This document shows positions 1 through 64,000 of a stretch of DNA of 64,000 nucleotides, piece after piece (positions within the stretch are counted from its first letter, which is position 1; every line of letters starts with the position of its first letter). A program made the position numbers and the translations under genes. Under the pieces are notes generated by a model. That model saw only the letters and a program-made list of their open reading frames with translations, searched no databases and was not told the origin of the DNA. This DNA comes from Aurelia coerulea. Taxonomy: Eukaryota > Cnidaria > Scyphozoa > Semaeostomeae > Ulmaridae. The stretch lies in contig CM076957.1 in assembly GCA_039566865.1 (NCBI GenBank), forward strand, positions 12,533,896-12,597,895, in the 5' to 3' direction.

Positions 1-1253
1 TTCTTACCCCAGATAGAAACAATGCTATCAAGCAGGCATGTTGTGCATTATTAGCAAAACAAAATCCAGTAATTCGGGATGTTGCTAGAGTAATAGGTTT
101 AATGGTCTCTAGTTTCCCAGGGGTTATGTATGGTCCCCTACATTATAATTCGTTAGAGATGGATAAGACAGAAGGTCTAAGGAAAATGAAAGGTAATTTT
201 GATAAGAAAATGTCCCTCTCAGCAGAGGCTAAAGTTGAGTTACAATGGTGGATAGATACACTGCCATATAGTTACAATGAAATTAGCCATGGAAACCCAC
301 ATATTACAATTAGCAGTGATGCATCCCTTGTAGGTTGGGGAAGCACATGCATGGGCCAAGGAACGGGAGGAAACTGGACCCCTGAGGAAGCTGCACATCA
401 TATCAATTATTTAGAAATGCTTGCAGCATATTTTGCATTGAAAACTTTTATGAGTTCTCTTGCAAACAAACATGTTAAACTCATGGTAGATAATACCACT
501 GTTGTGGCATGCATTAATAAAATGGGCACTTGCCATTCTAAGCTTATTAATAACCTTGTTAAAGCTATTTGGAACTTATGCCTTGACCACAATGTTTGGG
601 TAACTACCGTACATATTCCAGGGAAACTGAATGTCGAAGCTGACTTACAATCGAGGATTAAACCTAGAGAAACCGAATGGTCTCTAAATACACAGATGTA
701 TCGTCAGGCTGTTGATACTCTTGGATTATCACCATCTATCGATTTGTTTGCATCAAGGCTGAATCATAAGAATGAAACATATGTTTCATTTAAGCCTGAT
801 CCTGGATCAATAGCAGTTAATGCATTTCATATGTCCTGGACTTCCCACCTATTTTATGCATTTCCTCCTTTTTGCATAATTCAAAAAACGTTGACAAAAA
901 TACAACAAGACAAGGCAACAGGCTTGTTAGTAGTACCACTTTGGCCAATGCAGACCTGGTGGCCTTACTTTACAACTATGTTAATTGCTTCACCAATTCT
1001 ATTACCCAGGAGAAAAGAGACACTGTATCTGCCAGCAGATCCAACAGCAGTCCATCCACTTCAGAAGCAATTGCAACTCCTGTTATGCCATATATCAGGG
1101 GATTATTGGAAACAAAAGGAATATCAAAGACTGCTGCCCATATTGTCGAACAGTCATGGCGATGTGGCACTCAAAAGCAGTACAGAGTATACCTCAAAAA
1201 ATGGGAAAGGTATTGCTGTAAGAGGAAAATGGATCCAATTTCAAGTAATGTGA
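1..1253 (+). CDS. DIRS-like retroelement RT/RNase H, 3' part (cut by window edge)
   Basis: The frame is open from the window edge; the first ATG is at 102, but codons upstream already encode RT-connection sequence, so the ORF is truncated by the edge. An RNase H domain follows, with the acidic residues in SSDAS (about codon 68 from the ATG), LEML and LMVDNTT. After it comes the DIRS-typical block DLFASRLN...FKPDPGS...FHMSW. The order RT-RH, conserved C-terminal block, then an overlapping recombinase ORF is characteristic of DIRS elements, which integrate with a tyrosine recombinase instead of an integrase. It overlaps the next ORF by about 380 nt in another frame, as is usual in this group. 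No frameshift or stop is visible. The polymerase catalytic domain lies outside the window. Confidence 0.85.
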   Translation, partial: LTPDRNNAIKQACCALLAKQNPVIRDVARVIGLMVSSFPGVMYGPLHYNSLEMDKTEGLRKMKGNFDKKMSLSAEAKVELQWWIDTLPYSYNEISHGNPHITISSDASLVGWGSTCMGQGTGGNWTPEEAAHHINYLEMLAAYFALKTFMSSLANKHVKLMVDNTTVVACINKMGTCHSKLINNLVKAIWNLCLDHNVWVTTVHIPGKLNVEADLQSRIKPRETEWSLNTQMYRQAVDTLGLSPSIDLFASRLNHKNETYVSFKPDPGSIAVNAFHMSWTSHLFYAFPPFCIIQKTLTKIQQDKATGLLVVPLWPMQTWWPYFTTMLIASPILLPRRKETLYLPADPTAVHPLQKQLQLLLCHISGDYWKQKEYQRLLPILSNSHGDVALKSSTEYTSKNGKGIAVRGKWIQFQVM

Positions 1254-2056
1254 TTGAAGGTATAAATTTTCTAGCAGAATTATATGATGATGGACTGTCA
1301 TACAGTTCAATCAATACTGCAAGATCTGCACTGTCAACCCTTATGCAACTTCAAGATGGAGAAAATTTTGGTAGTAACTCATTAGTATCAAGATTTATGA
1401 AAGGAGTGTTTGTGCAAAGACCTGCACTTCCAAGGTACAAAGAAATCTGGGATGTCTCTGTCGTTCTTAGATACATAGAGAAGTGGCATCCATTGAAAGA
1501 ATTGGATTTGAAATGTCTTACATTGAAAACTGTCATGCTCATGACACTTATTTCTGGTCAGAGATGTCAGACAATTAATGCATTGAACATCAGTAATATG
1601 CATTTGACAGAAAACAGGTGCATATTTGAAATTAAAGAACTTCTGAAAACTACTCGACCTAACAGCCATTTTGGGGTGGTAGAATTTGCTGCATATGCAG
1701 AAGAACCTTTGTGCGTTCTTGCTTGTTTGAGAGAATATATTGCTAGAACAAAAACATTGCGTGGTGGTAATACCAAACTATTGATAAGTTTCTGTAAGCC
1801 ACACAATGCAGTAACAACCTCAACTGTCAGTAGATGGTTGAAAGAAACTCTGAGACTGTCAGGCATAGACATTACAGTATATAAATCTCACAGTGTTCGA
1901 GCTGCTGCTACTTCAGCTGCAAAGTCATTGAATGTGCCTATTGAAGACATTTTGTCTGCTGCAGGTTGGTCTGGAGCTGAGACTTTCAGAAAATTTTACA
2001 ATAAACCTTTGGTTAAATCAGAAAGTTTTGCAAATAGATTGCTTGCTATACATTGA
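872..2056 (+). CDS. DIRS-like tyrosine recombinase
   Basis: The 394-codon open frame starts at a TTG; the first in-frame ATG is near 1085 (MPYIRGLL), just before the folded domain. The N-terminal SAM-like core-binding region is WRCGTQKQYRVYLKKWERYC. Catalytic-type residues follow in order: Arg in SGQRCQTI, the HxxR box SHSVRAAA, the Gly-Trp of AAGWSGAETF, and the nucleophile-type Tyr in FRKFYNK. The protein would integrate the circular cDNA intermediate of the element encoded just upstream. The frame is intact. No inverted terminal repeat could be matched, because the left end of the element is outside the window. Confidence 0.85.
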   Translation: MHNSKNVDKNTTRQGNRLVSSTTLANADLVALLYNYVNCFTNSITQEKRDTVSASRSNSSPSTSEAIATPVMPYIRGLLETKGISKTAAHIVEQSWRCGTQKQYRVYLKKWERYCCKRKMDPISSNVIEGINFLAELYDDGLSYSSINTARSALSTLMQLQDGENFGSNSLVSRFMKGVFVQRPALPRYKEIWDVSVVLRYIEKWHPLKELDLKCLTLKTVMLMTLISGQRCQTINALNISNMHLTENRCIFEIKELLKTTRPNSHFGVVEFAAYAEEPLCVLACLREYIARTKTLRGGNTKLLISFCKPHNAVTTSTVSRWLKETLRLSGIDITVYKSHSVRAAATSAAKSLNVPIEDILSAAGWSGAETFRKFYNKPLVKSESFANRLLAIH

Positions 2057-2206
2057 GGAATTGCTTGCTAACATTGAGGAATGACATATGTTGTGTTATG
2101 ATGATCAAATCTCAAATGTTGCATTATATTCTGTTTTCTTGCTCAACACCAAAATCTTTGAAATCTCACGTGATTTCTCCGTGACGTAGACCAATTACGT
2201 AGTAGA

Positions 2207-2512
2207 ATGAAAAAATTGAACGAGACTTACCTGAAAGGGAAGTTGAAGTTCGATTGTAATTCTACAAGTAATTGGTCAGGAACGGAGAAGTCACCCACCC
2301 ACTAACTATTCATAATTGATAGTTAAGGAAGCGTTTACAATCTCCCATCCCATTGGGGTTTTCTTTTTTGGTGCTTCGCAAAATTTAAAGACTGATGCTT
2401 GGGAACTTGCGCATGCGCTCTCACGTGATTTCTCCGTTCCTGACCAATTACTTGTAGAATTACAATCGAACTTCAACTTCCCTTTCAGGTAAGTCTCGTT
2501 CAATTTTTTCAT
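2207..2512. repeat. 306-bp foldback palindrome, 83-bp arms
   Basis: Positions 2207-2289 and 2430-2512 are perfect reverse complements by eye (83 nt each) around a 140-nt spacer. The right arm contains CTTTCAGGTAAG, where an acceptor-like CAG directly abuts a donor-like GTAAG. A diverged partial copy of the arm region (TCTCACGTGATTTCTCCG) lies just outside at 2164-2181. It could be a foldback MITE, or the inverted/internal complementary repeats that DIRS elements carry at their 3' side. Position supports the second reading but does not prove it. Confidence 0.75.
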
Positions 2513-2970
2513 TTTATGAACAGTTTCTAAACCAGACTCTTTAAGACAATCAATGTTGCTAGATTTTAATCTCTTGTTGAGCAGTTCACTGATTGCCTTC
2601 CGTGACTCTTTCATATTACCTTGACATGCAGAGATCTTATTGGTATAATACTGCTTCTTTAGTTGTACGTTAAGGAGATTGATCTTATTACGGACCTGTC
2701 TGTATGCGTCCATAAGGAATGGGGACTTTCTTTTGGCTGCAGCCTTTTTTAGCCTATCCCTGGTTTGCATAAGTTTTCTGAGGTCATGATCAATCCAAGG
2801 GCAGTATTTCTCTGATACGCGCATTTCAGTTATTGGAGCATGTCTTTCTATGACCAGAGAAAATAGATTTGACCAATTGTTTACCAGAACCACTATGTCA
2901 TCTGTTTCTGTAAGCATCTGCTCCCAGCATATGCCAGAGACATCAGCCAGGAATGCTTCTTCATTAAAAT
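2513..2970 (-). pseudogene. LINE ORF2 fragment (endonuclease-RT linker)
   Basis: The minus-strand frame encodes the end of an APE-type endonuclease and the linker before the RT: HAPITEMRV, then CPWIDHDLRKLM, then RDRLKKAA and repeated basic/aromatic residues. This order is standard in CR1/L2/RTE-like ORF2. The fragment starts at about DFNEEAF and ends where the foldback palindrome begins; no RT motifs follow. The reading frame happens to continue through the palindrome to 2306, but that part is not LINE-like. Confidence 0.65.
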
Positions 2971-3396
2971 CTTAATCAGTTTTGCTTTACATCCTGGATC
3001 AGACACAAGTTTCTCAGGAAAAGGCTCCACCTTTGACTTTTTTAGGACCTTTAGTGAGGTTGAGTCCTTCTTATTCAAGTCTGCCAGAGATTTGATTGTG
3101 GACATTTCTTCATCAAACCAGCATTGGGCTGTTGTTCCTCCCATCATGACACAGTGCTTCTTTCCTTGTAGGTAGAAAATTGCTGAAAATATTTTCCCGT
3201 AGCTGTTACCACATACTTTAAAATAGATTGCCATGCTAAGCTGCTTGTTTGCTTCTGGATCTAATTTCTCCTCATTTGTCAGTATTGGTGCATTGTCATT
3301 TTCAGCTTCCCATTGTACAAGTAGATTCTTGTGTTCGGGATATTGGCCTAAATGATCGTAATATCGTTTATCAAACACGTTCAGCAAGTTTTCCAT
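2893..3396 (-). CDS. Unrecognised ORF, 167 codons
   Basis: The ATG is at 3396 and the same frame is open upstream to about 3530 without an ATG (it reads through GKSLKGWLSVYLPSREEM). The composition looks protein-like: mixed hydrophobic and charged residues, SYGKIFSAIFYLQGKKHCVMMGGTTAQCWF, then a lysine-rich tail. The last ~25 codons overlap the LINE fragment in another frame, so natural coding probably ends near 2970. I do not recognise a family. It could be a captured or domesticated exon, or part of an unclassified transposon. Confidence 0.3.
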   Translation of the reverse strand: MENLLNVFDKRYYDHLGQYPEHKNLLVQWEAENDNAPILTNEEKLDPEANKQLSMAIYFKVCGNSYGKIFSAIFYLQGKKHCVMMGGTTAQCWFDEEMSTIKSLADLNKKDSTSLKVLKKSKVEPFPEKLVSDPGCKAKLIKILMKKHSWLMSLAYAGSRCLQKQMT

Positions 3397-3797
3397 TTCC
3401 TCTCTGCTTGGCAGGTATACTGAAAGCCATCCTTTTAAGCTTTTACCCTTACATCTGGGGAGTTTGCTTTCTTCCTCCCTTTTCTTTTCATTTTTGCCAT
3501 TTAGTACTGCTGACAGTTTTTCGCGCCATTAGGCCGGTTAGGCCAAATGTCGGCTTCGTTTTTATTCTGTCTGAGGTCGTGGCCTTCTTTGAGACTGTTC
3601 TTCGTATATGATGGCAAACTTCAACGATATTGCAGCAATAATGCTTCTTTTTGTAAACCAGAATGTTTTTTTTGAGAATGTAAGTATCCGAGCTATTCCG
3701 AACGAACTATGCAGGACACTCTGTAAACAAGGTATTTCCTGGTATTTGCTGTTGATGAAAGAAGATATTGCTCCAAAACTACACCGTGCCACATCAA

Positions 3798-5953
3798 CAG
3801 TGGCGAAGTTAGAGGGCATGCTCGTCATGCTCAGCATGACCAAACATTTTCAAAAATAACATTTTTTTCAATCACAAAAAATAGGTTTTTCTGCTCGAAA
3901 ACGCAGTTTCTTATCGCCTAACCAGTTCAAAAATACAACGATTGATCGAATGACTCCCCCCCCCTGGTCAATATGGCTTCTGATGATATCCCCCGTATTC
4001 AGTTCGGCTAAGCCAATGAGATTCGCTACTGAGAGCAGGACGAAAGTCAACAGGGCATCCAATCTGGTCATGTCCTCATTCTTGAGCCCGACCTACCGGA
4101 AATCCCCCTATGAATGCGGTCATGCCCATAAGGTTGGTACCCTATGTTCAGTCATGCTCGACAAAAGAGTCCACTTCTGAAACAAAAGGAATGAACAAAG
4201 CTTGGTCTGGCAAAACGAGAGGAGCACGACCTCGTCGTTATAATCATCATAACCTAGTCCTACAATTTCGATGAATGGTTCGTTTTGATTGGCTGAATAT
4301 TTTATTCTGCAAAATCATTGCAAAGATTTTTTACATCAAGGCATGTCAAGTTCTCAGGGCATGACTGTCGTATGATGGAGAGGCAACCCTGTGTCATTTC
4401 GTGAGTTTCACTCTGACAAGTGTGTTTAGGCCTAGCCGATTATGGCGCAAGTTCAAGCTCAGGGAATTATTGCTGATCGAGACCTTGTGTCTCAGTTATT
4501 AAGAATGTCCTTTGCTTCGAGGACTGTTGCTGAGCAGAAGCACATCTACCAACAACAGCGACCAATGCGGAAATTGGCTGTGTGCGAGTGAAGGTATGAA
4601 AGGGGCTGTTTTGTTAGCCATGTACATTATTTAGGCCAGGTGTATCCCAAACATGGACAGAAACAGGCTATACCAACATTCATGGCATGTGTTCCTCTCT
4701 GATTGCAAAACTGGCTAGGTGCACTGGTGCAGTATTATCATAATTTGTTGCTGACTATGAGAACTTTCACATGCCCACCATGGTGAAGGAACTTTGCCGT
4801 TGTCTGTTGATGATTGCAGTATTATCATGATTGCTGATCAAAGGAACTTTCCAAGAGAATTTTCCTGTTTGTGCAGTATTTTCATAATTTGTTGCTGACT
4901 ATGAGAAATTTCACAAGGAACTTTCCTGTTGGTTATCGCAGTATTATCATAATTTTTTACTTATCAGAACAGCTTCCTTCCACAACAGCCAGTTTTCTTT
5001 TATGGTCAATTGTAATGCAGTTTGATTACCCCCCCCCCCAGTTTTACTGTTGTCATGAGCTGGTGGGGTTCCTTATGCTTAAAAATGGAAAACTCAAGCT
5101 AAATTTGCCTTGCAAATGTTCAACAAAATTAAATGTGAAAATCTTGACACAAAATGCCTGCCAAATTTATGACAAGCTTAAAATGCCTTTGAAATGTCAG
5201 ACTTAAAAGAAGAACATATGAAAACCAAGTCTTGGCCTAACATTTTTTGAAAATATAGAGTTTTCCCTTCTGTGTTCAGGTGCATAAATGTGAAATTCTT
5301 GACACAAAGTGCCTGCCAAATTTATGACAAGCTTAAAATGCCTTTGAAATGTCAGACTTAAAAGAAGAACATATGAAAACCAAGTCTTGGCCTAACATTT
5401 TTTGAAAATATAGAGTTTTCTCTTCTGTGTTCAGGTGCATAAATGTGAAATTCTTGACACAAAGTGCCTGCCAAATTTATGACAAGCTTAAATGCCTCTG
5501 AAATGTCAGACTTAAAACAAGAACATTTGAAAACCAAGTCTTGGCCTAACATTTTTTGAAAATATAGAGTTTTCCCTCTGTGTTCAGATACAAAATGTGA
5601 AAATCTTGACACAAAATGCCTGCCAAATTTATGACAAGCTTAAATGCCTCTGAAATGTCAGACTTGAAACCAAAACAAAAACATTTGAAAACCAAATCTT
5701 GGCCTGAAATTTTTGAAAATGGGAGTTTTCCCTTGTGTTCAGGTGCATATTTAACCTGTAAAGGTATAGGCGTTGTCCCCATTCTTGTGGAAAAAGAGGC
5801 GTTTCCTGGGTTAAAAAGGGCGTGGTCCAAAAAATTTTCCGGGTGCTCCGCCCCCGGACCCCCGCGCTCTTTGCGCCTCCGGCGCAAAGAGCTTCCATTT
5901 TTGCGCCTTCGGTGCAGAGCATGACCACCCCTTTTGAGCCAGCTTCGCCCCTG
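3798..5953. mobile_element. hAT-like non-autonomous DNA transposon with 8-bp TSD
   Basis: The exact 8-bp sequence CACATCAA flanks the element at 3790-3797 and 5954-5961. The ends are inverted: the left begins CAGTGGCGAAGTT, the right complement reads CAGGGGCGAAGCT, and both then share GTCATGCTC. An 8-bp duplication with CAG-type ends is the hAT signature. At 2156 bp it has no transposase ORF, so it would need one in trans. The right end includes GC-rich self-complementary DNA (CTCCGCCCCCGG, then TTTGCGCCTCCGGCGCAAA). Inside are a 155-bp tandem array and, at 4725-4960, two or three degenerate copies of a ~145-bp unit beginning GCAGTATTATCATAA. Confidence 0.75.
5131..5748. repeat. Minisatellite, about four copies of a 152-155 bp unit
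   Basis: The phrase AAATGTGAAA(A/T)TCTTGACAC recurs at 5131, 5286, 5441 and 5593. Each unit continues with TGCCTGCCAAATTTATGAC and TGAAATGTCAGACTT, and closes with a GTGTTCAG-type sequence. The last unit is more diverged and the array ends near 5748. It lies wholly inside the hAT-like element, so it moves with it. Confidence 0.85.
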
Positions 5954-5961
5954 CACATCAA

Positions 5962-8123
5962 TAACTTTACAGGAGTCCTTGCCGTGGGTTATTCACTGTC
6001 TTTTGCGTTGTGACGTTATTCTAGGTTTTTTGGACACTACTCTAGAACCATGTTAGGTAAGTAGCAGAAGGAACCATTTCTTCGATATGTTTTTTTGCAT
6101 TGAAATACTCAATATTTTTGATATTTGATTCTTTTTTGATTCTTCTTTTCTTTGATTCTTTGACTCAAGTTGGACGTCTGGCATTTGTTTATGTTGATAA
6201 AACTACCGATGGACAATTGATATCCAGAAAAGAGCATTCGTGAATGGTCGGAAAGACAGGCAAAATGTTATTTATCAAACTGCAGTCTTAAATGGTTCTA
6301 CGGTCGTCATCTGAATTTGCCAATATTGAGGTGTTTATTTCTCCAAATCGGCACCGTGCCACATCACCAGACTCTGCCAATGCACTTACAATGTCTTCAG
6401 TAACAGTGTGCCAATGTCAGTATATGCACTGTTTTTTGGGTTAAACGTCAATGTTCATCTTTTTAGGGGAAGGTTTTTTTTACTTCGACAAAGATTTGGG
6501 CAAAGAAAAGCTTTGTCCTTCAACAGTCACATACAGGGCAAGTGCTGCATGTCATGTGTCATAAGAAGCAAATACCTCAGTACCTGATACATCGTGTACA
6601 AGGGGATTTTTGTACTTAATGTTGTGAGATTTTACAATATAACCCAACTATTCACGTCTTTTTAGACAGAATGCAAGAAGTAACGAATCCTCAAATTTAC
6701 AATCAGAAGTTTACCCACATTCCCTTTTGATGCAAAAACATGTGCAAATTGTTTGATGCATTCCTCAGGGCAATGTGTCATTTTAGTTTTAATTCCGTTT
6801 TAAATGAAGGGGGTCAGGAATGCTGGAAAGGGGGCATAGGGGTGACTGCCCCTGCTGTCATCTGAGAAATGACCTGAAAATGTTATTTTCTATTGATTTG
6901 CCTTGTTCAACTAACTTTTGACATCCATGAATAAGTATTAATGTGAAAAGGGTGGCAATTGTTTGCAAAATGGCCTATTTTTTCTTGCAGATCCATGCTC
7001 CTTCAATTCATACAACATATACAGTGATATTTTGCTTGCATATCCTTGACCCATCCAACTTGTCTAGCTTTGATGATTTGTATGTAGATGGCATAGGGGT
7101 GTAAAAACAGCACTGTATTATACAGCAGATGTTAACAGTTGCAATTAAGAGATTTCAGGGCTGTAGCTTGCATCTTGAACTTGGGGGACACAACACATCA
7201 AGGGAGTATTTCATCAAGCTAAAGAGACACTTCCCAAAGTGAAAAGGCAATATTTTGTTTATTGTAAAATCTCATGAAAGGGTGGCATGTGCCCCCAGTG
7301 CTTCCTGGTTCCTACATCACTAAGAGGTTTGAAAGAAAAAAATTTCAATAAATTTTTTTGCATCATTTGCAGCAGTACACTGTATTATTGCAGGATATTT
7401 TCTTTAGCTAGATAACTGTACTTTAATTCGGAGAGGTGTTTTCAAGTTGCTTTCACAGAATTTTTCTGTTTTTATTTGTGTTTTTATCTGTGTAGAATGG
7501 TGGTTTTATTTTCAATTAAGTTCTATTGGGAAAAGAAGATGTTTTGGAACAGTTTCGGAGAAAAAAATTTTGACCAACATGAGCAAAGTTGACATATTTC
7601 ATGATTTTTTGGACAGTAATGCTAGTATCCTCAAGAATGTACACCTAAAATTTCAGGAGCACGCAAAATTTGTTGAAAAATCAAAAAATTTATTTCAAAC
7701 CAGTAGTTTGTGAAGAGTGCATTCTATTCTCATAAGAAACAAAGGCCCTTCCAAGAAATTAAGAAACTCTACTAATGGTAGTGATCAGAGGAAAATGTTG
7801 GAAGTTGAGGTACTTTTCAAGTTTTGTTATTCATGGAAAATCATTCTTACAAAATGTGTTAGATCGAATTGGATTAATTGACAGATTTATAATTGCAAAA
7901 CTAATAAATGAAATTCACGAATTGTCTCGAAAAGCACTGAAAGACTTGTGTAGTGAGTCTAGTACTGTCCTTACAAGTATGACAATTTGCCTCTGCCTTG
8001 CCTCGAGGTATCAAGCTCTCAAAAGATAAGACGCCTCTACTTCAAACCGAGTGTGTGTGCGCATAAAAAACGAAAAAACCTTATGTTTATGGTCCTTTGA
8101 CATTTATCTGAAAAAGAATGCTG
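5962..8123. other. No gene seen; AT-rich intergenic DNA
   Basis: Short open frames (for example 7447-7713) have low-complexity composition and no recognisable motif. The 15-mer CACCGTGCCACATCA next to the hAT insertion site at 3783-3797 occurs again at 6352-6366, a possible trace of an older duplication or repeat. Nothing else was recognised. Confidence 0.5.
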
Positions 8124-8267
8124 CAGTTTGAATATGACTTAATTACTCTTTGTTCTGCCTTGCATAGAAATTTCATCTCTGATCCAATTGTATGCAATCC
8201 AACTGTCTGCCGTGATTAGATTTCTATGCAAGGCGGAACAAAGAGTAATCAAGTCGTATTCAAACTG
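8124..8267. mobile_element. Small foldback MITE, 48-bp arms
   Basis: 8124-8171 and 8220-8267 are near-perfect inverted repeats (outer end CAGTTTGAATA..., inner end TGCATAGAAAT) around a 48-nt loop. No convincing target-site duplication was seen. The size and structure fit a miniature inverted-repeat element. Confidence 0.6.
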
Positions 8268-8901
8268 CTCTTCCTTTGGCATAAAATATTCAAAGAGCTA
8301 CATGGATAATTGGTTTGTTAACAAAAATTAGCAAATTATTCGCATAAATTTCTATCAAAAACCTTGGATTATGAGCAATATTGAATCGAGGCTTGAACAA
8401 GCTTTACGGCGGTGTTTAACAGATCACTATTTCTTCTGAAATTGGGTCTGGTTATCAGGCTACAAAAAGTTCGAAACCCCATTAATTTCGCTGAAAAAGG
8501 ACTGCATCACGCCCTTCGAAAGGATGGTGGTTTGGGCATCTTCCCAAAGCTCCGTTTGTTTACTTTTGTAAAAAAACGCAGACGCCTGCATTTTCCATTG
8601 TCATTTCTAGCAATATGATTGGCCGACATGGATCCTAAAAAATTTACTGATAGGATAAAAACAAAATTCTCCTATCCTGCAAGGCTGCCAATCTCGACTG
8701 AAAATGGAAAACTATGTTTGATAAGAAGGAACGCCATTTTGTTGTCGGCCCCCTTGCAGAAAAAAGCCAGTTCGCCACTGATAAATCACAAACAATGCAT
8801 TTAAAATGACCTAGGAAAGTGTGTTTGACTGCACTTTGAAACAGTAACAAGTGACAACACTTTCTCAAACAATAGACAAAATAACAACAAATTTTGCTGA
8901 C
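8268..8901. other. No gene seen
   Basis: The open frames at 8412-8618 and 8619-8804 lack recognisable domains and overlap opposite-strand frames of similar length. No repeat structure was recognised. Confidence 0.4.
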
Positions 8902-9022
8902 CATCATCCCCAGATCCAGAGAAGCTTTCTAGGCCAGTTCCTTTGAAATCAAGATCAACATTAGTTGCATCTTCTTCGTCATCATTTGCCTCATCTCCAC
9001 CGTCTTTGTGATGTGCAGGCAC
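8902..9022 (-). CDS. Possible acidic host exon
   Basis: On the minus strand an acceptor-like GATTTTAG precedes an open stretch encoding VPAHHKDGGDEANDDEEDA followed by a Gly/Ser-rich acidic segment. It ends ...GATGATG before GTCAGC, a weak donor. The 121-nt segment resembles in style the acidic, Ser/Gly-rich ORF at 25005-26129 on the same strand, so both could be exons of one gene with transposon-filled introns. This is inference only; it could be chance coding in a low-complexity run. Confidence 0.25.
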
Positions 9023-9558
9023 CTAAAATCAATGATAATGATGATGATGTTAATCAGTTGACTTATGAGCAACGCTGTTGAATCCCGAAGCTCCCAAGGA
9101 ACGAATTGCTGCAACCCATATATCAATGGTGGAACAAATGTTGCACTAATAATCTTACACCCCCTTCCCTAGTAACGAATTTGCTGAAAATATACCCCTT
9201 CAAGGTGACCCGCCAAGGATGACCCGCCAAGAAACTTTGCTTCCGCAGTAATTTAGGGGTAAACATTTTCTCCTGAATTGTTTCTGTTGTTTCACCATTG
9301 AAATTTTTGTTTCCCCTTCGGAAATCCTTAAAGCTCCATCACAGACAGTAGCCGAATTGTTCCTTTCCCCTTCACGGTGGTTTTTGTAATCTCCGTTGAA
9401 ATGTATATATTGAAAAGTTTCCCCACAATTTCTTAATGTCCGGCAGGGTCATTACTTGCGAGGGGGGAGGGTGGGGGTTGTAATCGTTTTTCCTCATGTG
9501 AGTCATGCCAATGTTCAAACGTTTTATAACATGTAGTTTTATCTTTAACCTAAAGATA
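9023..9558. other. No gene seen
   Basis: No feature recognised apart from a short imperfect GATGACCCGCCAAG repeat near 9208-9230 and a G-rich run near 9460. Confidence 0.4.
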
Positions 9559-11175
9559 CCAGCAAGCTGTTGAATTGGTTTGGTTGTGGAATTTCCATTG
9601 ATTTACAAAAGGCATTTGACACTGTGAATCACAACATTCTTTTGACGAAACTTGAACATTTTGAAATTAGAGGAACTTTGTTAAGTTGGTTTAAATCCTA
9701 CCTCTCAGATAGAAAGCAATTTGTGTCAGTGAATGGATCTAATTCTAGCTCCCTAAATGTTACCTGTGGTGTCCAACAAGGTTCTGTCCTTGGCCTCCTC
9801 CTTTTCCTAATTTACATCAATGATTTACCTCATTCATCATCCAAACTGGCATTCTATTAAATTGCTGACGATATTTAACGCTTATAAAATCTTCGTCAGT
9901 TATCAAAACTGGGACAGCCGAGCAAGTATAAATACATAACATATCTAATTTACATTGCAATACGGTTTAAAAATTTTGTTTTACTTTAAATAACAATAGA
10001 GACAAAGAAATTAAAATCTAAAGGAAACGACATTATACAATACGACTAAGTTAACAAATATAAAAAACCTCCTCTCTAAACTAGCAGTCCTTTCGATTTT
10101 CAATTCCTCCTTCCTTCCTTTTCCGTTTCAAATCGATTTCGGAAATAGTCATTGAATATTGGCAATACTAATTTTATTATCTTTAAATCTCTTCTCTCTT
10201 CCTCTTCATTCTTCGTCTTGAAATTGTCTGTATCAAAATTGGAAATCTTCCAGTTAAGCAGACTAGCTATGTAAAATTTCTTGGCATTCTGTTGGATGAA
10301 GGCCTTTCGTGGAAGTGTCACTTGACTGAAATTTCTAAGAAGCTAGCTAGAACTTGTGGTACATTTTTTAAAGTGAGACATTTCTTACCAGTTGATATTT
10401 TGATCTGTCTTTGCAATTCATTATTTTCACCTTTTCTACAATATGGAATATTAGTTTGGGGTCTTACTTATGAAACTCACATTAACCCTGTGTTTTTGTT
10501 ACAGAAGAGGGTTTTGAGGGCAATTTCACTAGAGCACTTCACTTCTCCTTCTACTCCTATATTCAATAACTTAGAAATTTCAAAGCTGCATGATCTTTTT
10601 CAGCTCAAATTGCTCACCTTTGTGTATGAATGTGTAAATAAGATCTCACCTGCTTATTTTCACTCTTTCTTTGATTTAGTCGAATCTGTTTATCAATATG
10701 GTACTCGGCAAGTTACCAAGAATGATATTTTGTTAACTCGGAAAAACACTAATCAATATGGAATTAGGTCAGTATGTTACTGTGGTGCAAAGATGTGGAA
10801 TGGCATTCCAATAGAAATAAAAAAATCCCCATCTGTCATTAGCTTTCGTAAAACTTGAAATCATACTTATTTGACAAAATTTACATCAACTGATTGTGGC
10901 TGTAAACAGCCATGAAAGAATGAATCAAACTCATCTTTATCTTTACTCATTATTGCTAAAAGGAGGTGCTTTCTCCTCGATTAGGTTACCTACTGAGACA
11001 GCTCCTCCTTAAGAATTTCACCATGCATACAATTCCTGTTTCTTTTAGTTTTTCTTGTATCTGTGTTTGTTGTTCTTTAATTTTGAGTAAGATATATTTT
11101 GAAGTATGAATTTGTATGTGGTGGAATCTTAACATTAAAGGAACTAAACTGAAAAAAAAACTAAAACAAAAAAAA
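9559..11175 (+). pseudogene. LINE-B family fragment (RT C-half and 3' UTR)
   Basis: 9559-9858 encodes RT core sequence (GISIDLQKAFDTVNH, VQQGSVLGLLLFLIYINDL) closely similar to the LINE-B ORF2 at 57279-60408. The frame stops just before the catalytic FADD block. About 375 nt of unrelated DNA (9860-10235) replaces roughly 85 codons. Coding then resumes at SYVKFLGILLDEGLSWK and runs to 10858 (VRHFLPVD, QYGILVWG, AKMWNGIPIEI). The 3' UTR keeps the family hairpin at 10961-11009 and an A-rich tail near 11150-11175. The copy is 5'-truncated and dead. The inserted block has no visible terminal structure. Confidence 0.8.
10961..11009 (+). other. LINE-B 3' UTR stem-loop
   Basis: The arms AGGAGGTGCTTTCTC and GAGACAGCTCCTCCT pair with two mismatches around the loop CTCGATTAGGTTACCTACT. 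The same hairpin with the same loop core occurs in the 3' UTR of the other LINE-B copy (56001-56046, minus). CR1/L2-type LINEs are known to use 3' UTR stem-loops for RT recognition; that role here is inferred. Confidence 0.6.
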
Positions 11176-11177
11176 AT

Positions 11178-11384
11178 TATTATCTTCAAGGAAAAGAAAT
11201 TAAATAGATCATCCAGTTATCCATCATCCAGTTATCCTCTTTAACAACATATTCGTAAAAAGGTGAATGGACATAAGCACCTAAGTATTATCTAAGGACT
11301 GAACATTTTCTTTCTCAACTCAGATTAAAGCTGCTGTTTCAAAAATGAGAAACGATATTAGTTTGCTAAAGTTTCTTTCCAGAT
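11178..11384 (+). pseudogene. LINE-A ORF2 fragment, left piece of a split copy
   Basis: The sequence matches the LINE-A copy at 63940-64000 and the minus copy at 41550-41740: HPVILFNN, VKKVNGHKHL, then SKMRNDISLLKFLSRY. A 15-nt unit (ATCATCCAGTTATCC) is duplicated in tandem at 11208-11237. The LINE-A sequence resumes at 16277 (PKHTLNELY), so ES-LINE copy 1 sits inside this LINE-A copy. Confidence 0.65.
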
Positions 11385-12165
11385 ATGAACTTAAGGGGAT
11401 CATATTGGCCAGCGAAGCAGCAAAGCAACTTTGGACATGCAGCGTTATTCCAAGGCAAAGCAAGGCCTCTAGGGTATCAAGAGTCAATTGATCGTAAACC
11501 TGCTGTGGCTATCGTCGGCGATTCAATTGTAGGAAGTATCAAGAGGAAAGACATCAATACAGAGACCAAAGATTATTGTGTCACTGTCAAAACATCCAAG
11601 AGAGCGACGGTAGATGAAATGGACTCATACATCATTCCTAAAATTAAAAAAAAAACAGCCAGAAGGTCTGATCCTACATTGCGGAACATACAATCTTAGA
11701 AATGATGACCCTGATATTATCGCTTCCAACGTTTCGAGTCTAGCAATTGAAGCCAAACGAAGGGTAAGGCACGTAGCCGAGGGGCATTTCACTCATTCGA
11801 AAAAGCGTACGAGATTTTTTCAGAACAAAAGGATTTTTATGGATTTTGGATGGATTTTTCTTGAAAACAAAAGGATTTTTGCCAAAGGTGTACGAGATTT
11901 TTTGGAGTGAAATGCCCCTCGCACGTAGCTGTTTCAAGCCTGATAGCAAGAGGGGATTCCGACGTCATGGAGGAGGAGAAATCGCGTAAATCAAATCCTT
12001 GAGCGTTCATTGGCTCCCTATGACATATGTTACATTAAACACAAAAACATTGAAATGGATTGGAGAGACTGCTTAAGGAAGGACGGTATCGACGGTATTC
12101 ACCTTAGTGACCATGGTAGTGCTAAATTCACAGGTAATTTCGCAAGATTTTTAAATAAACGTTGA
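11385..12165 (+). pseudogene. ES-LINE ORF1, SGNH/GDSL esterase domain (broken)
   Basis: The SGNH hydrolase blocks are visible in order: block I VGDSIVGSIK, block III LHCGTYNLRND, and block V DGIHLSDHG with the Asp-x-x-His pair. A frameshift in the A-run at 11642-11660 separates blocks I and III, and a 144-bp MITE splits the domain at 11778-11921; shorter lesions lie near 11985. In CR1/L2-type LINEs an esterase in ORF1 is known and is thought to act in RNP or membrane association. The ORF ends in TGA (12163-12165) directly followed by CTA and an open in-frame continuation. Confidence 0.7.
11778..11921. mobile_element. 144-bp MITE with 8-bp TSD
   Basis: The 17-bp terminal repeats are perfect: CGAGGGGCATTTCACTC at the left and its complement at 11905-11921. 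The 8-bp CACGTAGC occurs on both sides (11770-11777 and 11922-11929). Ignoring the insert and one duplication restores the esterase frame. Subterminal copies of GTACGAGATTTTTT and AACAAAAGGATTTTT occur near both ends. The 8-bp duplication suggests mobilisation by a hAT-type transposase. Confidence 0.85.
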
Positions 12166-12168
12166 CTA
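12163..12168 (+). promoter_or_regulatory. UGA-CUA stop context between ORF1 and ORF2
   Basis: The ORF1 stop TGA is followed by CTA and then open codons in the same frame to the endonuclease start (GL*NINSLRNK near 12529). UGA CUA is an established efficient readthrough context in animals. ES-LINE copy 2 has the same hexamer at the same place. Function is inferred. Confidence 0.5.
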
Positions 12169-15100
12169 CTTAATGAAGGTAATCATATTAATTTTAGCGG
12201 TACGGAGATGCAATCCAAAGTTGACACAGTAACAAATTCTTTAGAATATAGCGTTGTATCTTCAGGGTCCTTAGATATATCGTCGTCTCTAGACACAGCT
12301 TCCACTGGTGTTTCTGAGAATCCAATATCAGAGACTTCCACTAATTCCCACATAGGTCAACGGTGTTTAGAACATGAAAACTCATTGATATCTTCGCAAT
12401 CTTCTTCCAGCATAGGAAATGACTTTTCAACGTCTACACCAGCACAACATCATCTGTCTACTCAAAGTGACATTGTGAAGATTTTTGAGCTGAGAACAAA
12501 AAATCCAAACAGACCTTTTATTGGACTCTAGAACATCAATAGTCTTCGAAACAAAATAACTGATTTGAGAATGGTCATGGAAAGATGTTTGCCTGATATT
12601 TTAGTAATAGAGGAAGCAAAACTAAATTCAGATTTCAAAACTGAGATATTTATGATAAATAACTACCAAAAACCTATTCGTTGTGACAGGAATGAATTTG
12701 GTGGTGGCCTTATGCAATGTGTTAGAAAAGGGGTTATTTATCTGCAATCGAGTCACTACTTTCGAAAGCCCCTCTCTCGAAGTCATATGCTCTGAACTGA
12801 CAGTCTGTGAAAAGAAGTGGATCTTTTTTAGCATTTATTGACCTCCAGATGCAGCCAACCTAGAACTCTTTTTTAGAGAATCGCCTTCACTCTGCGTTGT
12901 CAAATACGATAATGTAATGATTATGGGCGATGTAAACATTGACACTCATGATACTCAGTATCCCGGATATACGAAGTTGATTTCCTTCTGTGATATTTTT
13001 GGACTCTCTAATTTAGTGAAGGAAAAAACATGTTTCACAAAAATTCATAGTTCGTAAATTGACGTTATGCTCACTAATAAATCCAGATGTTTTTAAAGTC
13101 CCTCCGTTTTTGAAACTGGTTTGAGTTGGTCTTGTCTTAACTTTGATGAAAATACATATACCTCACCTCAAACCTAATGTTGTTAAATACCGTAGCTATA
13201 AGAAATTTGACTCTGGACAATTTTTGCACGATGTGAAGAATACTGACTTGAATGATTCGAATTTGTCCTATAGGAATCTTTCATCAGCTTTCCGAAAGCT
13301 TGTAGATAAACATACTCCTTTGAAGACTAAGGTTCAGAGAGGAAATACTGCCCCTTTCATGAAGCAACAATTACAAAAGGTAATATATACTAAATCAAGG
13401 CTAAAAAACACTTAATAACAACCCTACCACTGAAAACAGAAGTAAATTAAAAAAGCAGCGTAACAAATGTGTCTCTTTAAGGAAGAGGGCTATGAAAAAC
13501 CACTTCAAAGAGGCGACAAGAAATGGTACACTGTCTAATAAAGAATTCTGGGATCTTTTTCTTTCAAATGAAGGGGTGCTTATGAGTAGCGATATTTCTC
13601 TTGTGAAAAATGATACCGTTATAACAGATGACCGCGAATTGACAGATATTTTTAATGATCACTATGTAAATATAGTAGAGAAATCCAGCGGTAAGAAGCC
13701 TAGTTGCCATGCTAAAGATACAGGAATTTCTGGTGACCGCCAAATTGTTCCACTAATTCTTGACAAATGTAGAAACCATCCCAGTATCCTAGCTATCATC
13801 CAAAACCCAGAACACGTATTAAACTCCTTCAACTTTCATGAAATTGGCAGTCAAGAGGTCATGCAACTATTAAAATCCCTAGGTGAAAGAAAATCTACTG
13901 GCGAAGATCAAATACCTCCGAAGAAGCTTGTATCTCTTGCATTTCACGAGCTCACAGGCACACTAACAATGGCAATAAACTGTAACATTCGCAACTCTAG
14001 TTTCCCAGATGATGCAAAAAGGCGGCTGTCTGTCCTTAAGATAAGGGAGAGCCAAATCGTACAGTAGAAAGGAATTTCCGCCAGGTTAGAGTTTTTTATA
14101 CCTTTTCAAAGATATACGAAAAAGTCCTAAAACAACAATTGATTCAACATCTAGACAACACGCTTTCTGTTTTCATTGCGGCCTATAGACGAGCATACGG
14201 CACCCAACATGTCTTAATACGTCTGATAGAAAATTGGAGGTCTAACCTCGACAACGACTATCTTGTAAGTGCTATCCTAATGGATCTTTCAAAAGCCTTT
14301 GATTGCATCCCACATGATTTTCTTATTGCAAAATTACATGCATATGTACGGTGCCCCATAGCGGCCAATGAAAGTTCTCATAAAAAATTCGCCCTCTCAT
14401 TCCTATTGCGCAGTAAGCACCTTCTTATTGCGCAATAAACACCTTTCTATTGCGCAATAGAGCACTTTTTTATTGCGCAATAGAGCAGATTCCTATTGCG
14501 CAATAGAAGTGATTCCTATTGCGCAATAGATCGAATTCTTATTGCGCAATAGAACGAATTTCCAAACAGTTGGCTTCAGTCCCCCCAATATCTTAAAGTA
14601 TAATGTGTACGTTTTCCCAAAGAACGGCCTCAGCCTCCCCCAATATCTTTGAAACGCAGTGTTGCCCGCCCGCCCGATCAACATACATTTTCGGATTGAA
14701 AAATGGGTATGAAAATCAACCAGAAAATCCTTAACTATGGGTCTTCCCTAAAAAGACGGGCAGCACCTCCCCGTCATCCCAAGACTCCAGTTACCTCCCG
14801 GGGTGTGGCTGTGCATACAAACATGCAGAAAAGAGCACGTGTCATGGGTACATGTTATTGCGAAATAGAAATCGGTTTTATTGCGCAATAGGAATCAGTT
14901 CTATTGCGCAATAGGAATCCGTTCTATTGCGCAATAGGAATCCGTTCTATTGCGCAATAGGAATCAGTTCTATTGCGCAATAGGAAGGTGTTTATTGCGC
15001 AATAAGAAGGTGCTTATTGCGCAATAGGAATGAGGGCAAAATTTTTTTGTGAATTTTCATTGGCCGCTATGGGGCACCGTACATATGAATTCGAAGAAGA

Positions 15101-16140
15101 CGCACTTGTCCTTACCTATTCTTATCTCAAACGACGGAAACAAAGCGTTCGGATAAATAATACGTACAGTTCTTTTCAAGAGTTGATATCTGGTGTACCC
15201 TAAGGATCGGTGCTGGGCCCAATTCTGTTTAATTTCTACATAAATGATTTATTTCTTTTCATAAAACAGGCAACTTTCTACAATTATGCTGACAACAATA
15301 CACTTACTTATTTTTCAAAAACCATGCCCAATCTTGTCAATATTTTAGAAAAAGAAACTGGAATCGCTTTATCCTGGCTAAAGCAAAATGAAATGATTGC
15401 CAACCCTAAAAAATTCCATGCTTTATTGCTCAGAAAAACCAAGCAAATACTAGTGGAGAACAAATCAACATTAACGGTAGTGTAATCAGATCTGAGGAGA
15501 CTGTCAAACGTTAAAGAGTCGCACTGGATTACAATAACCTTGATTTCGACCCACATATTTCGAATCTTTGCAAAAAGGCTGCTACACAGTTAAATTTTCT
15601 TAAAAGATTAAAGACGTTTATTGGCTTTAAGGAGAAGAAGCTCCTAGTTCAGAGTTTCGTATATTCTAATTTCGATTATTGCCCCTTGGTGTGGTACTTC
15701 TCATCTTCCAAATCATTACAAAAAATAGAAAAATTAAAAGAGCGCGCTCTAAGGTATCTCTGCAACCATCGTACAAGCTCATATAACGATCTGCTTTTGA
15801 AATCAAACAAATGCACCATGCAGGTTGCTCGCCAAAGATTCCTTTGCTTCGAAATATTCAAAACATTAAATCATCTGAATCCACCATTCATGCGGAGCCT
15901 TTTTGAATTACTTCTTCAAATTATTCGTTAAGAAATCCAAATAACTTAGCCCATGTTAGGTCCAATCAAGCAACGTTAGGGTCCAGGAGACTCAAGTCTG
16001 TAGGACCGCAGATCTTGAATGGCATACCAAACAAACTAAAATCAGCAGAAAATTTGAGAAATTTTAAGATTTTGATAAAACAATGGGATAGCCCCAATTG
16101 CACATGTAATGTCTGCAAGTGCCTTGAAACCTAGCTATAT
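12166..16140 (+). pseudogene. ES-LINE ORF2 (endonuclease-RT), copy 1, broken
   Basis: It begins in frame with ORF1 after the TGA. A serine-rich linker of about 115 codons is followed by the APE endonuclease (NINSLRNK, LVIEEAKLN, MGDVNID), with a TAG at 12529 and further stops near 12835 and 13057. RT pieces follow: LGERKSTGEDQIPPKK, AILMDLSKAFDCIPHD, GSVLGPILFNFYINDL, NYADNNT (a changed catalytic box: ADDN is expected where ADNN is seen). The 14347-15081 element interrupts the RT palm. The C terminus ends CTCNVCKCL, a Cys-rich tail shared with other LINE copies here. Confidence 0.75.
14347..15081. mobile_element. 735-bp foldback element with 15 ATTGCGCAAT-type palindromes
   Basis: The terminal inverted repeats start TACGGTGCCCCATAGCGG and are near-perfect for about 28 bp. 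The flanking 6-bp CATATG at 14341-14346 and 15082-15087 is a target duplication; without it and the insert the LINE frame reads HAY-EFEEDAL. Each arm holds a cluster of CTATTGCGCAATAG units about 23-27 bp apart: seven in 14402-14555 and eight in 14854-15030, mostly perfect palindromes. The arms are inverted relative to each other, so one strand could fold into a long hairpin. The centre (14565-14850) has no ORF of note. The superfamily is unassigned. Confidence 0.8.
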
Positions 16141-16276
16141 AATTCAGAAAAATTATTTTTTTATCAATACTGTATATTCGATCTTGATTAGTTGTTGTGT
16201 ATATATTTGATGTATATATTGTTAGCTATTTGTAGATAATCGAATTCAAATAAACTTACACACATACACACACATG

Positions 16277-16621
16277 TACCCAAGCATACTTTAAACGAAT
16301 TATATTTAAATGCTATGTAAGACCTCACCTGGACTACGGGGATATTATCTATCACATTCCAGCTGAATTATGTGAGTTCAGTCAAAACATTCTTTTATCA
16401 AATTTAATGAAAATTATAAGCTTTTAAATATTCTGCTGCTCTTGCTGTAACAGGAACATGGAGGGAACATTGCAAGAAAAACTGTACGCAGAGCTTAGCT
16501 GGAAGTCATGAAGCTCCCGAAGGTGGAGTAGAGGCCTTACTACATTCTATAAGATCATAAATAACCTCATCCAAATGTATAAAAGGAGCAATTCCCATTA
16601 CTTCAACGGGCAAATAATTCT
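16277..16621 (+). pseudogene. LINE-A fragment, middle piece
   Basis: It encodes PKHTLNELY, YVRPHLDYGDIIYHIP, SAALAVTGTWRE and KIINNL with frameshifts. The minus-strand LINE-A copy at 40550-40920 encodes the same string. It ends where the Penelope-like element begins and continues at 23103. Confidence 0.7.
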
Positions 16622-16680
16622 ACAGTAATATAATATATAAATGATTTAAGTACCAAAAATAGCTAAGATGTTCAAAACAC

Positions 16681-16709
16681 GACGTTTCGAGCATGTACTC
16701 GTTATCAAG
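16681..16709 (-). ncRNA. Hammerhead-ribozyme-like terminal motif (Penelope), minus copy
   Basis: The minus strand reads CTTGATAAC-GAG...CTC-GAAACGTC. Penelope-like terminal repeats are known to carry minimal hammerhead ribozymes with CUGAUGA and GAAAC boxes around a short stem II. Here the first box is altered, so this may be a relic or a variant. Confidence 0.4.
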
Positions 16710-17023
16710 TGACTCGAAATCAGACGCATCAGATTAGACGCATCAGACGCATCATGTAATCAGACGCATCAGATTTTGTAATACAATAGCAACAGTCAGC
16801 AGCTACATTCTCTGCAACCACTCTGCACTGGTGATACTTTAACAAAGCAAATACTTTCAAAACTATCTTGGAAACAGTATAAGAAGTTATCTGCAAGTGG
16901 CTTGAGCAACTGACGGGAAATTGCGAGACACGACGACGAAAAAACAGCGAGACAAGTTTCAGCAAGTTTCGAGACACGTGGGCCTAAATTTGGTTAGCAC
17001 GTTCCTCAAGAAATTCGTAAGAG

Positions 17024-18313
17024 ATGGCCGAAAGCAACAAATTAGAAGTTGAGATTATCAAGGCCATACCTGAAATAAGAAAAAGCCATAAAAAGCCAGC
17101 TATTGATACCATCACCAAGAGATTTGAACAGAAAAGTAGTAGCTATAATGCAGGAGAAATAACAGAAGCTGTTGAGCGGCTCATCAAGCGTGGCCAGGTG
17201 GAAAATCGGGGGAAAAATGGAGAAGAATCCCTTTACGTGGTGACTCCTGACATAATACAAAGGCCCAAACCATGTCCCTGTGCCAATACTAAATGTACCC
17301 CGTACGAAGAATTTATTTTGCTTCAAAAACAAGTGGAAACCCTCCAAAAGGCACCAAGGAGTAACCATGGAAACAACACAAGTAAACAATCTGAAAAGGA
17401 AAAAGAACTGAAAGAAGAGTTATTGTTGCTGAAAAAAGAAAACGAATCGCTCAAAAATGAAATTAGGAGAAAAGATCTTTTAATTGATAGCATGGAGAAA
17501 ACGGAAGAACCACACATCAGCGAATTCCAATTCCCCAAGAGAAGGAATGTTGCAAAGATTTATTCATCGAATTGCCCATGGGACTACATTTCAACGAATA
17601 ACAACAGGTTTACACCCATAGCCCCGCCACTTGAAGATGTGTCTTTAACAACAGAACTTCAAACACGAGACAATGCAGTTCAACCAAATGAAAGTGCTGC
17701 GAAAAGTATTACTGGGTTAAACAGAATCAAAACATCAGCAACTCACAACGATTCTACCAGAACCTCTATCGATAAACGGAAGAAAATGAGATCCTGGATG
17801 AGGCCATCAGTGCACAATTCAACCGAAATTATTGGAGACTCGATGGTGAAGCACATTCAAGGCTACAAAATGAGTGAAGCAACAAATGGCCAGGAAAAGA
17901 TCTTTGTAAGGGCGTTTCATGGTGCAAAACTGGCTGACATGAATAGTTATTCCGTGCCAACAATGAAGAAAAACCCAAGAAAAATCGTAATACATTGTGG
18001 TACCAACGATGTAAGCAGTGGCACAGCACCAAATGAAGTTGCCCAGGAAATTGTCGATTTGGCAACAAATCTCAAAAGCCACGAAAACGAGGTATTTGTA
18101 TCGAGCTTAGTTCCAAGAGGAGATCGATGGAATGAACGTGTAAGTCAAGTAAATAACATTTTGAAGGCTAATTGTAACAGAGAAGGACTCCCATTTATTG
18201 ATAACTCTGACATAGTACCGGCATACCATTTAAATCGCAGTAACTTGCACTTAAACTCTGAAGGGACACGTATGCTAGCCAATAATTTTTTGAGAGCTCT
18301 AGGCCATTATTGA
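17024..18313 (+). CDS. ES-LINE ORF1: winged-helix-like region, coiled coil, SGNH esterase
   Basis: An intact 429-codon ORF. Residues 1-75 resemble a small winged-helix unit (EIIKAIPEIRKS, EAVERLIKRGQVENRG, SLYVV). A short Cys cluster (CPCANTKC) follows at about 86-93. Residues 110-165 form a Lys/Glu coiled coil (KELKEELLLLKKENESLKNE). An SGNH hydrolase fold occupies 260-428, with block I IIGDSMVKHI and block III IHCGTNDVSS. In block V the usual Asp-x-x-His is Ser-Asn-Leu-His, so the catalytic Asp appears replaced, whereas copy 1 retains DGIH. Such proteins are thought to be RNA-binding RNP components. The start has a purine-rich context (AAGAGATGG). Confidence 0.8.
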   Translation: MAESNKLEVEIIKAIPEIRKSHKKPAIDTITKRFEQKSSSYNAGEITEAVERLIKRGQVENRGKNGEESLYVVTPDIIQRPKPCPCANTKCTPYEEFILLQKQVETLQKAPRSNHGNNTSKQSEKEKELKEELLLLKKENESLKNEIRRKDLLIDSMEKTEEPHISEFQFPKRRNVAKIYSSNCPWDYISTNNNRFTPIAPPLEDVSLTTELQTRDNAVQPNESAAKSITGLNRIKTSATHNDSTRTSIDKRKKMRSWMRPSVHNSTEIIGDSMVKHIQGYKMSEATNGQEKIFVRAFHGAKLADMNSYSVPTMKKNPRKIVIHCGTNDVSSGTAPNEVAQEIVDLATNLKSHENEVFVSSLVPRGDRWNERVSQVNNILKANCNREGLPFIDNSDIVPAYHLNRSNLHLNSEGTRMLANNFLRALGHY

Positions 18314-18316
18314 CTA
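18311..18316 (+). promoter_or_regulatory. UGA-CUA candidate readthrough site
   Basis: ORF1 ends ...GGC CAT TAT TGA CTA TCA. The same frame is open for 100 codons beyond and contains the endonuclease start (GYLNINSVRNKLD). There is no in-frame ATG between the TGA and that motif, so independent initiation of ORF2 has no obvious start codon. UGA CUA is the best characterised animal readthrough hexamer. The use of the site by this element is inferred. Confidence 0.55.
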
Positions 18317-21300
18317 TCATATAGAGAAGAAAGAGCGCGAACTCCCAGTATTGTAAATAATAATTTAGAAGACGAGAATGTTATTTCGGACGATGTAAAT
18401 AACGGGCCAGATATCTCAGGGGTAAAAACATCTACGCCTGATACCTCCACAGATAGAGCTATATATGCAAAATCTTCATTAAAATTGTTGAGACTAAGAA
18501 ACATTGATAGGGTGATCATTGGATATCTTAATATAAATTCCGTTAGAAATAAACTGGATGCGCTAAGGGAAATAGCTTCACAGAATGTAGATATACAATA
18601 TACTCATGGTTGCTGAGACAAAGATTGATGCTACCTTTCCAATGGGGCAATTTGCCATAGAGGGATTTGCAACTCCGTTTCGCTTAGACAGAAATGCAAA
18701 TGGCGGTGGCTTATTGGTCTATGTACGAAGTGATATACCTTCACATCAGTTACATTCTTTCAAATTTTCCGATGGCATCGAATGCATTAGTTTCGAAATA
18801 AACTTGAGAAAAAAGAAATGGGTACTGTTTAGTGTTTATCGACCACCAACTCAGTCACAAGATTATTTATTTGAAAACTTGGGTCGTGCACTCGACCACT
18901 ACAGTGAAAATTATGAAAACTTTATGTTCATAGGAGATTTTAATATGACTGAGACTGAGGAGCAATTGAAAAATTTTCTCGACCTTTATAGTCTCAAAAA
19001 TCTTGTCAAGGAACCAACGTGCTATAAATCACATACACCAAGATGCATCGATCTTGTATTGACAAACCGAAACAGGAGCGTGCAACAAACTACTACAGTT
19101 GAAACTGGCCTGTCAGATTTCCATAAAATGGTTGTTACTGTCCTTAAAACCACTTTTCCTAAACAAGGACCAACTGTAATTAATTATAGAAATTACAAAA
19201 ATTTTAACGAAATTGTTTTTAGGAATGAACTACGAGAGGAATTAGGGAAAATAGGACCATCTGATTTGAATTACAGCTCTTTCGAAACTACTTTTGATAA
19301 AGTTCTAGACAAACATGCTCCAATAAAAAAGAAATATGTACGAGCAAATGACAAACCATTTATGACTCGTGCTCTACGTAAAGCAGTCATGTTACGTTCC
19401 AGACTGCGTAATAGATATAATAAAGATCAGACTGCTGAGAATTGGACCAAATTTCGCAAACATCGAAATTCCTGTGTTAAGTTATTTCGAAGGGAAAAAA
19501 GAAATTATTACAATAACCTAGACATCTCACTTGTCACTGACAATAAGAAATTCTGGAAAACCGTGAAACCTTTTTTCTCGGACAAATTGCAATCTAAGAA
19601 TAAAATAGTTTTGATTGAAGATGAAACCATTATTTCCAACAATGTTGAGGTAGCAGAAACTATGAACGAATTCTTCGTCACTGTAACGGATTCCCTTGGC
19701 ATAAATGAAAACTCTAATTACGAAAATGCAACAGAAGGAATCACAGATCCTATTGATAATGCCGTACATAAGTTTTCCAATCATCCTAGCATTCTGAAAA
19801 TCAAAGGTTGCTATCACAATGCTGGTTCCTTTGATTTTCAGAAAGTTACCCCTGATACTGTTGACAAAGAGGTTAGGAATCTAAATCCTAAGAAAGCTAC
19901 AACGCACAAAAATATTCCTCCTAAAATCCTTAAATCCAATTCTGATGTATGTGTAGAACCTTTGACGAAAATATTTAATGAATGCATAGAAAATTCGTCC
20001 TTTCCTGATGAACTAAAGTGCGCGGATGTCACATCTCTTCCCAAGAATGGACCATCCAACTCTAGGACTAACTTTCGGCCAATCAGCGTTTTGCCTACGG
20101 TCTCAAAACTGTTTGAAAGAATAATGGACAAACAGATAGTTGCATATATTACACCCTTTTTATCGTCACTTCTCTGTGGTTTTAGAAAAGGTTACAGTGC
20201 CCAGCATGCTCTCGTACGGCTCTTAGAAAAATGCAAAATTAGCCTTGATGAAGGTGGCAAGGCAGGGGCTGTATTGATGGACCTGTCCAAGGCATTTGAT
20301 TGCATCAGACACGATCTTTTGATTGCAAAATTGCATGCCTACGGTTTCTCCCGCGAAGCATTAACACTAATTAATGATTACCTCACAAATAGACAACAAA
20401 GAGTAAAAGTAAATGGGTCATTCAGTTCTTGGAAAAGCGTCACACGAGGTGTTCCTCAGGGGTCAGTCTTAGGGCCTCTGTTATTCAACATATACATTAA
20501 TGATCTTCTACTCTTCATTCAAAACTCGGATATATGTAATTATGCAGATGATACTACAATCTATGCCTGCGATAAGAACCTGGACAATATAGCTCATAGG
20601 CTTGAAAATGACTGTAGTTTAGCTTTGGAATGGTTTGCCGACAACTTTATGAAATTAAATGCAGATAAATGCCATCTTCTGGTTCTTGGGCAGAGATGTG
20701 ATGACCCTGTTACTGTTAGGATTGGAAATGCTGATGTTGTAAATAGCTCCGAAGAGAAGCTACTCGGAGTTCAAATTGATAGCAAACTTTCCTTCGATAA
20801 TCATGTTTCCAAATTGTGCCAAAAGGCTAGCAATAAACTTTATGCACTTGCTCGCATATCCCCATAAATGGATCAGAGCAAACTAAGAACACTCATGAGG
20901 GCATTTATTACCAGTCAGTTTCAATATTGTCCTTTAGTCTGGATGTTTCACAGCAGGCAGCTTAACAAAAAAATTAACAAAATACAGGAAAGGGCTTTGA
21001 GAATTACTTATAAGGATGCCGAATCTACTTATAGTGAGCTATTAGAGAAGGACTGTGCCGTTACTATTCATACAAAGAACTTGCAGCTACTTATGGCTGA
21101 AATGTACAAAACTAGAAATGACCTGAACCCTTCATTCATGCAGGAAATTTTCTGTGAAAATGAAAGTCATTACAATCTGCGCAACAATAACGAATTCTTT
21201 CAACCTAGGGTGAGATCTGTCAACAACGGGACAGAAAGCATCCGTTTCAAAGGTCCGCAGCTGTGGCAAATGTTACCACCAACGATACGTAGTTCAGAAT

Positions 21301-21398
21301 CCCTTTGTCAGTTTAAAACAAAAATAAAAAGTTGGAACGGAGAAAATTGTCCATGCAAATTATGCCGCGTTTTTATTCCGAATTTGGGCTTTTTATGA
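18314..21398 (+). pseudogene. ES-LINE ORF2 endonuclease-RT, two lesions
   Basis: 18314-18600 is in the ORF1 frame (linker, then LNINSVRNK). A frameshift near 18593-18605 moves the frame to 18606-20867. That stretch carries the APE endonuclease (VAETKID, RNANGGGLL, FIGDFNMTE, LSDFH) and RT (FRPISVLPTVSKLFERI, VLMDLSKAFDCIRHD, GVPQGSVLGPLLFNIYINDL, CNYADDTTIY). A single TAA at 20865-20867 replaces the Tyr found in the related 26574-27280 copy (RISRYMD). The frame then continues to 21398 and ends in NCPCKLCRVFIP. With only two lesions this is a young copy, though it is inactive as sequenced. Confidence 0.85.
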
Positions 21399-21720
21399 TG
21401 AATATTATTAGATATCTACTTTTACTTTTACACTGTATACTTTTAATGATGTGTAAATATTTTATCCACTATTTGTCTTATGTAATATTTGTATTTTAAT
21501 GTTTTAAAGTTGGAATAAATTAGCTAATTACTTTTAGCTATCTTTTGTCATTTATAATCCAACAATAAAGAAATTGATAATAATAAATAATAAAAATCAA
21601 TCGAGCCGAGCAAAGAGAAGAGAAGATTCGACAAATAGGAAGGAATGCGAGATGCGACGTGACGTAGCGTACATAGGGAATGGGGAATAGGAGGAATGTG
21701 AGAAAAGAGTAAGGAAGGAC

Positions 21721-22680
21721 CTATTGCAGATAAGTAAATTGCTTATTTAGTCCATTAGGATAAAGAGTTTTTAAGTTAAAAATTAAGCGTTTCTCCAAGG
21801 TCTTGCGTTTGGTGGTGTCTTGAGGTGCATATAATAAGCCAAGAATGGACATGTCGGCAGTTGAATGGTTGGTTGAGGAGGCAATGGGAATCTGTAGCTT
21901 TATAGAAGATAGACGTGGAGATTTGGTCATCAGAGATGCTAAGGAGGATGTCCAGAAATGGCAGGCTTTCTTCGGTGATAGAGTGTGTGAATTGTAAGGC
22001 TGGGTGAAAATTGTTGGTGTAGTTGATGAATTTCTGGAGATCGGCCAAAGGAAGAGATGTTGCTCCAACGATGTCGTCGATGTATCTTTTGACCAGGCAA
22101 GGAAATGGACCATTGTAAGATTGAAAGATAAGCTGTTCTTGGTGGCCAACGAAGAGGCAGGCATAACTTGGGCCAAGTTTACTACCCATGGCAACGCCAG
22201 ATGTCTGAAGATAATATTGACCATTAAATGAAAATGCATTAGTAGTTAAGACTAATTCAACAAGGCGTAGAAGAGTGGTAGTTGGTGGGCATTGCAGGCG
22301 TCGTTTGTCAAGGAAAAACTTTAGTGCTTGTAGGCCATCATTGTGGGGAATGCAAGTGTACAATGATTTAACATCCATAGTGAACAGATATTTGTGTGGT
22401 CCTGTAAATCTGAATTCTTTAAAGATGCGAAGGGCGTGGGAAGAATCTTTGACATAGGTAGGAAGATCTTGGACGATTGGTGTGAAAATTGAGTCAAGGT
22501 AGGCTGCTATTTGAGAAGTGGGGCAGGAAACGGCTGACACGAGGGGGCGACCAGGATTATTGGGTTTATGAATCTTGGGCAGCATATAGAAAACAGAAGT
22601 CCTAGGATGTTGAAAATATAGTGCAGAGGCATTGGAGGGGAGATTTTCGTTGTCAATTTCTTCTTTGACAAAATTTATGA
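21721..22680 (-). pseudogene. Penelope-like reverse transcriptase, 5'-truncated
   Basis: Penelope RT signatures are in order: MLPKIHKPNNPGRPLVSAV, TMDVKSLYTCIPHNDGL, TSGVAMGSKLGPSYAC and KRYIDDIVGA (catalytic YIDD), then LPFLDILL. The upstream frame starts near 22680 (INFVKEEIDNE), so the N terminus is missing. The last part shifts frame near 21870: the tail STADMSILGLLYAP is in a neighbouring frame. The GIY-YIG endonuclease expected after the RT in many Penelope-like elements is not seen. Confidence 0.85.
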
Positions 22681-22740
22681 TGGTAAATTTAAATTATTTA
22701 TTATTATCTATTTTTTTATTATTTATTTTCATTAAATTTA

Positions 22741-22999
22741 CTGCCGACATGTCCATTCTTGGCTTATTATATGCACCTCAAGACACCACCAAACGCAAGA
22801 CCTTGGAGAAACGCTTAATTTTTAACTTAAAAACTCTTTATCCTAATGGACTGAATAAGCAATTTACTTATCTGCAATAGGTCCTTCCTTACTCTTTTCT
22901 CACATTCCTCCTATTCCCCATTCCCTATGTACGCTACGTCACGTCGCATCTCGCATTCCTTCCTATTTGTCGAATCTTCTCTTCTCTTTGCTCGGCTCG
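22741..22999 (+). repeat. Inverted copy of the Penelope 3' coding end and UTR
   Basis: The plus strand encodes ADMSILGLLYAPQDTTKRK and the rest of the same C terminus through FTYLQ, stop near 22880, then the same UTR. It is the complement of 21600-21860 with no differences that I can see. Together with 21600-21860 it makes a ~260-bp inverted repeat around 880 bp. Confidence 0.8.
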
Positions 23000-23014
23000 A
23001 TTGATTTCGAGTCA

Positions 23015-23044
23015 CTTGATAACGAGTACATGCTCGAAACGTCG
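23015..23044 (+). ncRNA. Hammerhead-ribozyme-like terminal motif (Penelope), plus copy
   Basis: CTTGATAACGAG...CTCGAAACGTCG is identical to the minus copy at 16681-16709. It has a short GAG/CTC stem followed by the GAAAC box and lies in the terminal repeat, where Penelope-like elements are known to have hammerheads. Confidence 0.4.
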
Positions 23045-23102
23045 TGTTTTGAACATCTTAGCTATTTTTGGTACTTAAATCATTTATATATTATATTACT
23101 GT

Positions 23103-23640
23103 TCAATTACATAGTACCACACGCAACGAACATGTTTTTATTGGCAAATAATTCTCTTCGCTACCAGGATGTTATTGAGCGAATAATGGCAAAAAAAGAT
23201 AACTTTCTATCAAGCTTCTATCCTAAATGCATCCTTGAATGGAATAAACTTGATCCAGAAATCAGGCTTGCGCCTTCTGCTGCTGTTTTTAAAGCAAAGT
23301 TTTTATCAATAATTCACCCCCTAAGAGTCTGTCTTCAGCATTTGGTTATCTTTTCCGAATAAGGGTCGGTCTCAGTAAATCTAATTTTTACAAATTCAAA
23401 CACAATTTTAGGGATACAATGAACCCAATGTGCCCAACGAGAGATGGCATTGAGGATACGGAGCACTTGCTTTGCTCTTCATATGAAATTCAACGACGAG
23501 ACCTTCTTGCTGGGGTTTCGGAATTGTTGCAAAAATTTCTCCAAAATCAGCACCCTTCCAAATAACATTCTGGTACAATACTTATGGTGATAAAGATCTT
23601 TCTAATGGCGTAAATAAAAACACTCGAACTGACTCTAAAT
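23103..23640 (+). pseudogene. LINE-A fragment, right piece of the split copy
   Basis: It continues the LINE-A C terminus from KIINNL: NNSLRYQDVIERIMAKK, SFYPKCILEWNKLDP, then in another frame RVGLSKSNFYKFKHNF, NPMCPTRDGIEDTEHLL. It parallels the minus copy at 40055-40640. 23640-24059 holds no other recognisable feature. Confidence 0.7.
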
Positions 23641-24061
23641 TAAATTCCAAAAACAGGCCGGCTTTGGTAATTTCAAACTTTAGTAGTTTTACGCCACAAA
23701 GCCACTATGTACGTTTTCCCCATTGGCTTGTAAATCTGTTTCTCATTTGATGTTAGGCACATGAAGTATGAATGAAAGTTCATCCACGGAAAATTGAAAG
23801 TATATCGGATCAATGATATTGCGAATAAGAAATCTGCTGGACTTACATGCACTGTGAAACAGATTCCATATTCCAGTATTTATCAGTATTTAATCGTATG
23901 TGTAGCATGTTGTAGTTGCTTACTTAATTTTTATCTATTTGCATGTGTCTATGTTAACAACCATATGGGGGTAGTCATTGTCTTTTGCTACCTGTGCTAT
24001 CGTCCCTATAGTGTTGTGTAGTGGTATAGTAATTAAAAAGTATAGCAGCATGTAATATGTA

Positions 24062-24794
24062 CAGGGTGTCAAAAAAAATTGTTCGACGTTTGATTTAATA
24101 TTAAAAAAACAACGAAATACTGAATGGGCTCCATGGTAAAATAACCAAATTTCTGAGATTTTAAATTAATTTTAGAGACCAGAAGCTAGCAAATCGGCTA
24201 AATATTCACGGAGCTACGAGATTTCGAAGATCAAGTTTGTGCGAAAGCTGAAACCAGAGGCCCTAAAATTACATATTTTGTAAAAGTAGAATCTCGTTTA
24301 TTCAAAGCAAATCAAATAGGATTTCAAAAGCACTCTCGATAAACCTGCTTTCCATAACATTGAATCAAGGTTATGGATGCTTGGAAGAATCCTGTTCAGC
24401 ACAATTTGGAATTGCCCTGTCTTTCATTGATGAAGTTTTCATTCCATGTATTTAGATACTTGCATTCTTAAGTAAATTTTGGCAACGGATACAAGAATTA
24501 AATATCCTTGGAAGTCCTATTTGGTTTGCTTTGATATCGACGAGAGGTGAAACATTGCAAAGTCTTCTTTACCTCGATTTTGGGACGTCTTTTTAGGAAA
24601 ACAAGTCAGTTAGGGACGTCTGGTTTCAGCTTTCGCACACACGTGAACTTCAAAAGCTTGTAGCTCCGTGAACTCTTAGCGTCTAAAATAAAATTAAAAT
24701 CTTAGGAACAGGGCTATCTAGCCTGGAGCCTGTAAATTGTATCGTTATTTTTATCATTTAATCAAACGTCGAACAATTTTTCTGGGACACCCTG
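24062..24794. mobile_element. Tc1/mariner-like non-autonomous element, TA duplication
   Basis: The ends CAGGGTGTCA... and ...GGGACACCCTG are inverted and extend inward (TTGTTCGACGTTTGATT at both ends). TA flanks each side (24060-24061 and 24795-24796). Inner segments are also inverted (CAGCTTTCGCACA; GGAGCTACGAG versus TTGTAGCTCC), so the element is a long imperfect palindrome. No transposase. Confidence 0.8.
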
Positions 24795-25004
24795 TATGCA
24801 AAATTGTATATTAATGCCGAAAAATACCATCAACTTAACTATCACATCAACCTAGATGCAAAAAAATAGTTGGGAAAATTCAGTCGTATTGTTTTTTATA
24901 TTGTGGAAAAGTCTCATCCCAGAGTCCTAAAAAAGCATTCCGGAAATTTTTGATTATATTTTCTAAAATTTCAGTTTCACTTTATTACATCAAACTCCTT
25001 CTCG

Positions 25005-26129
25005 CTATCTTTTTTCCTGAAAGATTTTACAGAAAAACTTGAGATCGTTTACCTTTTGTCGTGCTTTGCCTTTTGTCACAGCTACAGCTTGCAATTCACC
25101 ATTATCTAGAATTTTCTCCATCAAATTCTTCTTCTTGTCATGGCTTCTCTGTTGCACTGGTTTGGCTCCTTGCTCACCTTGCTTATCTTCATCCTCATAC
25201 TTTTCCGCATTTTCCGTTCGTTCTTGCTCTGTTGCTTTTTCCCCGAACTTCTTCTCATCTTCCTTTTCATCGTCCTCGCTTTGTTTGGCTTTGTTGTCGT
25301 CTGCCTCTTCCTTGGATTTCTTGTCTCCTGATATAACTTGCGGTGTGCTTCCCGACTCTTCCTCAATCTCTTCTGCAAAACCTGAACCCTCTGAGTTTTG
25401 ATCATCATCAGGAACACCTGTTAATTCTGAAGAAAAATGTAAATTCTTATTAAAATGTTTGATTGCATCAAATTGCGATCCACCATCCTGTATCCCACCT
25501 AATCTATCTTCAACAAGCATGTTTTCACCAAATAAATTACCATTGTCTTTTAATTGTTCAATATCATTGGAGCTTCCCTCACTTCCAGAGCCTGAATTTG
25601 ACGTTACTCGATATTTTTCTACTTTTTTAGCCTCTTTTCCTTTCATATCTACTTTCTCATTTGTAGCTTCCTTATCTTGAGCCATGTTTTCTTGCTCGAT
25701 ATGTTTTGATGAGGGATGTGTTTGCTCATTTGTTGCTTCCTCATCGTCAAGCTGCGAATCAACTTCATCTGCACTTTGTTTTAAGTCCTTCGCATCCTTT
25801 TCTGCATCGTTTTCTTTTCTTTCTGCTCCTTCACCACCTTTCCTTGATTTTCTACTTTCTGTTGTTTGTGTTGAATTATTTTGTATGTCAGCTGAATTGT
25901 TGCCCGAATTTTGAGGGGCTGGTTGATTCACAGTGGGTTGAGACTGCGTTTGTTGAATATTTTGTGAAACTTGATATCCAGTTGCATCCTGTTGCACTGG
26001 TGGGTATTGTTTATTTTGATATGCTCCAGGATCGCTTGATGAATCGGAATACTGTGCAGTTTGTGCCGAGTATGCCGCTCTTCTCGTTTGATAGCTGGCC
26101 TCTGTGACAGGAAGGAGAGGATAGTCCAT
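25005..26129 (-). CDS. Acidic, disordered protein ORF (possible host exon)
   Basis: The first ATG is at 26129 (MDYPLLPVTEASYQTRR); the open frame begins a few codons earlier with no ATG. The N-terminal 90 residues are rich in Gln, Ser, Tyr and Pro. The rest is dominated by Glu, Asp, Lys, Ser and Asn (EATNEQ, GSGSEGSS, EGSGFAEEIEEESGS). No signal peptide, membrane segment or known domain. A donor-like AAAAG|GTAAAC at 25053/25052 could end the exon in phase 0 after KARQK. The bias and lack of stops over 1.1 kb favour a real gene, but low-complexity DNA can stay open by chance. Short frames on the plus strand here are shadows. Confidence 0.4.
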   Translation of the reverse strand: MDYPLLPVTEASYQTRRAAYSAQTAQYSDSSSDPGAYQNKQYPPVQQDATGYQVSQNIQQTQSQPTVNQPAPQNSGNNSADIQNNSTQTTESRKSRKGGEGAERKENDAEKDAKDLKQSADEVDSQLDDEEATNEQTHPSSKHIEQENMAQDKEATNEKVDMKGKEAKKVEKYRVTSNSGSGSEGSSNDIEQLKDNGNLFGENMLVEDRLGGIQDGGSQFDAIKHFNKNLHFSSELTGVPDDDQNSEGSGFAEEIEEESGSTPQVISGDKKSKEEADDNKAKQSEDDEKEDEKKFGEKATEQERTENAEKYEDEDKQGEQGAKPVQQRSHDKKKNLMEKILDNGELQAVAVTKGKARQKVNDLKFFCKIFQEKR

Positions 26130-26150
26130 TACAACTTGATACTCCACCAA

Positions 26151-26573
26151 TATTTTTCTTCAAAACTTTCAATATGCAGCCGCTCCTGAAGTATGTCGTG
26201 ATGCTGTAAATGCTTCTAAAACTTAAACACTCTCTATTTTGAAAAAACGTGCACTCTAGGCCTACCTTAGCTGAATTTTCACTTTTTTTTTACTTATGAA
26301 AGACAGGTTCTCAAGGAGTCTGAAAGGAGCATGGAGCAGACAAAGTGTTATCCATATTTTGATAAATACGACTAAATATTAATCATTTTTGGAGGCTGTC
26401 AAATTGAGAACGAGTTTGAAATAAATGTTAAATATAAAAAAGCCTTGGGGTTCAAATATTTCAAATCTTTAAAAAGGTGGGTGTAAAATTCTATTCCGTT
26501 TTTCTTTGAATTGAATGGCTTGAAAGGAACGTATAGTTATAAATAATGTTATAATATAAATAACTTATACTTA
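26151..26573. other. No gene seen
   Basis: AT-rich DNA between the acidic ORF and a LINE fragment. If the acidic ORF is a 5' exon, its promoter would lie here on the minus strand, but I see no clear core element. Confidence 0.3.
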
Positions 26574-27420
26574 TCAATAATGAAATATCAATTACAATAG
26601 GCGAGGCCTGTGTGAAAGAAAGTACAGAGGAAAATCTTCTCGGCATAACTTTCGATCAATCACTTTCTTTCAAACAACATGTCAAGGCTCTTTGCAAAAA
26701 GGCTGGCCAAAAACTCCATGCTCTCGCCAGAATATCACGTTACATGGACACTAAAAAACTACAGCAGTTAATGAGGTCGTTTGTGTTATCTCAATTTAGT
26801 TACTGTCCACTTGTTTGGATGTTTTATGATAGAACGTTGGACCATAGAATAAATCGCACACAAGAAAGGGCATTACGCATAGCATATAAAGATTACGGAA
26901 ATGATTTTGGCTCTCTCTTGGAACAGACCAAATCGGTACCAATCCATGTAAGAAACCTACAGTTGTTAATGACAGAAATGTATAAAATCAAATTCGATCT
27001 AAACCCACCTTTCATGATGGATATTTTCACGGAACGAGATATTAGCTACAATCTAAGGCGTGGCAATGATGCTCAACTTCCAAAAGTACGGACTACGTCA
27101 TTTGGAATTGAGAGCATAGCCTACCTTGGAAATAAACTGTGGCAACTATTACCGCTAGAAATAAAACAATCCAATACCCTTCCTATTTTCAAAAAACGAA
27201 TTAGATGCTGGAAAGGTGATAAATGCAACTGTAGGCTCTGCAAGATTTATATTCCTAAAGTGGGGTTCCTAACAGGATAGATGCTTTTATCATATAATCT
27301 TTTTGTAAATATACACGGATTGTACATTTCTTTTTCATGAATTTGTTTTAGTATCTGTAAAATTTTTAAAGTAGGCCTTGATTAGCTGTATTGTAGCTAT
27401 TCTTTTAAATTAGCCTACTA
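26574..27420 (+). pseudogene. ES-LINE C-terminal fragment (third copy)
   Basis: The 5'-truncated copy starts near NEISITIGEACVKE. The open frame from 26612 to 27280 encodes the post-RT region LLGITFDQSLSF, ARISRYMDTKK, YCPLVWMFYDR, ERALRIAYKD, GNKLWQLLPLEI and ends CNCRLCKIYIPKVGF. It is an uninterrupted homologue of ES-LINE copy 2 and shows a Tyr where copy 2 has a stop. A ~140-nt 3' UTR leads into the TAA repeat. Confidence 0.85.
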
Positions 27421-27426
27421 AAAATA

Positions 27427-27557
<131 letters not shown>

Positions 27558-27856
27558 GTTCATTGCTGTAAATCTGCCGTGGAATTTTTATGATATCTTG
27601 ATTTCTTTCAAAAGGGTGGCAATTTAATGATTTTTAGAAAAAATTGATGGAAAATTTTGAAAATATTTAAATCATCGTAAACCCTAAACCAAGGCAGGAA
27701 AAATCATACAACTTTCAAGAAAACCATAGTTTGTGAAGGTCTACCAATGGTCCATATGGTGGCAAGCAGAAATCTGTAGCTTTTCTAGTTTAGGATTTAG
27801 AACTTTGATGACGTCAGAGCTACAAGTTCAATAAAAGCCGCCATTTTGAAACTTTA

Positions 27857-28960
27857 TTTTTTATTTATTTATCACTTTTATTTAAAATTGGTTGATCATC
27901 AGCTCTAGTTCTACATTACATTATTACAATAATGTGAACTAATTTATACCAACTATTTACAAGAAAAATAAACCTATAATACAATGTAATGCAACTTACT
28001 AATAATCATTATCTACAAATTTTACACTGGCATTTGTCTCCACTCCAATTTTTTAAGTTTGTCTTAAATATAGCAGCTGATGAAGCGCTCTTTATTAAAT
28101 CAGGCATGCTGTTCCATAAGAGGCTGCCTCGAAACTTAATAGAATCAATGCCAAACATAATACTTTTCGTTGTAGGGATTTGTAATAAATCTTTCGTCCT
28201 TAGGTCATATTTGGTGTCCTTTCTAACAGAACACTCCTGCATGAAGGACAGATTGATACAGTTAAGTGTTTTGTATATCTCAATCATAAGCACACGAAGG
28301 TTTTGGATGTGAATAGTTATTTTATTGTTCTTTGCCAGCAAAACTTCAAATGTGGATTCATGATCGTCAAGTAGCACCCGCAGAGCTCTATTGTGTACTC
28401 TATCTATGTTGTTATTTGATGTTTTTCCGCAAAAAAGCCAAATCAATGGGCAGTACTTGAAAGTTGACGCAATAAAAGATTGGTACAATAATGTTGCTTA
28501 TTGGAGATTTAGATAGTTAGCCACTCTAGCAAATGCACTCACTTTTCGGCTAGCTTTCAGACATAGAGCTTTGACGTGGCTGTTGAAGTTCAGTTTTGAG
28601 TCAATTGTGACACCAAGTAGTGTCACCTCTTTGGAGGTGGTAATAGGTTCTCCATTGATTTCCAAGGATAAATTTTGATGCTTTTTGAGACCTAGAAACA
28701 TTACCTGAAATTTTTTTGGATTTGCCACCATAAAATTTGAGTCAAACCATTTTAGTGTATTATAGATATCAATTTCTAGTTTGGCAATCATTGGTTCAAC
28801 GTCATGAGATAATGCATAAATTGTATTATCGTCAGCAAAATTACAGATCTCAGAAGCCACTATTGCGTAGAAGATGTCATTGATGAAAATATTGAATAGC
28901 AAAGGACCTAATACGGATCCTTGCGGGACACCTGATTTAGCATTGAGCCAACTAATCAAG
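27857..28960 (-). pseudogene. 5'-truncated L2-like LINE
   Basis: Minus-strand coding from SGVPQGSVLGPLLFNIFIND and ICNFADDNTIY through the post-RT region (LLGVTIDSKLNF, YCPLIWLF, RALRVLLDDHE, RGSLLWNSMPDLI) to WSGDKCQCKICR at 28009. A single in-frame TAA at 28498-28500 divides two ORFs of 153 and 159 codons that share a frame. The start at the RT palm indicates 5' truncation. The tail is a TTTA-rich run at 27857-27880 on the plus strand. Confidence 0.85.
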
Positions 28961-29060
28961 ATATCAATAAATTTTCACGACAGATTTACAGCGTAAAACC
29001 CTAGTTCCTTCCAAACCATTTAATTCAAAGGAAACCGTAATAGAATTTTGCACCGACCAA

Positions 29061-30946
29061 CATAGGAATCATTCGTCATACATAGCCGAATGCTCGTGGC
29101 CCATGGCCGAAACCGCTCAAGCCTCATTTTCACGGACCAATCAGACGGCTTAAAAGCGAAGGAGACAAAAGAAACCCGTGAAGATTTTTCTAAATCTTAC
29201 CTACCTTCATAAAACGCAACCAGGACAAAAAACTGCTTGAGATTTTCCGAATGTTTTAAAGCAATCTACTCTGCAGATGTTTGGGAGTACAAGTTTGGAT
29301 GCCAGTTGAAATGTCTCCAGGATTAGCGCAGTTATTGTCTCTCCAATAGACAAAATCGGCGAAGGCTTGTCGAGGCCTGTCTACGTCAGTTCAATTTTAA
29401 AAGTTATTTCGCAACGAGTAAACTTGTGCCATGAATGCAAAAAGTAGTACAATACAGAAACTTCCCTAGAGTATTGCCACATGGCTTGAAATGCGCGAAC
29501 AAACCTTTGTAGACTTTTTCAATTCATATACCGGGTGTCCCAAAAAAAGGTAACAGATTTGATGGGGACTAGCGATGAGAGTATAAGTCGAATCGATCCC
29601 AAATAAGTTTTGAAGTACTCTTCGATAGTTAACTTGAAGATTAATACCTCGTTTGTTGATATTTGCGCATCGAGAGTTGAAATATTAATCTCGAAAGCCA
29701 AAATTTGCGTCCCTCTACAAACCAGAGCTTTTGGGTTTTGGCTAAACTGCTAACGGCTGGTTAGGGGAATCTCCTCAGTCAAAGACATTTTTGGACAAGG
29801 ATCCGTCCTTTGGGTACTCGTTTGAATAGAAAGTAAAAATTGAAAACTGGCAAACAAATTAATGAATATAATCACCAAAGAATATTTTTCTCCAGTGAAA
29901 ATGCATTTACCAAGCCAAGCACGAACGAGCATTTTTTATGTTCCCTTGGGCATATACGATTGCTTGTTTCGTAATAATTTCGTGAGAGATGATGCAAAAA
30001 ACATTTCATTCAAGCAATGATGATTGCAAGATAGTCTATGCGTTAAAGCCTACGGGACTTATTTCGCTGATGAATAACTTTTCTCAGGCAGGTGTAATTT
30101 AAAGTTTTTGTAAAATCAAGAAAGGGGTCTCTTCGGGGCTATATTCTTGAATCTGATTGTAAAGTTCAGAGTCAGATTTCAACTAAAATGTGTTCCTAAG
30201 CACGAGGTTTCTTGTTTGTACTTGGCTATGATTGAGGAGATTCCACAGCACAGCGATTTAACAGCTTAGGCCAAACCCCAAAAGCTCTGGTTTGGAATAG
30301 GAGGCAAATTTGGACTTTCAAGTTTAATATTCCTACTCTTGATGCACCAATATCAACAAACGAGGTATCAATCTTCAAGTTAACTATCTGAGAGTACTTC
30401 AAAACTTATCAGGGGTCGAATCAACTTAAATTCTTATTGCTAGCCCCAATCAAATCTGTTACCTTTTTTTGAGACACCCGGTAGAAACCGTAGGGGCATT
30501 GAATCTTGAATAAAAGAAAATTTAGCGAAAGGCAATAGCAAGAACAATTGAAAACGCAGATTGTGGCGTTTTCGGGTAGTTCTTACAACAATCACTATTG
30601 TTATTACTATTGTCTCCCGGCCAGAATTTCTATTGTTCAAGGTTCAGTGCCTTATCGGTTTGTTTGTGGCCATAGCTCCACCAATCCTGGAGATATTTTA
30701 ACCAGCATCCAAACTTGTACTCCCAAACATCTGGAGAGTAAATTGCTTTAAACAAATTCGGAAAATCTCAAGCAGTTTTTGTCCTGGGTGCGTTTTATGA
30801 AGGTAGGTAAATTTTAGAAATATTTTCACAGGTTTCTATTGTCTCCTTCGCTTTTTAGCCGTCTGATTGGTCCGTGGAAATGAGGCTTTTGCGGTTTCGA
30901 CCATGGGCCACGAGCAATTGGCTATGTACGACGAATGATTCCTATG
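29061..30946. mobile_element. Long inverted-repeat element split by a TA-flanked element
   Basis: About 270 bp at 29061-29330 is the complement of about 30680-30946 (shared ends such as CATAGGAATCATTCGTC and GCCCATGG, inner part GGGAGTACAAGTTTGGATGC). The middle is occupied by the Tc1-like element at 29531-30481. Outer ends and target duplication were not resolved. Confidence 0.6.
29531..30481. mobile_element. Tc1/mariner-like MITE family A, copy 1
   Basis: Flanking TA at 29529-29530 and 30482-30483. Ends CCGGGTGTCCCAAAAAAAGG and complement, followed inward by TAACAGATTTGAT. Subterminal segments are inverted too (AACCAGAGCTTTTGGG...; ACGAGGTAT). Same family as 36739-37700, with weaker copies at 33778-34364 and 50400-50612. 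No transposase ORF. Confidence 0.8.
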
Positions 30947-31067
30947 CTGCACCGATCTTTTTAAAGATGTGAGCCCTATGTTATATAAAAACCAGCATAC
31001 CAAAGATATATTATAAATAGTCTAATTCATTTCCTCGACTTATCAACCGGACTGAGTTTTTGTTCTG

Positions 31068-31485
31068 ATTCATTCATTCATTCATTCATTCATTCATTCA
31101 TTCATTCATTCATTCATTCATTCATTCATTTTTAATTATTTACCCAGGGTAATAAATTCAGTTTATATATGAGAAAACTGTTTTAAAATGTGCCCTGCTG
31201 AAAAAAAACAATAAAATCTAACCTAATTACATGGTGTATCTATGACTATGATATAAACTCTAAAATAACAATAAGGAAGAAAATCTCAATTTGGAGAGAA
31301 AAGAAAAGAAAAATTGACCAAATACTGGTTTCGATGTAATAGTCCTCATCCGGGGATATATCTATGACTTTTCAAAAAGGTCTTGAGCCTGTTTTTAAAG
31401 ATCGCCAGTGACGGGGCGGTTTTAATTTCAGGGCTCAATTGGCTCCAAACAGTCACTCCGCGATACGAAAAGCTTCGTTGCCCAT
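31068..31485 (-). pseudogene. LINE C-terminal fragment with (ATTC)n tail
   Basis: The minus strand encodes YRGVTVWSQLSPEIKTA followed by IFKNRLKTFLK, a typical LINE ORF2 end, near 31370-31470. The UTR leads to about 62 bp of ATTC repeats at 31068-31130, the expanded tail. The TA-flanked element at 31488 cuts the 5' side. Confidence 0.6.
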
Positions 31486-31487
31486 TA

Positions 31488-32272
31488 CCGGGTGTCCCAG
31501 AAAAAACGCAGCAGATTTGAAAAATTCTAACACAAACAAATTCATATTTATTATCAAAAAAATTTTTTTATTAAAATCTGCAATAATTAGATTAAATTTT
31601 GACATATTTTCCAGTATTTTTGGTGACTTGGTTGTAGAGTAAAAATCAGCAAACTTCAAAATTGCCCCTTTGTCAAAACCAGATCTGCTGCTAACAACAT
31701 TGGTGAATTATAATGTCAAATTATAAAACATGAAAATTCCTGCAATCCCTGAGCATTGCTGACAAAAACCGAGCATACAAGTTAATCGAACATTAAAATG
31801 ACACTTTCATAGAGATTTCTGTCCAAACACATGTGTGCTTCTTACATGTCGATGATGGTTCCTTACTTTTTCTAAAATGACTAGGCTATTAGAATTATAC
31901 TTTCAATTAAAAATGAACACTGAGAGCTATCTCGAGACTGGATAACTCTGGAATTGGTAAGGGATCCCTTTGTTACAGTTTCTTAATCAAGTTGTGTGGC
32001 TGTTCGTAATTATGTGAAGTTTCAGATATTACCATGCTTTCATTATACAGTATGCTCTGCACGAATGCTGGTAGCTCTGGTTTTGCCCTGACAGCAAATT
32101 TGAAGTTTGTTGATTTTTAACTCTGCAACCAAGACACCAAAAATTCTGAAAAATATATCGGAATTTAATCTAATCATTGCAAATTTAGATAAATATAGCC
32201 ATTTTACCATTAATTTGAAACAGCTTGTGTCATAGTTTTTCAAATCTGTTGCGTTTTTTTTGGGACACCCAG
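31488..32272. mobile_element. Tc1/mariner-like MITE, related family
   Basis: Flanking TA at 31486-31487 and 32273-32274. Ends CCGGGTGTCCCAG and ...TGGGACACCCAG are inverted, followed by AAAAACGCAGCAGATTTGAAAA and its complement at the right. Interior segments are also inverted (TTGGTGACTTGGTTG; CAACCAAGACACC). No ORF of note. Confidence 0.75.
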
Positions 32273-32274
32273 TA

Positions 32275-32965
32275 GATGTTTTATAACGTGGAATCTCAAT
32301 GCCTTAGTGGGTGAAATGAAGGGAAAATTTGCTATCAACGCAATCCACATAGGAGTTGTTTTGCACCCCTTTTAAGGCTTTACAAGCCCAGTTTTGAGCA
32401 ACATGAGTTATGTCCCCCAGCCTCTCTGACTTTTGGAACGTATCTATTAGATAAATTTGATGAAAAATTAGGACAGTAAAACTCACAGGTCACATGGTAT
32501 GCCCATATTTGGAAGCAGGCGGCAGCAGAATCATTGTTTTAGATGATTGGAAAGGCCAAATTAGCTTTAAAATTGTGAAGTGTTGTATCTATAATGAGTC
32601 AGTAATCAAAGAGATATCATTTGCCAAGGGAATTTTTGAAACTTGAAGATGTCAATATTTTAGCGATGACGTCATTTTTACTGCCATTTTGGGCTAATTA
32701 AGAATTTTTAAGTTTTATTCCAACTTCTATTTCACTAAAAGCACTCCAATGACACATTCGAAAATAATTCTCATTATTTTGCAGCACCTCTTTAACTATT
32801 CTTACATAGAAAACCACAAATGACGTTATCAGAATTGGCTAATTTCTACCAATTTTTTTCAAAAATCGTTTCTGTGATATAACATGATATAATAAGACAG
32901 GATTTTTTTGTAAATATTTTTACAAATTAGACCAAAATCCGAATAAAGTTTGTGCAAAGTCTTCC
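32275..32965. other. No gene seen
   Basis: AT-rich DNA. A short open minus frame at 32304-32486 has no recognised motif. Confidence 0.4.
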
Positions 32966-32967
32966 TC

Positions 32968-34567
32968 CAGTGGATGAGCCAGAAAAATTCTCACTTTTGA
33001 AAATTCACAGCAACAGGTGTACTTGATGGATTGGAATGAATTGCTTGATAGCCAAGGGGTTGAACTATTATGTAATTTTCTCATATTTTTATGAGCACTT
33101 GAAAGATACCGGTTAAATAAGAAAAAAGTAGAGCGTTTGGCAATTTGTTTTTGCAATTAAATTCAAAATTGGTTTCTTTTGAAATTCCTTGCATATGAAG
33201 AACGCTAACTTTTAGGCATCAATTAGCTGTAATTTAGCTATAACATTTCAATTTCTACTGCAAAGAAATTAATGATAATAATGGTATAATAACATAATGA
33301 TACAATGATATAATAAAATAATGATAAAACGATAGTATCATATGATAATATAATGATATAATGATACCATGATATAATGACATATCTAGCACTAGAGAGA
33401 TAGATACGCAATGCATATGTTAAATGATTTGGATAGGATTGTGCCCTTGAGTTAATTTCGATGGGCATTGTTAAGAAGCAGAAAGCCCTTTATCAAAGCA
33501 AGAAAGCAATTTCTTTTCACTAGAGTAGAAAAGTATTACAAAATTGCAGATACTTATGGAAAGGACTGACCTATATCTACAAACTTTTCTCCTGGTACAT
33601 AAAACTTTCACACGCCCAATCTGACTCGTTTTTTCATCAAAAATATGGCTTGTTAAACATACAATGTAGGTAAATTTGATTTTATGAGCATCTTTGGTTG
33701 CGAAATGCCTGAAAAAGGCGAAACACACTCGATCGAATCATAAAAGAAACTTCTTGTATACAACAATGAAGAAAATATCGTGTGTGACCAAGAAAAAAGT
33801 ATACAGATTTAGTTGGATCCAGAAATGAGAATTTAGCTTTGATCAATGGCTAATTAGTTTCATAATGTTTATTGAACATAGATACATCGTCGGTTGATAT
33901 TGGTTTTTTGAATGTTGAGATATTAATGTCGAAAATTCAAATTTGCTGTTACCTCCAAACCAGATTTTTGACATTTTCGCCTCTGCAAGTCCTTGAAGGA
34001 CAGCGAACAGAGAAAGAAATATCCCTGTAATTTGAGCGAACTTTGAATCCTATCACTTTCTCTTTACTAGAAGCTATCCATTGTACTGTTTTATATTAGT
34101 CATTAATCATAGTTTAAAATGTTGATATGTTTCAGGAGTTTGCTTAGGCCAAAAGGCGAAAGCTCTGATTTGGACGTGGAGGTAACTTTGAATTTTGAAA
34201 TTACTATTTCAGCTCTCAAAGCATAAATGTAAACAAAATGAGGTATCTACGATATGTTCTAGCTAATTATTGAGGAATATTTTGGAACTGATTGGCTATT
34301 GCTTGAAGCTAAATTTCATTGTTGTACCAAATCAAACTTTGCTTCTTTTTTCTGGGACAACCGGCGCAATTTGTCATGGGCGAGAGATACCTTCCGCACA
34401 TTTAATGCCATAAGATGGAAAATCTTCCCTAAGTGTTGGAAACCTGTTTCTTATAACTCCTGGGAGATGTTAAATGCCCTTGCGTATTGCTCTTGTGGGA
34501 GCTCCATTACGATAAGCATTTTGCAACCTAGAAATTTTCATAAAGTCGAATTTATGGTTCACCCGCT
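32968..34567. mobile_element. MITE family B copy, split by a degenerate family A copy
   Basis: The left part (GATGAGCCAGAAAAATTC, then GGATTGGAATGAATTGCTTG) and right part (TCATGGGCGAGAGATA ... TTATGGTTCACCCGCTA) match the two halves of the intact B element at 40921-41547. A degenerate family A element occupies 33778-34364 (starts TATCGTGTGTGACCAAG, ends CTGGGACAACCGG). A landed in B, so B is older here. Confidence 0.6.
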
Positions 34568-36286
34568 ATCTTAAACAGGTGAGTTCTTACCGCATTTTTG
34601 GCGAGGGGGTGTTTTCATTCTTCACCCTTTTTGCGCAACTATAACAACCATGGCAATGAAGCTTGCACTGTATCTCGATTATAAACAAGGGATATTCCAA
34701 CTTGCCCTGTCCACAAGTTGCACACGGTCACTTCTTGCAAGTCTTTTGGGCAGCTTTTAGAAACCTTGGCAATTTTTCAAGATGGAGAAACTTGTCATTA
34801 TTTTAGCAAAACTTTCAATTAATTTTTGTTCATTGTCTATTACCAGGAAAGGATCCATCTTCAAGTCTAGATAGGATTCAAGGTTTTGGGTTGTGATAAA
34901 TAGAAGTTTGAAATTAACGATTTAGGATGACGATGACGAAAATGATGATTATCGTTATAATTTATTATTTATGTTGTTGTTGTTATCTTTGTTTGTAGGC
35001 AATTAATGGTTGCTGGTAAAATGCTGTACTTTAAATCTTCCAGGAACGGAAATACAGTCGCATGATCAGATAAAAAGTTGGATAAAAGTAAATAGGCAAT
35101 TTTTTGAAGCATCCTTCACACTAATTTCTTGCATATATTTCAACTCTTCGTACATTTGTTTAACACCTGACCTTAATAATTCACGATAAAATTCAATGAG
35201 CTATTTCATTGAACTGAATGCCTTCAAAGAAACTTTAGCTATATCGCTATAATTCTACCATTGAACTTTCTGAAATGTTGAAATTTTTCAGAATTCACAT
35301 TCCCCCTTCTTTTTTGAGAATTGAAGAAAAATTTCGAAAAAAATTTAAAGCCAACGCAATTTCTAAACTTTTTGTGAGGAATCATTGATTTCAAGAATGA
35401 CCTAGTTTACGAATGTCTACAGATGGCATCAACTCTTCAGTCTTTCACTCTTACTGGCTTATGATTTAGAAATTTTATCACGTCATATTATCAAATGAGT
35501 TGAAATATAGAATACGCTGGCAAAATACAGTGTTCAAGGATTCTGAAATTTCCTTGGTAGAATCATAGTAATGTAGCTAAAGTTTTTTTATTTCAAGGCA
35601 TTCAGCTCAAAGAAATAGTTCATAGAATAGTAAACCATCTTTTTACGCCATTATTTTTGTTGTGATCCAAGAACTATCAAAGAAACTTGAGTGGTGTTGG
35701 TGTACCACTCGAGATTTGCAAATTTGGGAGGAAATACGATTTCATACTGTTTCTTCTATACAGCAGAGACATCATCCTAATTTGGTTTGCTCGTGAAATT
35801 TCTTTGAGGACAGTCCCCATTTTGCAGCAAGAACGTGTTTTCTAGGGAGTAGTCAACTTTTGGCAAGTCTTTTCTTGCGCAATTTGTAGGATTACAGCGA
35901 GATTATAGCAAAGTTTGAAGCTTCACCACGAAGGGTTGCAATGAATGATTGTTTGGCATCTTGTTTGGCATCGATCGAAAAAGCTTTTTTCTCTCTCTCT
36001 CTACTCTTACATTCTGTTCTATTGTATCGCCTTGGATTCTTCTTTCTTGCTAGCAATTCCATTGGTTGGATAGACTATAGGCATTGTTTAGCAAATCCAC
36101 CATGTTTGTTTTGGATGATCCTCATTGGTTGTTAAAAAATTCAACCATTCTTATTGGCCAACACGCAGCAAGACAATCAAACCGATCCCAGCTGATCTAA
36201 TGGGTACTTATTTCTTCAGTCGTTTGAAAGTTGCTGTGTTCCATTTACCAGTTCCTAAATATCGAAATTTCAAGAAAACGAGCGCA
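34568..36286. other. No gene seen
   Basis: AT-rich DNA with only short open frames; a CT microsatellite (about 16 bp) at 35990. No repeat family recognised. Confidence 0.4.
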
Positions 36287-37920
36287 AAAATGGCCAGAAC
36301 TAAGAAGCGAACGAAAGCACCATTTGTTTGTTGGTGAAAAAACAAAAATCTGGCAAGGAAGACGAAGCCAGTCACCGAAGAACCTGTTGGTGAAGAAAGT
36401 AGGCCTCAAGCTAAAATTAAGATGAGGCAAACAACAACGAGGAGCCCAAGTATCTGCCACTGCAACAAGGATGAAGTTCATTGGGAACAATTTGAGCATT
36501 GAAGTTGAAAAAACAACTGCCCAAGCTGATAACAAGGACAGTGACTGCCACTTGATAGTTTAGAAGTCATGGTTGATGGAACTGTTTCTGAAGATTGTAT
36601 CGCTGATTGTAGTGCAAAGGGAATGCGTTTCAACATGGATGCAGACAAATTTTCTGGATTTGCTTCCAAGGGTTCTTTGACCTTCACTGTTTGTCACCAA
36701 AAGTTGACTGAGTGTCCCAGACCTACCCAGTGTACCTACCGGGTGTCACAGAAAAAAGGTAACAGATTTGATTGGGGCTAGCGATAAGAATTTAAGTCGA
36801 ATCGATCCCTGACAAGTTTTGAAGTACTCTTCGATAGTCCACTTGAAGATAAATACCTAGTTTGTCGATATTGCTGCATCGAGAGTTGGAATATTAATCT
36901 TGAAAGCCAAAGTTTGCGTCCATCTACAAACCAGAGCTTTTGGGTTTTGGCCTAAACTCTCACCTAAACTGCTAACGCGCTGGTTAGGGGAATCTCCTCA
37001 GTCACAGACATTTTGCACAGGGATCGGTTCTTTGGTACCCAATTGAATACAACGTAAGAACTGAAAAGTGACAAACAAAATAATTCATATAGTCACCTGG
37101 GAATATTTTTCTCCAGTCAAAATGCATTTACAAATGTACACCAAGCCAAGCACGAGTGAGCATTTGTATGTTCCCTTGAGCATATACGATTGCTTGTTTC
37201 AAAATAATTTCGCGAGAGATGATACAAAAAGATTTCATTCAAGCAATGAAGATTGTCTGTGGTAAAGCCCGAAGGAATTAATTCGCTAATGAATAACGTT
37301 TATCAGGCAGGTGTAATTTAAAGTTTTTGTAGAATCAAGAAAGAGGTCTCTTTGGGACTAAATTCGTGAATCTGATTGTAAAGTTCAGAGTTAGATTTTC
37401 ATGTAAATGTGTTCCTTAGCACGATGTTTCTTGTTTGTTCTTGGCTATGATTGATCAGATTCCACAGCACAGCGAGTTAACAGCTTAGGCCAAACCCCAA
37501 AAGCTCTGGTTTGGAGTTCGACGCAAATTTGGACTTTCAAGATGAATATTCCAACTCTTGATACACCAATATCAACAAATAAGTATTAATCTTCATTTTA
37601 ACTATCTAGGAGTACTTCAAAACTTATCAAGGATCGATTCAACTTAAATTCTGACGGCTAGCCCCAATAAAATCTGTTACCTTTTTTCTGGGACACCCAG
37701 TATGGAAGCGATTAGACACTGTTCATCATCAGGAAGATCCCCCTTCGAAACAAATGTATTATCTACGTTAGCATCAGAGGTATTGGTTCTATTGGTTGTG
37801 GATATTTAGCAATGAATGTTTGGTGTGACAGTATGAACATACCACATTGCATGAATAAAAGTGCATACCAGAAAAGCCACAATGAAATAGAAGGAGCTAG
37901 CAAAGAAACTTTCAGTGAAA
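36287..37920 (+). pseudogene. Probable MULE-type transposase debris, split by family A MITE
   Basis: A basic N terminus starts at ATG 36290 (MARTKKRTKAPF) and breaks at codon 16. Further pieces are VDGTVSEDCIADCSAKGM and KGSLTFTVCHQKL before 36720. After the inserted element (36739-37700) the text IGSIGCGYLAMNVWCDSMN, then NKSAYQKSHNEIEGASKET, resembles the conserved segment of animal MULE transposases (IGxGY...FCxxMNxP...Y...). Several stops and frameshifts. Family assignment is from memory of the motif and tentative. Confidence 0.35.
36739..37700. mobile_element. Tc1/mariner-like MITE family A, copy 2
   Basis: Flanking TA at 36737-36738 and 37701-37702. Ends CCGGGTGTCACAG and ...GGACACCCAG. 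The whole length aligns with copy 1 (29531-30481), for example GATTGGGGCTAGCGATAAG and AACCAGAGCTTTTGGG. No ORF. Confidence 0.8.
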
Positions 37921-38017
37921 TTAGCCTTGAAGAATACCCAGTGAATGTGTCAAAGTGGCATTGAGCCCGATGAGAATTGGGTATTGTATTGGACTTCTAT
38001 AATTCGGAGCACTGTGA

Positions 38018-38088
38018 ACCTTCGGTGAAAATGAAGTCACAATTTTTAGTGCCAAGCGATTGGATTGCAGAAGTAGAGAGGACCTATT
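38018..38088 (-). repeat. SINE fragment (minus)
   Basis: The minus strand reads CTCTCTACTTCTGCAATCC, then CGCTTGGCACTAAAAATTG and ACTTCATTTTCACC. The SINE at 43335-43530 has the same string with few differences. Only the body is present, without the tRNA-like head. Confidence 0.55.
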
Positions 38089-38149
38089 CATTATGAAGCT
38101 ATTCATTATGAAAACTGGCCAACAATCAACCAAATAGAAATCAAAACTA

Positions 38150-38548
38150 CGGGTCGCATGCTTCGCAATAGCAATGACCTAAAGCTCATGTCTTCGTTGA
38201 TAAAAGGAACATTTCAAGATCAAGCCAGCAAACAATTCAACAAACTTCCATCTGCTATTCGACACGAAACAACTCTATACTCCTTCTGTAACAATCTACG
38301 GGAACAGCTTTTTATGCGAGCAAATGAACGACTAACTACTTAACTATTTTTTCGAGTTTCTTGATGACCATTCATCTTAACTTTACATTACTTTCAATTT
38401 CAATCACTATTCCTTTAATATTATTGTAAACATAGGGAAAAAAACTTTTTAGCTAGAGTTGAAGAGCCACACTTTAGTTGTGGATATGCTCTTAAAAACC
38501 ATGTATGTATGTATGTATGTATGTATGTATGTATGTATGTATGTATGG
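38150..38548 (+). pseudogene. LINE C-terminal fragment with (ATGT)n tail
   Basis: 38158-38343 encodes LRNSNDLKLMSSLIKG and then QFNKLPSAIRHETTLYSF, a LINE ORF2 C-terminal pattern. A UTR of about 150 nt ends in 48 bp of ATGT repeats at 38500-38547. The Met-Tyr-Val-Cys frame in the repeat is not a gene. 38549-39550 has nothing recognisable. Confidence 0.55.
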
Positions 38549-40920
38549 ACCTATCGAGTCCATGACACCTTGTTCCGACCAGTGGCGGACACTTTGCCAA
38601 ATATTGGGGAGGGATGAACCTATTGTTTCAGTTAAACACATTGTTTGTTTCTATTGTTTTCAAACAAAGGATCTTTGTTCTTGGGGGCCACCGCAACCTA
38701 TTGCCCCCCTTCCCCTCCCCCTCCCAAGTGTTCGCCACTGGTTCTGATGCTCACATTTGGAGGCTGTAGATAAAACCCTATCCACCTGCCTGCTCTGGCC
38801 ACAAAATCAGAGTATTACATCACTGTGCCATAGCACCTTTGCAATAATAACATTTTATATATATGTTACATAGATACTTGTAAACCTTGCTCCTGGTTAT
38901 GTTTCTAAGTATATTTTATGCTCGAAGTAGGCTACTTGTCCTAAAATATCATTAACCTAACTTTGTTTCCACAAAGGCAACCAAAAGTCATTGCTTGAAG
39001 TAAAATATCTTGAGCAAAACATGTTTATCATTTCAAACTTCTCTCCTGAAAAATAGGATTTTTGACCTACCGCGCTTCTTGGGACGCACCCCATTTGGGA
39101 AATTGAAGGTGTATTGATACAAATATCTCTCATTTTGATCCTTAGTAGCTGTAGAATGGGATAATCTCAGCCATTTTCTCATTTTTTGGCCATGGACATA
39201 GACGTACCTCCGCAAAGTTTTAAATTGTTTTTGCGATTCTGCATCTTTGCATTTTTCTTCTGTAAATTCAACACTAGGGTGTGAATCATAATTTTAAAGA
39301 GTTTACCCAATTCTCCATCTACTGCTGATCAGTTTGGCATATAGTTTGCCCAAATCAAAAGTTTCTTCTTGAAATGGGACGGTTGCTAACATTGTCAGGT
39401 CAGTTTCTATTGTTTACAAGTTTGCATGGAAACGGAATGCCACATCTAAAAATTAACACCAAATCTAAAATCAGTAATAAATGTTACCCTTGCATGCAAA
39501 TTTCTAGGCAGTTATCATTTATAATAAAAGAGATAGATTTTCGAGTGGTACACCCCCTTAACCCTATCCAGACTAGGCTTTTTATATATATATGATCCAA
39601 TAAAATATTACAATACATATTACAACCTACACTACTTACGAGAATTACTTTACAATACTACTGAGACGAATGCCCCCGGGGAGCAAGATACTGTGTCTAC
39701 CCCAAGGCTAACATAAATATTAAAGAAGAAAGAAAGACAACAAAAACAATACATGACAGAAAATAAATGCGATTTAATACCAAAGTTTGCGTCATATTAG
39801 ACGTTAGATGAAGATGATTTTGAGGAAAATTAACCAAGGTTTATCAATTTTATACCACCTCACTGCGATCCAGCTAAAGGAAAAATACACAAAGCACCAC
39901 AAAGACTGCAACATTTTGCATTTTCCCCCTCCAGTCGGACCACAATGCACTTTGCACCTGTCATCCAATATGCAACAGACTTTCAAACGAAAGAGACAAA
40001 TAACGGACGGGGACTTTTTGGTTATGTGGCGTACATATATAGTTTGAATCGACCCTAATCGAACCGGCTAGTTAGGTGGGTGAACTGCAGAGTCAAGTTG
40101 AAAATATTTCTATTGACATTGTAACAACATTTTTTATCGCCATATGGCAAAAGCTGAGTTAGGACCTTGTTTGAAAAATTACTATATCCAAGTAGTCGTA
40201 ATACGTCAAAGACCCCAGCGAGAAGATCTCGTCGATGAGCATCAAGAGAAGGGTAAAGCTGCAAGAAGTGCTGTGTATCCTCAATGCCATCATTCGAAGG
40301 GCACATTGGGTTTACAGTGTCCCCAAAATTGTGTTTGAATTTGTGGAAGTTTAACTTGCTTAGACCGACTCTAAGTTGAGTCAGAAAAGATAAACCTATC
40401 GGGTCATGAATTCCGAAGACAGAGTTTGCAAGGGGGTGGATGATTGACAAAATCTTTTTCTTAAAAATAGTGACAGATGGTCCAAGTCTAAGTCCTGGTT
40501 CAATATAGTTCCATTCAGCTAAGCAGTGAGGATAAAAACTAGATTTGAATTTTTCAGTCCTTGCCATTATTTGCCCTAGGACATCTTGGTTGCGCAGAGA
40601 GTAATGCGACAGATGAAGCTGAGGGATTGGATCCATTGAATAATCAGGAGCTAGATTATTTATAATCTTGTAAAACAAGGTAAGAGGTCTGCTCTACCTA
40701 CGGGAACTTAATGATTCCCAGCCAAACTCTGCATATAGATTTTGTCGCGATGTTCCTCTCCAGGTACCGGTTACAGCTAGCGCAGCAGAATACTGAACAG
40801 ACTCTACCTTTTCCATTAAATTCTGTAAAAAGGTATTTTGACTAAATTCGCATATTTTATCCGGAATATGATATATAACATCCCCATAGTCCAGGTAAGG
40901 TCGCACATAGAGCTTATATA

Positions 40921-41547
40921 CCGGTTGAGCCAGAAAAAAGTTCCCAATTTTGAAAATTCATACCACCAAGAGTACTGAATGGATTGGAATGAATCAATAT
41001 TTTCTTGACAGCCAAACGATTGAAGTATTTTTGTGATTTTCTCACCTTCTTATGAGAACTGGAAAAAGTGATAAATTCAAGTTTACAAAAAGTTGATGGT
41101 TGCAAAATGACTGAAAAAGGCCTAAAATGCTTGATCAAATCATAAAGAACTCCTCGCTCAGAACAACAGAGAAAATGGAATTTCTCATGGGTGAGAGATA
41201 TCATCTGCACATCTTTTTCCATGGGACTGAAAATCTTTGATATCTGTTTGCAAATCTATGTCTTATGACTCTTGAGAGAGGTGAAACGCCCGTGCGTATT
41301 GTTGTCTGCAAGGAGAGCCCTAATGATTTGATCAGGTGTTTTAAGCCTTTTTCAGCCATTTTGCAACCATGAATTTTTTTTAATGCTGAATTTGCCTATA
41401 TTTGCAGTGCTCGTAAGAAGACGAGGAAAATCGCAAAAAAAGTTCGATCGTTTGGCTTTTAACTAGAATTTGAATCATTCAAATTCATGCAGTACTTTGT
41501 GGTGCTACGAATTTTCGGAAGTGGGAACTCTTTTCTGGCTCACCCGA
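40921..41547. mobile_element. MITE family B, intact copy with TA duplication
   Basis: TA at 40919-40920 and 41548-41549. Ends CCGGTTGAGCCAGAAAAAAG and, on the other strand, TCGGGTGAGCCAGAAAAGAG. Without the insert and one TA the LINE-A frame reads FNELYKLYVRP, as expected. Non-autonomous Tc1/mariner-like. The other copy is at 32968-34567. Confidence 0.8.
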
Positions 41548-42071
41548 TAATTCATTGAAAGTGTGCCTGGGAAGATATTTGGAGGGATATTTCAACAGTC
41601 CAGTACCCTTTCTTGTTTTAGAGATAGCTGATTTTATATGAGCAGAAAAGGAAAGCTTCGGATCCAGGATCATTCCAAGATGTTTATGTTCATTTACTTT
41701 TTTCACTGGAGTATCATTAAACAAGATCACTGGATGATCAATTTCAATTCTTTTCTTTGAAAAGATTAATTCAACTGCTTGCTTTTGCGGGTCAGGATTG
41801 AATGAAATTCTCCAATCATAAGTCTACTGTTTTATTAACTCCAAGTCATTACTCATGTCGCTGGTAGCTGCAGTAGAGTCTTGCTCTATCGTAAAGAGTG
41901 ACGTGTCATCAGCAAAAAGCTTAAAATTACACTTCAAATTTGCAGTGAGATCATTTATATAAATAAGGAAAAACAGGGGACCCAGAATAGAGCCCTCAGG
42001 TACTCCTGCTGAAACATCTCCCCAATTCGAGCTCTGTCCATTCAGAACAGTTCGTTGCTTTCGACCTTTAA

Positions 42072-42663
42072 CCCTATAGTGCTTGGGCTATCTGACACAT
42101 CCTATTTTGGTTGGGGGGGGGGGGGCAAAAAAGCCCCCCTACCTAACTCCTGACTGGAAATAGATGGAGCAACTAGATTTTGTGTACTAATAGCCCCAGG
42201 CATGTACTTTATGATGATATAAAAATCAACCCAAAATTAGCCGTTGTTATTGCTTGCGTCAGCACTTTTCTTTGTGTGGTCAAGAAAAGTGGCAAAATCG
42301 GTCAAAATCAGGAAAAATGCGATAAAATTTAATTTGAAGCACAATTTCGATCCAAACATGACAGTCATGATAGATTACATCAAGTAACACTACTCTGCAA
42401 AATATCTTTGTAAAATATTGCAATTTTGCTACTTTTTTCGCGAAAATTAATATTCGAGAATTGGTGATTTTGACAGAGTCAGTTCCGGAAAATTGTCTCC
42501 CTCCCCCTCATTTGTCAACATATTTTCATAAAACGTCTTGAGTCGTTGCACCATAAGTAGCAGCAAAAGGTCAGAAAGTTTCAGGGCCATAACTGTTCTC
42601 GTGGCAGGGTTACAACAAAAAGTTTACTAGGAGGGCAAATTTGCCCCCCTAATCAAAATAGGG
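42072..42663. mobile_element. TTAA-flanked non-autonomous DNA element
   Basis: TTAA at 42068-42071 and 42664-42667. Left CCCTATAG..., right complement CCCTATTTTGATTAGG. A second such motif (CCTATTTTGGTTGGGG) lies 30 nt inside the left end, followed by a 14-G run and GCAAAAAAGCCCCCC. Removal restores LINE-A sequence around the RT (SFLKGRKQRT). TTAA is the piggyBac or Kolobok target. Similar CCCTAT ends occur at 39554 and 45125-45150 and 45470-45482. Confidence 0.7.
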
Positions 42664-43334
42664 TTAAGGAAACTTTAGAGAAGAGAAAGAAGTTGTCCTG
42701 AGACACCACATCGTTTTAGTTTATAAATGAGATCATCATGCCAAACCCTATCAAACGCTTTAGAAATATCTAGATACATAGAACGGACGTCAAGAGGGGG
42801 ATTACATTCGAATGCTTTAAAGATTGTGTGCGTTATGAAGATTAATTGGTTGATGGTTGAGTCACCGGGACGAAAACCTGAGTGATTTGGGTTCAGTAGA
42901 TCATGGGAAACAAGACATGAGTATAAAGAATTGTTTATGAGTTTTTCGAGCATTTTCCCAAAAAGTGGGAGCAGAGAAATCGGACGCTAGTTACCTTTCA
43001 CATTTTTCTCGCTTTTCTGGGCTCAAACTGGGCGTTTTACGCTACTAGAAGACTTGGGGGGGCCGCTCTAAAATCACTATTCCTTCACTTATGAAGAAAA
43101 AATATCACCATGCAGGTAGCAGTACTTATGATCTATCATCTTCCACCAAAATAATTCTGAAAATAGATCTGACGTCATAACTATTGAACACAAACTGGCA
43201 CGGGTGCACGAAACAATTAGAAAATAATTTTTTTCTAAACTTTCATAATTTTTCTAAGATTGATCCATGAAGCCAAATTATGTCAATCAAAGCATTGTTA
43301 AAAGGTGAAAATCTACTTATAGAGTGAAAAATTT

Positions 43335-43530
43335 GGCGGACAGGTACGCGCAGTAGTGTAATCCATTGATTTTGCAGCCAGAACAGTCAGGCGGACAGGG
43401 TTCGATACCCGGTAGAGCCAATCACTTGAGCGTCATGACCAGGCGTCGCAGACTCGATTAGGTCTTCTCTACTTCTGCGATCCCAGCGCTTGGCGCTAAA
43501 AACCGCAACTTCACCTTCACCTTCACAAAG
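43335..43530 (+). repeat. tRNA-derived SINE
   Basis: A B-box-like GGGTTCGATACCC lies at 43398-43410 and an A-box-like CGCAGTAGTGTAATCC about 48 nt upstream, the spacing of a pol III tRNA promoter. The body CTTCTCTACTTCTGCGATCC...GCTTGGCGCTAAAAACC follows. It ends in a CTTCAC repeat. A second, partial body copy is at 38018-38088. It does not fold as a functional tRNA by eye. 43031-43334 holds no other feature. Confidence 0.6.
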
Positions 43531-43671
43531 AGGTTAAAAGTCTTGTTTTTCTGAAAAATGACAAATGCAGCCATAATAGAGAATTTCTCCATATACTATA
43601 ATGAAAACTAGTTTAATGATAAATGATAATTGCATACTTCATTTTTCCTTTGGTAAATTTGGTTTTGATTA

Positions 43672-44520
43672 TTGCATTTCATTTCATTTCATTTCATTTC
43701 ATTTCATTTTAAATTCTTTAAACAGGGTTAAATACACAGTTAAATACTGATTTCCAAATTGCCCTGTAAAATAATAACAAAATAAAGATATCTAATCAAA
43801 ATTTACAAGTAACGATAAAGATGAAAATAAAACTGATATGTAAATAAGGAGGTCAACCGAAAAGATTACTGGCTGGTTTTATATGCAGCTTTGAATCGAT
43901 TTAAGGTCGACGCTGTCTTGACATCAGCGTTAAGGCTATTCCATAATCGTGCTCCTCTATAAGCAAAGCACCTTTGACCATTGGACGTTTTTAGGAAAGG
44001 CAGCTTCAGGTCTGTATTTGTATTTCGAAGCACTCTAATACTATTATCCGACAACCTCTCGAACAAAGTTGCAAGGTAATTGGGAGCTTCCTCATTAATT
44101 GACCTGTACACCATCCTGGCGGTTTCCGTGTCAATAAGTTCTCTGACCGTTTGCCATTCTAGTTTCTTCAGAAGTGGTTGTGAGGACGCATCGTAAGGGC
44201 TGTTTGTAGCTATCCTCACGGCACGGTTTTGTAGTTTCTGTAGTTTGTTTAAGGCAGTGGTACTACAGACTCCCCACACGGAACAACAGGATCGGAAATA
44301 TGGCTCAATAAGACTTCTGTACATTGACTGAATCGTAGTTAGAGGGAGATATCTTTTCGCATAACGTAACATTCCTATTCCTTTGATATCTTTTTAGTTA
44401 TAGCGGAAATATGATCATCCCAATTTAGAAATTGGTCAACTTCGATCCCCAGGTATTTTGTGTGCTTAATCTCCGAAACTGGTTCTTCACCAATAACAAT
44501 TTACCCCAGTTTGCAATCAG
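43672..44520 (-). pseudogene. LINE C-terminal fragment with (ATTTC)n tail
   Basis: The main open frame 43866-44372 encodes MLRYAKRYLPLTTIQSMYRS, YFRSCCSVWGVC, KLQNRAVRIA, and GARLWNSLNADVK near the end. Upstream, in another frame, KYLGIEVDQFLNWDDHISA joins after a frameshift near 44375. The 3' UTR ends in about 36 bp of ATTTC repeats at 43675-43710. A different family from LINE-A and ES-LINE. Confidence 0.75.
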
Positions 44521-44529
44521 CATTTACCA

Positions 44530-45645
44530 CAGTTTGAAGCAAAGGAGTTGCAGGGAAGGAGGAAGGGGAAATAGGGGTTGATGATAGTACTTTGGTGTAG
44601 TTTTGATAATGTCTTGAAAAACTAACAATTTTCAAGTCAAAGAATTCTCACTATAAAATAGATTCTCAAAATATGCATTAAAACTGATCGCTATTAGTAC
44701 TATGTGAGGATACCCCAGGGGAATCTTAAACCGTTTGGGACCAACGGTGCACAAAATTCCAACAAAATTGCACAAATTAGGCAGAAAAAACCCTATTGAT
44801 CAGCTTTAATCTATTTATTGCTGCTGTGAAACTTTTGGAGTCGAAATATCCTTGCAGAAAAGCCACTAACTGATGTTTTCCATTTTGTTAAAGATGACGT
44901 CATAGATGAGGTCACGTGACACATAATTGGTCTATTGTTCATAAGTTGGCCTCGACCACTGTGAAAAAACAGCCGCTTCCCACCCAAATTAATTGTTTTT
45001 CTCAATATTTCACACAAAATCACACTTCAGAAGGATAGAAACCAAAAGTCAAAAACCATTTCCTGGCTCATTGTACTAATTTGGAGCAGTACTCTGTTGT
45101 GGGGGGGGGGGGGGGGACTAATTGAGCCCCCTTTAGTCTGGATAGGGTTGAAGCGTAGTCAATAGAGAAAGAAGTATCTTCCTCTACTCTTATTCGTTAC
45201 TTCTGGCTACAATTCTGCCTGTTATCTCATGTTAATCTGGACGAAACTTGCATTTTAAGTCAGTAGCTCGATTTTGACCATTATCTCATTGCATTTGGTT
45301 GCCTCACAACCACCCACGTGACCAATTAGACCTCTTTTGTTGTTTTTGTAAAGTTAATTGTCCAAAGAACAATTGACAGAAGTTTCATCGTTATATCTCT
45401 TGTAGTTTTGAAGAACGAAAAACGTCCCCCCCCCCCTTGGTGAAAAATATTAAAAAACTTCAGCCCTGTCCAAATAGGGTTAAGCTTGGGCCCATTTATT
45501 TCAGCAAAAATTATTGCAGAGTTTCTTAATTTTTCATAAAATTTAGTTCACGAGGGACTGCTATTCGAGCCAAGAATTAAATTTAAGAACCAAGTCAAAA
45601 ACAGAAAGTATACTTGTTAGTATCATTTGAGTTGGTAATTTAAAC
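44530..45645. other. No gene; ends of TTAA-type elements
   Basis: G-run with AATTGAGCCCCC and TCTGGATAGGGTT at 45105-45150, and CAAATAGGGTTAAG at 45470-45483, resemble right ends of the TTAA-type element at 42072-42663. No left partner identified. The C-run at 45426-45438 is similar to its interior. Confidence 0.4.
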
Positions 45646-45649
45646 ATTT

Positions 45650-45880
45650 AGTTATCAAGGTGTACAGATATACAACAGATTGCCAACTGAGCTAAAAAAT
45701 GAAAACTCAGTTGTGAGATTCAGGAACGGGTGCAATGACTTTGATTTTAATTTTTAACTTTGAAGAAACCTTATATTGTAAATAATAGTTTTGCTACTTT
45801 TCGTTAGATACAGGTCCTTGATTTATAGCAGCTGTTCTGAGTTGACCAAGTAAACCTGCATAAATATTGATATATTAATA
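45650..45880 (+). pseudogene. LINE 3' end scrap
   Basis: The plus strand encodes GVQIYNRLPTELKNENSVVR then FRNGCNDFDFNF and a stop near 45763, the usual end of a LINE ORF2, followed by an AT-rich UTR. No larger part remains. Confidence 0.45.
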
Positions 45881-47270
45881 TTATTATTTTTTTAATTTAT
45901 TTTTTATTTAATAATAAGGCATCTAGGCCAAGAAGGCCTCTAACCTAATTACAATTCAACTGAAATAACTATTACATGACGTAAAATTACAGGAAAAAGG
46001 ATATATTGTACTAATATATACTACAAATATGATGATAAACTCTAAACATGGTACGTGAATTGCGTGACATAAGATATTCAGATTTGGAAATCCGATTTTA
46101 GTTTGAAGCATTTTAACAAGTAAGTTGCTACCAAATTAAGGCAGTACTTATCCTCTTGACTTATTAACCAGATAAATTTGTTCTTGACATTAAGCTGACA
46201 TACATTTGGGTACAAATCAACTATCTTGTTTCAAGAAGTTTTCTTTCATCTTGAAACTGTGGGCACACCATGACGAAATGAACTTCATTACCAATAGTCT
46301 TGTTTCCAATTGACAGACAGTACTTGCAGTGACTGTCACATCTCGGTATCACGTTTTTTCCAAATCTTCCAGCTTCAATTTCGAGATTATGTGCACTCAT
46401 TCTCAGTTTTGAAAAGCATTGCCTTCTCTCGAAGTCATTTATAGTATCCAGGTATGTTTCAACCTTAAAACCCGACTTTATCTTGGCATAAGTGCAAAGT
46501 TTTTTATCTTGCGCTAGATGTTCATTAAGATTAAACAAGGTGTAATGTTCGAAAAAACTCCTAACTTTTGATTTGATAGTAGAGATGTTGTCGCCAGGTG
46601 CAATATTATATTTTGCATGTAATTCACGTACCAATGATACCCAGTTAACATAACCTAAATCAGCAGCGTCGCACAGGAAGCGAAAGGACTTACAGGCGAA
46701 TCGATGCGGCTCAGAAACATTTTGTAAATTGAGTCTTGCATAGAATTTCAACATGGATACATGTCGGTTCAACTGAAGGGGTATTCTTCCCAACTCAGCA
46801 TAAACTGCATCAGTACAGGTTGTTGATTTCACCCCCAGGATATACTTGCACGCAGAAAGGTGTAATCGTTCCAACGTAACAAATTCTTCACAGCCCCAAA
46901 TTTCGGAAGCATAATTCAAAATAGGGGCAATGGTTTGATCGAACAAATAAAGAAAAAGTCTTGGTTGAAGGCCGTTAAAATCTTTGCATTTAGAAATAAG
47001 GGAATAGTACGCTTTACAGGCCTTTTGCTTAATTATTTCGATGTGTTCATTGAAAGAGCAGTTAGATTTAATTGTGACGCCAAGGTATTTGTATGATTCA
47101 CATTCTTGTATTTCAGTGTCACCAAATAACCATTTTTGTTTTTATGTATTTCTCCTTTTGCTTTTTCTGAGGACCACTACTTTGGTTTTACCAACGTTGA
47201 CACTCATTTGAATCTGTTTCGTGAAGTCATTTAACACATCGATTTGTTTTTGAAAATCTTATTATCATTA
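45881..47270 (-). pseudogene. LINE C-terminal half (distinct family)
   Basis: The open frame 46221-46946 (minus) encodes FDQTIAPILNYASEIWG, LHLSACKYILGVK, ELGRIPLQLNRHVSMLKF, and a C-terminal zinc-type segment RCDSHCKYCLSIGNKTIGNE followed by HFVMVCPQF. This Cys/His knuckle differs from the short CxCxxC end of the ES-LINE group. Frames upstream to 47270 continue (GVTIKSNCSFNEHIE) with a frameshift near 46950. 5'-truncated. 3' tail near 45881-45905. Confidence 0.75.
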
Positions 47271-47279
47271 TTATTAATG

Positions 47280-49389
47280 CAAGTTAGAACTCTAAATTTG
47301 GAAAAGTTTCGTATCTTCGAATTGCCATCTTATCACTTAAGGTTTAGCTTCTTAATTTCTGGAAGAGGATAGTGCAGTTTCTAACAAGCGGCATTTTATT
47401 AAAGAAAATGAGAATTTGGGCCATGACTGAAAGTTTCTCATGAAGTTTCTTGAAAGAAGCTGTTTCTTATAAGATATACGTGTATATGGAATGAGGACCT
47501 GTAGATCTGCGACAATCACTTTCAACCAGATTTGATCAACGAATGTTAGCTTCCTTTTATATGTTTGAATTTGAAATTATTAAATCTCTTCTTAAATCGT
47601 TGACGACTCAAGAAATTTATAAAAGACTTAAAAGCTGGTAAAAATTATAAGGGGGAGAGCGGACAACAGACACTATGCTTGCAGAAACAGTTAGGCGTAT
47701 GCCATTTATCTGCCGTAAACACAGTTACTAGAGGAAAACACTAAAAGAATGAGCATATAGACGAGGGGCTTATTTCGAGGGGGAGAGGTGCACCTCATCA
47801 GAAGGGTACAACTATCTTGTGACTCAAAATATGTTATGAAGGGGTGCTTCGAAACATTTGGTGATACTGGGCGGTGTCAAACCCTTTTCGAGTGAGCTGG
47901 GAATAATCTATTTTTGCTTAATTTAATTCATATCAAAGTCCTTATATCTTACTTTATATACTTGTTTATCTGGGAAGAATCAAAGCTGAAAAGTACTGCA
48001 ACAAAATGTACAAATTTTTCCCAAAAACTTCGTCCTCGCTACAAAGCCTTGACATCCTTATGCGTTGCTATGGAGAATGACTGTTATTATGCAGATTTTG
48101 CGCATCAAGTTTGTGCACATGTTTAAACATCTTGAAATGGTGATAAAGGGAGAATAGGGATTATCGTTTGAGTGCTTGCCACTTTGCAGACTATAGTCTT
48201 TTTTATTAACTATGGTAAAAGTTTTCTTTGTGACTTTTATTTTTGGATTGCCAATTTCAATAGAAATTAAAGTGTCAGCACCATAGCTCATAATTTAAGA
48301 GCTTATCAAGAAAGTTTGGCAGGGGATACAGAGCATTCCCCCTTAAGTTAAAATAAGGCTAAACTCAAGTTAACTTTTGAAACTGATTTTCCAAATTTCA
48401 AGATGCCGCACTCACTAACTTTTAGCATTGCTAGTAGTAACTGCATTACTACACGTTTAGGAAATATTTGATTTGTTTGGCTGGGATAAGCAGGCCAAAT
48501 GATATTTGAATTTAAAGCTAGGAAGCCTTTTATAACTGTGCATGTTAGATTAAATTCTGATTGATCTAAAACAGTTTTTGGAGGGGATAGCTGGAGAGGG
48601 CCCTCTTTCCATAAATGGTAGCTCATAAAAGAACCATATGAAATTGGATCTTTTGGACCAAACAACGAAAATCAAATGTGCTCAGAAAAGTGCTGGTTGT
48701 AAAAGTATGTTTTGACAACTGCACGCATATCTTCTTGTGAGAATCATTCATTTAGCAGAATATGAAATTATTGTACCGTACTTAATGACGAACACTTGTA
48801 AGAAGGTCAGTAAGGCGAGTGAACAAACCAGGTGAAAAATATTCCAAACTTAGAAATAGGGACATGCTCTATGATTTCTATACGCAATCTTTGCATCACA
48901 TAAAATCAAATTATAAATTTCGAGTACTGAATAACGATTTAATATTTGACTGCGAAGGTTATGGATATCTGAAAGGTGTTCCATTCATTGATCAGCTGGT
49001 TACGAAATACTGGGTGTTGATTTTGTCAATACTCTGTTCAAATGAAGTGGATTAGAAGGAAGATAAGACACATCGCATTTCGAAAATTCCAGCTCAAATT
49101 CAATAACTCTAGTACTTGATGCATTAAAGTTCTTGACATGTGATGACATATCTATACAAATTTGCTCATTGCGTGAGAAAATACTCTTGAGCAGCAGCTA
49201 GGGGTAGATGAACAAATTTTGCTTAATAAAGTCAAAACTATAAACAAAATCTCCCTTGTCATGATGCATAACTTATCATTTTATTGTTAAAATAGAGCCC
49301 ATAATTCCCAACATTTTTTCAAAGCATAAGTTGGATCAACGAGTCTCAAAGTATGTCAAAGAGAAAAAAGATATATGTTTAAACATTTA
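47280..49389. other. No gene seen
   Basis: Short frames only (47914-48126, 48348-48665, 48819-49055) without recognisable domains. If the ShKT exon at 49391 belongs to a gene on the minus strand, this is its downstream intron or flank. Confidence 0.4.
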
Positions 49390-49390
49390 C

Positions 49391-49507
49391 CATTACAAAA
49401 TCCACATGTAATTGGACACGTTGCTGTCATATAATCATGATTCTGTTCGCACATTCCATTTCTTTTCCATTCCGGGCACTCTGGATAAACATTGGAACAT
49501 TGAGTTC
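49391..49507 (-). CDS. Host exon encoding one ShKT domain
   Basis: On the minus strand an acceptor CTTATTCTTGCAG precedes a 117-nt open exon, followed by donor GTAAATG. Both ends are phase 1, so the exon is symmetrical. It encodes six cysteines in the ShKT pattern: TQC...PEC-PEWKRNGMC...DYMTATCPITCGFC. The hallmark Trp after Cys2, the Gly-x-Cys and the final CxxxCxxC are present. ShKT domains occur in secreted metalloproteases, oxidases and many extracellular proteins as well as in some anemone peptides; one exon does not say which. The rest of the gene was not found in the window with confidence. Confidence 0.75.
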
Positions 49508-50399
49508 CTGCAAGAATAAGCTACAACAATTAATAACGAATTAGACGAAATTGACAATTTCGAACATTGCACCTTCGTACAATGTTCTTTGTTACAATGT
49601 TATGTTCAATGCTCTTTGTTTTAAGAAAATGATGATTGCTACTTTTATTGTCACGTGTAGTATGGCACGAACAGAATATTTGGTCAAGGAAGACAAGAGC
49701 TGATCATTCTCCACCAAGGAAAAATTCAAGATTTCATAGAAACAAAATTAAGTAAGTCTTCCTTTAAAGCTTCACATTTTTTCATTTGGTTTTGTCATAC
49801 GCTTCCCATACTGTTCTTTGCATGTGTGGCCAGCAAAAGGTCACCGATCAGTAGAATTATATTGTCAGATGTAACATGACCTTCTCAATAGTAAAAGAAA
49901 ATGTATGCAATCTGTAAGAACAAGAGCATATACCCTAGGCACCAGATACAGCCAAAGATTGAAAGAAAGGAAGTGAGAAAGAAAAAAGTGAGTAGGAAGT
50001 GAGAAGGTAGGTAGAAAAGAAAGAAAGAAAGAAAGAAAGGTGGGTCTGGTCTCACGTTAAGCAGCAGAAGCTTTTTCTAAGTTAGACACAAAATCCTTAC
50101 TCTCTTAGAAAAAACTAGGAAAAAACAAAATAACGCACAGGGAAGGCAAATTTTCTGTCATTTCTCGACGATTTGACTCCATGTCATAAAAATATAAATA
50201 TACGGATGGAAATTTAAGATATTGCAGAAATTTCCTCCCAGGATTGTTTCTAGTATATGATTTCTAATATCTAATGAATCTAATAAAGGGCACTGCAATT
50301 TCAGAGGTGTAAAACATTCTTGAATTCTCATTATATTTTGTAAAACACATCGGTTGTGCCGTCTTTAGTTCTTCTCCTCGTGTTTGAAATTTTGACAAG
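49508..50399. other. Intergenic/intronic DNA with GAAA-rich microsatellite
   Basis: A purine-rich run (GAAA/GGAAG/GTAG units) covers about 49958-50040. Nothing else recognised. Confidence 0.5.
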
Positions 50400-50612
50400 T
50401 CTAATGCACTGTTTGCTTAGGCCAAAAACGTCAAAGCTCTGGTTTACAGGCTGAGGCAAATGTGTCCTCAACACATCTATATCAACGAACGAGGTATCTA
50501 TGTTCAAGTCAGCCATTGATGTATGTTTTAAAATTTTTTTCGGATTAATTCACGCTATATTCCTATCGTGTGGGTCGACCAAATCTGTCTACTTTTTTTG
50601 GGACACCCGGTA
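50400..50612. mobile_element. Tc1-like MITE family A, right-end fragment
   Basis: It matches the right part of copy 1 (TTAGGCCAAA, AAAGCTCTGGTTT, ATATCAACGAACGAGGTAT) and ends TTTTTTTGGGACACCCGG before TA. The left half is missing. Confidence 0.65.
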
Positions 50613-50619
50613 TTCAATC

Positions 50620-51120
50620 AGAATTTTACAATACAAGTTACTATTTAACCCTACTTACAAAACTACTTTACGATACTACGAAAACGGTACCTTGGAGAGC
50701 AAAAGTATATGGCAACTCCGTAGTCATTACAAAAAACTAAAGTCTAAAAGCCTATCTCAAGTTAGACGTCATATTATGAAACAATTGAATTGATTATTAG
50801 TGGCAAGTTTGCGTGTCCAGATATCATGTGACGTCAAATTTAAGATAGACTTTCAAGACTATTACATAGATTATACGAAACGACTACAAAACAAAACAAA
50901 AAACAGGAAAAAACAAAAAACAAAAAACAAAAAAACAAAAAAGAGAAGGGACTTAGTAACTTTGTGTCTGTGTTGCGACAAACCATGTTTATAGTTATAT
51001 GAATCAAACCGACCAGTGTTGTGGTTGTAACGCAGCGTTAACTCGAGTATATTTTTATTTAACTCATCAGTGAAGTCTTTATTGCGAATTTGATAGGAAA
51101 AGAGCTCCTCAAGAAACATG
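50620..51120 (-). pseudogene. LINE-A 3' end fragment (minus)
   Basis: The minus frame 51119-50990 encodes IRNKDFTDELNKNILELTLR, then NHNTGRFD and a stop, which matches the C terminus of the LINE-A copy at 40055 (NIFNLTLQFTHLTSRFD). The UTR at 50620-50800 resembles 39590-39700. An A/C-rich run is at 50886-50945. Confidence 0.6.
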
Positions 51121-51192
51121 GCCTAGCCAAAAGCGTGGTTATCGCACAACTGGATTTCATGATCATGAAGGGATACATAACGAAAGGTTCGC

Positions 51193-52199
51193 ATGGTGGA
51201 CGTGAATCCCTACGGAATAAATGAGTCAAAAGTTAGGAAAGATAACGATTCGTCTGAGGATAGTACCGATGAAGAAGAGAATGGCAATGAAAATGAAGAG
51301 GAGAATGACAGTGAAAATGAAAATGGAGAGGAGCATGAAAATGAAAATGGAGAGGAGAATGAAAATGAAAATGAAAGTAAGTTGTCAAAGTATAGAAGTG
51401 AATGGGTTGAAACAGCTTCCAGGCATGAAAATAGTCTTGGAACCGAAGAAATCATGAGAAGCACTCCGAGAAAATCAACTGGAGAAAGTATGTCAAAGGA
51501 ACGAACGGGAGATAAGATAGATAAGAACATAGGTGGAAAAACAAGAGATGACATGAAGCAGAGAAATGATGATATGGAGAGAAAGCTAAGCTATGTCATA
51601 AACAAGATGGATAGAAAAGAAAGAGAAGAAAAAAATTTACAAGATAGAGCAGGATATCATGGCTTGCTGGCCAGGATCCAATTTTTAGAAATGAAAAAAG
51701 AGACCTTTCACTGGAAAATATGGCCCTTAAAAAAGAACTTTCTGATTTGAAAAAAATAAACGATGTTGTTAAATATGATATTCCGAAAGAAAATAAAGCT
51801 TTTATTCCTAATACTAGTTTTAGAGAGTCAGGGCATGCTAGGCCCAGTGTTTTTAATCGAAATACAGCAGGGATGCCAAGGGATTTGCTGGAGACAGATG
51901 AAAACTCATTATGGGGAGTACCAACTAAAGCTCCACGAGCTTTCGAGCCAAGGACGACTCAGGTGACCAATAGAAAGATGATAGACAACGAGTATCATCC
52001 TGGAAATCGTCTCGCAACTATTTACAATAACATTGAGACAGAAGAGCAGACAGTTGCACCAAGGGAACTGACGGAAGCATCTAGTAATTCACAATGGAAT
52101 ATACCAAGAAAACCTGCCCGAAACTTTGATCCACAGGCATCCCAAGTGGCACTAAGAAATCGAAATATGTTTACGGGAAGCTATCTATTTCGAATATAG
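51193..52199 (+). pseudogene. Acidic ORF1-like protein in two frames
   Basis: 51193-51750 encodes an N terminus with repeated Glu-Asn runs (ENENEEEN, GEENENENE) and a basic/charged region. A frameshift in the A-run near 51695 moves to 51720-52199, which starts within a coiled coil (MALKKELSDLKK). That part has two copies of a ~60-residue unit: SLWGVPTKAPRAFEPRTTQV and SQWNIPRKPARNFDPQASQV. It precedes LINE-A ORF2 on the same strand, so it may be its ORF1, but I do not recognise the family. Confidence 0.4.
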
Positions 52200-52885
52200 A
52201 ATTACCTCCTCACACCCGCAGGATTTGGCATTATGATAAAGCAGACTTTGTTGCCATCATGAAAAGCATCGAAATGTTTAACTGGCGTGAGCATCTCGAT
52301 TAAATTACATGTCCTAATGAGCAGGTCAAATTACTAAATGAAGTCCTTTTGAACATTTATTCTAACTTCATTCCCAACCAAGTTAAAACGATTAAACCTC
52401 GCCAAGCACCCTGGATAACACAATCTGTCAAACAATTTCTGAGGAAAAAGAATCACGCTTATAAAAACTTCGTGAAGAACGGCCAGCCAGATGACAAGCT
52501 TGAGGGAATAAAAAGTATGATATCTGAAGGTGCAAAAATGATTGAAAATGCCAAACAAAATTACCTCCGTAAGACAGGGCAAACCTTAGCAAATCCTGGG
52601 ACCACTAGCAAAACGTACTGGTCTTTGATCAATACTGTTCTAAATAAGGTGAAGATTCCAATAATACCACCCCTTTTAGAGAATGGGTTATTTATAACTG
52701 ACTTTGCTGAAAAAGCTCAGTTATTCAATGACTATTTCATACTACAATGTACGACAATAAATACAGGTAGTGAAATTCCACGTGAAACGCTAGTAAATCC
52801 TACTTCAATAAATGACTTTGTCATCTCTGAGGAAAAGATACTGAAAATCATAAGATCACTTAATCCTAATAAGGCTCATGGCTGG
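52175..52885 (+). pseudogene. LINE-A ORF2, left part (endonuclease end, linker)
   Basis: It starts inside the endonuclease (LPPHTRRIWHYDKADF, then one TAA near 52302). The open frame 52349-52885 encodes the linker (QAPWITQSVKQFLRKKN, NPGTTSKTYWSLINTVL, AEKAQLFNDYF, SLNPNKAHGW). At GCTGG (52881-52885) the Gypsy LTR begins; the frame continues at 63136 (GWDEISIRMIKL). Residues past 52885 in the raw frame are LTR, not LINE. Confidence 0.75.
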
Positions 52886-53026
52886 TATAATATCCTCCGC
52901 CATAGGAATAAGAGAAGAACACACTCTGTTCAGAAACCGAACATAACAAACTCCTTTCTACTTCTTGCATACGATAACTAACTCACTTTAGGAGTCTGGG
53001 CTCTAGTCTATATACACATCATTATA
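52886..53026 (-). repeat. Gypsy 3' LTR
   Basis: 141 bp; see the copy at 62995-63135, no difference noticed. Followed on the element side (53027-53043) by the purine tract AAAAAAGGGAA, the likely plus-strand primer. Confidence 0.9.
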
Positions 53027-53046
53027 TCACTTCCCTTTTTTGTAAG

Positions 53047-54510
53047 TCAAACGAGTGATGAAGGAATGTCTGTTCCGTAACGTTCTGGAGCTCTGCGATT
53101 TCTTACTGATCTTCTTGCTACTGTTTGATTGTTTTCAGTGTCTTTGGCGCGTGTATCATAATCAACGTTTGAATCAGTGTCACTATCAGAGTCTTCTGGG
53201 AGATTAGGTATCGGTATCGACTTGAAGAATGAAGTATTACGGGTAATACGATGTCTGCCATTCTCAGCTGTTCTTCTGGTACCTTTGCACTTAATGATCT
53301 TATATGGTGCATCATTAAATCTGCTTGTAAACTTGTTTCGTTTCTGTTGCTTCACAAGTACGAAATCTCCAACGCGTAAGTTCGATGGTTTCGCGTTACG
53401 TCTCTTATCTGCATAGGATTTATGATATTTCTGACTGATTACTTCATTGCTACGAGCTTCCTTATGTCTGTTTTTAACTTTTTCTTTCAGTAAGGTTGGA
53501 AGTCTGCCTTGGATAGTACGGTTGAACAAAAGTTCACATGGTGGTACTTTCGTTGTGGAGTGTGGCGTGGTGCGGTACTGCAATAAAAATCTATTTAGCT
53601 CTTGTTTCCACACTCTTCCTTCTAAACGAGCTGTCTGCAATGCTTTTCTGAGGGGTTGCATGAACCTCTCCACTTCTGTGTTACTCTGTGGCCACAACGG
53701 TGTGCCTGGGTCATACTTGATGCCTAACGCTTTCACGTAATTCTCAAATTCTTCTCCGTTGAACGGTGGACCATTGTCCGTCCTGATTTCTCGAGGAATT
53801 CCATGAACTGAAAATATTCTGTCTAAACGTGGAATGACTGAAGACGTCTTAGTAGATTTCACTACTTCTACCTCTGGGAATCTTGAATAGCGATCTATAA
53901 TCACTAGTAAATACTCTCCCGTGGGAACTGGTCCAAAGAAATCGATGTGAACCATATCCCAGGGTCCTTCTGGCATACTTGTCATATTCAAAGGTTCTGG
54001 AGGGTTAGCTTTCCCCGTTGCTTGACAAGGTATGCATTTTTCTACTGTGGTTTGAGTGATTTTATCAATCCCTGGAAACCATACCTTCTCGCGAAGCAAT
54101 GCTTTAGTTTTAACGAGTCCTTGATGAGAATCATGGGCTAAGTCTACTGCTCTTTGCTGTAGTACGCTTGGTATGACAATTCTATGTCCTCTTAAAACTA
54201 CATTCTCTGAATTGATTGTCAATTCATCTTTGATATTCTTAAATGGTTGAACGAGATCTATATTCCATTGATTCGTTCTGATTGCTGCTCTCACTGCTTT
54301 CAGTGTTCTGTCTGTATCTGTGGCTTCTTTTATTTCCTTGAGTGTCATGGCTTTCGGGACTGCATAACGAGATATGAAATTGACGTACTCTTCAGCAAGC
54401 TTCTCTTGACGCGTGATTGGTTGATTTTCAGAATATCTAGACAGATAATCAGCTGGATTCTCTGCTCCTGGTTTGTACTTGACTGAAAAACTGTATGGCT
54501 GAAGTCTCAA
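53047..54510 (-). CDS. Gypsy integrase and end of RNase H
   Basis: A 487-codon open frame. It starts with the end of RNase H (KPGAENPADYLSR). An H2C2 zinc-binding region (HDSHQGLVKTKALLREKVWF, KCIPCQA) follows. The DDE core has VHIDFFGPVP, DNGPPFNGEEF and the Glu of SNTEVERFMQ. The C terminus carries a GPY/F-like module (RVGDFVLVKQQ) and an acidic tail ending near ERYGTDIPSSLV. It inserts the cDNA into the genome. No chromodomain seen. The frame is intact. Confidence 0.85.
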   Translation of the reverse strand: MRLQPYSFSVKYKPGAENPADYLSRYSENQPITRQEKLAEEYVNFISRYAVPKAMTLKEIKEATDTDRTLKAVRAAIRTNQWNIDLVQPFKNIKDELTINSENVVLRGHRIVIPSVLQQRAVDLAHDSHQGLVKTKALLREKVWFPGIDKITQTTVEKCIPCQATGKANPPEPLNMTSMPEGPWDMVHIDFFGPVPTGEYLLVIIDRYSRFPEVEVVKSTKTSSVIPRLDRIFSVHGIPREIRTDNGPPFNGEEFENYVKALGIKYDPGTPLWPQSNTEVERFMQPLRKALQTARLEGRVWKQELNRFLLQYRTTPHSTTKVPPCELLFNRTIQGRLPTLLKEKVKNRHKEARSNEVISQKYHKSYADKRRNAKPSNLRVGDFVLVKQQKRNKFTSRFNDAPYKIIKCKGTRRTAENGRHRITRNTSFFKSIPIPNLPEDSDSDTDSNVDYDTRAKDTENNQTVARRSVRNRRAPERYGTDIPSSLV

Positions 54511-54540
54511 AACCCATCGTTCTATTCTCGCTGATGGTTT

Positions 54541-55821
54541 TTATTTTGGACTTCCGTATATAATCTCTAACGGTTTGTGATCTGTGACTAACGTGAAATG
54601 AGATCCAAACAGAAAAAGATGAAAGTGTTCAACCGCCCATACAATACTGAGTCCTTCTTTTTCAGTCTGTGAGTAGCGTTTTTCAACATCTGTCAATCCG
54701 CGACTTGCATAAGCTACGATGCTTTGTGTCCCTGTTTCTGGTGATCTTTGTGCTAAAATTGCTGATATTCCAACAGGACTTGCGTCTACTGTGACTATAC
54801 TCTCTTTGCTTTTATCAAAATAGGCCATGACAGGCGCTGATTTCAATGCTTTCTTCAACATCTCAAAGGAATCTTGATGCTTTTGTTCCCATTTGAAAAC
54901 AACATTTTTCTTCGTCAGCTCACGGAGTGGTGCTGATATAGTAGCATAGTCCTTGATATACTTGGAACTGTAATTAACCATGCCAAGAAAACTTCTGATT
55001 TCTTGGGCTGACGTTGGTTTCTTTGTGTTTTCAAGGGCTGAAATGCGCTTTGGATCTGGAGTTGTACCTCTTTCTGAAAATATTTGACCAAAGAAATTTA
55101 ATGATTTCTGCAAAAACTTGCATTTGCCTGGATTCAAAGTGAGTTTCTTTGCAGCAAGTTTGGAAAGGCACTCCTTAAGGGCGTGGTCATGCTCCTCCCT
55201 TGTGCTTCCGAACACGATGATGTCATCGGCTAAATTCTTTACTCCATTGATTCCCTGTAAACTCGTCTGCAATGTATGCTGGAAAATTTCAGCCGCTGCG
55301 TTGGTGCCATAATTAAGTCGCGTATATCTGTAAAGTCCAACATGAGTACTGAATGTTGTGATTCCTCTGCTGTCAAGGTCGAGTTCTAGTTGATGATAAG
55401 CCTCATTCAAATCTAATTTTGAAAAATACTTCGCTCCGTTCAAATCGAGGCTGATGTCTTCCACGGTTGGAATGAGATATCTGACTCTTTTGATCGCTGT
55501 ATTGGCTACCCTCATATCTATACATAGTCGTACAGTGGCATTTGGCTTTGGAACTGCGACTATTGGGCTAATCCAGTCAGTTGGCTGATCTGCTGGGACT
55601 TTTTCAATGAGTCCTTGAGCCTGCAACTTTTCTACAGCTTTTTCAACTTTGCCACGGATGTGGTAGGGTATTCTCCTTTGTGGCTGAGCTACGGGAATGA
55701 CCTCTTTGTCAATGTTAAGGGTTATACAATGGTCTTTGAACTTTCCTATTCCAGTGAATACTTCCGTGTGTTTGTTAACAATGTCACGAATCTTTTCATC
55801 CTTTGTGTCGATGTCAACAGT
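54541..55821 (-). pseudogene. Gypsy RT-RNase H, one stop and 5' cut
   Basis: The frame from 55821 (VDIDTKDEKIRDIVNKH, IPYHIRGKVEKAV) continues to RT motifs KVPADQPTDWISPIVAVPK, FSKLDLNEAYHQLEL, and NLADDIIVFG (the catalytic pair, here LADD). RNase H follows with TVDASPVGISAIL and a conserved TDHKPLEIIYGSPK. A TAA at 54541-54543 splits this from the integrase frame; the following codons continue the same frame, so it is a point nonsense. The 5' side is broken by LINE-B. Confidence 0.85.
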
Positions 55822-56000
55822 TCAGTTCAGTTTCATATATTTTAAATTCACTTCATACAATTTATAATTTACTATACTAACAGCTAACTAAACTACAAGG
55901 AAAAGAAAATATTACAGAAAATTAATACATTGGTACGGCAAATTAATACAATATACAAATACAGAGAAAAGAATAAATTGTATGGAGGGAATTACTTAAA

Positions 56001-56046
56001 GGAGGAGCTCTCTCAATAGGTAAACTAATCGAGGAGAGAGCCCCCC
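56001..56046 (-). other. LINE-B 3' UTR stem-loop
   Basis: On the minus strand GGGGCTCTCTC pairs with GAGAGAGCTCC around the loop CTCGATTAGTTTACCTATT. The same loop core is found at 10961-11009. Confidence 0.6.
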
Positions 56047-56136
56047 CTGTCCTACGAAAATTTGAAATTATGATGGACACATTTGATTTTCGTATGATAA
56101 AGTAGAAATTGTGCCAGAATCAAACATAGCTTTGAA

Positions 56137-56289
56137 TTATTCATTGACCTTGTTCAGTAAGTAAATTTTCAGTTGCTTTTTGAAGGATATTTTCGATGGA
56201 GCATTACGGAGTTCAACGGGTAATGAATTCCAAAGTTTAGCACCAAGATATCGAATTGATTTTAAACCATATTGAAGACTGTTTATTCG
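56137..56289 (-). CDS. LINE-B ORF2 C terminus beyond the insert
   Basis: The minus strand encodes NSLQYGLKSIRYLGAKLWNS and LPVELRNAPSKISFKKQLK, then the end of ORF2. It matches the end of the other LINE-B copy (YGIRSVCYCGAKMWNGIPIE). It is separated from the rest of ORF2 by the element at 56290-57274. Confidence 0.75.
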   Translation of the reverse strand, partial: RINSLQYGLKSIRYLGAKLWNSLPVELRNAPSKISFKKQLKIYLLNKVNE

Positions 56290-57274
56290 CAGGGGCGGAT
56301 CCAGACCGGTTTCACCGGTTTCCGTGCATCGGTCAGATTTCCAAACCTAAGATAAATTTGTATTATCTGCCGGGTATCTGCCTAACTTTACAGAAAAGTA
56401 AAATAACTTGAACCTATTTTCACTCCGCAAACAAGTTTCAAGTCAAAAGGTGATAGTCTTCATAGACATGACATAGGGTACTTCTACACAAACCTTCTCA
56501 TAAACAATAAGCAACCTACATATGGCAGTCATTTGGCTTTATTTGCTATGGTTCTCCAGGAGGTATGTGATTCGAAACCTGCGTTATCAGTTTCAAGTTG
56601 CGCAACAGATTTGCACATTTGATTCGCTTTGAATGGCTGTGACGTTTCGCAATTGTTTTGATATCAAGTCCTTGTAATCTGATGAACCAATAAGGGTTGA
56701 GTGAACCTGTCCAGCGACTTCCGTGAACCGGTCGGCAATTGTTCGAAATCAGTGAACCTGTGTCGATTAGGAAGTAAACCGTTTCTGAAGGAAGTAAAAT
56801 ATGTTTGCAAAGGAAGTAGATTTTCATCGAATAGAACAAGAACGAGAAGGGCCAGCAGACGGCAATGGCTGACCCAGAAAAGGAAGATCTTTATCGACTT
56901 CACAGTGCCATCGAAGAGAAGAGTGAAGGAGAGATACAGCACACAAAACAAAAATATGAGTGTATTTTAGGAAGTTTTGAAGTTGAAGGAAGGCGTAGAG
57001 AATTTAACTTAAATTTTAAGGGTCTGAGGGGTGACGAACATCGATGTGCACAGACATTCGTCGATAAAGTTATTATGCAGAGGATGGGGGGTAGAAATTA
57101 CATGGAAAAGCTCTAGACCTGCAGCCCATCATTATTTATGTAAAAGGGCGTTGCCCTTGTTTTCCAAGAGTCTGAAGGGCGTGGTCATGAAAAATTTTTC
57201 TGGGGGCTTCGCCCCCAGACCCCCTTTTTTGCCCCCTATAAACCGGTCAGAATTCAGGGCTGGATCCGCCCCTG
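56290..57274. mobile_element. 985-bp DNA element with 5-bp TSD (hAT-like ends)
   Basis: The ends are perfect 15-bp inverted repeats, CAGGGGCGGATCCAG, followed by ACCGGTTT near each end. ATTCG flanks both sides (56285-56289, 57275-57279). Without the insert and one ATTCG the LINE-B frame runs LSRINSLQYG, equal in length to the other copy. The right end shares GGGCGTGGTC...GGCTTCGCCCCC with the hAT-like element at 5813-5865, so they are relatives, although that one made an 8-bp duplication. No transposase. Confidence 0.85.
56865..57116 (+). CDS. Short ORF carried by the DNA element
   Basis: An 83-codon ORF starting GGCAATGGCTGACCC, a good animal initiation context. It encodes MADPEKEDLYRLHSAIEEKS, a charged helix-like start, then YECILGSFEVEGRRREF. 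It is unlike any transposase I know. It could be a captured host 5' exon, or chance. It ends inside the element. Confidence 0.3.
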   Translation: MADPEKEDLYRLHSAIEEKSEGEIQHTKQKYECILGSFEVEGRRREFNLNFKGLRGDEHRCAQTFVDKVIMQRMGGRNYMEKL

Positions 57275-60200
57275 ATTCGAGATAAGTATAGATTTCCTTG
57301 ACTGGCCTGTCTCGTTGAATATTGATGAACAGATGAATTGAATAGGAAGAAGTTATGAAAGCAACTAGGTGAAGTTTTATTAACAGAGTCAAAGACAAAG
57401 GTTAAAAGTCGGAGTTCAAATATCTCAGAAAGTTTGAGAAGTTTAAGATCTTTAAAGATTGGAAGAGAGGGTGACATGCGAGGCTGAAATGAGATAGCTC
57501 TGACTGCTTTTTTCTGTAGTTTAAAAATTGGATCAACATATGATGCATATGTTTGACCCCAAACAATAAGACCATATTGTAAGAAGGACAGAAACAAAGC
57601 ATTGTACAAGCAAAGTAAAACATCTAAGGGAAGTAAGTTTCTAATTTTGAAAAAGATTCCACAAGTTCTGGCTAATTTTTTAGAAAGTTCACTGAGATGG
57701 TATTTCCAGCTTAGATGCTCATCTAAGAGGAGTCCTAAGAATTTGACAAACTTGACCCTTTTAATATGCTTTTTCACTATTTTTATCGTAGAATCAGAAG
57801 GAACATTTTTAGAAGGAGAATGAAAGATAATATAGTTTGTCTTATCAATGTTTAATGATAATTTATTAGCATCAAGCCATTTCTTTATTGATCTAAGTTC
57901 TTTGTTAACGATTTTAATTAAGTTAGATAAATCATTTGATTCACAGTAGATGTTTGTATCATCAGCAAAGAGATAGAAATTAAGTTTCTTAGAAGCATTT
58001 GGTAGATCATTGATGTAGATAAGGAAAAGTAATGGGCCTAGTACAGAACCTTGTGGTACACCACAAGTAATTGAAAGTAAGTTAGAATTATTTCCATTGA
58101 CAGAGACATATTGCTTTCTGTCAGACAGATAAGATTTAAACCACTCAAGGGCACAACCGCGCACCCCATGGTGTTCCAATTTTGATAACAAAATTTTATG
58201 ATTCACAGTATCAAAAGCCTTTTGTAAATCAATAAAAATACCACAACCAAATTTTTTATTATCAAGTGTGTTTCTAATAGCTTCTGTCAAACTCACCAGT
58301 GCATGATCAATAGAGTGGTTTTCTTGAAATCCAAATTGTAAGGAATAAAGAACATTATTTATTTCTAAAAATCTATACAGTCGCCTGTACATCAACTTCT
58401 CAAATATCTTACTGAAGATGGGTAAAAGAGAAATTGGCCTATAGTTAGATGGTAGCTCAGGATTCCCTTTTTTGAATAGAGTTATCACCTTGGCTATCTT
58501 AAGTTTATCAGGAAAAGTACCAGACTGGAAAGACTGATTCACAAGAAGAGCAAGAAGTGGAGAAACTGAGGATCCAATGATTTTTAATAATTTCATGGGT
58601 ATACTGTTAGGACCTACGGATTTAGATGGATTTAAAATATTGATTATGTCATTAATTTCTGTCCAGGTGACTGGAGTAAGGAAAAGTGAATTAGAAGTTC
58701 TGTTTGTTAAATAGTCCAGGGGAGACTTAGGTGTTACTGGGATTGTCTTTGTTATTTCATCAGCAACATTTACAAAAAAATCATTAAAAATATTTGACAT
58801 TTTACCTGGTTCTGATGTTACATTTCCTTCCTTATCTTTGATTTTGTTAATTAAAGAAGATGTAGAAGATTTATGAGAGATGATGGTTTTTATACCTGAC
58901 CATAATTTTTTCATATTTTGAGTGTTAGTAGAAAAATAGTTATGAAAATAATTTTCTTTACTTCTTTTTATTTCATTGGCAACACGATTTCTAAATTTTT
59001 TATACAATTTAAGGTTGTCATCAGTTGCATTTTTCCTTAATTTCAGCAAAACTCTGTCTCGGATTCTCATCATCTTTTGCACTCTATTATTTATCCATGG
59101 CTTATTTTTCAGTTTAATTTCCTTTCTACTCCTCTTTTTGATTGGTGCGTGCTTATTTGTCAAAGTACTAAGGTCTTGCAAAAATCTGTCAAATTTTTTG
59201 CTCACATCCATATCACTATTTTCTAAATAAGTAAAGTTAATCTGATGAAAGTCCTCAAGGAATTGGTCATCCTTAAATTTAGAATAATCATATTTGAATG
59301 ATTCAGATTTATTATGACTGACCTGAGTATTTTTCAAAATCAAGAACTGGGGAAAATGATCAGTAATTTGCATTAAAATGTTGCCACTTGTTATATTAGC
59401 ATTGGTAGCATTAGTGTATATGTTATCAATAACTGATGCTCTATGTTCTGAGACTCTAGTAGGATGATGAATACAAGGAAGAAGGCTGTGTGAAAAAAAG
59501 TTGTTGACAAAATCAGTTGTTGGTGTATGGGAAGCATAATCAAGTAGATTGACATTGAAATCACCCATTATAAATACCAGTTTGTTTGAGGATATTTTAG
59601 AAAGAAGATCCTGAAAGTGAGATGTGAGGTTTTCAACAGGTGAACTTGGGTGTCTGTAAACACAACAAATAAGGAAATCTTTATCCTTTTTGTTTTCAAT
59701 CTCCACCCATATTGTTTCAAAATCATCAGTGCAAGAATCTAAGTCTATTCTTGGCTTGGAAGCAAGAGAATTTCTAATATACAAACCAACACCACCATTT
59801 TGAGTAAGTGATGAAGTCTTAAAAAAGGTATAGCCAGGAATATCAACATTAGATGAAATGGGATTGTTAATAGAATGCCATATTTCAGACACTCCAATGA
59901 CATCAAGATTCAGATTAGAGTGAGCAGATAAAGAAACTAATTCATCATGATGAAGGGATAGACTTCTTATATTAGTGTGAAGAATAGAAAAGTCACTAGA
60001 AGAGGATGACTGTAAGGAAGACAGCTCAGGTAGAGTGAAGTAGCGAGAATCAATATTCTGAGGCATGTGCTCATCAATATCATAATCACTGAGATTAGGC
60101 AAATTCACAAGGTTAGATGTAGTTTCAAATGAAGGTAAAAAGTCAACAAAGGATGGAACATCAAAGTCATAAAGTACTGATAATTCATCATTTCCTAAGG

Positions 60201-60408
60201 AGCCAAATGGAAACAAATCTTGGATACAGTGCTTACAAAACCAATGAACCTCATCTGGTTCTTTTTCAAGTTCTCTATATTCACGAGCAGAGATATCATT
60301 GCATTTGATATGGACAAAGAAATTGCATTTATTGCAAAAAATAGCTTTTTGACAATTGCGTATGTTTTTGTGGCAAATACCACATGGTATATCAACTGGA
60401 TTTGTCAT
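57275..60408 (-). CDS. LINE-B ORF2: PHD finger, APE endonuclease, RT
   Basis: The ATG is at 60408 and the frame is open for over 1040 codons up to the inserted element; the last few codons of the raw frame (RGGSSPEF) belong to that insert. Residues 9-61 form a complete C4HC3 PHD finger: C9, C12, C25, C28, H33, C36, C58, C61. The endonuclease covers about 140-365 (HTNIRSLS, GVSEIWHS, FIMGDFNVN, ITDHF). RT covers about 600-860 (NYRPISLLPIFSKIFEKL, IDLQKAFDTVNHK, GVPQGSVLGPLLFLIYINDL, LFADDTNIY). The post-RT region has VWGQTYASYVDPIFKLQKK. No stop or frameshift is seen, so apart from the insert this ORF looks functional. Confidence 0.9.
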
Positions 60409-60656
60409 TTACATCTTATGAGTTCATAAAAAGACCAAGGTGCGGCATACTAAACTGAGAACAAGAAAATAATTGAAATAGGAATATAAAAAATGTATGT
60501 GCACATTCCATATACAATGAAATAATGCCTTTGATAATTTGTCTGAATACTTAGTTTGAAAAAGGAAATAAAATTAGATCAAGGATAATTAATCTAAGCA
60601 TAAATAAGAAGTAACACAACAAACTTGATGGATTGAGTCAGTAAATGGAGACTGCA

Positions 60657-61454
60657 TCAGAAAGTGTCAAATGATATTTCTGCATCACTGTTGTCAGGGG
60701 GCTTCTCTTTTGGACTCTCTGCTGGGCTTTGAGTTTGTCTCCCAAATCTGGACTGTCCCTCTTTGATCACCAGTTTATCCATAACAAAATAGGCTACTTT
60801 GCCTTGTTGACGTGCAGCAATCAAACTATCTTTCTGTAAGGCTCGTCTCTCTAATGTGCGCTTGGCATAGTCAGGAAAGAACTTTACTCCATCTGGCTTG
60901 AGGGACCTTGCTTTTCTAAGCACTGACTCTTTGTCCTTCCATTTGCAAAATTTAGCCACAATTGGCCTTGGCTGATTTGCGTATCTTGGATTCCTATTGG
61001 TACTTTTTATTCTGTGACATCTCTCTATCTCAAAGTTATCTTCAAGATTAAGTTTCTCCTTCAATGCCTTTCTCACAACCTCTTCTGTGTCATCCCATGT
61101 TTTCTCTTCATCTTTATCTTCCTGGATACCAAGAATCTTAATGTTGTTTCGACGACTTTGATTCTCCATGTACTCCAATTGCGATTCAACGTTGTCTGCA
61201 TGGTCATTTATCATGTTGAGATTTTCAGTATGGAGTGCAATTTTTGTATCCATGGTGTCAGCTTTATTCTTCTCTTCGTCGACCTGAGCTTGTGTGAATT
61301 GCAAACTGACCTTGAGGTCATTAATTTCCGTTCTGACTGATTTAAGTTCATCTTTTACATCCTGGATTAACATTGAAAATGTTGTCTTGAATGCGTCTGC
61401 TTGATTCTGGATGAGCATTTTAATGACCTCCAAGGTCACAGTCTCTTGACCCAT
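60657..61454 (-). CDS. LINE-B ORF1, L1-like (coiled coil, RRM, CTD)
   Basis: An intact 265-codon ORF starting MGQETVTLEVIK. Residues 25-105 form a coiled coil (DVKDELKSVRTEINDLKVSL, then NKADTMDTKIALHTENL). The RRM-like part starts at RRNNIKILGIQED. The C-terminal domain has RPIVAKFCKWKDKESVLRKA, then GVKFFPDYAKRTLERRAL. This is the Transposase_22 / L1 ORF1p layout, an RNA-binding trimer that packages LINE RNA. It lies 248 nt upstream of ORF2 on the same strand. Confidence 0.85.
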   Translation of the reverse strand: MGQETVTLEVIKMLIQNQADAFKTTFSMLIQDVKDELKSVRTEINDLKVSLQFTQAQVDEEKNKADTMDTKIALHTENLNMINDHADNVESQLEYMENQSRRNNIKILGIQEDKDEEKTWDDTEEVVRKALKEKLNLEDNFEIERCHRIKSTNRNPRYANQPRPIVAKFCKWKDKESVLRKARSLKPDGVKFFPDYAKRTLERRALQKDSLIAARQQGKVAYFVMDKLVIKEGQSRFGRQTQSPAESPKEKPPDNSDAEISFDTF

Positions 61455-61673
61455 GATTTGAACAACGTGAATTTAGGCCCACGTGTGGCCTAACTAACAG
61501 TGACTGAAACTCAAAAGTGATACGATATTTATTCTTGCCAGAGTGTATTATTCCATGAATGAGAATGTAATTGCAATTGCAACTGCAACTGAACTTTATT
61601 TTATTAAAACATATTTGATGCAAATAGTTAATGCTAAACCTTAGTTAATCAATGTTAAATGGCATCGATAATT

Positions 61674-62954
61674 TCACGTGTTCTCGCTTCGCCATGATGA
61701 TGATGATGATGATGCAACGGTTTGCACTTCCTGTTTTTTGGTTGTCGTGACTTTGTTCAGATGAAAACTAATTAATTTCAGGTCTTGGGCAGATTCTGCA
61801 CTCAGTAAGCAACCACTGTCTTGGTGTTTTGTTACATAGAACGTTGCTATGGTGTAGTGTTTCTTCGTTTCAATCAACGCTTCAAATTTCCCAATAAATT
61901 CAACAGGCGTATCGGTATTGTATGCAAACGCTTTTGTTTTAGTGCGTTCTAATTTTACCCCTTTCATTTGGCGGAATGTTTCTTGATCTAAAACATTGAT
62001 AGAAGCACCAGTATCGACTGTGATCGGGAATTTATGACCTTGAACAGTTATAAAGGTTTTGGGAATTTTCGACTTCGACTTTGCTCCCACTGCGTATAAA
62101 TAATCATCTGAACTGTCTGAATCGGATGATTCAGCGAGGTTTAAAGGGTGTACTGCTTTCTTACCTCTGCGGAAATTTGGCTTAGCTTTATTTGTCTGCA
62201 CTTTTTGGCGTTTTTCTTTACAGACCTTGGAAAAATGGTTTTCTTGCCCACAGTTATTGCATGTTTTCCCTTTGGCTGGGCACTGGCCTCTGTGAGGAAA
62301 AGTTCCCCCACAATTCCAACAAGACAATTTGCGGCGTGTCTGTGCTGGAACACTGGTTTCTCGTTTCTTTGTTATTGTATTAGCCTCCTCAGCGTGAGGG
62401 GTTTCCTTAGCTTCGATATCTTTGGACTGATATCTGCTCATTTCATCACGTCGCCCATCTAACAACATAGCGGCTAAATCGTATTTCGGGTCGCGAAGGG
62501 CACGTTTTCTGATCTTGGAAGATTTTCCCCCAATTATTATCTGCTGTTCCACTTCAAATTCTAATTCTTTGAATTCGCAGTTTTTCGACAGTGTCCTCAA
62601 CCGTGTATGAAACTGATCGAGTGCTTCCGTCGGTTCCTGTGCGGCCTGACGAAAACAATAAACTTCATACCTTCTGTTTTTCTGCGGTTCGAAAAAGGCT
62701 GTCAGCTTGTCTTTTGCTTTTTCATAATCTTTGTCTTCTCCTGTCTCAGCTAACTGATTAAAAATTTCTCTGACTCTGGCTCCAGCTTGGTACAGCAACA
62801 ACGCTCGCTGTCGTTTTGCATCGGTGATACCACTTGCAGTCAAGAACATCTCGAATTCGGTGAGCCATGTTTTCCATCTCGAAGCAAGGCTGGCACCAAT
62901 GTCTGCATCTGGACTAAACTCTGGCATAGGCTGAATTTGCAATGAGTTGGCCAT
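61674..62954 (-). CDS. Gypsy Gag-protease
   Basis: The ATG at 62954 gives 426 codons. The Gag capsid-like region (RWKTWLTEFEMFLTASGI, FHTRLRTLSKNCEF, IIGGKSSKIRKRAL) is followed by two zinc knuckles: CWNCGGTFPHRGQC (a variant CCHC) and CNNCGQENHFSKVC. The protease has the catalytic triad ITVDTGASINVLD, then LLSAESAQDL. The ORF ends after a run of serines (61690-61720) encoded by an ATG/ATC microsatellite; a slip there may have shifted the frame out of the protease-RT linker. Beyond it LINE-B begins. Confidence 0.85.
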   Translation of the reverse strand: MANSLQIQPMPEFSPDADIGASLASRWKTWLTEFEMFLTASGITDAKRQRALLLYQAGARVREIFNQLAETGEDKDYEKAKDKLTAFFEPQKNRRYEVYCFRQAAQEPTEALDQFHTRLRTLSKNCEFKELEFEVEQQIIIGGKSSKIRKRALRDPKYDLAAMLLDGRRDEMSRYQSKDIEAKETPHAEEANTITKKRETSVPAQTRRKLSCWNCGGTFPHRGQCPAKGKTCNNCGQENHFSKVCKEKRQKVQTNKAKPNFRRGKKAVHPLNLAESSDSDSSDDYLYAVGAKSKSKIPKTFITVQGHKFPITVDTGASINVLDQETFRQMKGVKLERTKTKAFAYNTDTPVEFIGKFEALIETKKHYTIATFYVTKHQDSGCLLSAESAQDLKLISFHLNKVTTTKKQEVQTVASSSSSSWRSENT

Positions 62955-62976
62955 GTTTATATGAGTCTATTGTTCA

Positions 62977-62994
62977 CTTTTACTCGTCGCCATC
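62977..62994 (-). other. Candidate Gypsy primer-binding site
   Basis: Immediately inside the 5' LTR the minus strand reads GA-TGGCGACGAGTA. A TGG start two bases after the LTR is usual for a site complementary to a tRNA 3' end (CCA). The tRNA was not identified. Confidence 0.45.
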
Positions 62995-63135
62995 TATAAT
63001 ATCCTCCGCCATAGGAATAAGAGAAGAACACACTCTGTTCAGAAACCGAACATAACAAACTCCTTTCTACTTCTTGCATACGATAACTAACTCACTTTAG
63101 GAGTCTGGGCTCTAGTCTATATACACATCATTATA
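62995..63135 (-). repeat. Gypsy 5' LTR
   Basis: 141 bp, no difference noticed from 52886-53026. At this length it is among the shortest LTRs known for Gypsy elements. A TATATA is present near its 5' end on the minus strand. Confidence 0.9.
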
Positions 63136-64000
63136 GCTGGGATGAAATTTCTATAAGAATGATAAAATTAAGCGATGTTTCATTAGTTACTCCTCTTAAG
63201 ATTATATTTATAAACTGTCTGAGACAAGGCGTATTTCCCGAAACATGGAAGTGTGCAAATGAAGTCCCGGTTCACAAGAAAAACGAAAAAAACTTAAAGA
63301 GTAACTACCGTCCTACTTCTCTCTTACCAATTTTTGGGAAGGTGCTTGAAAAACTCATATATGATTCCTTGTACTCGCATCTTGTTTCATATGACTTACT
63401 TAACCCCAATCAATCTGGTTTTCGCCCGGGTGACTCAACAGTCAACCAATTAACTTCAATAACGCATACAATCTTCAAGGCATTTGGCTGCAATCCTCCT
63501 ATGGATGTTCGCTCCGTGTATCTCGATATTTCCAAGGCATTTGACAGGGTATGGCATGATGGTCTCATCTATAAACTAAAACGATGTGGTGTTTCAGGAC
63601 AACTTCTTTCTCTTATTCAAAGTTTTCTCAAGGATCGAAGGCAGCGAACTGCTTTAAACGGACAGTGCTCAAATTGGGGAGATTTTTTGGCAGGAGTGCC
63701 CCAGGGTTCTATATTAGGACCATTGTTTTTTCTTGTGTATATCAACGATCTCACTGCTGACTTGAAATGTAATGTTAAGCTTTTTGCCGATGATACATCC
63801 TTGTTTACGGTTGTTCAAGAGCCTGATGCAGCTGCCGAGGACATGAACCATGACTTGGAGTTGATAAGTCAATGGGCCCATGATTGGAGAATGTCATTTA
63901 ATCCCGATCCTCAAAAACAAGCTGTCGAGTTTGTACTTTCTAAGAAAAGACATGAAATAGATCACCCCGTTATCCTCTTTAATAACATACCCGTAAAAAA
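63136..64000 (+). CDS. LINE-A ORF2 RT domain (continues past window)
   Basis: The frame from GWDEISIRMIK is open without a stop to the window end (about 288 codons). RT motifs are SNYRPTSLLPIFGKVLEKL, NQSGFRPGDSTVNQL, VYLDISKAFDRVWHDG, GVPQGSILGPLFFLVYINDL and LFADDTSLF (catalytic FADD), then WAHDWRMSFNPDPQK. It is the continuation of 52175-52885 across the Gypsy element. The RT itself looks undamaged. Confidence 0.85.

Follow-up and report, generated by a model that had tools for sequence, protein, structure and literature searches.

It has long been asked how LINEs obtain much ORF1 protein and little ORF2 protein from a single RNA, and the main answers to date are the reinitiation models of SART1 and LINE-1. 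The locus studied here is from the scyphozoan Aurelia coerulea. Within the stretch that we analyzed (64,000 nucleotides of contig CM076957.1, GenBank assembly GCA_039566865.1; hereafter the window), one LINE copy carries an esterase ORF1 and, behind a single UGA and in the same reading frame, the start of an endonuclease. The parts of this window copy, followed by the junction of a decayed and divergent relative at 11.4-15.6 kb (copy 1), are as follows.

16813-17023, + strand: 5' untranslated part of the LINE (5' end approximate, 16797-16813)
17024-18310, + strand: ORF1, with a weak N-terminal resemblance to a winged helix (SAMD1_WH), a coiled-coil-like middle and a C-terminal SGNH esterase
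18311-18313, + strand: UGA stop of ORF1, the proposed readthrough site
18314-18319, + strand: 3' context CUA UCA
18314-18526, + strand: in-frame linker of 71 codons, without ATG
18527-18598, + strand: start of the endonuclease in the ORF1 frame (LNINSVRNK...)
18591-20867, + strand: endonuclease and reverse transcriptase (Pfam Exo_endo_phos, RVT_1) past the frameshift of this copy, to an early TAA
20868-21398, + strand: C-terminal remainder of ORF2, ending ...IPNLGFL TGA
12163-12168, + strand: copy 1, ORF1 stop TGA followed by CTA
12166-12528, + strand: copy 1, 121 open in-frame codons behind the TGA, closed by a TAG (12529-12531) just ahead of the endonuclease motif

ORF1 matches Pfam Lipase_GDSL_2 (GDSL) at E = 5.7e-10 and has PDB 4c1b as its best structural match (E = 2e-7); the resemblance of its N-terminus to SAMD1_WH (E = 0.0041) falls short of the Pfam cut-off. 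Among its 26 relatives in the databases, 21 have the end of ORF1 in the same column of the alignment. ORF2 matches Exo_endo_phos and RVT_1, with R2 and LINE-1 ORF2 among 14 PDB sequences. With both sets of domains present, the element is an esterase-type (type IV ORF1) LINE, a non-LTR retrotransposon. The alignment of L001 to its sister copies begins at window position 16797 for L003 and at 16813 for L004, L007, L008 and L010.

In the window copy, ORF1 extends from the ATG at 17024 to a TAT codon (18308-18310), and its end reads TAT TGA CTA (18308-18316), as the original prediction had stated. The ORF1 frame then remains open for 100 codons, up to a TGA at 18614-18616, and the remaining two frames of this stretch contain many stops. 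The prediction was right about the length and frame of the open stretch and about the absence of an in-frame ATG between the TGA and the LNINS motif at 18527, but it missed that the stretch ends where the copy is damaged: a frameshift at about 18590-18600 moves the endonuclease to another frame from 18591, whereas sister copies continue in the ORF1 frame (frame 0) at this point. Given this frameshift and the early TAA at 20865-20867, the window copy is inactive, and we therefore examined other copies in the same genome. Within the window itself, a tblastn search with the linker matched copy 1 at 12490-12576 in the same frame.

Of the 151 listed esterase-LINE matches in this genome, we surveyed 95. 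The first 90 of them include 86 copies that extend to the junction, which group into 16 clusters (L025, L062, L067 and L069 were left out, since the match fell short of the end of ORF1 or was far from the next stop); the other five are divergent copies. The 16 cluster representatives and five hand-picked further copies make up 21 junction types. We found TGA as the first stop in 85 of the 86 copies and in all 16 clusters, with C directly behind it in 80 copies and 15 clusters, the exception being a T at this +4 position in the cluster of L084. All five further divergent copies also have TGA then C, consistent with the clusters. The retention of CTA in other copies, set beforehand as a test of the prediction, holds in 59 of the 86 copies and in 8 of the 16 clusters, including 16 out of 16 copies in the cluster of the window copy; CTAG occurs in only 5 of the 16 clusters. 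By junction type, +4 C is found in 20 of 21, CTN in 14 and CTA in only 8, against a background per codon within the same linkers of 0.17 for C and 0.03 for CTN; the binomial probabilities on these junction types do not come from independent trials, because the clusters are related by shared ancestry. The base before the stop is most often U (14 of 21 types). As for ordinary ORF2 terminators, the six that we found in the window and the loci are TGA (3) and TAG (3), with T (5) or A (1) as the next base and never C. The window copy belongs to a young family: L002, L003, L004, L005, L007 and L008 are about 99% identical from about a common 5' end, implying that this junction layout was functional until recently.

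The continuation is likewise retained. Every one of the 16 clusters has at least one copy in which the endonuclease lies in frame 0 without an intervening stop. Counted by copy, 62 of 86 show this arrangement, contrary to the preset refuting condition that most copies carry other stops in the continuation; the motif lies in another frame in 12, behind a stop in 4 and is absent in 8, off-pattern cases that are expected from decay. The linker measures 43-101 codons and takes 12 different lengths across the 16 clusters, so that length changes between clusters preserved the frame. The open linker exceeds what chance would give: out of 1000 dinucleotide shuffles of the linker of the sister copy L002, a fraction of about 0.001 had no stop, and the open fraction across the 16 representatives was 0.001-0.100. 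Of the 90 copies, 27 remain open up to the end of the fetched sequence, 15 of these, from 7 clusters, at 834-860 codons. An in-frame ATG ahead of the endonuclease is lacking in 23 of the 62 frame-0 copies and 5 of the 16 representatives. At least one is present in the remaining 39 copies and 11 representatives, for instance at linker position 15 in L017. Between positions -40 and +60 relative to the stop, no AUG or stop-start overlap is conserved among the 21 junction types, which agrees with the predicted absence of a conserved ORF2 start and led us to reject a SART1-type overlap. Across many subfamilies, the junction combines a TGA, a C after it, an open continuation in the same frame and no conserved start.

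Selection on the linker protein gives a mixed picture. Purifying selection on the continuation, which the prediction had named as a check, is weakly apparent between subfamilies and absent between young copies. Eight of nine deep linker pairs are significant with protein-guided alignment, a method biased toward that outcome; with nucleotide alignment, the differences in the same nine pairs sum to 217, 164 and 256 at codon positions 1, 2 and 3. The four young pairs look neutral, and the pair L034/L082 was significant but is not counted, the frame of L082 being shifted. We observed no unusual RNA folding 3' of the stop in the 16 representatives (z from -1.31 to 2.40 in the two stretches assessed). 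A 2A StopGo mechanism was considered and rejected: across the window and 90 loci, no NPGP-type motif lies at the junction, the pattern matches in 5 loci all falling elsewhere.

Together, these observations make it very probable that the junction is a site of programmed UGA readthrough, yielding ORF1 and a rare ORF1-ORF2 fusion, the two products that were originally proposed; a conserved UGA-C and an in-frame extension without a conserved start of its own are what would be expected of such a site, and the TGA-C, the shared frame and the open linker all point the same way. We propose that ribosomes start at the ORF1 AUG and mostly terminate at the UGA, releasing free esterase protein. At the leaky UGA-C, ideally in the form UGA CUA, a minority would take in a near-cognate tRNA, stay in frame and translate across the linker of 43-101 residues into the endonuclease and reverse transcriptase. 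The product would be a rare ORF1-linker-endonuclease-RT fusion, analogous to the Gag and Gag-Pol of readthrough retroviruses. The occurrence and frequency of readthrough, the residue placed at the UGA and the role of the fusion as the working enzyme are all points that we infer from the sequences. The predicted strength of the context stands in part: UGA CUA is reported as the consensus of high readthrough in human (PMC4359377), but the best form is UGA CUA G, whereas the window copy has UGA CUA U and a U at -1, and -1 U is reported to go with lower readthrough (PMC12233894). UGA-CUAG supports efficient readthrough that is reduced by UAA or UAG, 12 nt of 3' sequence being enough (PMC4132726), and in human cells UGA CUU G served as a low control at 0.27% (PMC4359377). 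None of the 120 ORF2-like database proteins listed, out of 831 matches, is a fused esterase-endonuclease, a weak test because every stop codon is treated as a terminator when such proteins are predicted.

The alternative that deserves most attention is that ORF2 is started separately, by termination-reinitiation or internal initiation at an AUG or non-AUG codon of the linker after termination at the UGA. Such reinitiation has precedent in SART1 and LINE-1 (PMC5972666), 39 of the 62 frame-0 copies offer an in-frame linker ATG, and in L071 and L099 an ATG overlaps the ORF1 stop, although in another frame. Yet reinitiation imposes no frame, and frame 0 is kept in all 16 clusters over 12 linker lengths; the position of an AUG is conserved nowhere near the stop, and nothing in this account gives a reason for keeping UGA and the +4 C. 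We consider it unlikely. Even less likely is a separate or spliced RNA for ORF2, by which the stop would be bypassed at the RNA level: this would not need the linker to be open and in frame, which it is, and the TGA is present in genomic copies of about 99% identity that returned via RNA, indicating that the retrotransposed RNA retains it.

UGA is the codon used both for selenocysteine and in changed genetic codes, so that it might be read as sense here, but we regard this as scarcely credible. Rfam includes a eukaryotic SECIS family, and yet a search of 16800-21800 of the window against Rfam, with E-values allowed up to 1, found nothing. Sense decoding is also opposed by the 15 intact copies, which run for 834-860 codons without another TGA, indicating that TGA does not serve as a normal sense codon in these elements, and by TGA terminating ORF2 in 3 of 6 cases. 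Finally, the window copy is indeed inactive, with its frameshift and early TAA, so that its open frame might be an accident of a dead copy; the same junction in all 16 clusters and in young copies already refutes this, and chance has next to no probability.

We next consider programmed readthrough in relation to the history of the element. L039 and L071 are 90-100% identical in 60-nt bins from 60 nt past the stop and 37-74% identical in ORF1, and L017/L022 and L034/L048 switch in identity about 180 nt past the stop. The esterase and endonuclease trees conflict on L043, and there are two deep ORF2 lineages among 14 cluster representatives (the endonuclease tree omits the short L071 and L039, and alignment A2 omits L071, which contains stops). 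These patterns indicate that the junction is preserved through exchanges of ORF1 between elements. On balance, we lean towards a broader proposal, namely that esterase LINEs make their endonuclease-RT only as a Gag-Pol-like readthrough fusion, and that the esterase ORF1 may be a mobile cassette that carries the leaky stop and the frame between very different ORF2 lineages, imposing the same expression control on any ORF2 behind it. Searches for relatives outside this genome, in viral contigs with ORF1 and in viral and genome contigs with the esterase alignment, found no LINEs; L091 (viral contigs) and L092-L094 (genome contigs) were rejected as annotated bacterial or viral-contig hydrolases of 26-28% identity.

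If true, non-LTR elements would use a Gag-Pol-like strategy, kept across subfamilies and ORF1 exchange, and their enzyme would be physically tied to the esterase protein; a further prediction is that ORF2 starts in esterase LINEs are mis-annotated by gene callers and in repeat libraries. The junction is simple to examine by reporter. Our literature search, which extended to neither Repbase Reports nor most subscription papers, found no earlier description of LINE ORF2 readthrough. CR1, RTEX and Penelope-like elements are reported to include members with esterase ORF1s, and ORF1 exchange between lineages has been proposed (PMC3905857, PMC4120745); the terms 'stop codon', 'readthrough' and 'read-through' are absent from the main texts of both papers. 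Among LTR elements, Tca2 has gag and pol split by a stop, readthrough of which was unsupported by a reporter, and the LINE Zorro3 has several stops between its ORFs (both PMC7175516).

The nearest known counterparts are zebrafish ZfL2-1 and other LINEs with a type IV ORF1, which share the SGNH esterase ORF1 (PDB 4c1b) and the endonuclease-RT ORF2; the present element may differ in having ORF2 in frame behind one UGA. A second LINE in the same window (57247-61472, minus strand) also has two ORFs, but it lacks the esterase, and its PHD-EN-RT ORF2 starts from a separate ATG, which lies about 250 nt past the ORF1 stop in a frame different from that of ORF1, with stops in between. The non-LTR elements SART1 and LINE-1 likewise encode ORF1 and, 3' of it, ORF2 on a single RNA; they are described as using stop-restart or unconventional reinitiation at the ORF2 AUG (PMC5972666), whereas no such AUG is conserved here. 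Vertebrate OPRL1, OPRK1, MAPK10, AQP4 and LDHB share UGA with CUA(G), a short 3' sequence being sufficient (PMC4132726, PMC4359377), but the extensions of MAPK10 (13 residues) and LDHB (18 nt), for example, are short, whereas that of the LINE would be a whole endonuclease-RT, and CUA is present in only 8 of the 21 LINE junction types. Moloney murine leukaemia virus Gag-Pol shares the plan of one frame, one stop and readthrough into an enzyme fusion; the virus uses UAG and a stimulatory pseudoknot (PMC5009743), whereas the esterase LINE has UGA-C, no predicted structure and no homologous Gag.

The original prediction held that ORF2 of the esterase LINE in the window may be made by UGA readthrough as an ORF1-ORF2 fusion, and the sequence features behind it are confirmed: the ORF1 frame runs on for 100 open codons past the TGA of TAT TGA CTA (ending at 18613) and takes in the endonuclease motif LNINS (at 18527), with no in-frame ATG between the TGA and this motif. 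This copy is itself damaged and therefore inactive: its frame shifts near 18590-18600, and a premature TAA lies at 20865-20867. Its decayed relative upstream (copy 1, 11.4-15.6 kb) carries TGA CTA at 12163-12168, followed by 121 open in-frame codons.

Elements in the window, and one at a related genomic locus
About 16813-21.5 kb, plus strand: esterase LINE (window copy)
17024 (start ATG) to 18308-18316 (end, TAT TGA CTA), plus strand: its ORF1
57247-61472, minus strand: LINE whose ORF1 (60657-61472) is of L1-like coiled-coil type and whose ORF2 (57247-60408) combines PHD, endonuclease and RT; ORF1 type and PHD named by reading the translation
3-2056: RT/RNase H-like frame, then a tyrosine recombinase-looking frame, as in DIRS-type elements (by eye)
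53047-55821 and 61674-62966, minus strand: LTR-type retroelement with Pol-like and Gag/protease-like frames (by eye)
Esterase-LINE locus L017, position 580, minus strand: 2A-like peptide GDVETNPGS in another, adjoining element

The matches of ORF1 include GDSL hydrolases (E 5.7e-10) and solved structure 4c1b (E 2e-7), an ORF1 esterase that we take to be the one from ZfL2-1. The structure of that esterase has been described (PMC3905857). ORF2 carries an APE endonuclease domain and an RT domain. Of 26 database relatives of ORF1, which range from 25-99% in identity, 21 have a protein that ends at a common alignment column, and the position of the stop is therefore old. The ORF1 N-terminus (17054-17200) weakly resembles a SAMD1 winged-helix domain (E 0.0041, below the cut-off); among relatives of the same ORF1 type, P0012 carries this domain and P0022 a SAP domain.

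Searching the Aurelia coerulea genome with the esterase domain gave at least 151 matches (150 of 1281 candidates scored), and all counts are lower bounds. We sampled 90 matches with flanks and 5 short ones from the 151 listed; 86 of the 90 reach the junction, forming 16 clusters at 80% nucleotide identity. The 5 short copies (40-43% identity) were hand-chosen among divergent matches outside the 90, giving 21 junction types with the cluster representatives. The conservation of TGA CTA, proposed as a check, was found almost throughout for the stop and in part for the triplet. The first stop is TGA in 85 of 86 copies, the exception (L058) having TAA one codon ahead of an intact TGA CTA. The next triplet is CTA in 59 copies, CTT in 7, CAA in 5, CTC in 4, CAT in 3, and CAC and CCT in one each, the other five being TTA, ATA, TTT, AAG, and TGT. 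By cluster, TGA (16/16) is followed by CTA (8), CTT (2), CAA (2), CTC, CAT, CCT, or TGT (1 each), and in the five extra copies by CTC, CAC, CTC, CTT, and CAG. Of the 21 junction types, 20 have C immediately after the TGA, compared with 17% of linker codons beginning with C, though the calculated probabilities for this are too strong because junction types share ancestry. For comparison, a motif search of the window and loci yielded six distinct LINE ORF2 ends, which use TGA (3) or TAG (3), with T or A next.

The continuation is likewise retained. The endonuclease motif lies in the ORF1 frame behind a stop-free linker in 62 of 86 copies, including at least one per cluster; elsewhere it is in another frame (12), behind a stop (4), or absent (8). 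Linkers span 43-101 codons in 12 different lengths, and those of the representatives have no stops in the ORF1 frame versus 2-15 in the others. All five divergent copies are open in the ORF1 frame into the endonuclease, and 27 of 90 copies stay open as far as the obtained sequence extends, 15 of them for 834-860 codons. An in-frame ATG before the endonuclease is absent from 23 of the 62 copies and 5 of 16 representatives, linker ATGs otherwise occur at differing positions, and the 21 junction types have no AUG near the stop in common. Neither a disrupted continuation nor a conserved ORF2 start was found as a general feature. A further control is the minus-strand LINE at 57247-61472, which has another ORF1 type; there, ORF2 begins at an ATG of its own and is not in the ORF1 frame.

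An indication of weak purifying selection on the linker, also a proposed check, was seen between clusters and none in young pairs. Between-cluster pairs with a computable value give dN/dS of 0.20-0.46, with dS large or saturated. For 9 deep pairs in protein-guided alignments, a permutation test placed amino-acid changes below expectation in 8 (P up to 0.022; 0.072 for the ninth). Differences at codon positions 1/2/3 sum to 217/164/256 in nucleotide alignments. Values for within-cluster pairs and for the recombinant pair L039/L028 (0.55) are higher, some above 1, and four young pairs look neutral. We read the linker as probably coding and loosely constrained.

ORF1 has been exchanged repeatedly, its modules being attached to almost identical linker or ORF2 sequence, and the breakpoints lie either just after the ORF1 stop or some 180 nt further on. 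L039 and L071 match at 37-74% in ORF1 and 90-100% from 60 nt past the stop, and in L017/L022 and L034/L048 the switch falls about 180 nt past it. In an endonuclease tree (14 representatives plus outgroup), L080/L043/L088 form one deep lineage and the other representatives a second, and TGA and the open frame are retained in both; in the esterase tree, much of which is unresolved, L043 groups with L052 and L038 (support 83/81). One genome holds two very distant ORF2 lineages, each with an esterase ORF1 and a TGA-C junction. Over some 3 kb, the sister copies of the window element share ~99% identity, and six of them start near the common 5' end; this layout was therefore mobile in the recent past.

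Together, the comparative evidence supports readthrough as the likely route to ORF2. In humans, the consensus for high readthrough is UGA CUA (0.61-2.29% for three genes; UGA CUU G control, 0.27%; PMC4359377), and OPRL1 UGA-CUAG reaches about 31%, with C at +4 especially important and readthrough 6-fold lower for UAA and 3-fold lower for UAG than for UGA (PMC4132726). The LINE junctions fit this mechanism, with UGA invariant, C near-invariant, CUA frequent, and RNA structure neither needed nor predicted at the junction. U at -1 in 14 of 21 junction types (PMC12233894) and a context other than CUA in 13 of the 21 count against maximal efficiency; low efficiency would suit a low ratio of enzyme to ORF1. 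We found no report of stop readthrough for a LINE ORF2 in the literature searched, with subscription papers and Repbase notes outside that search, and an earlier mention is possible. For SART1 and LINE-1, the strategy on record is reinitiation, and for some non-LTR elements 2A StopGo (PMC5972666).
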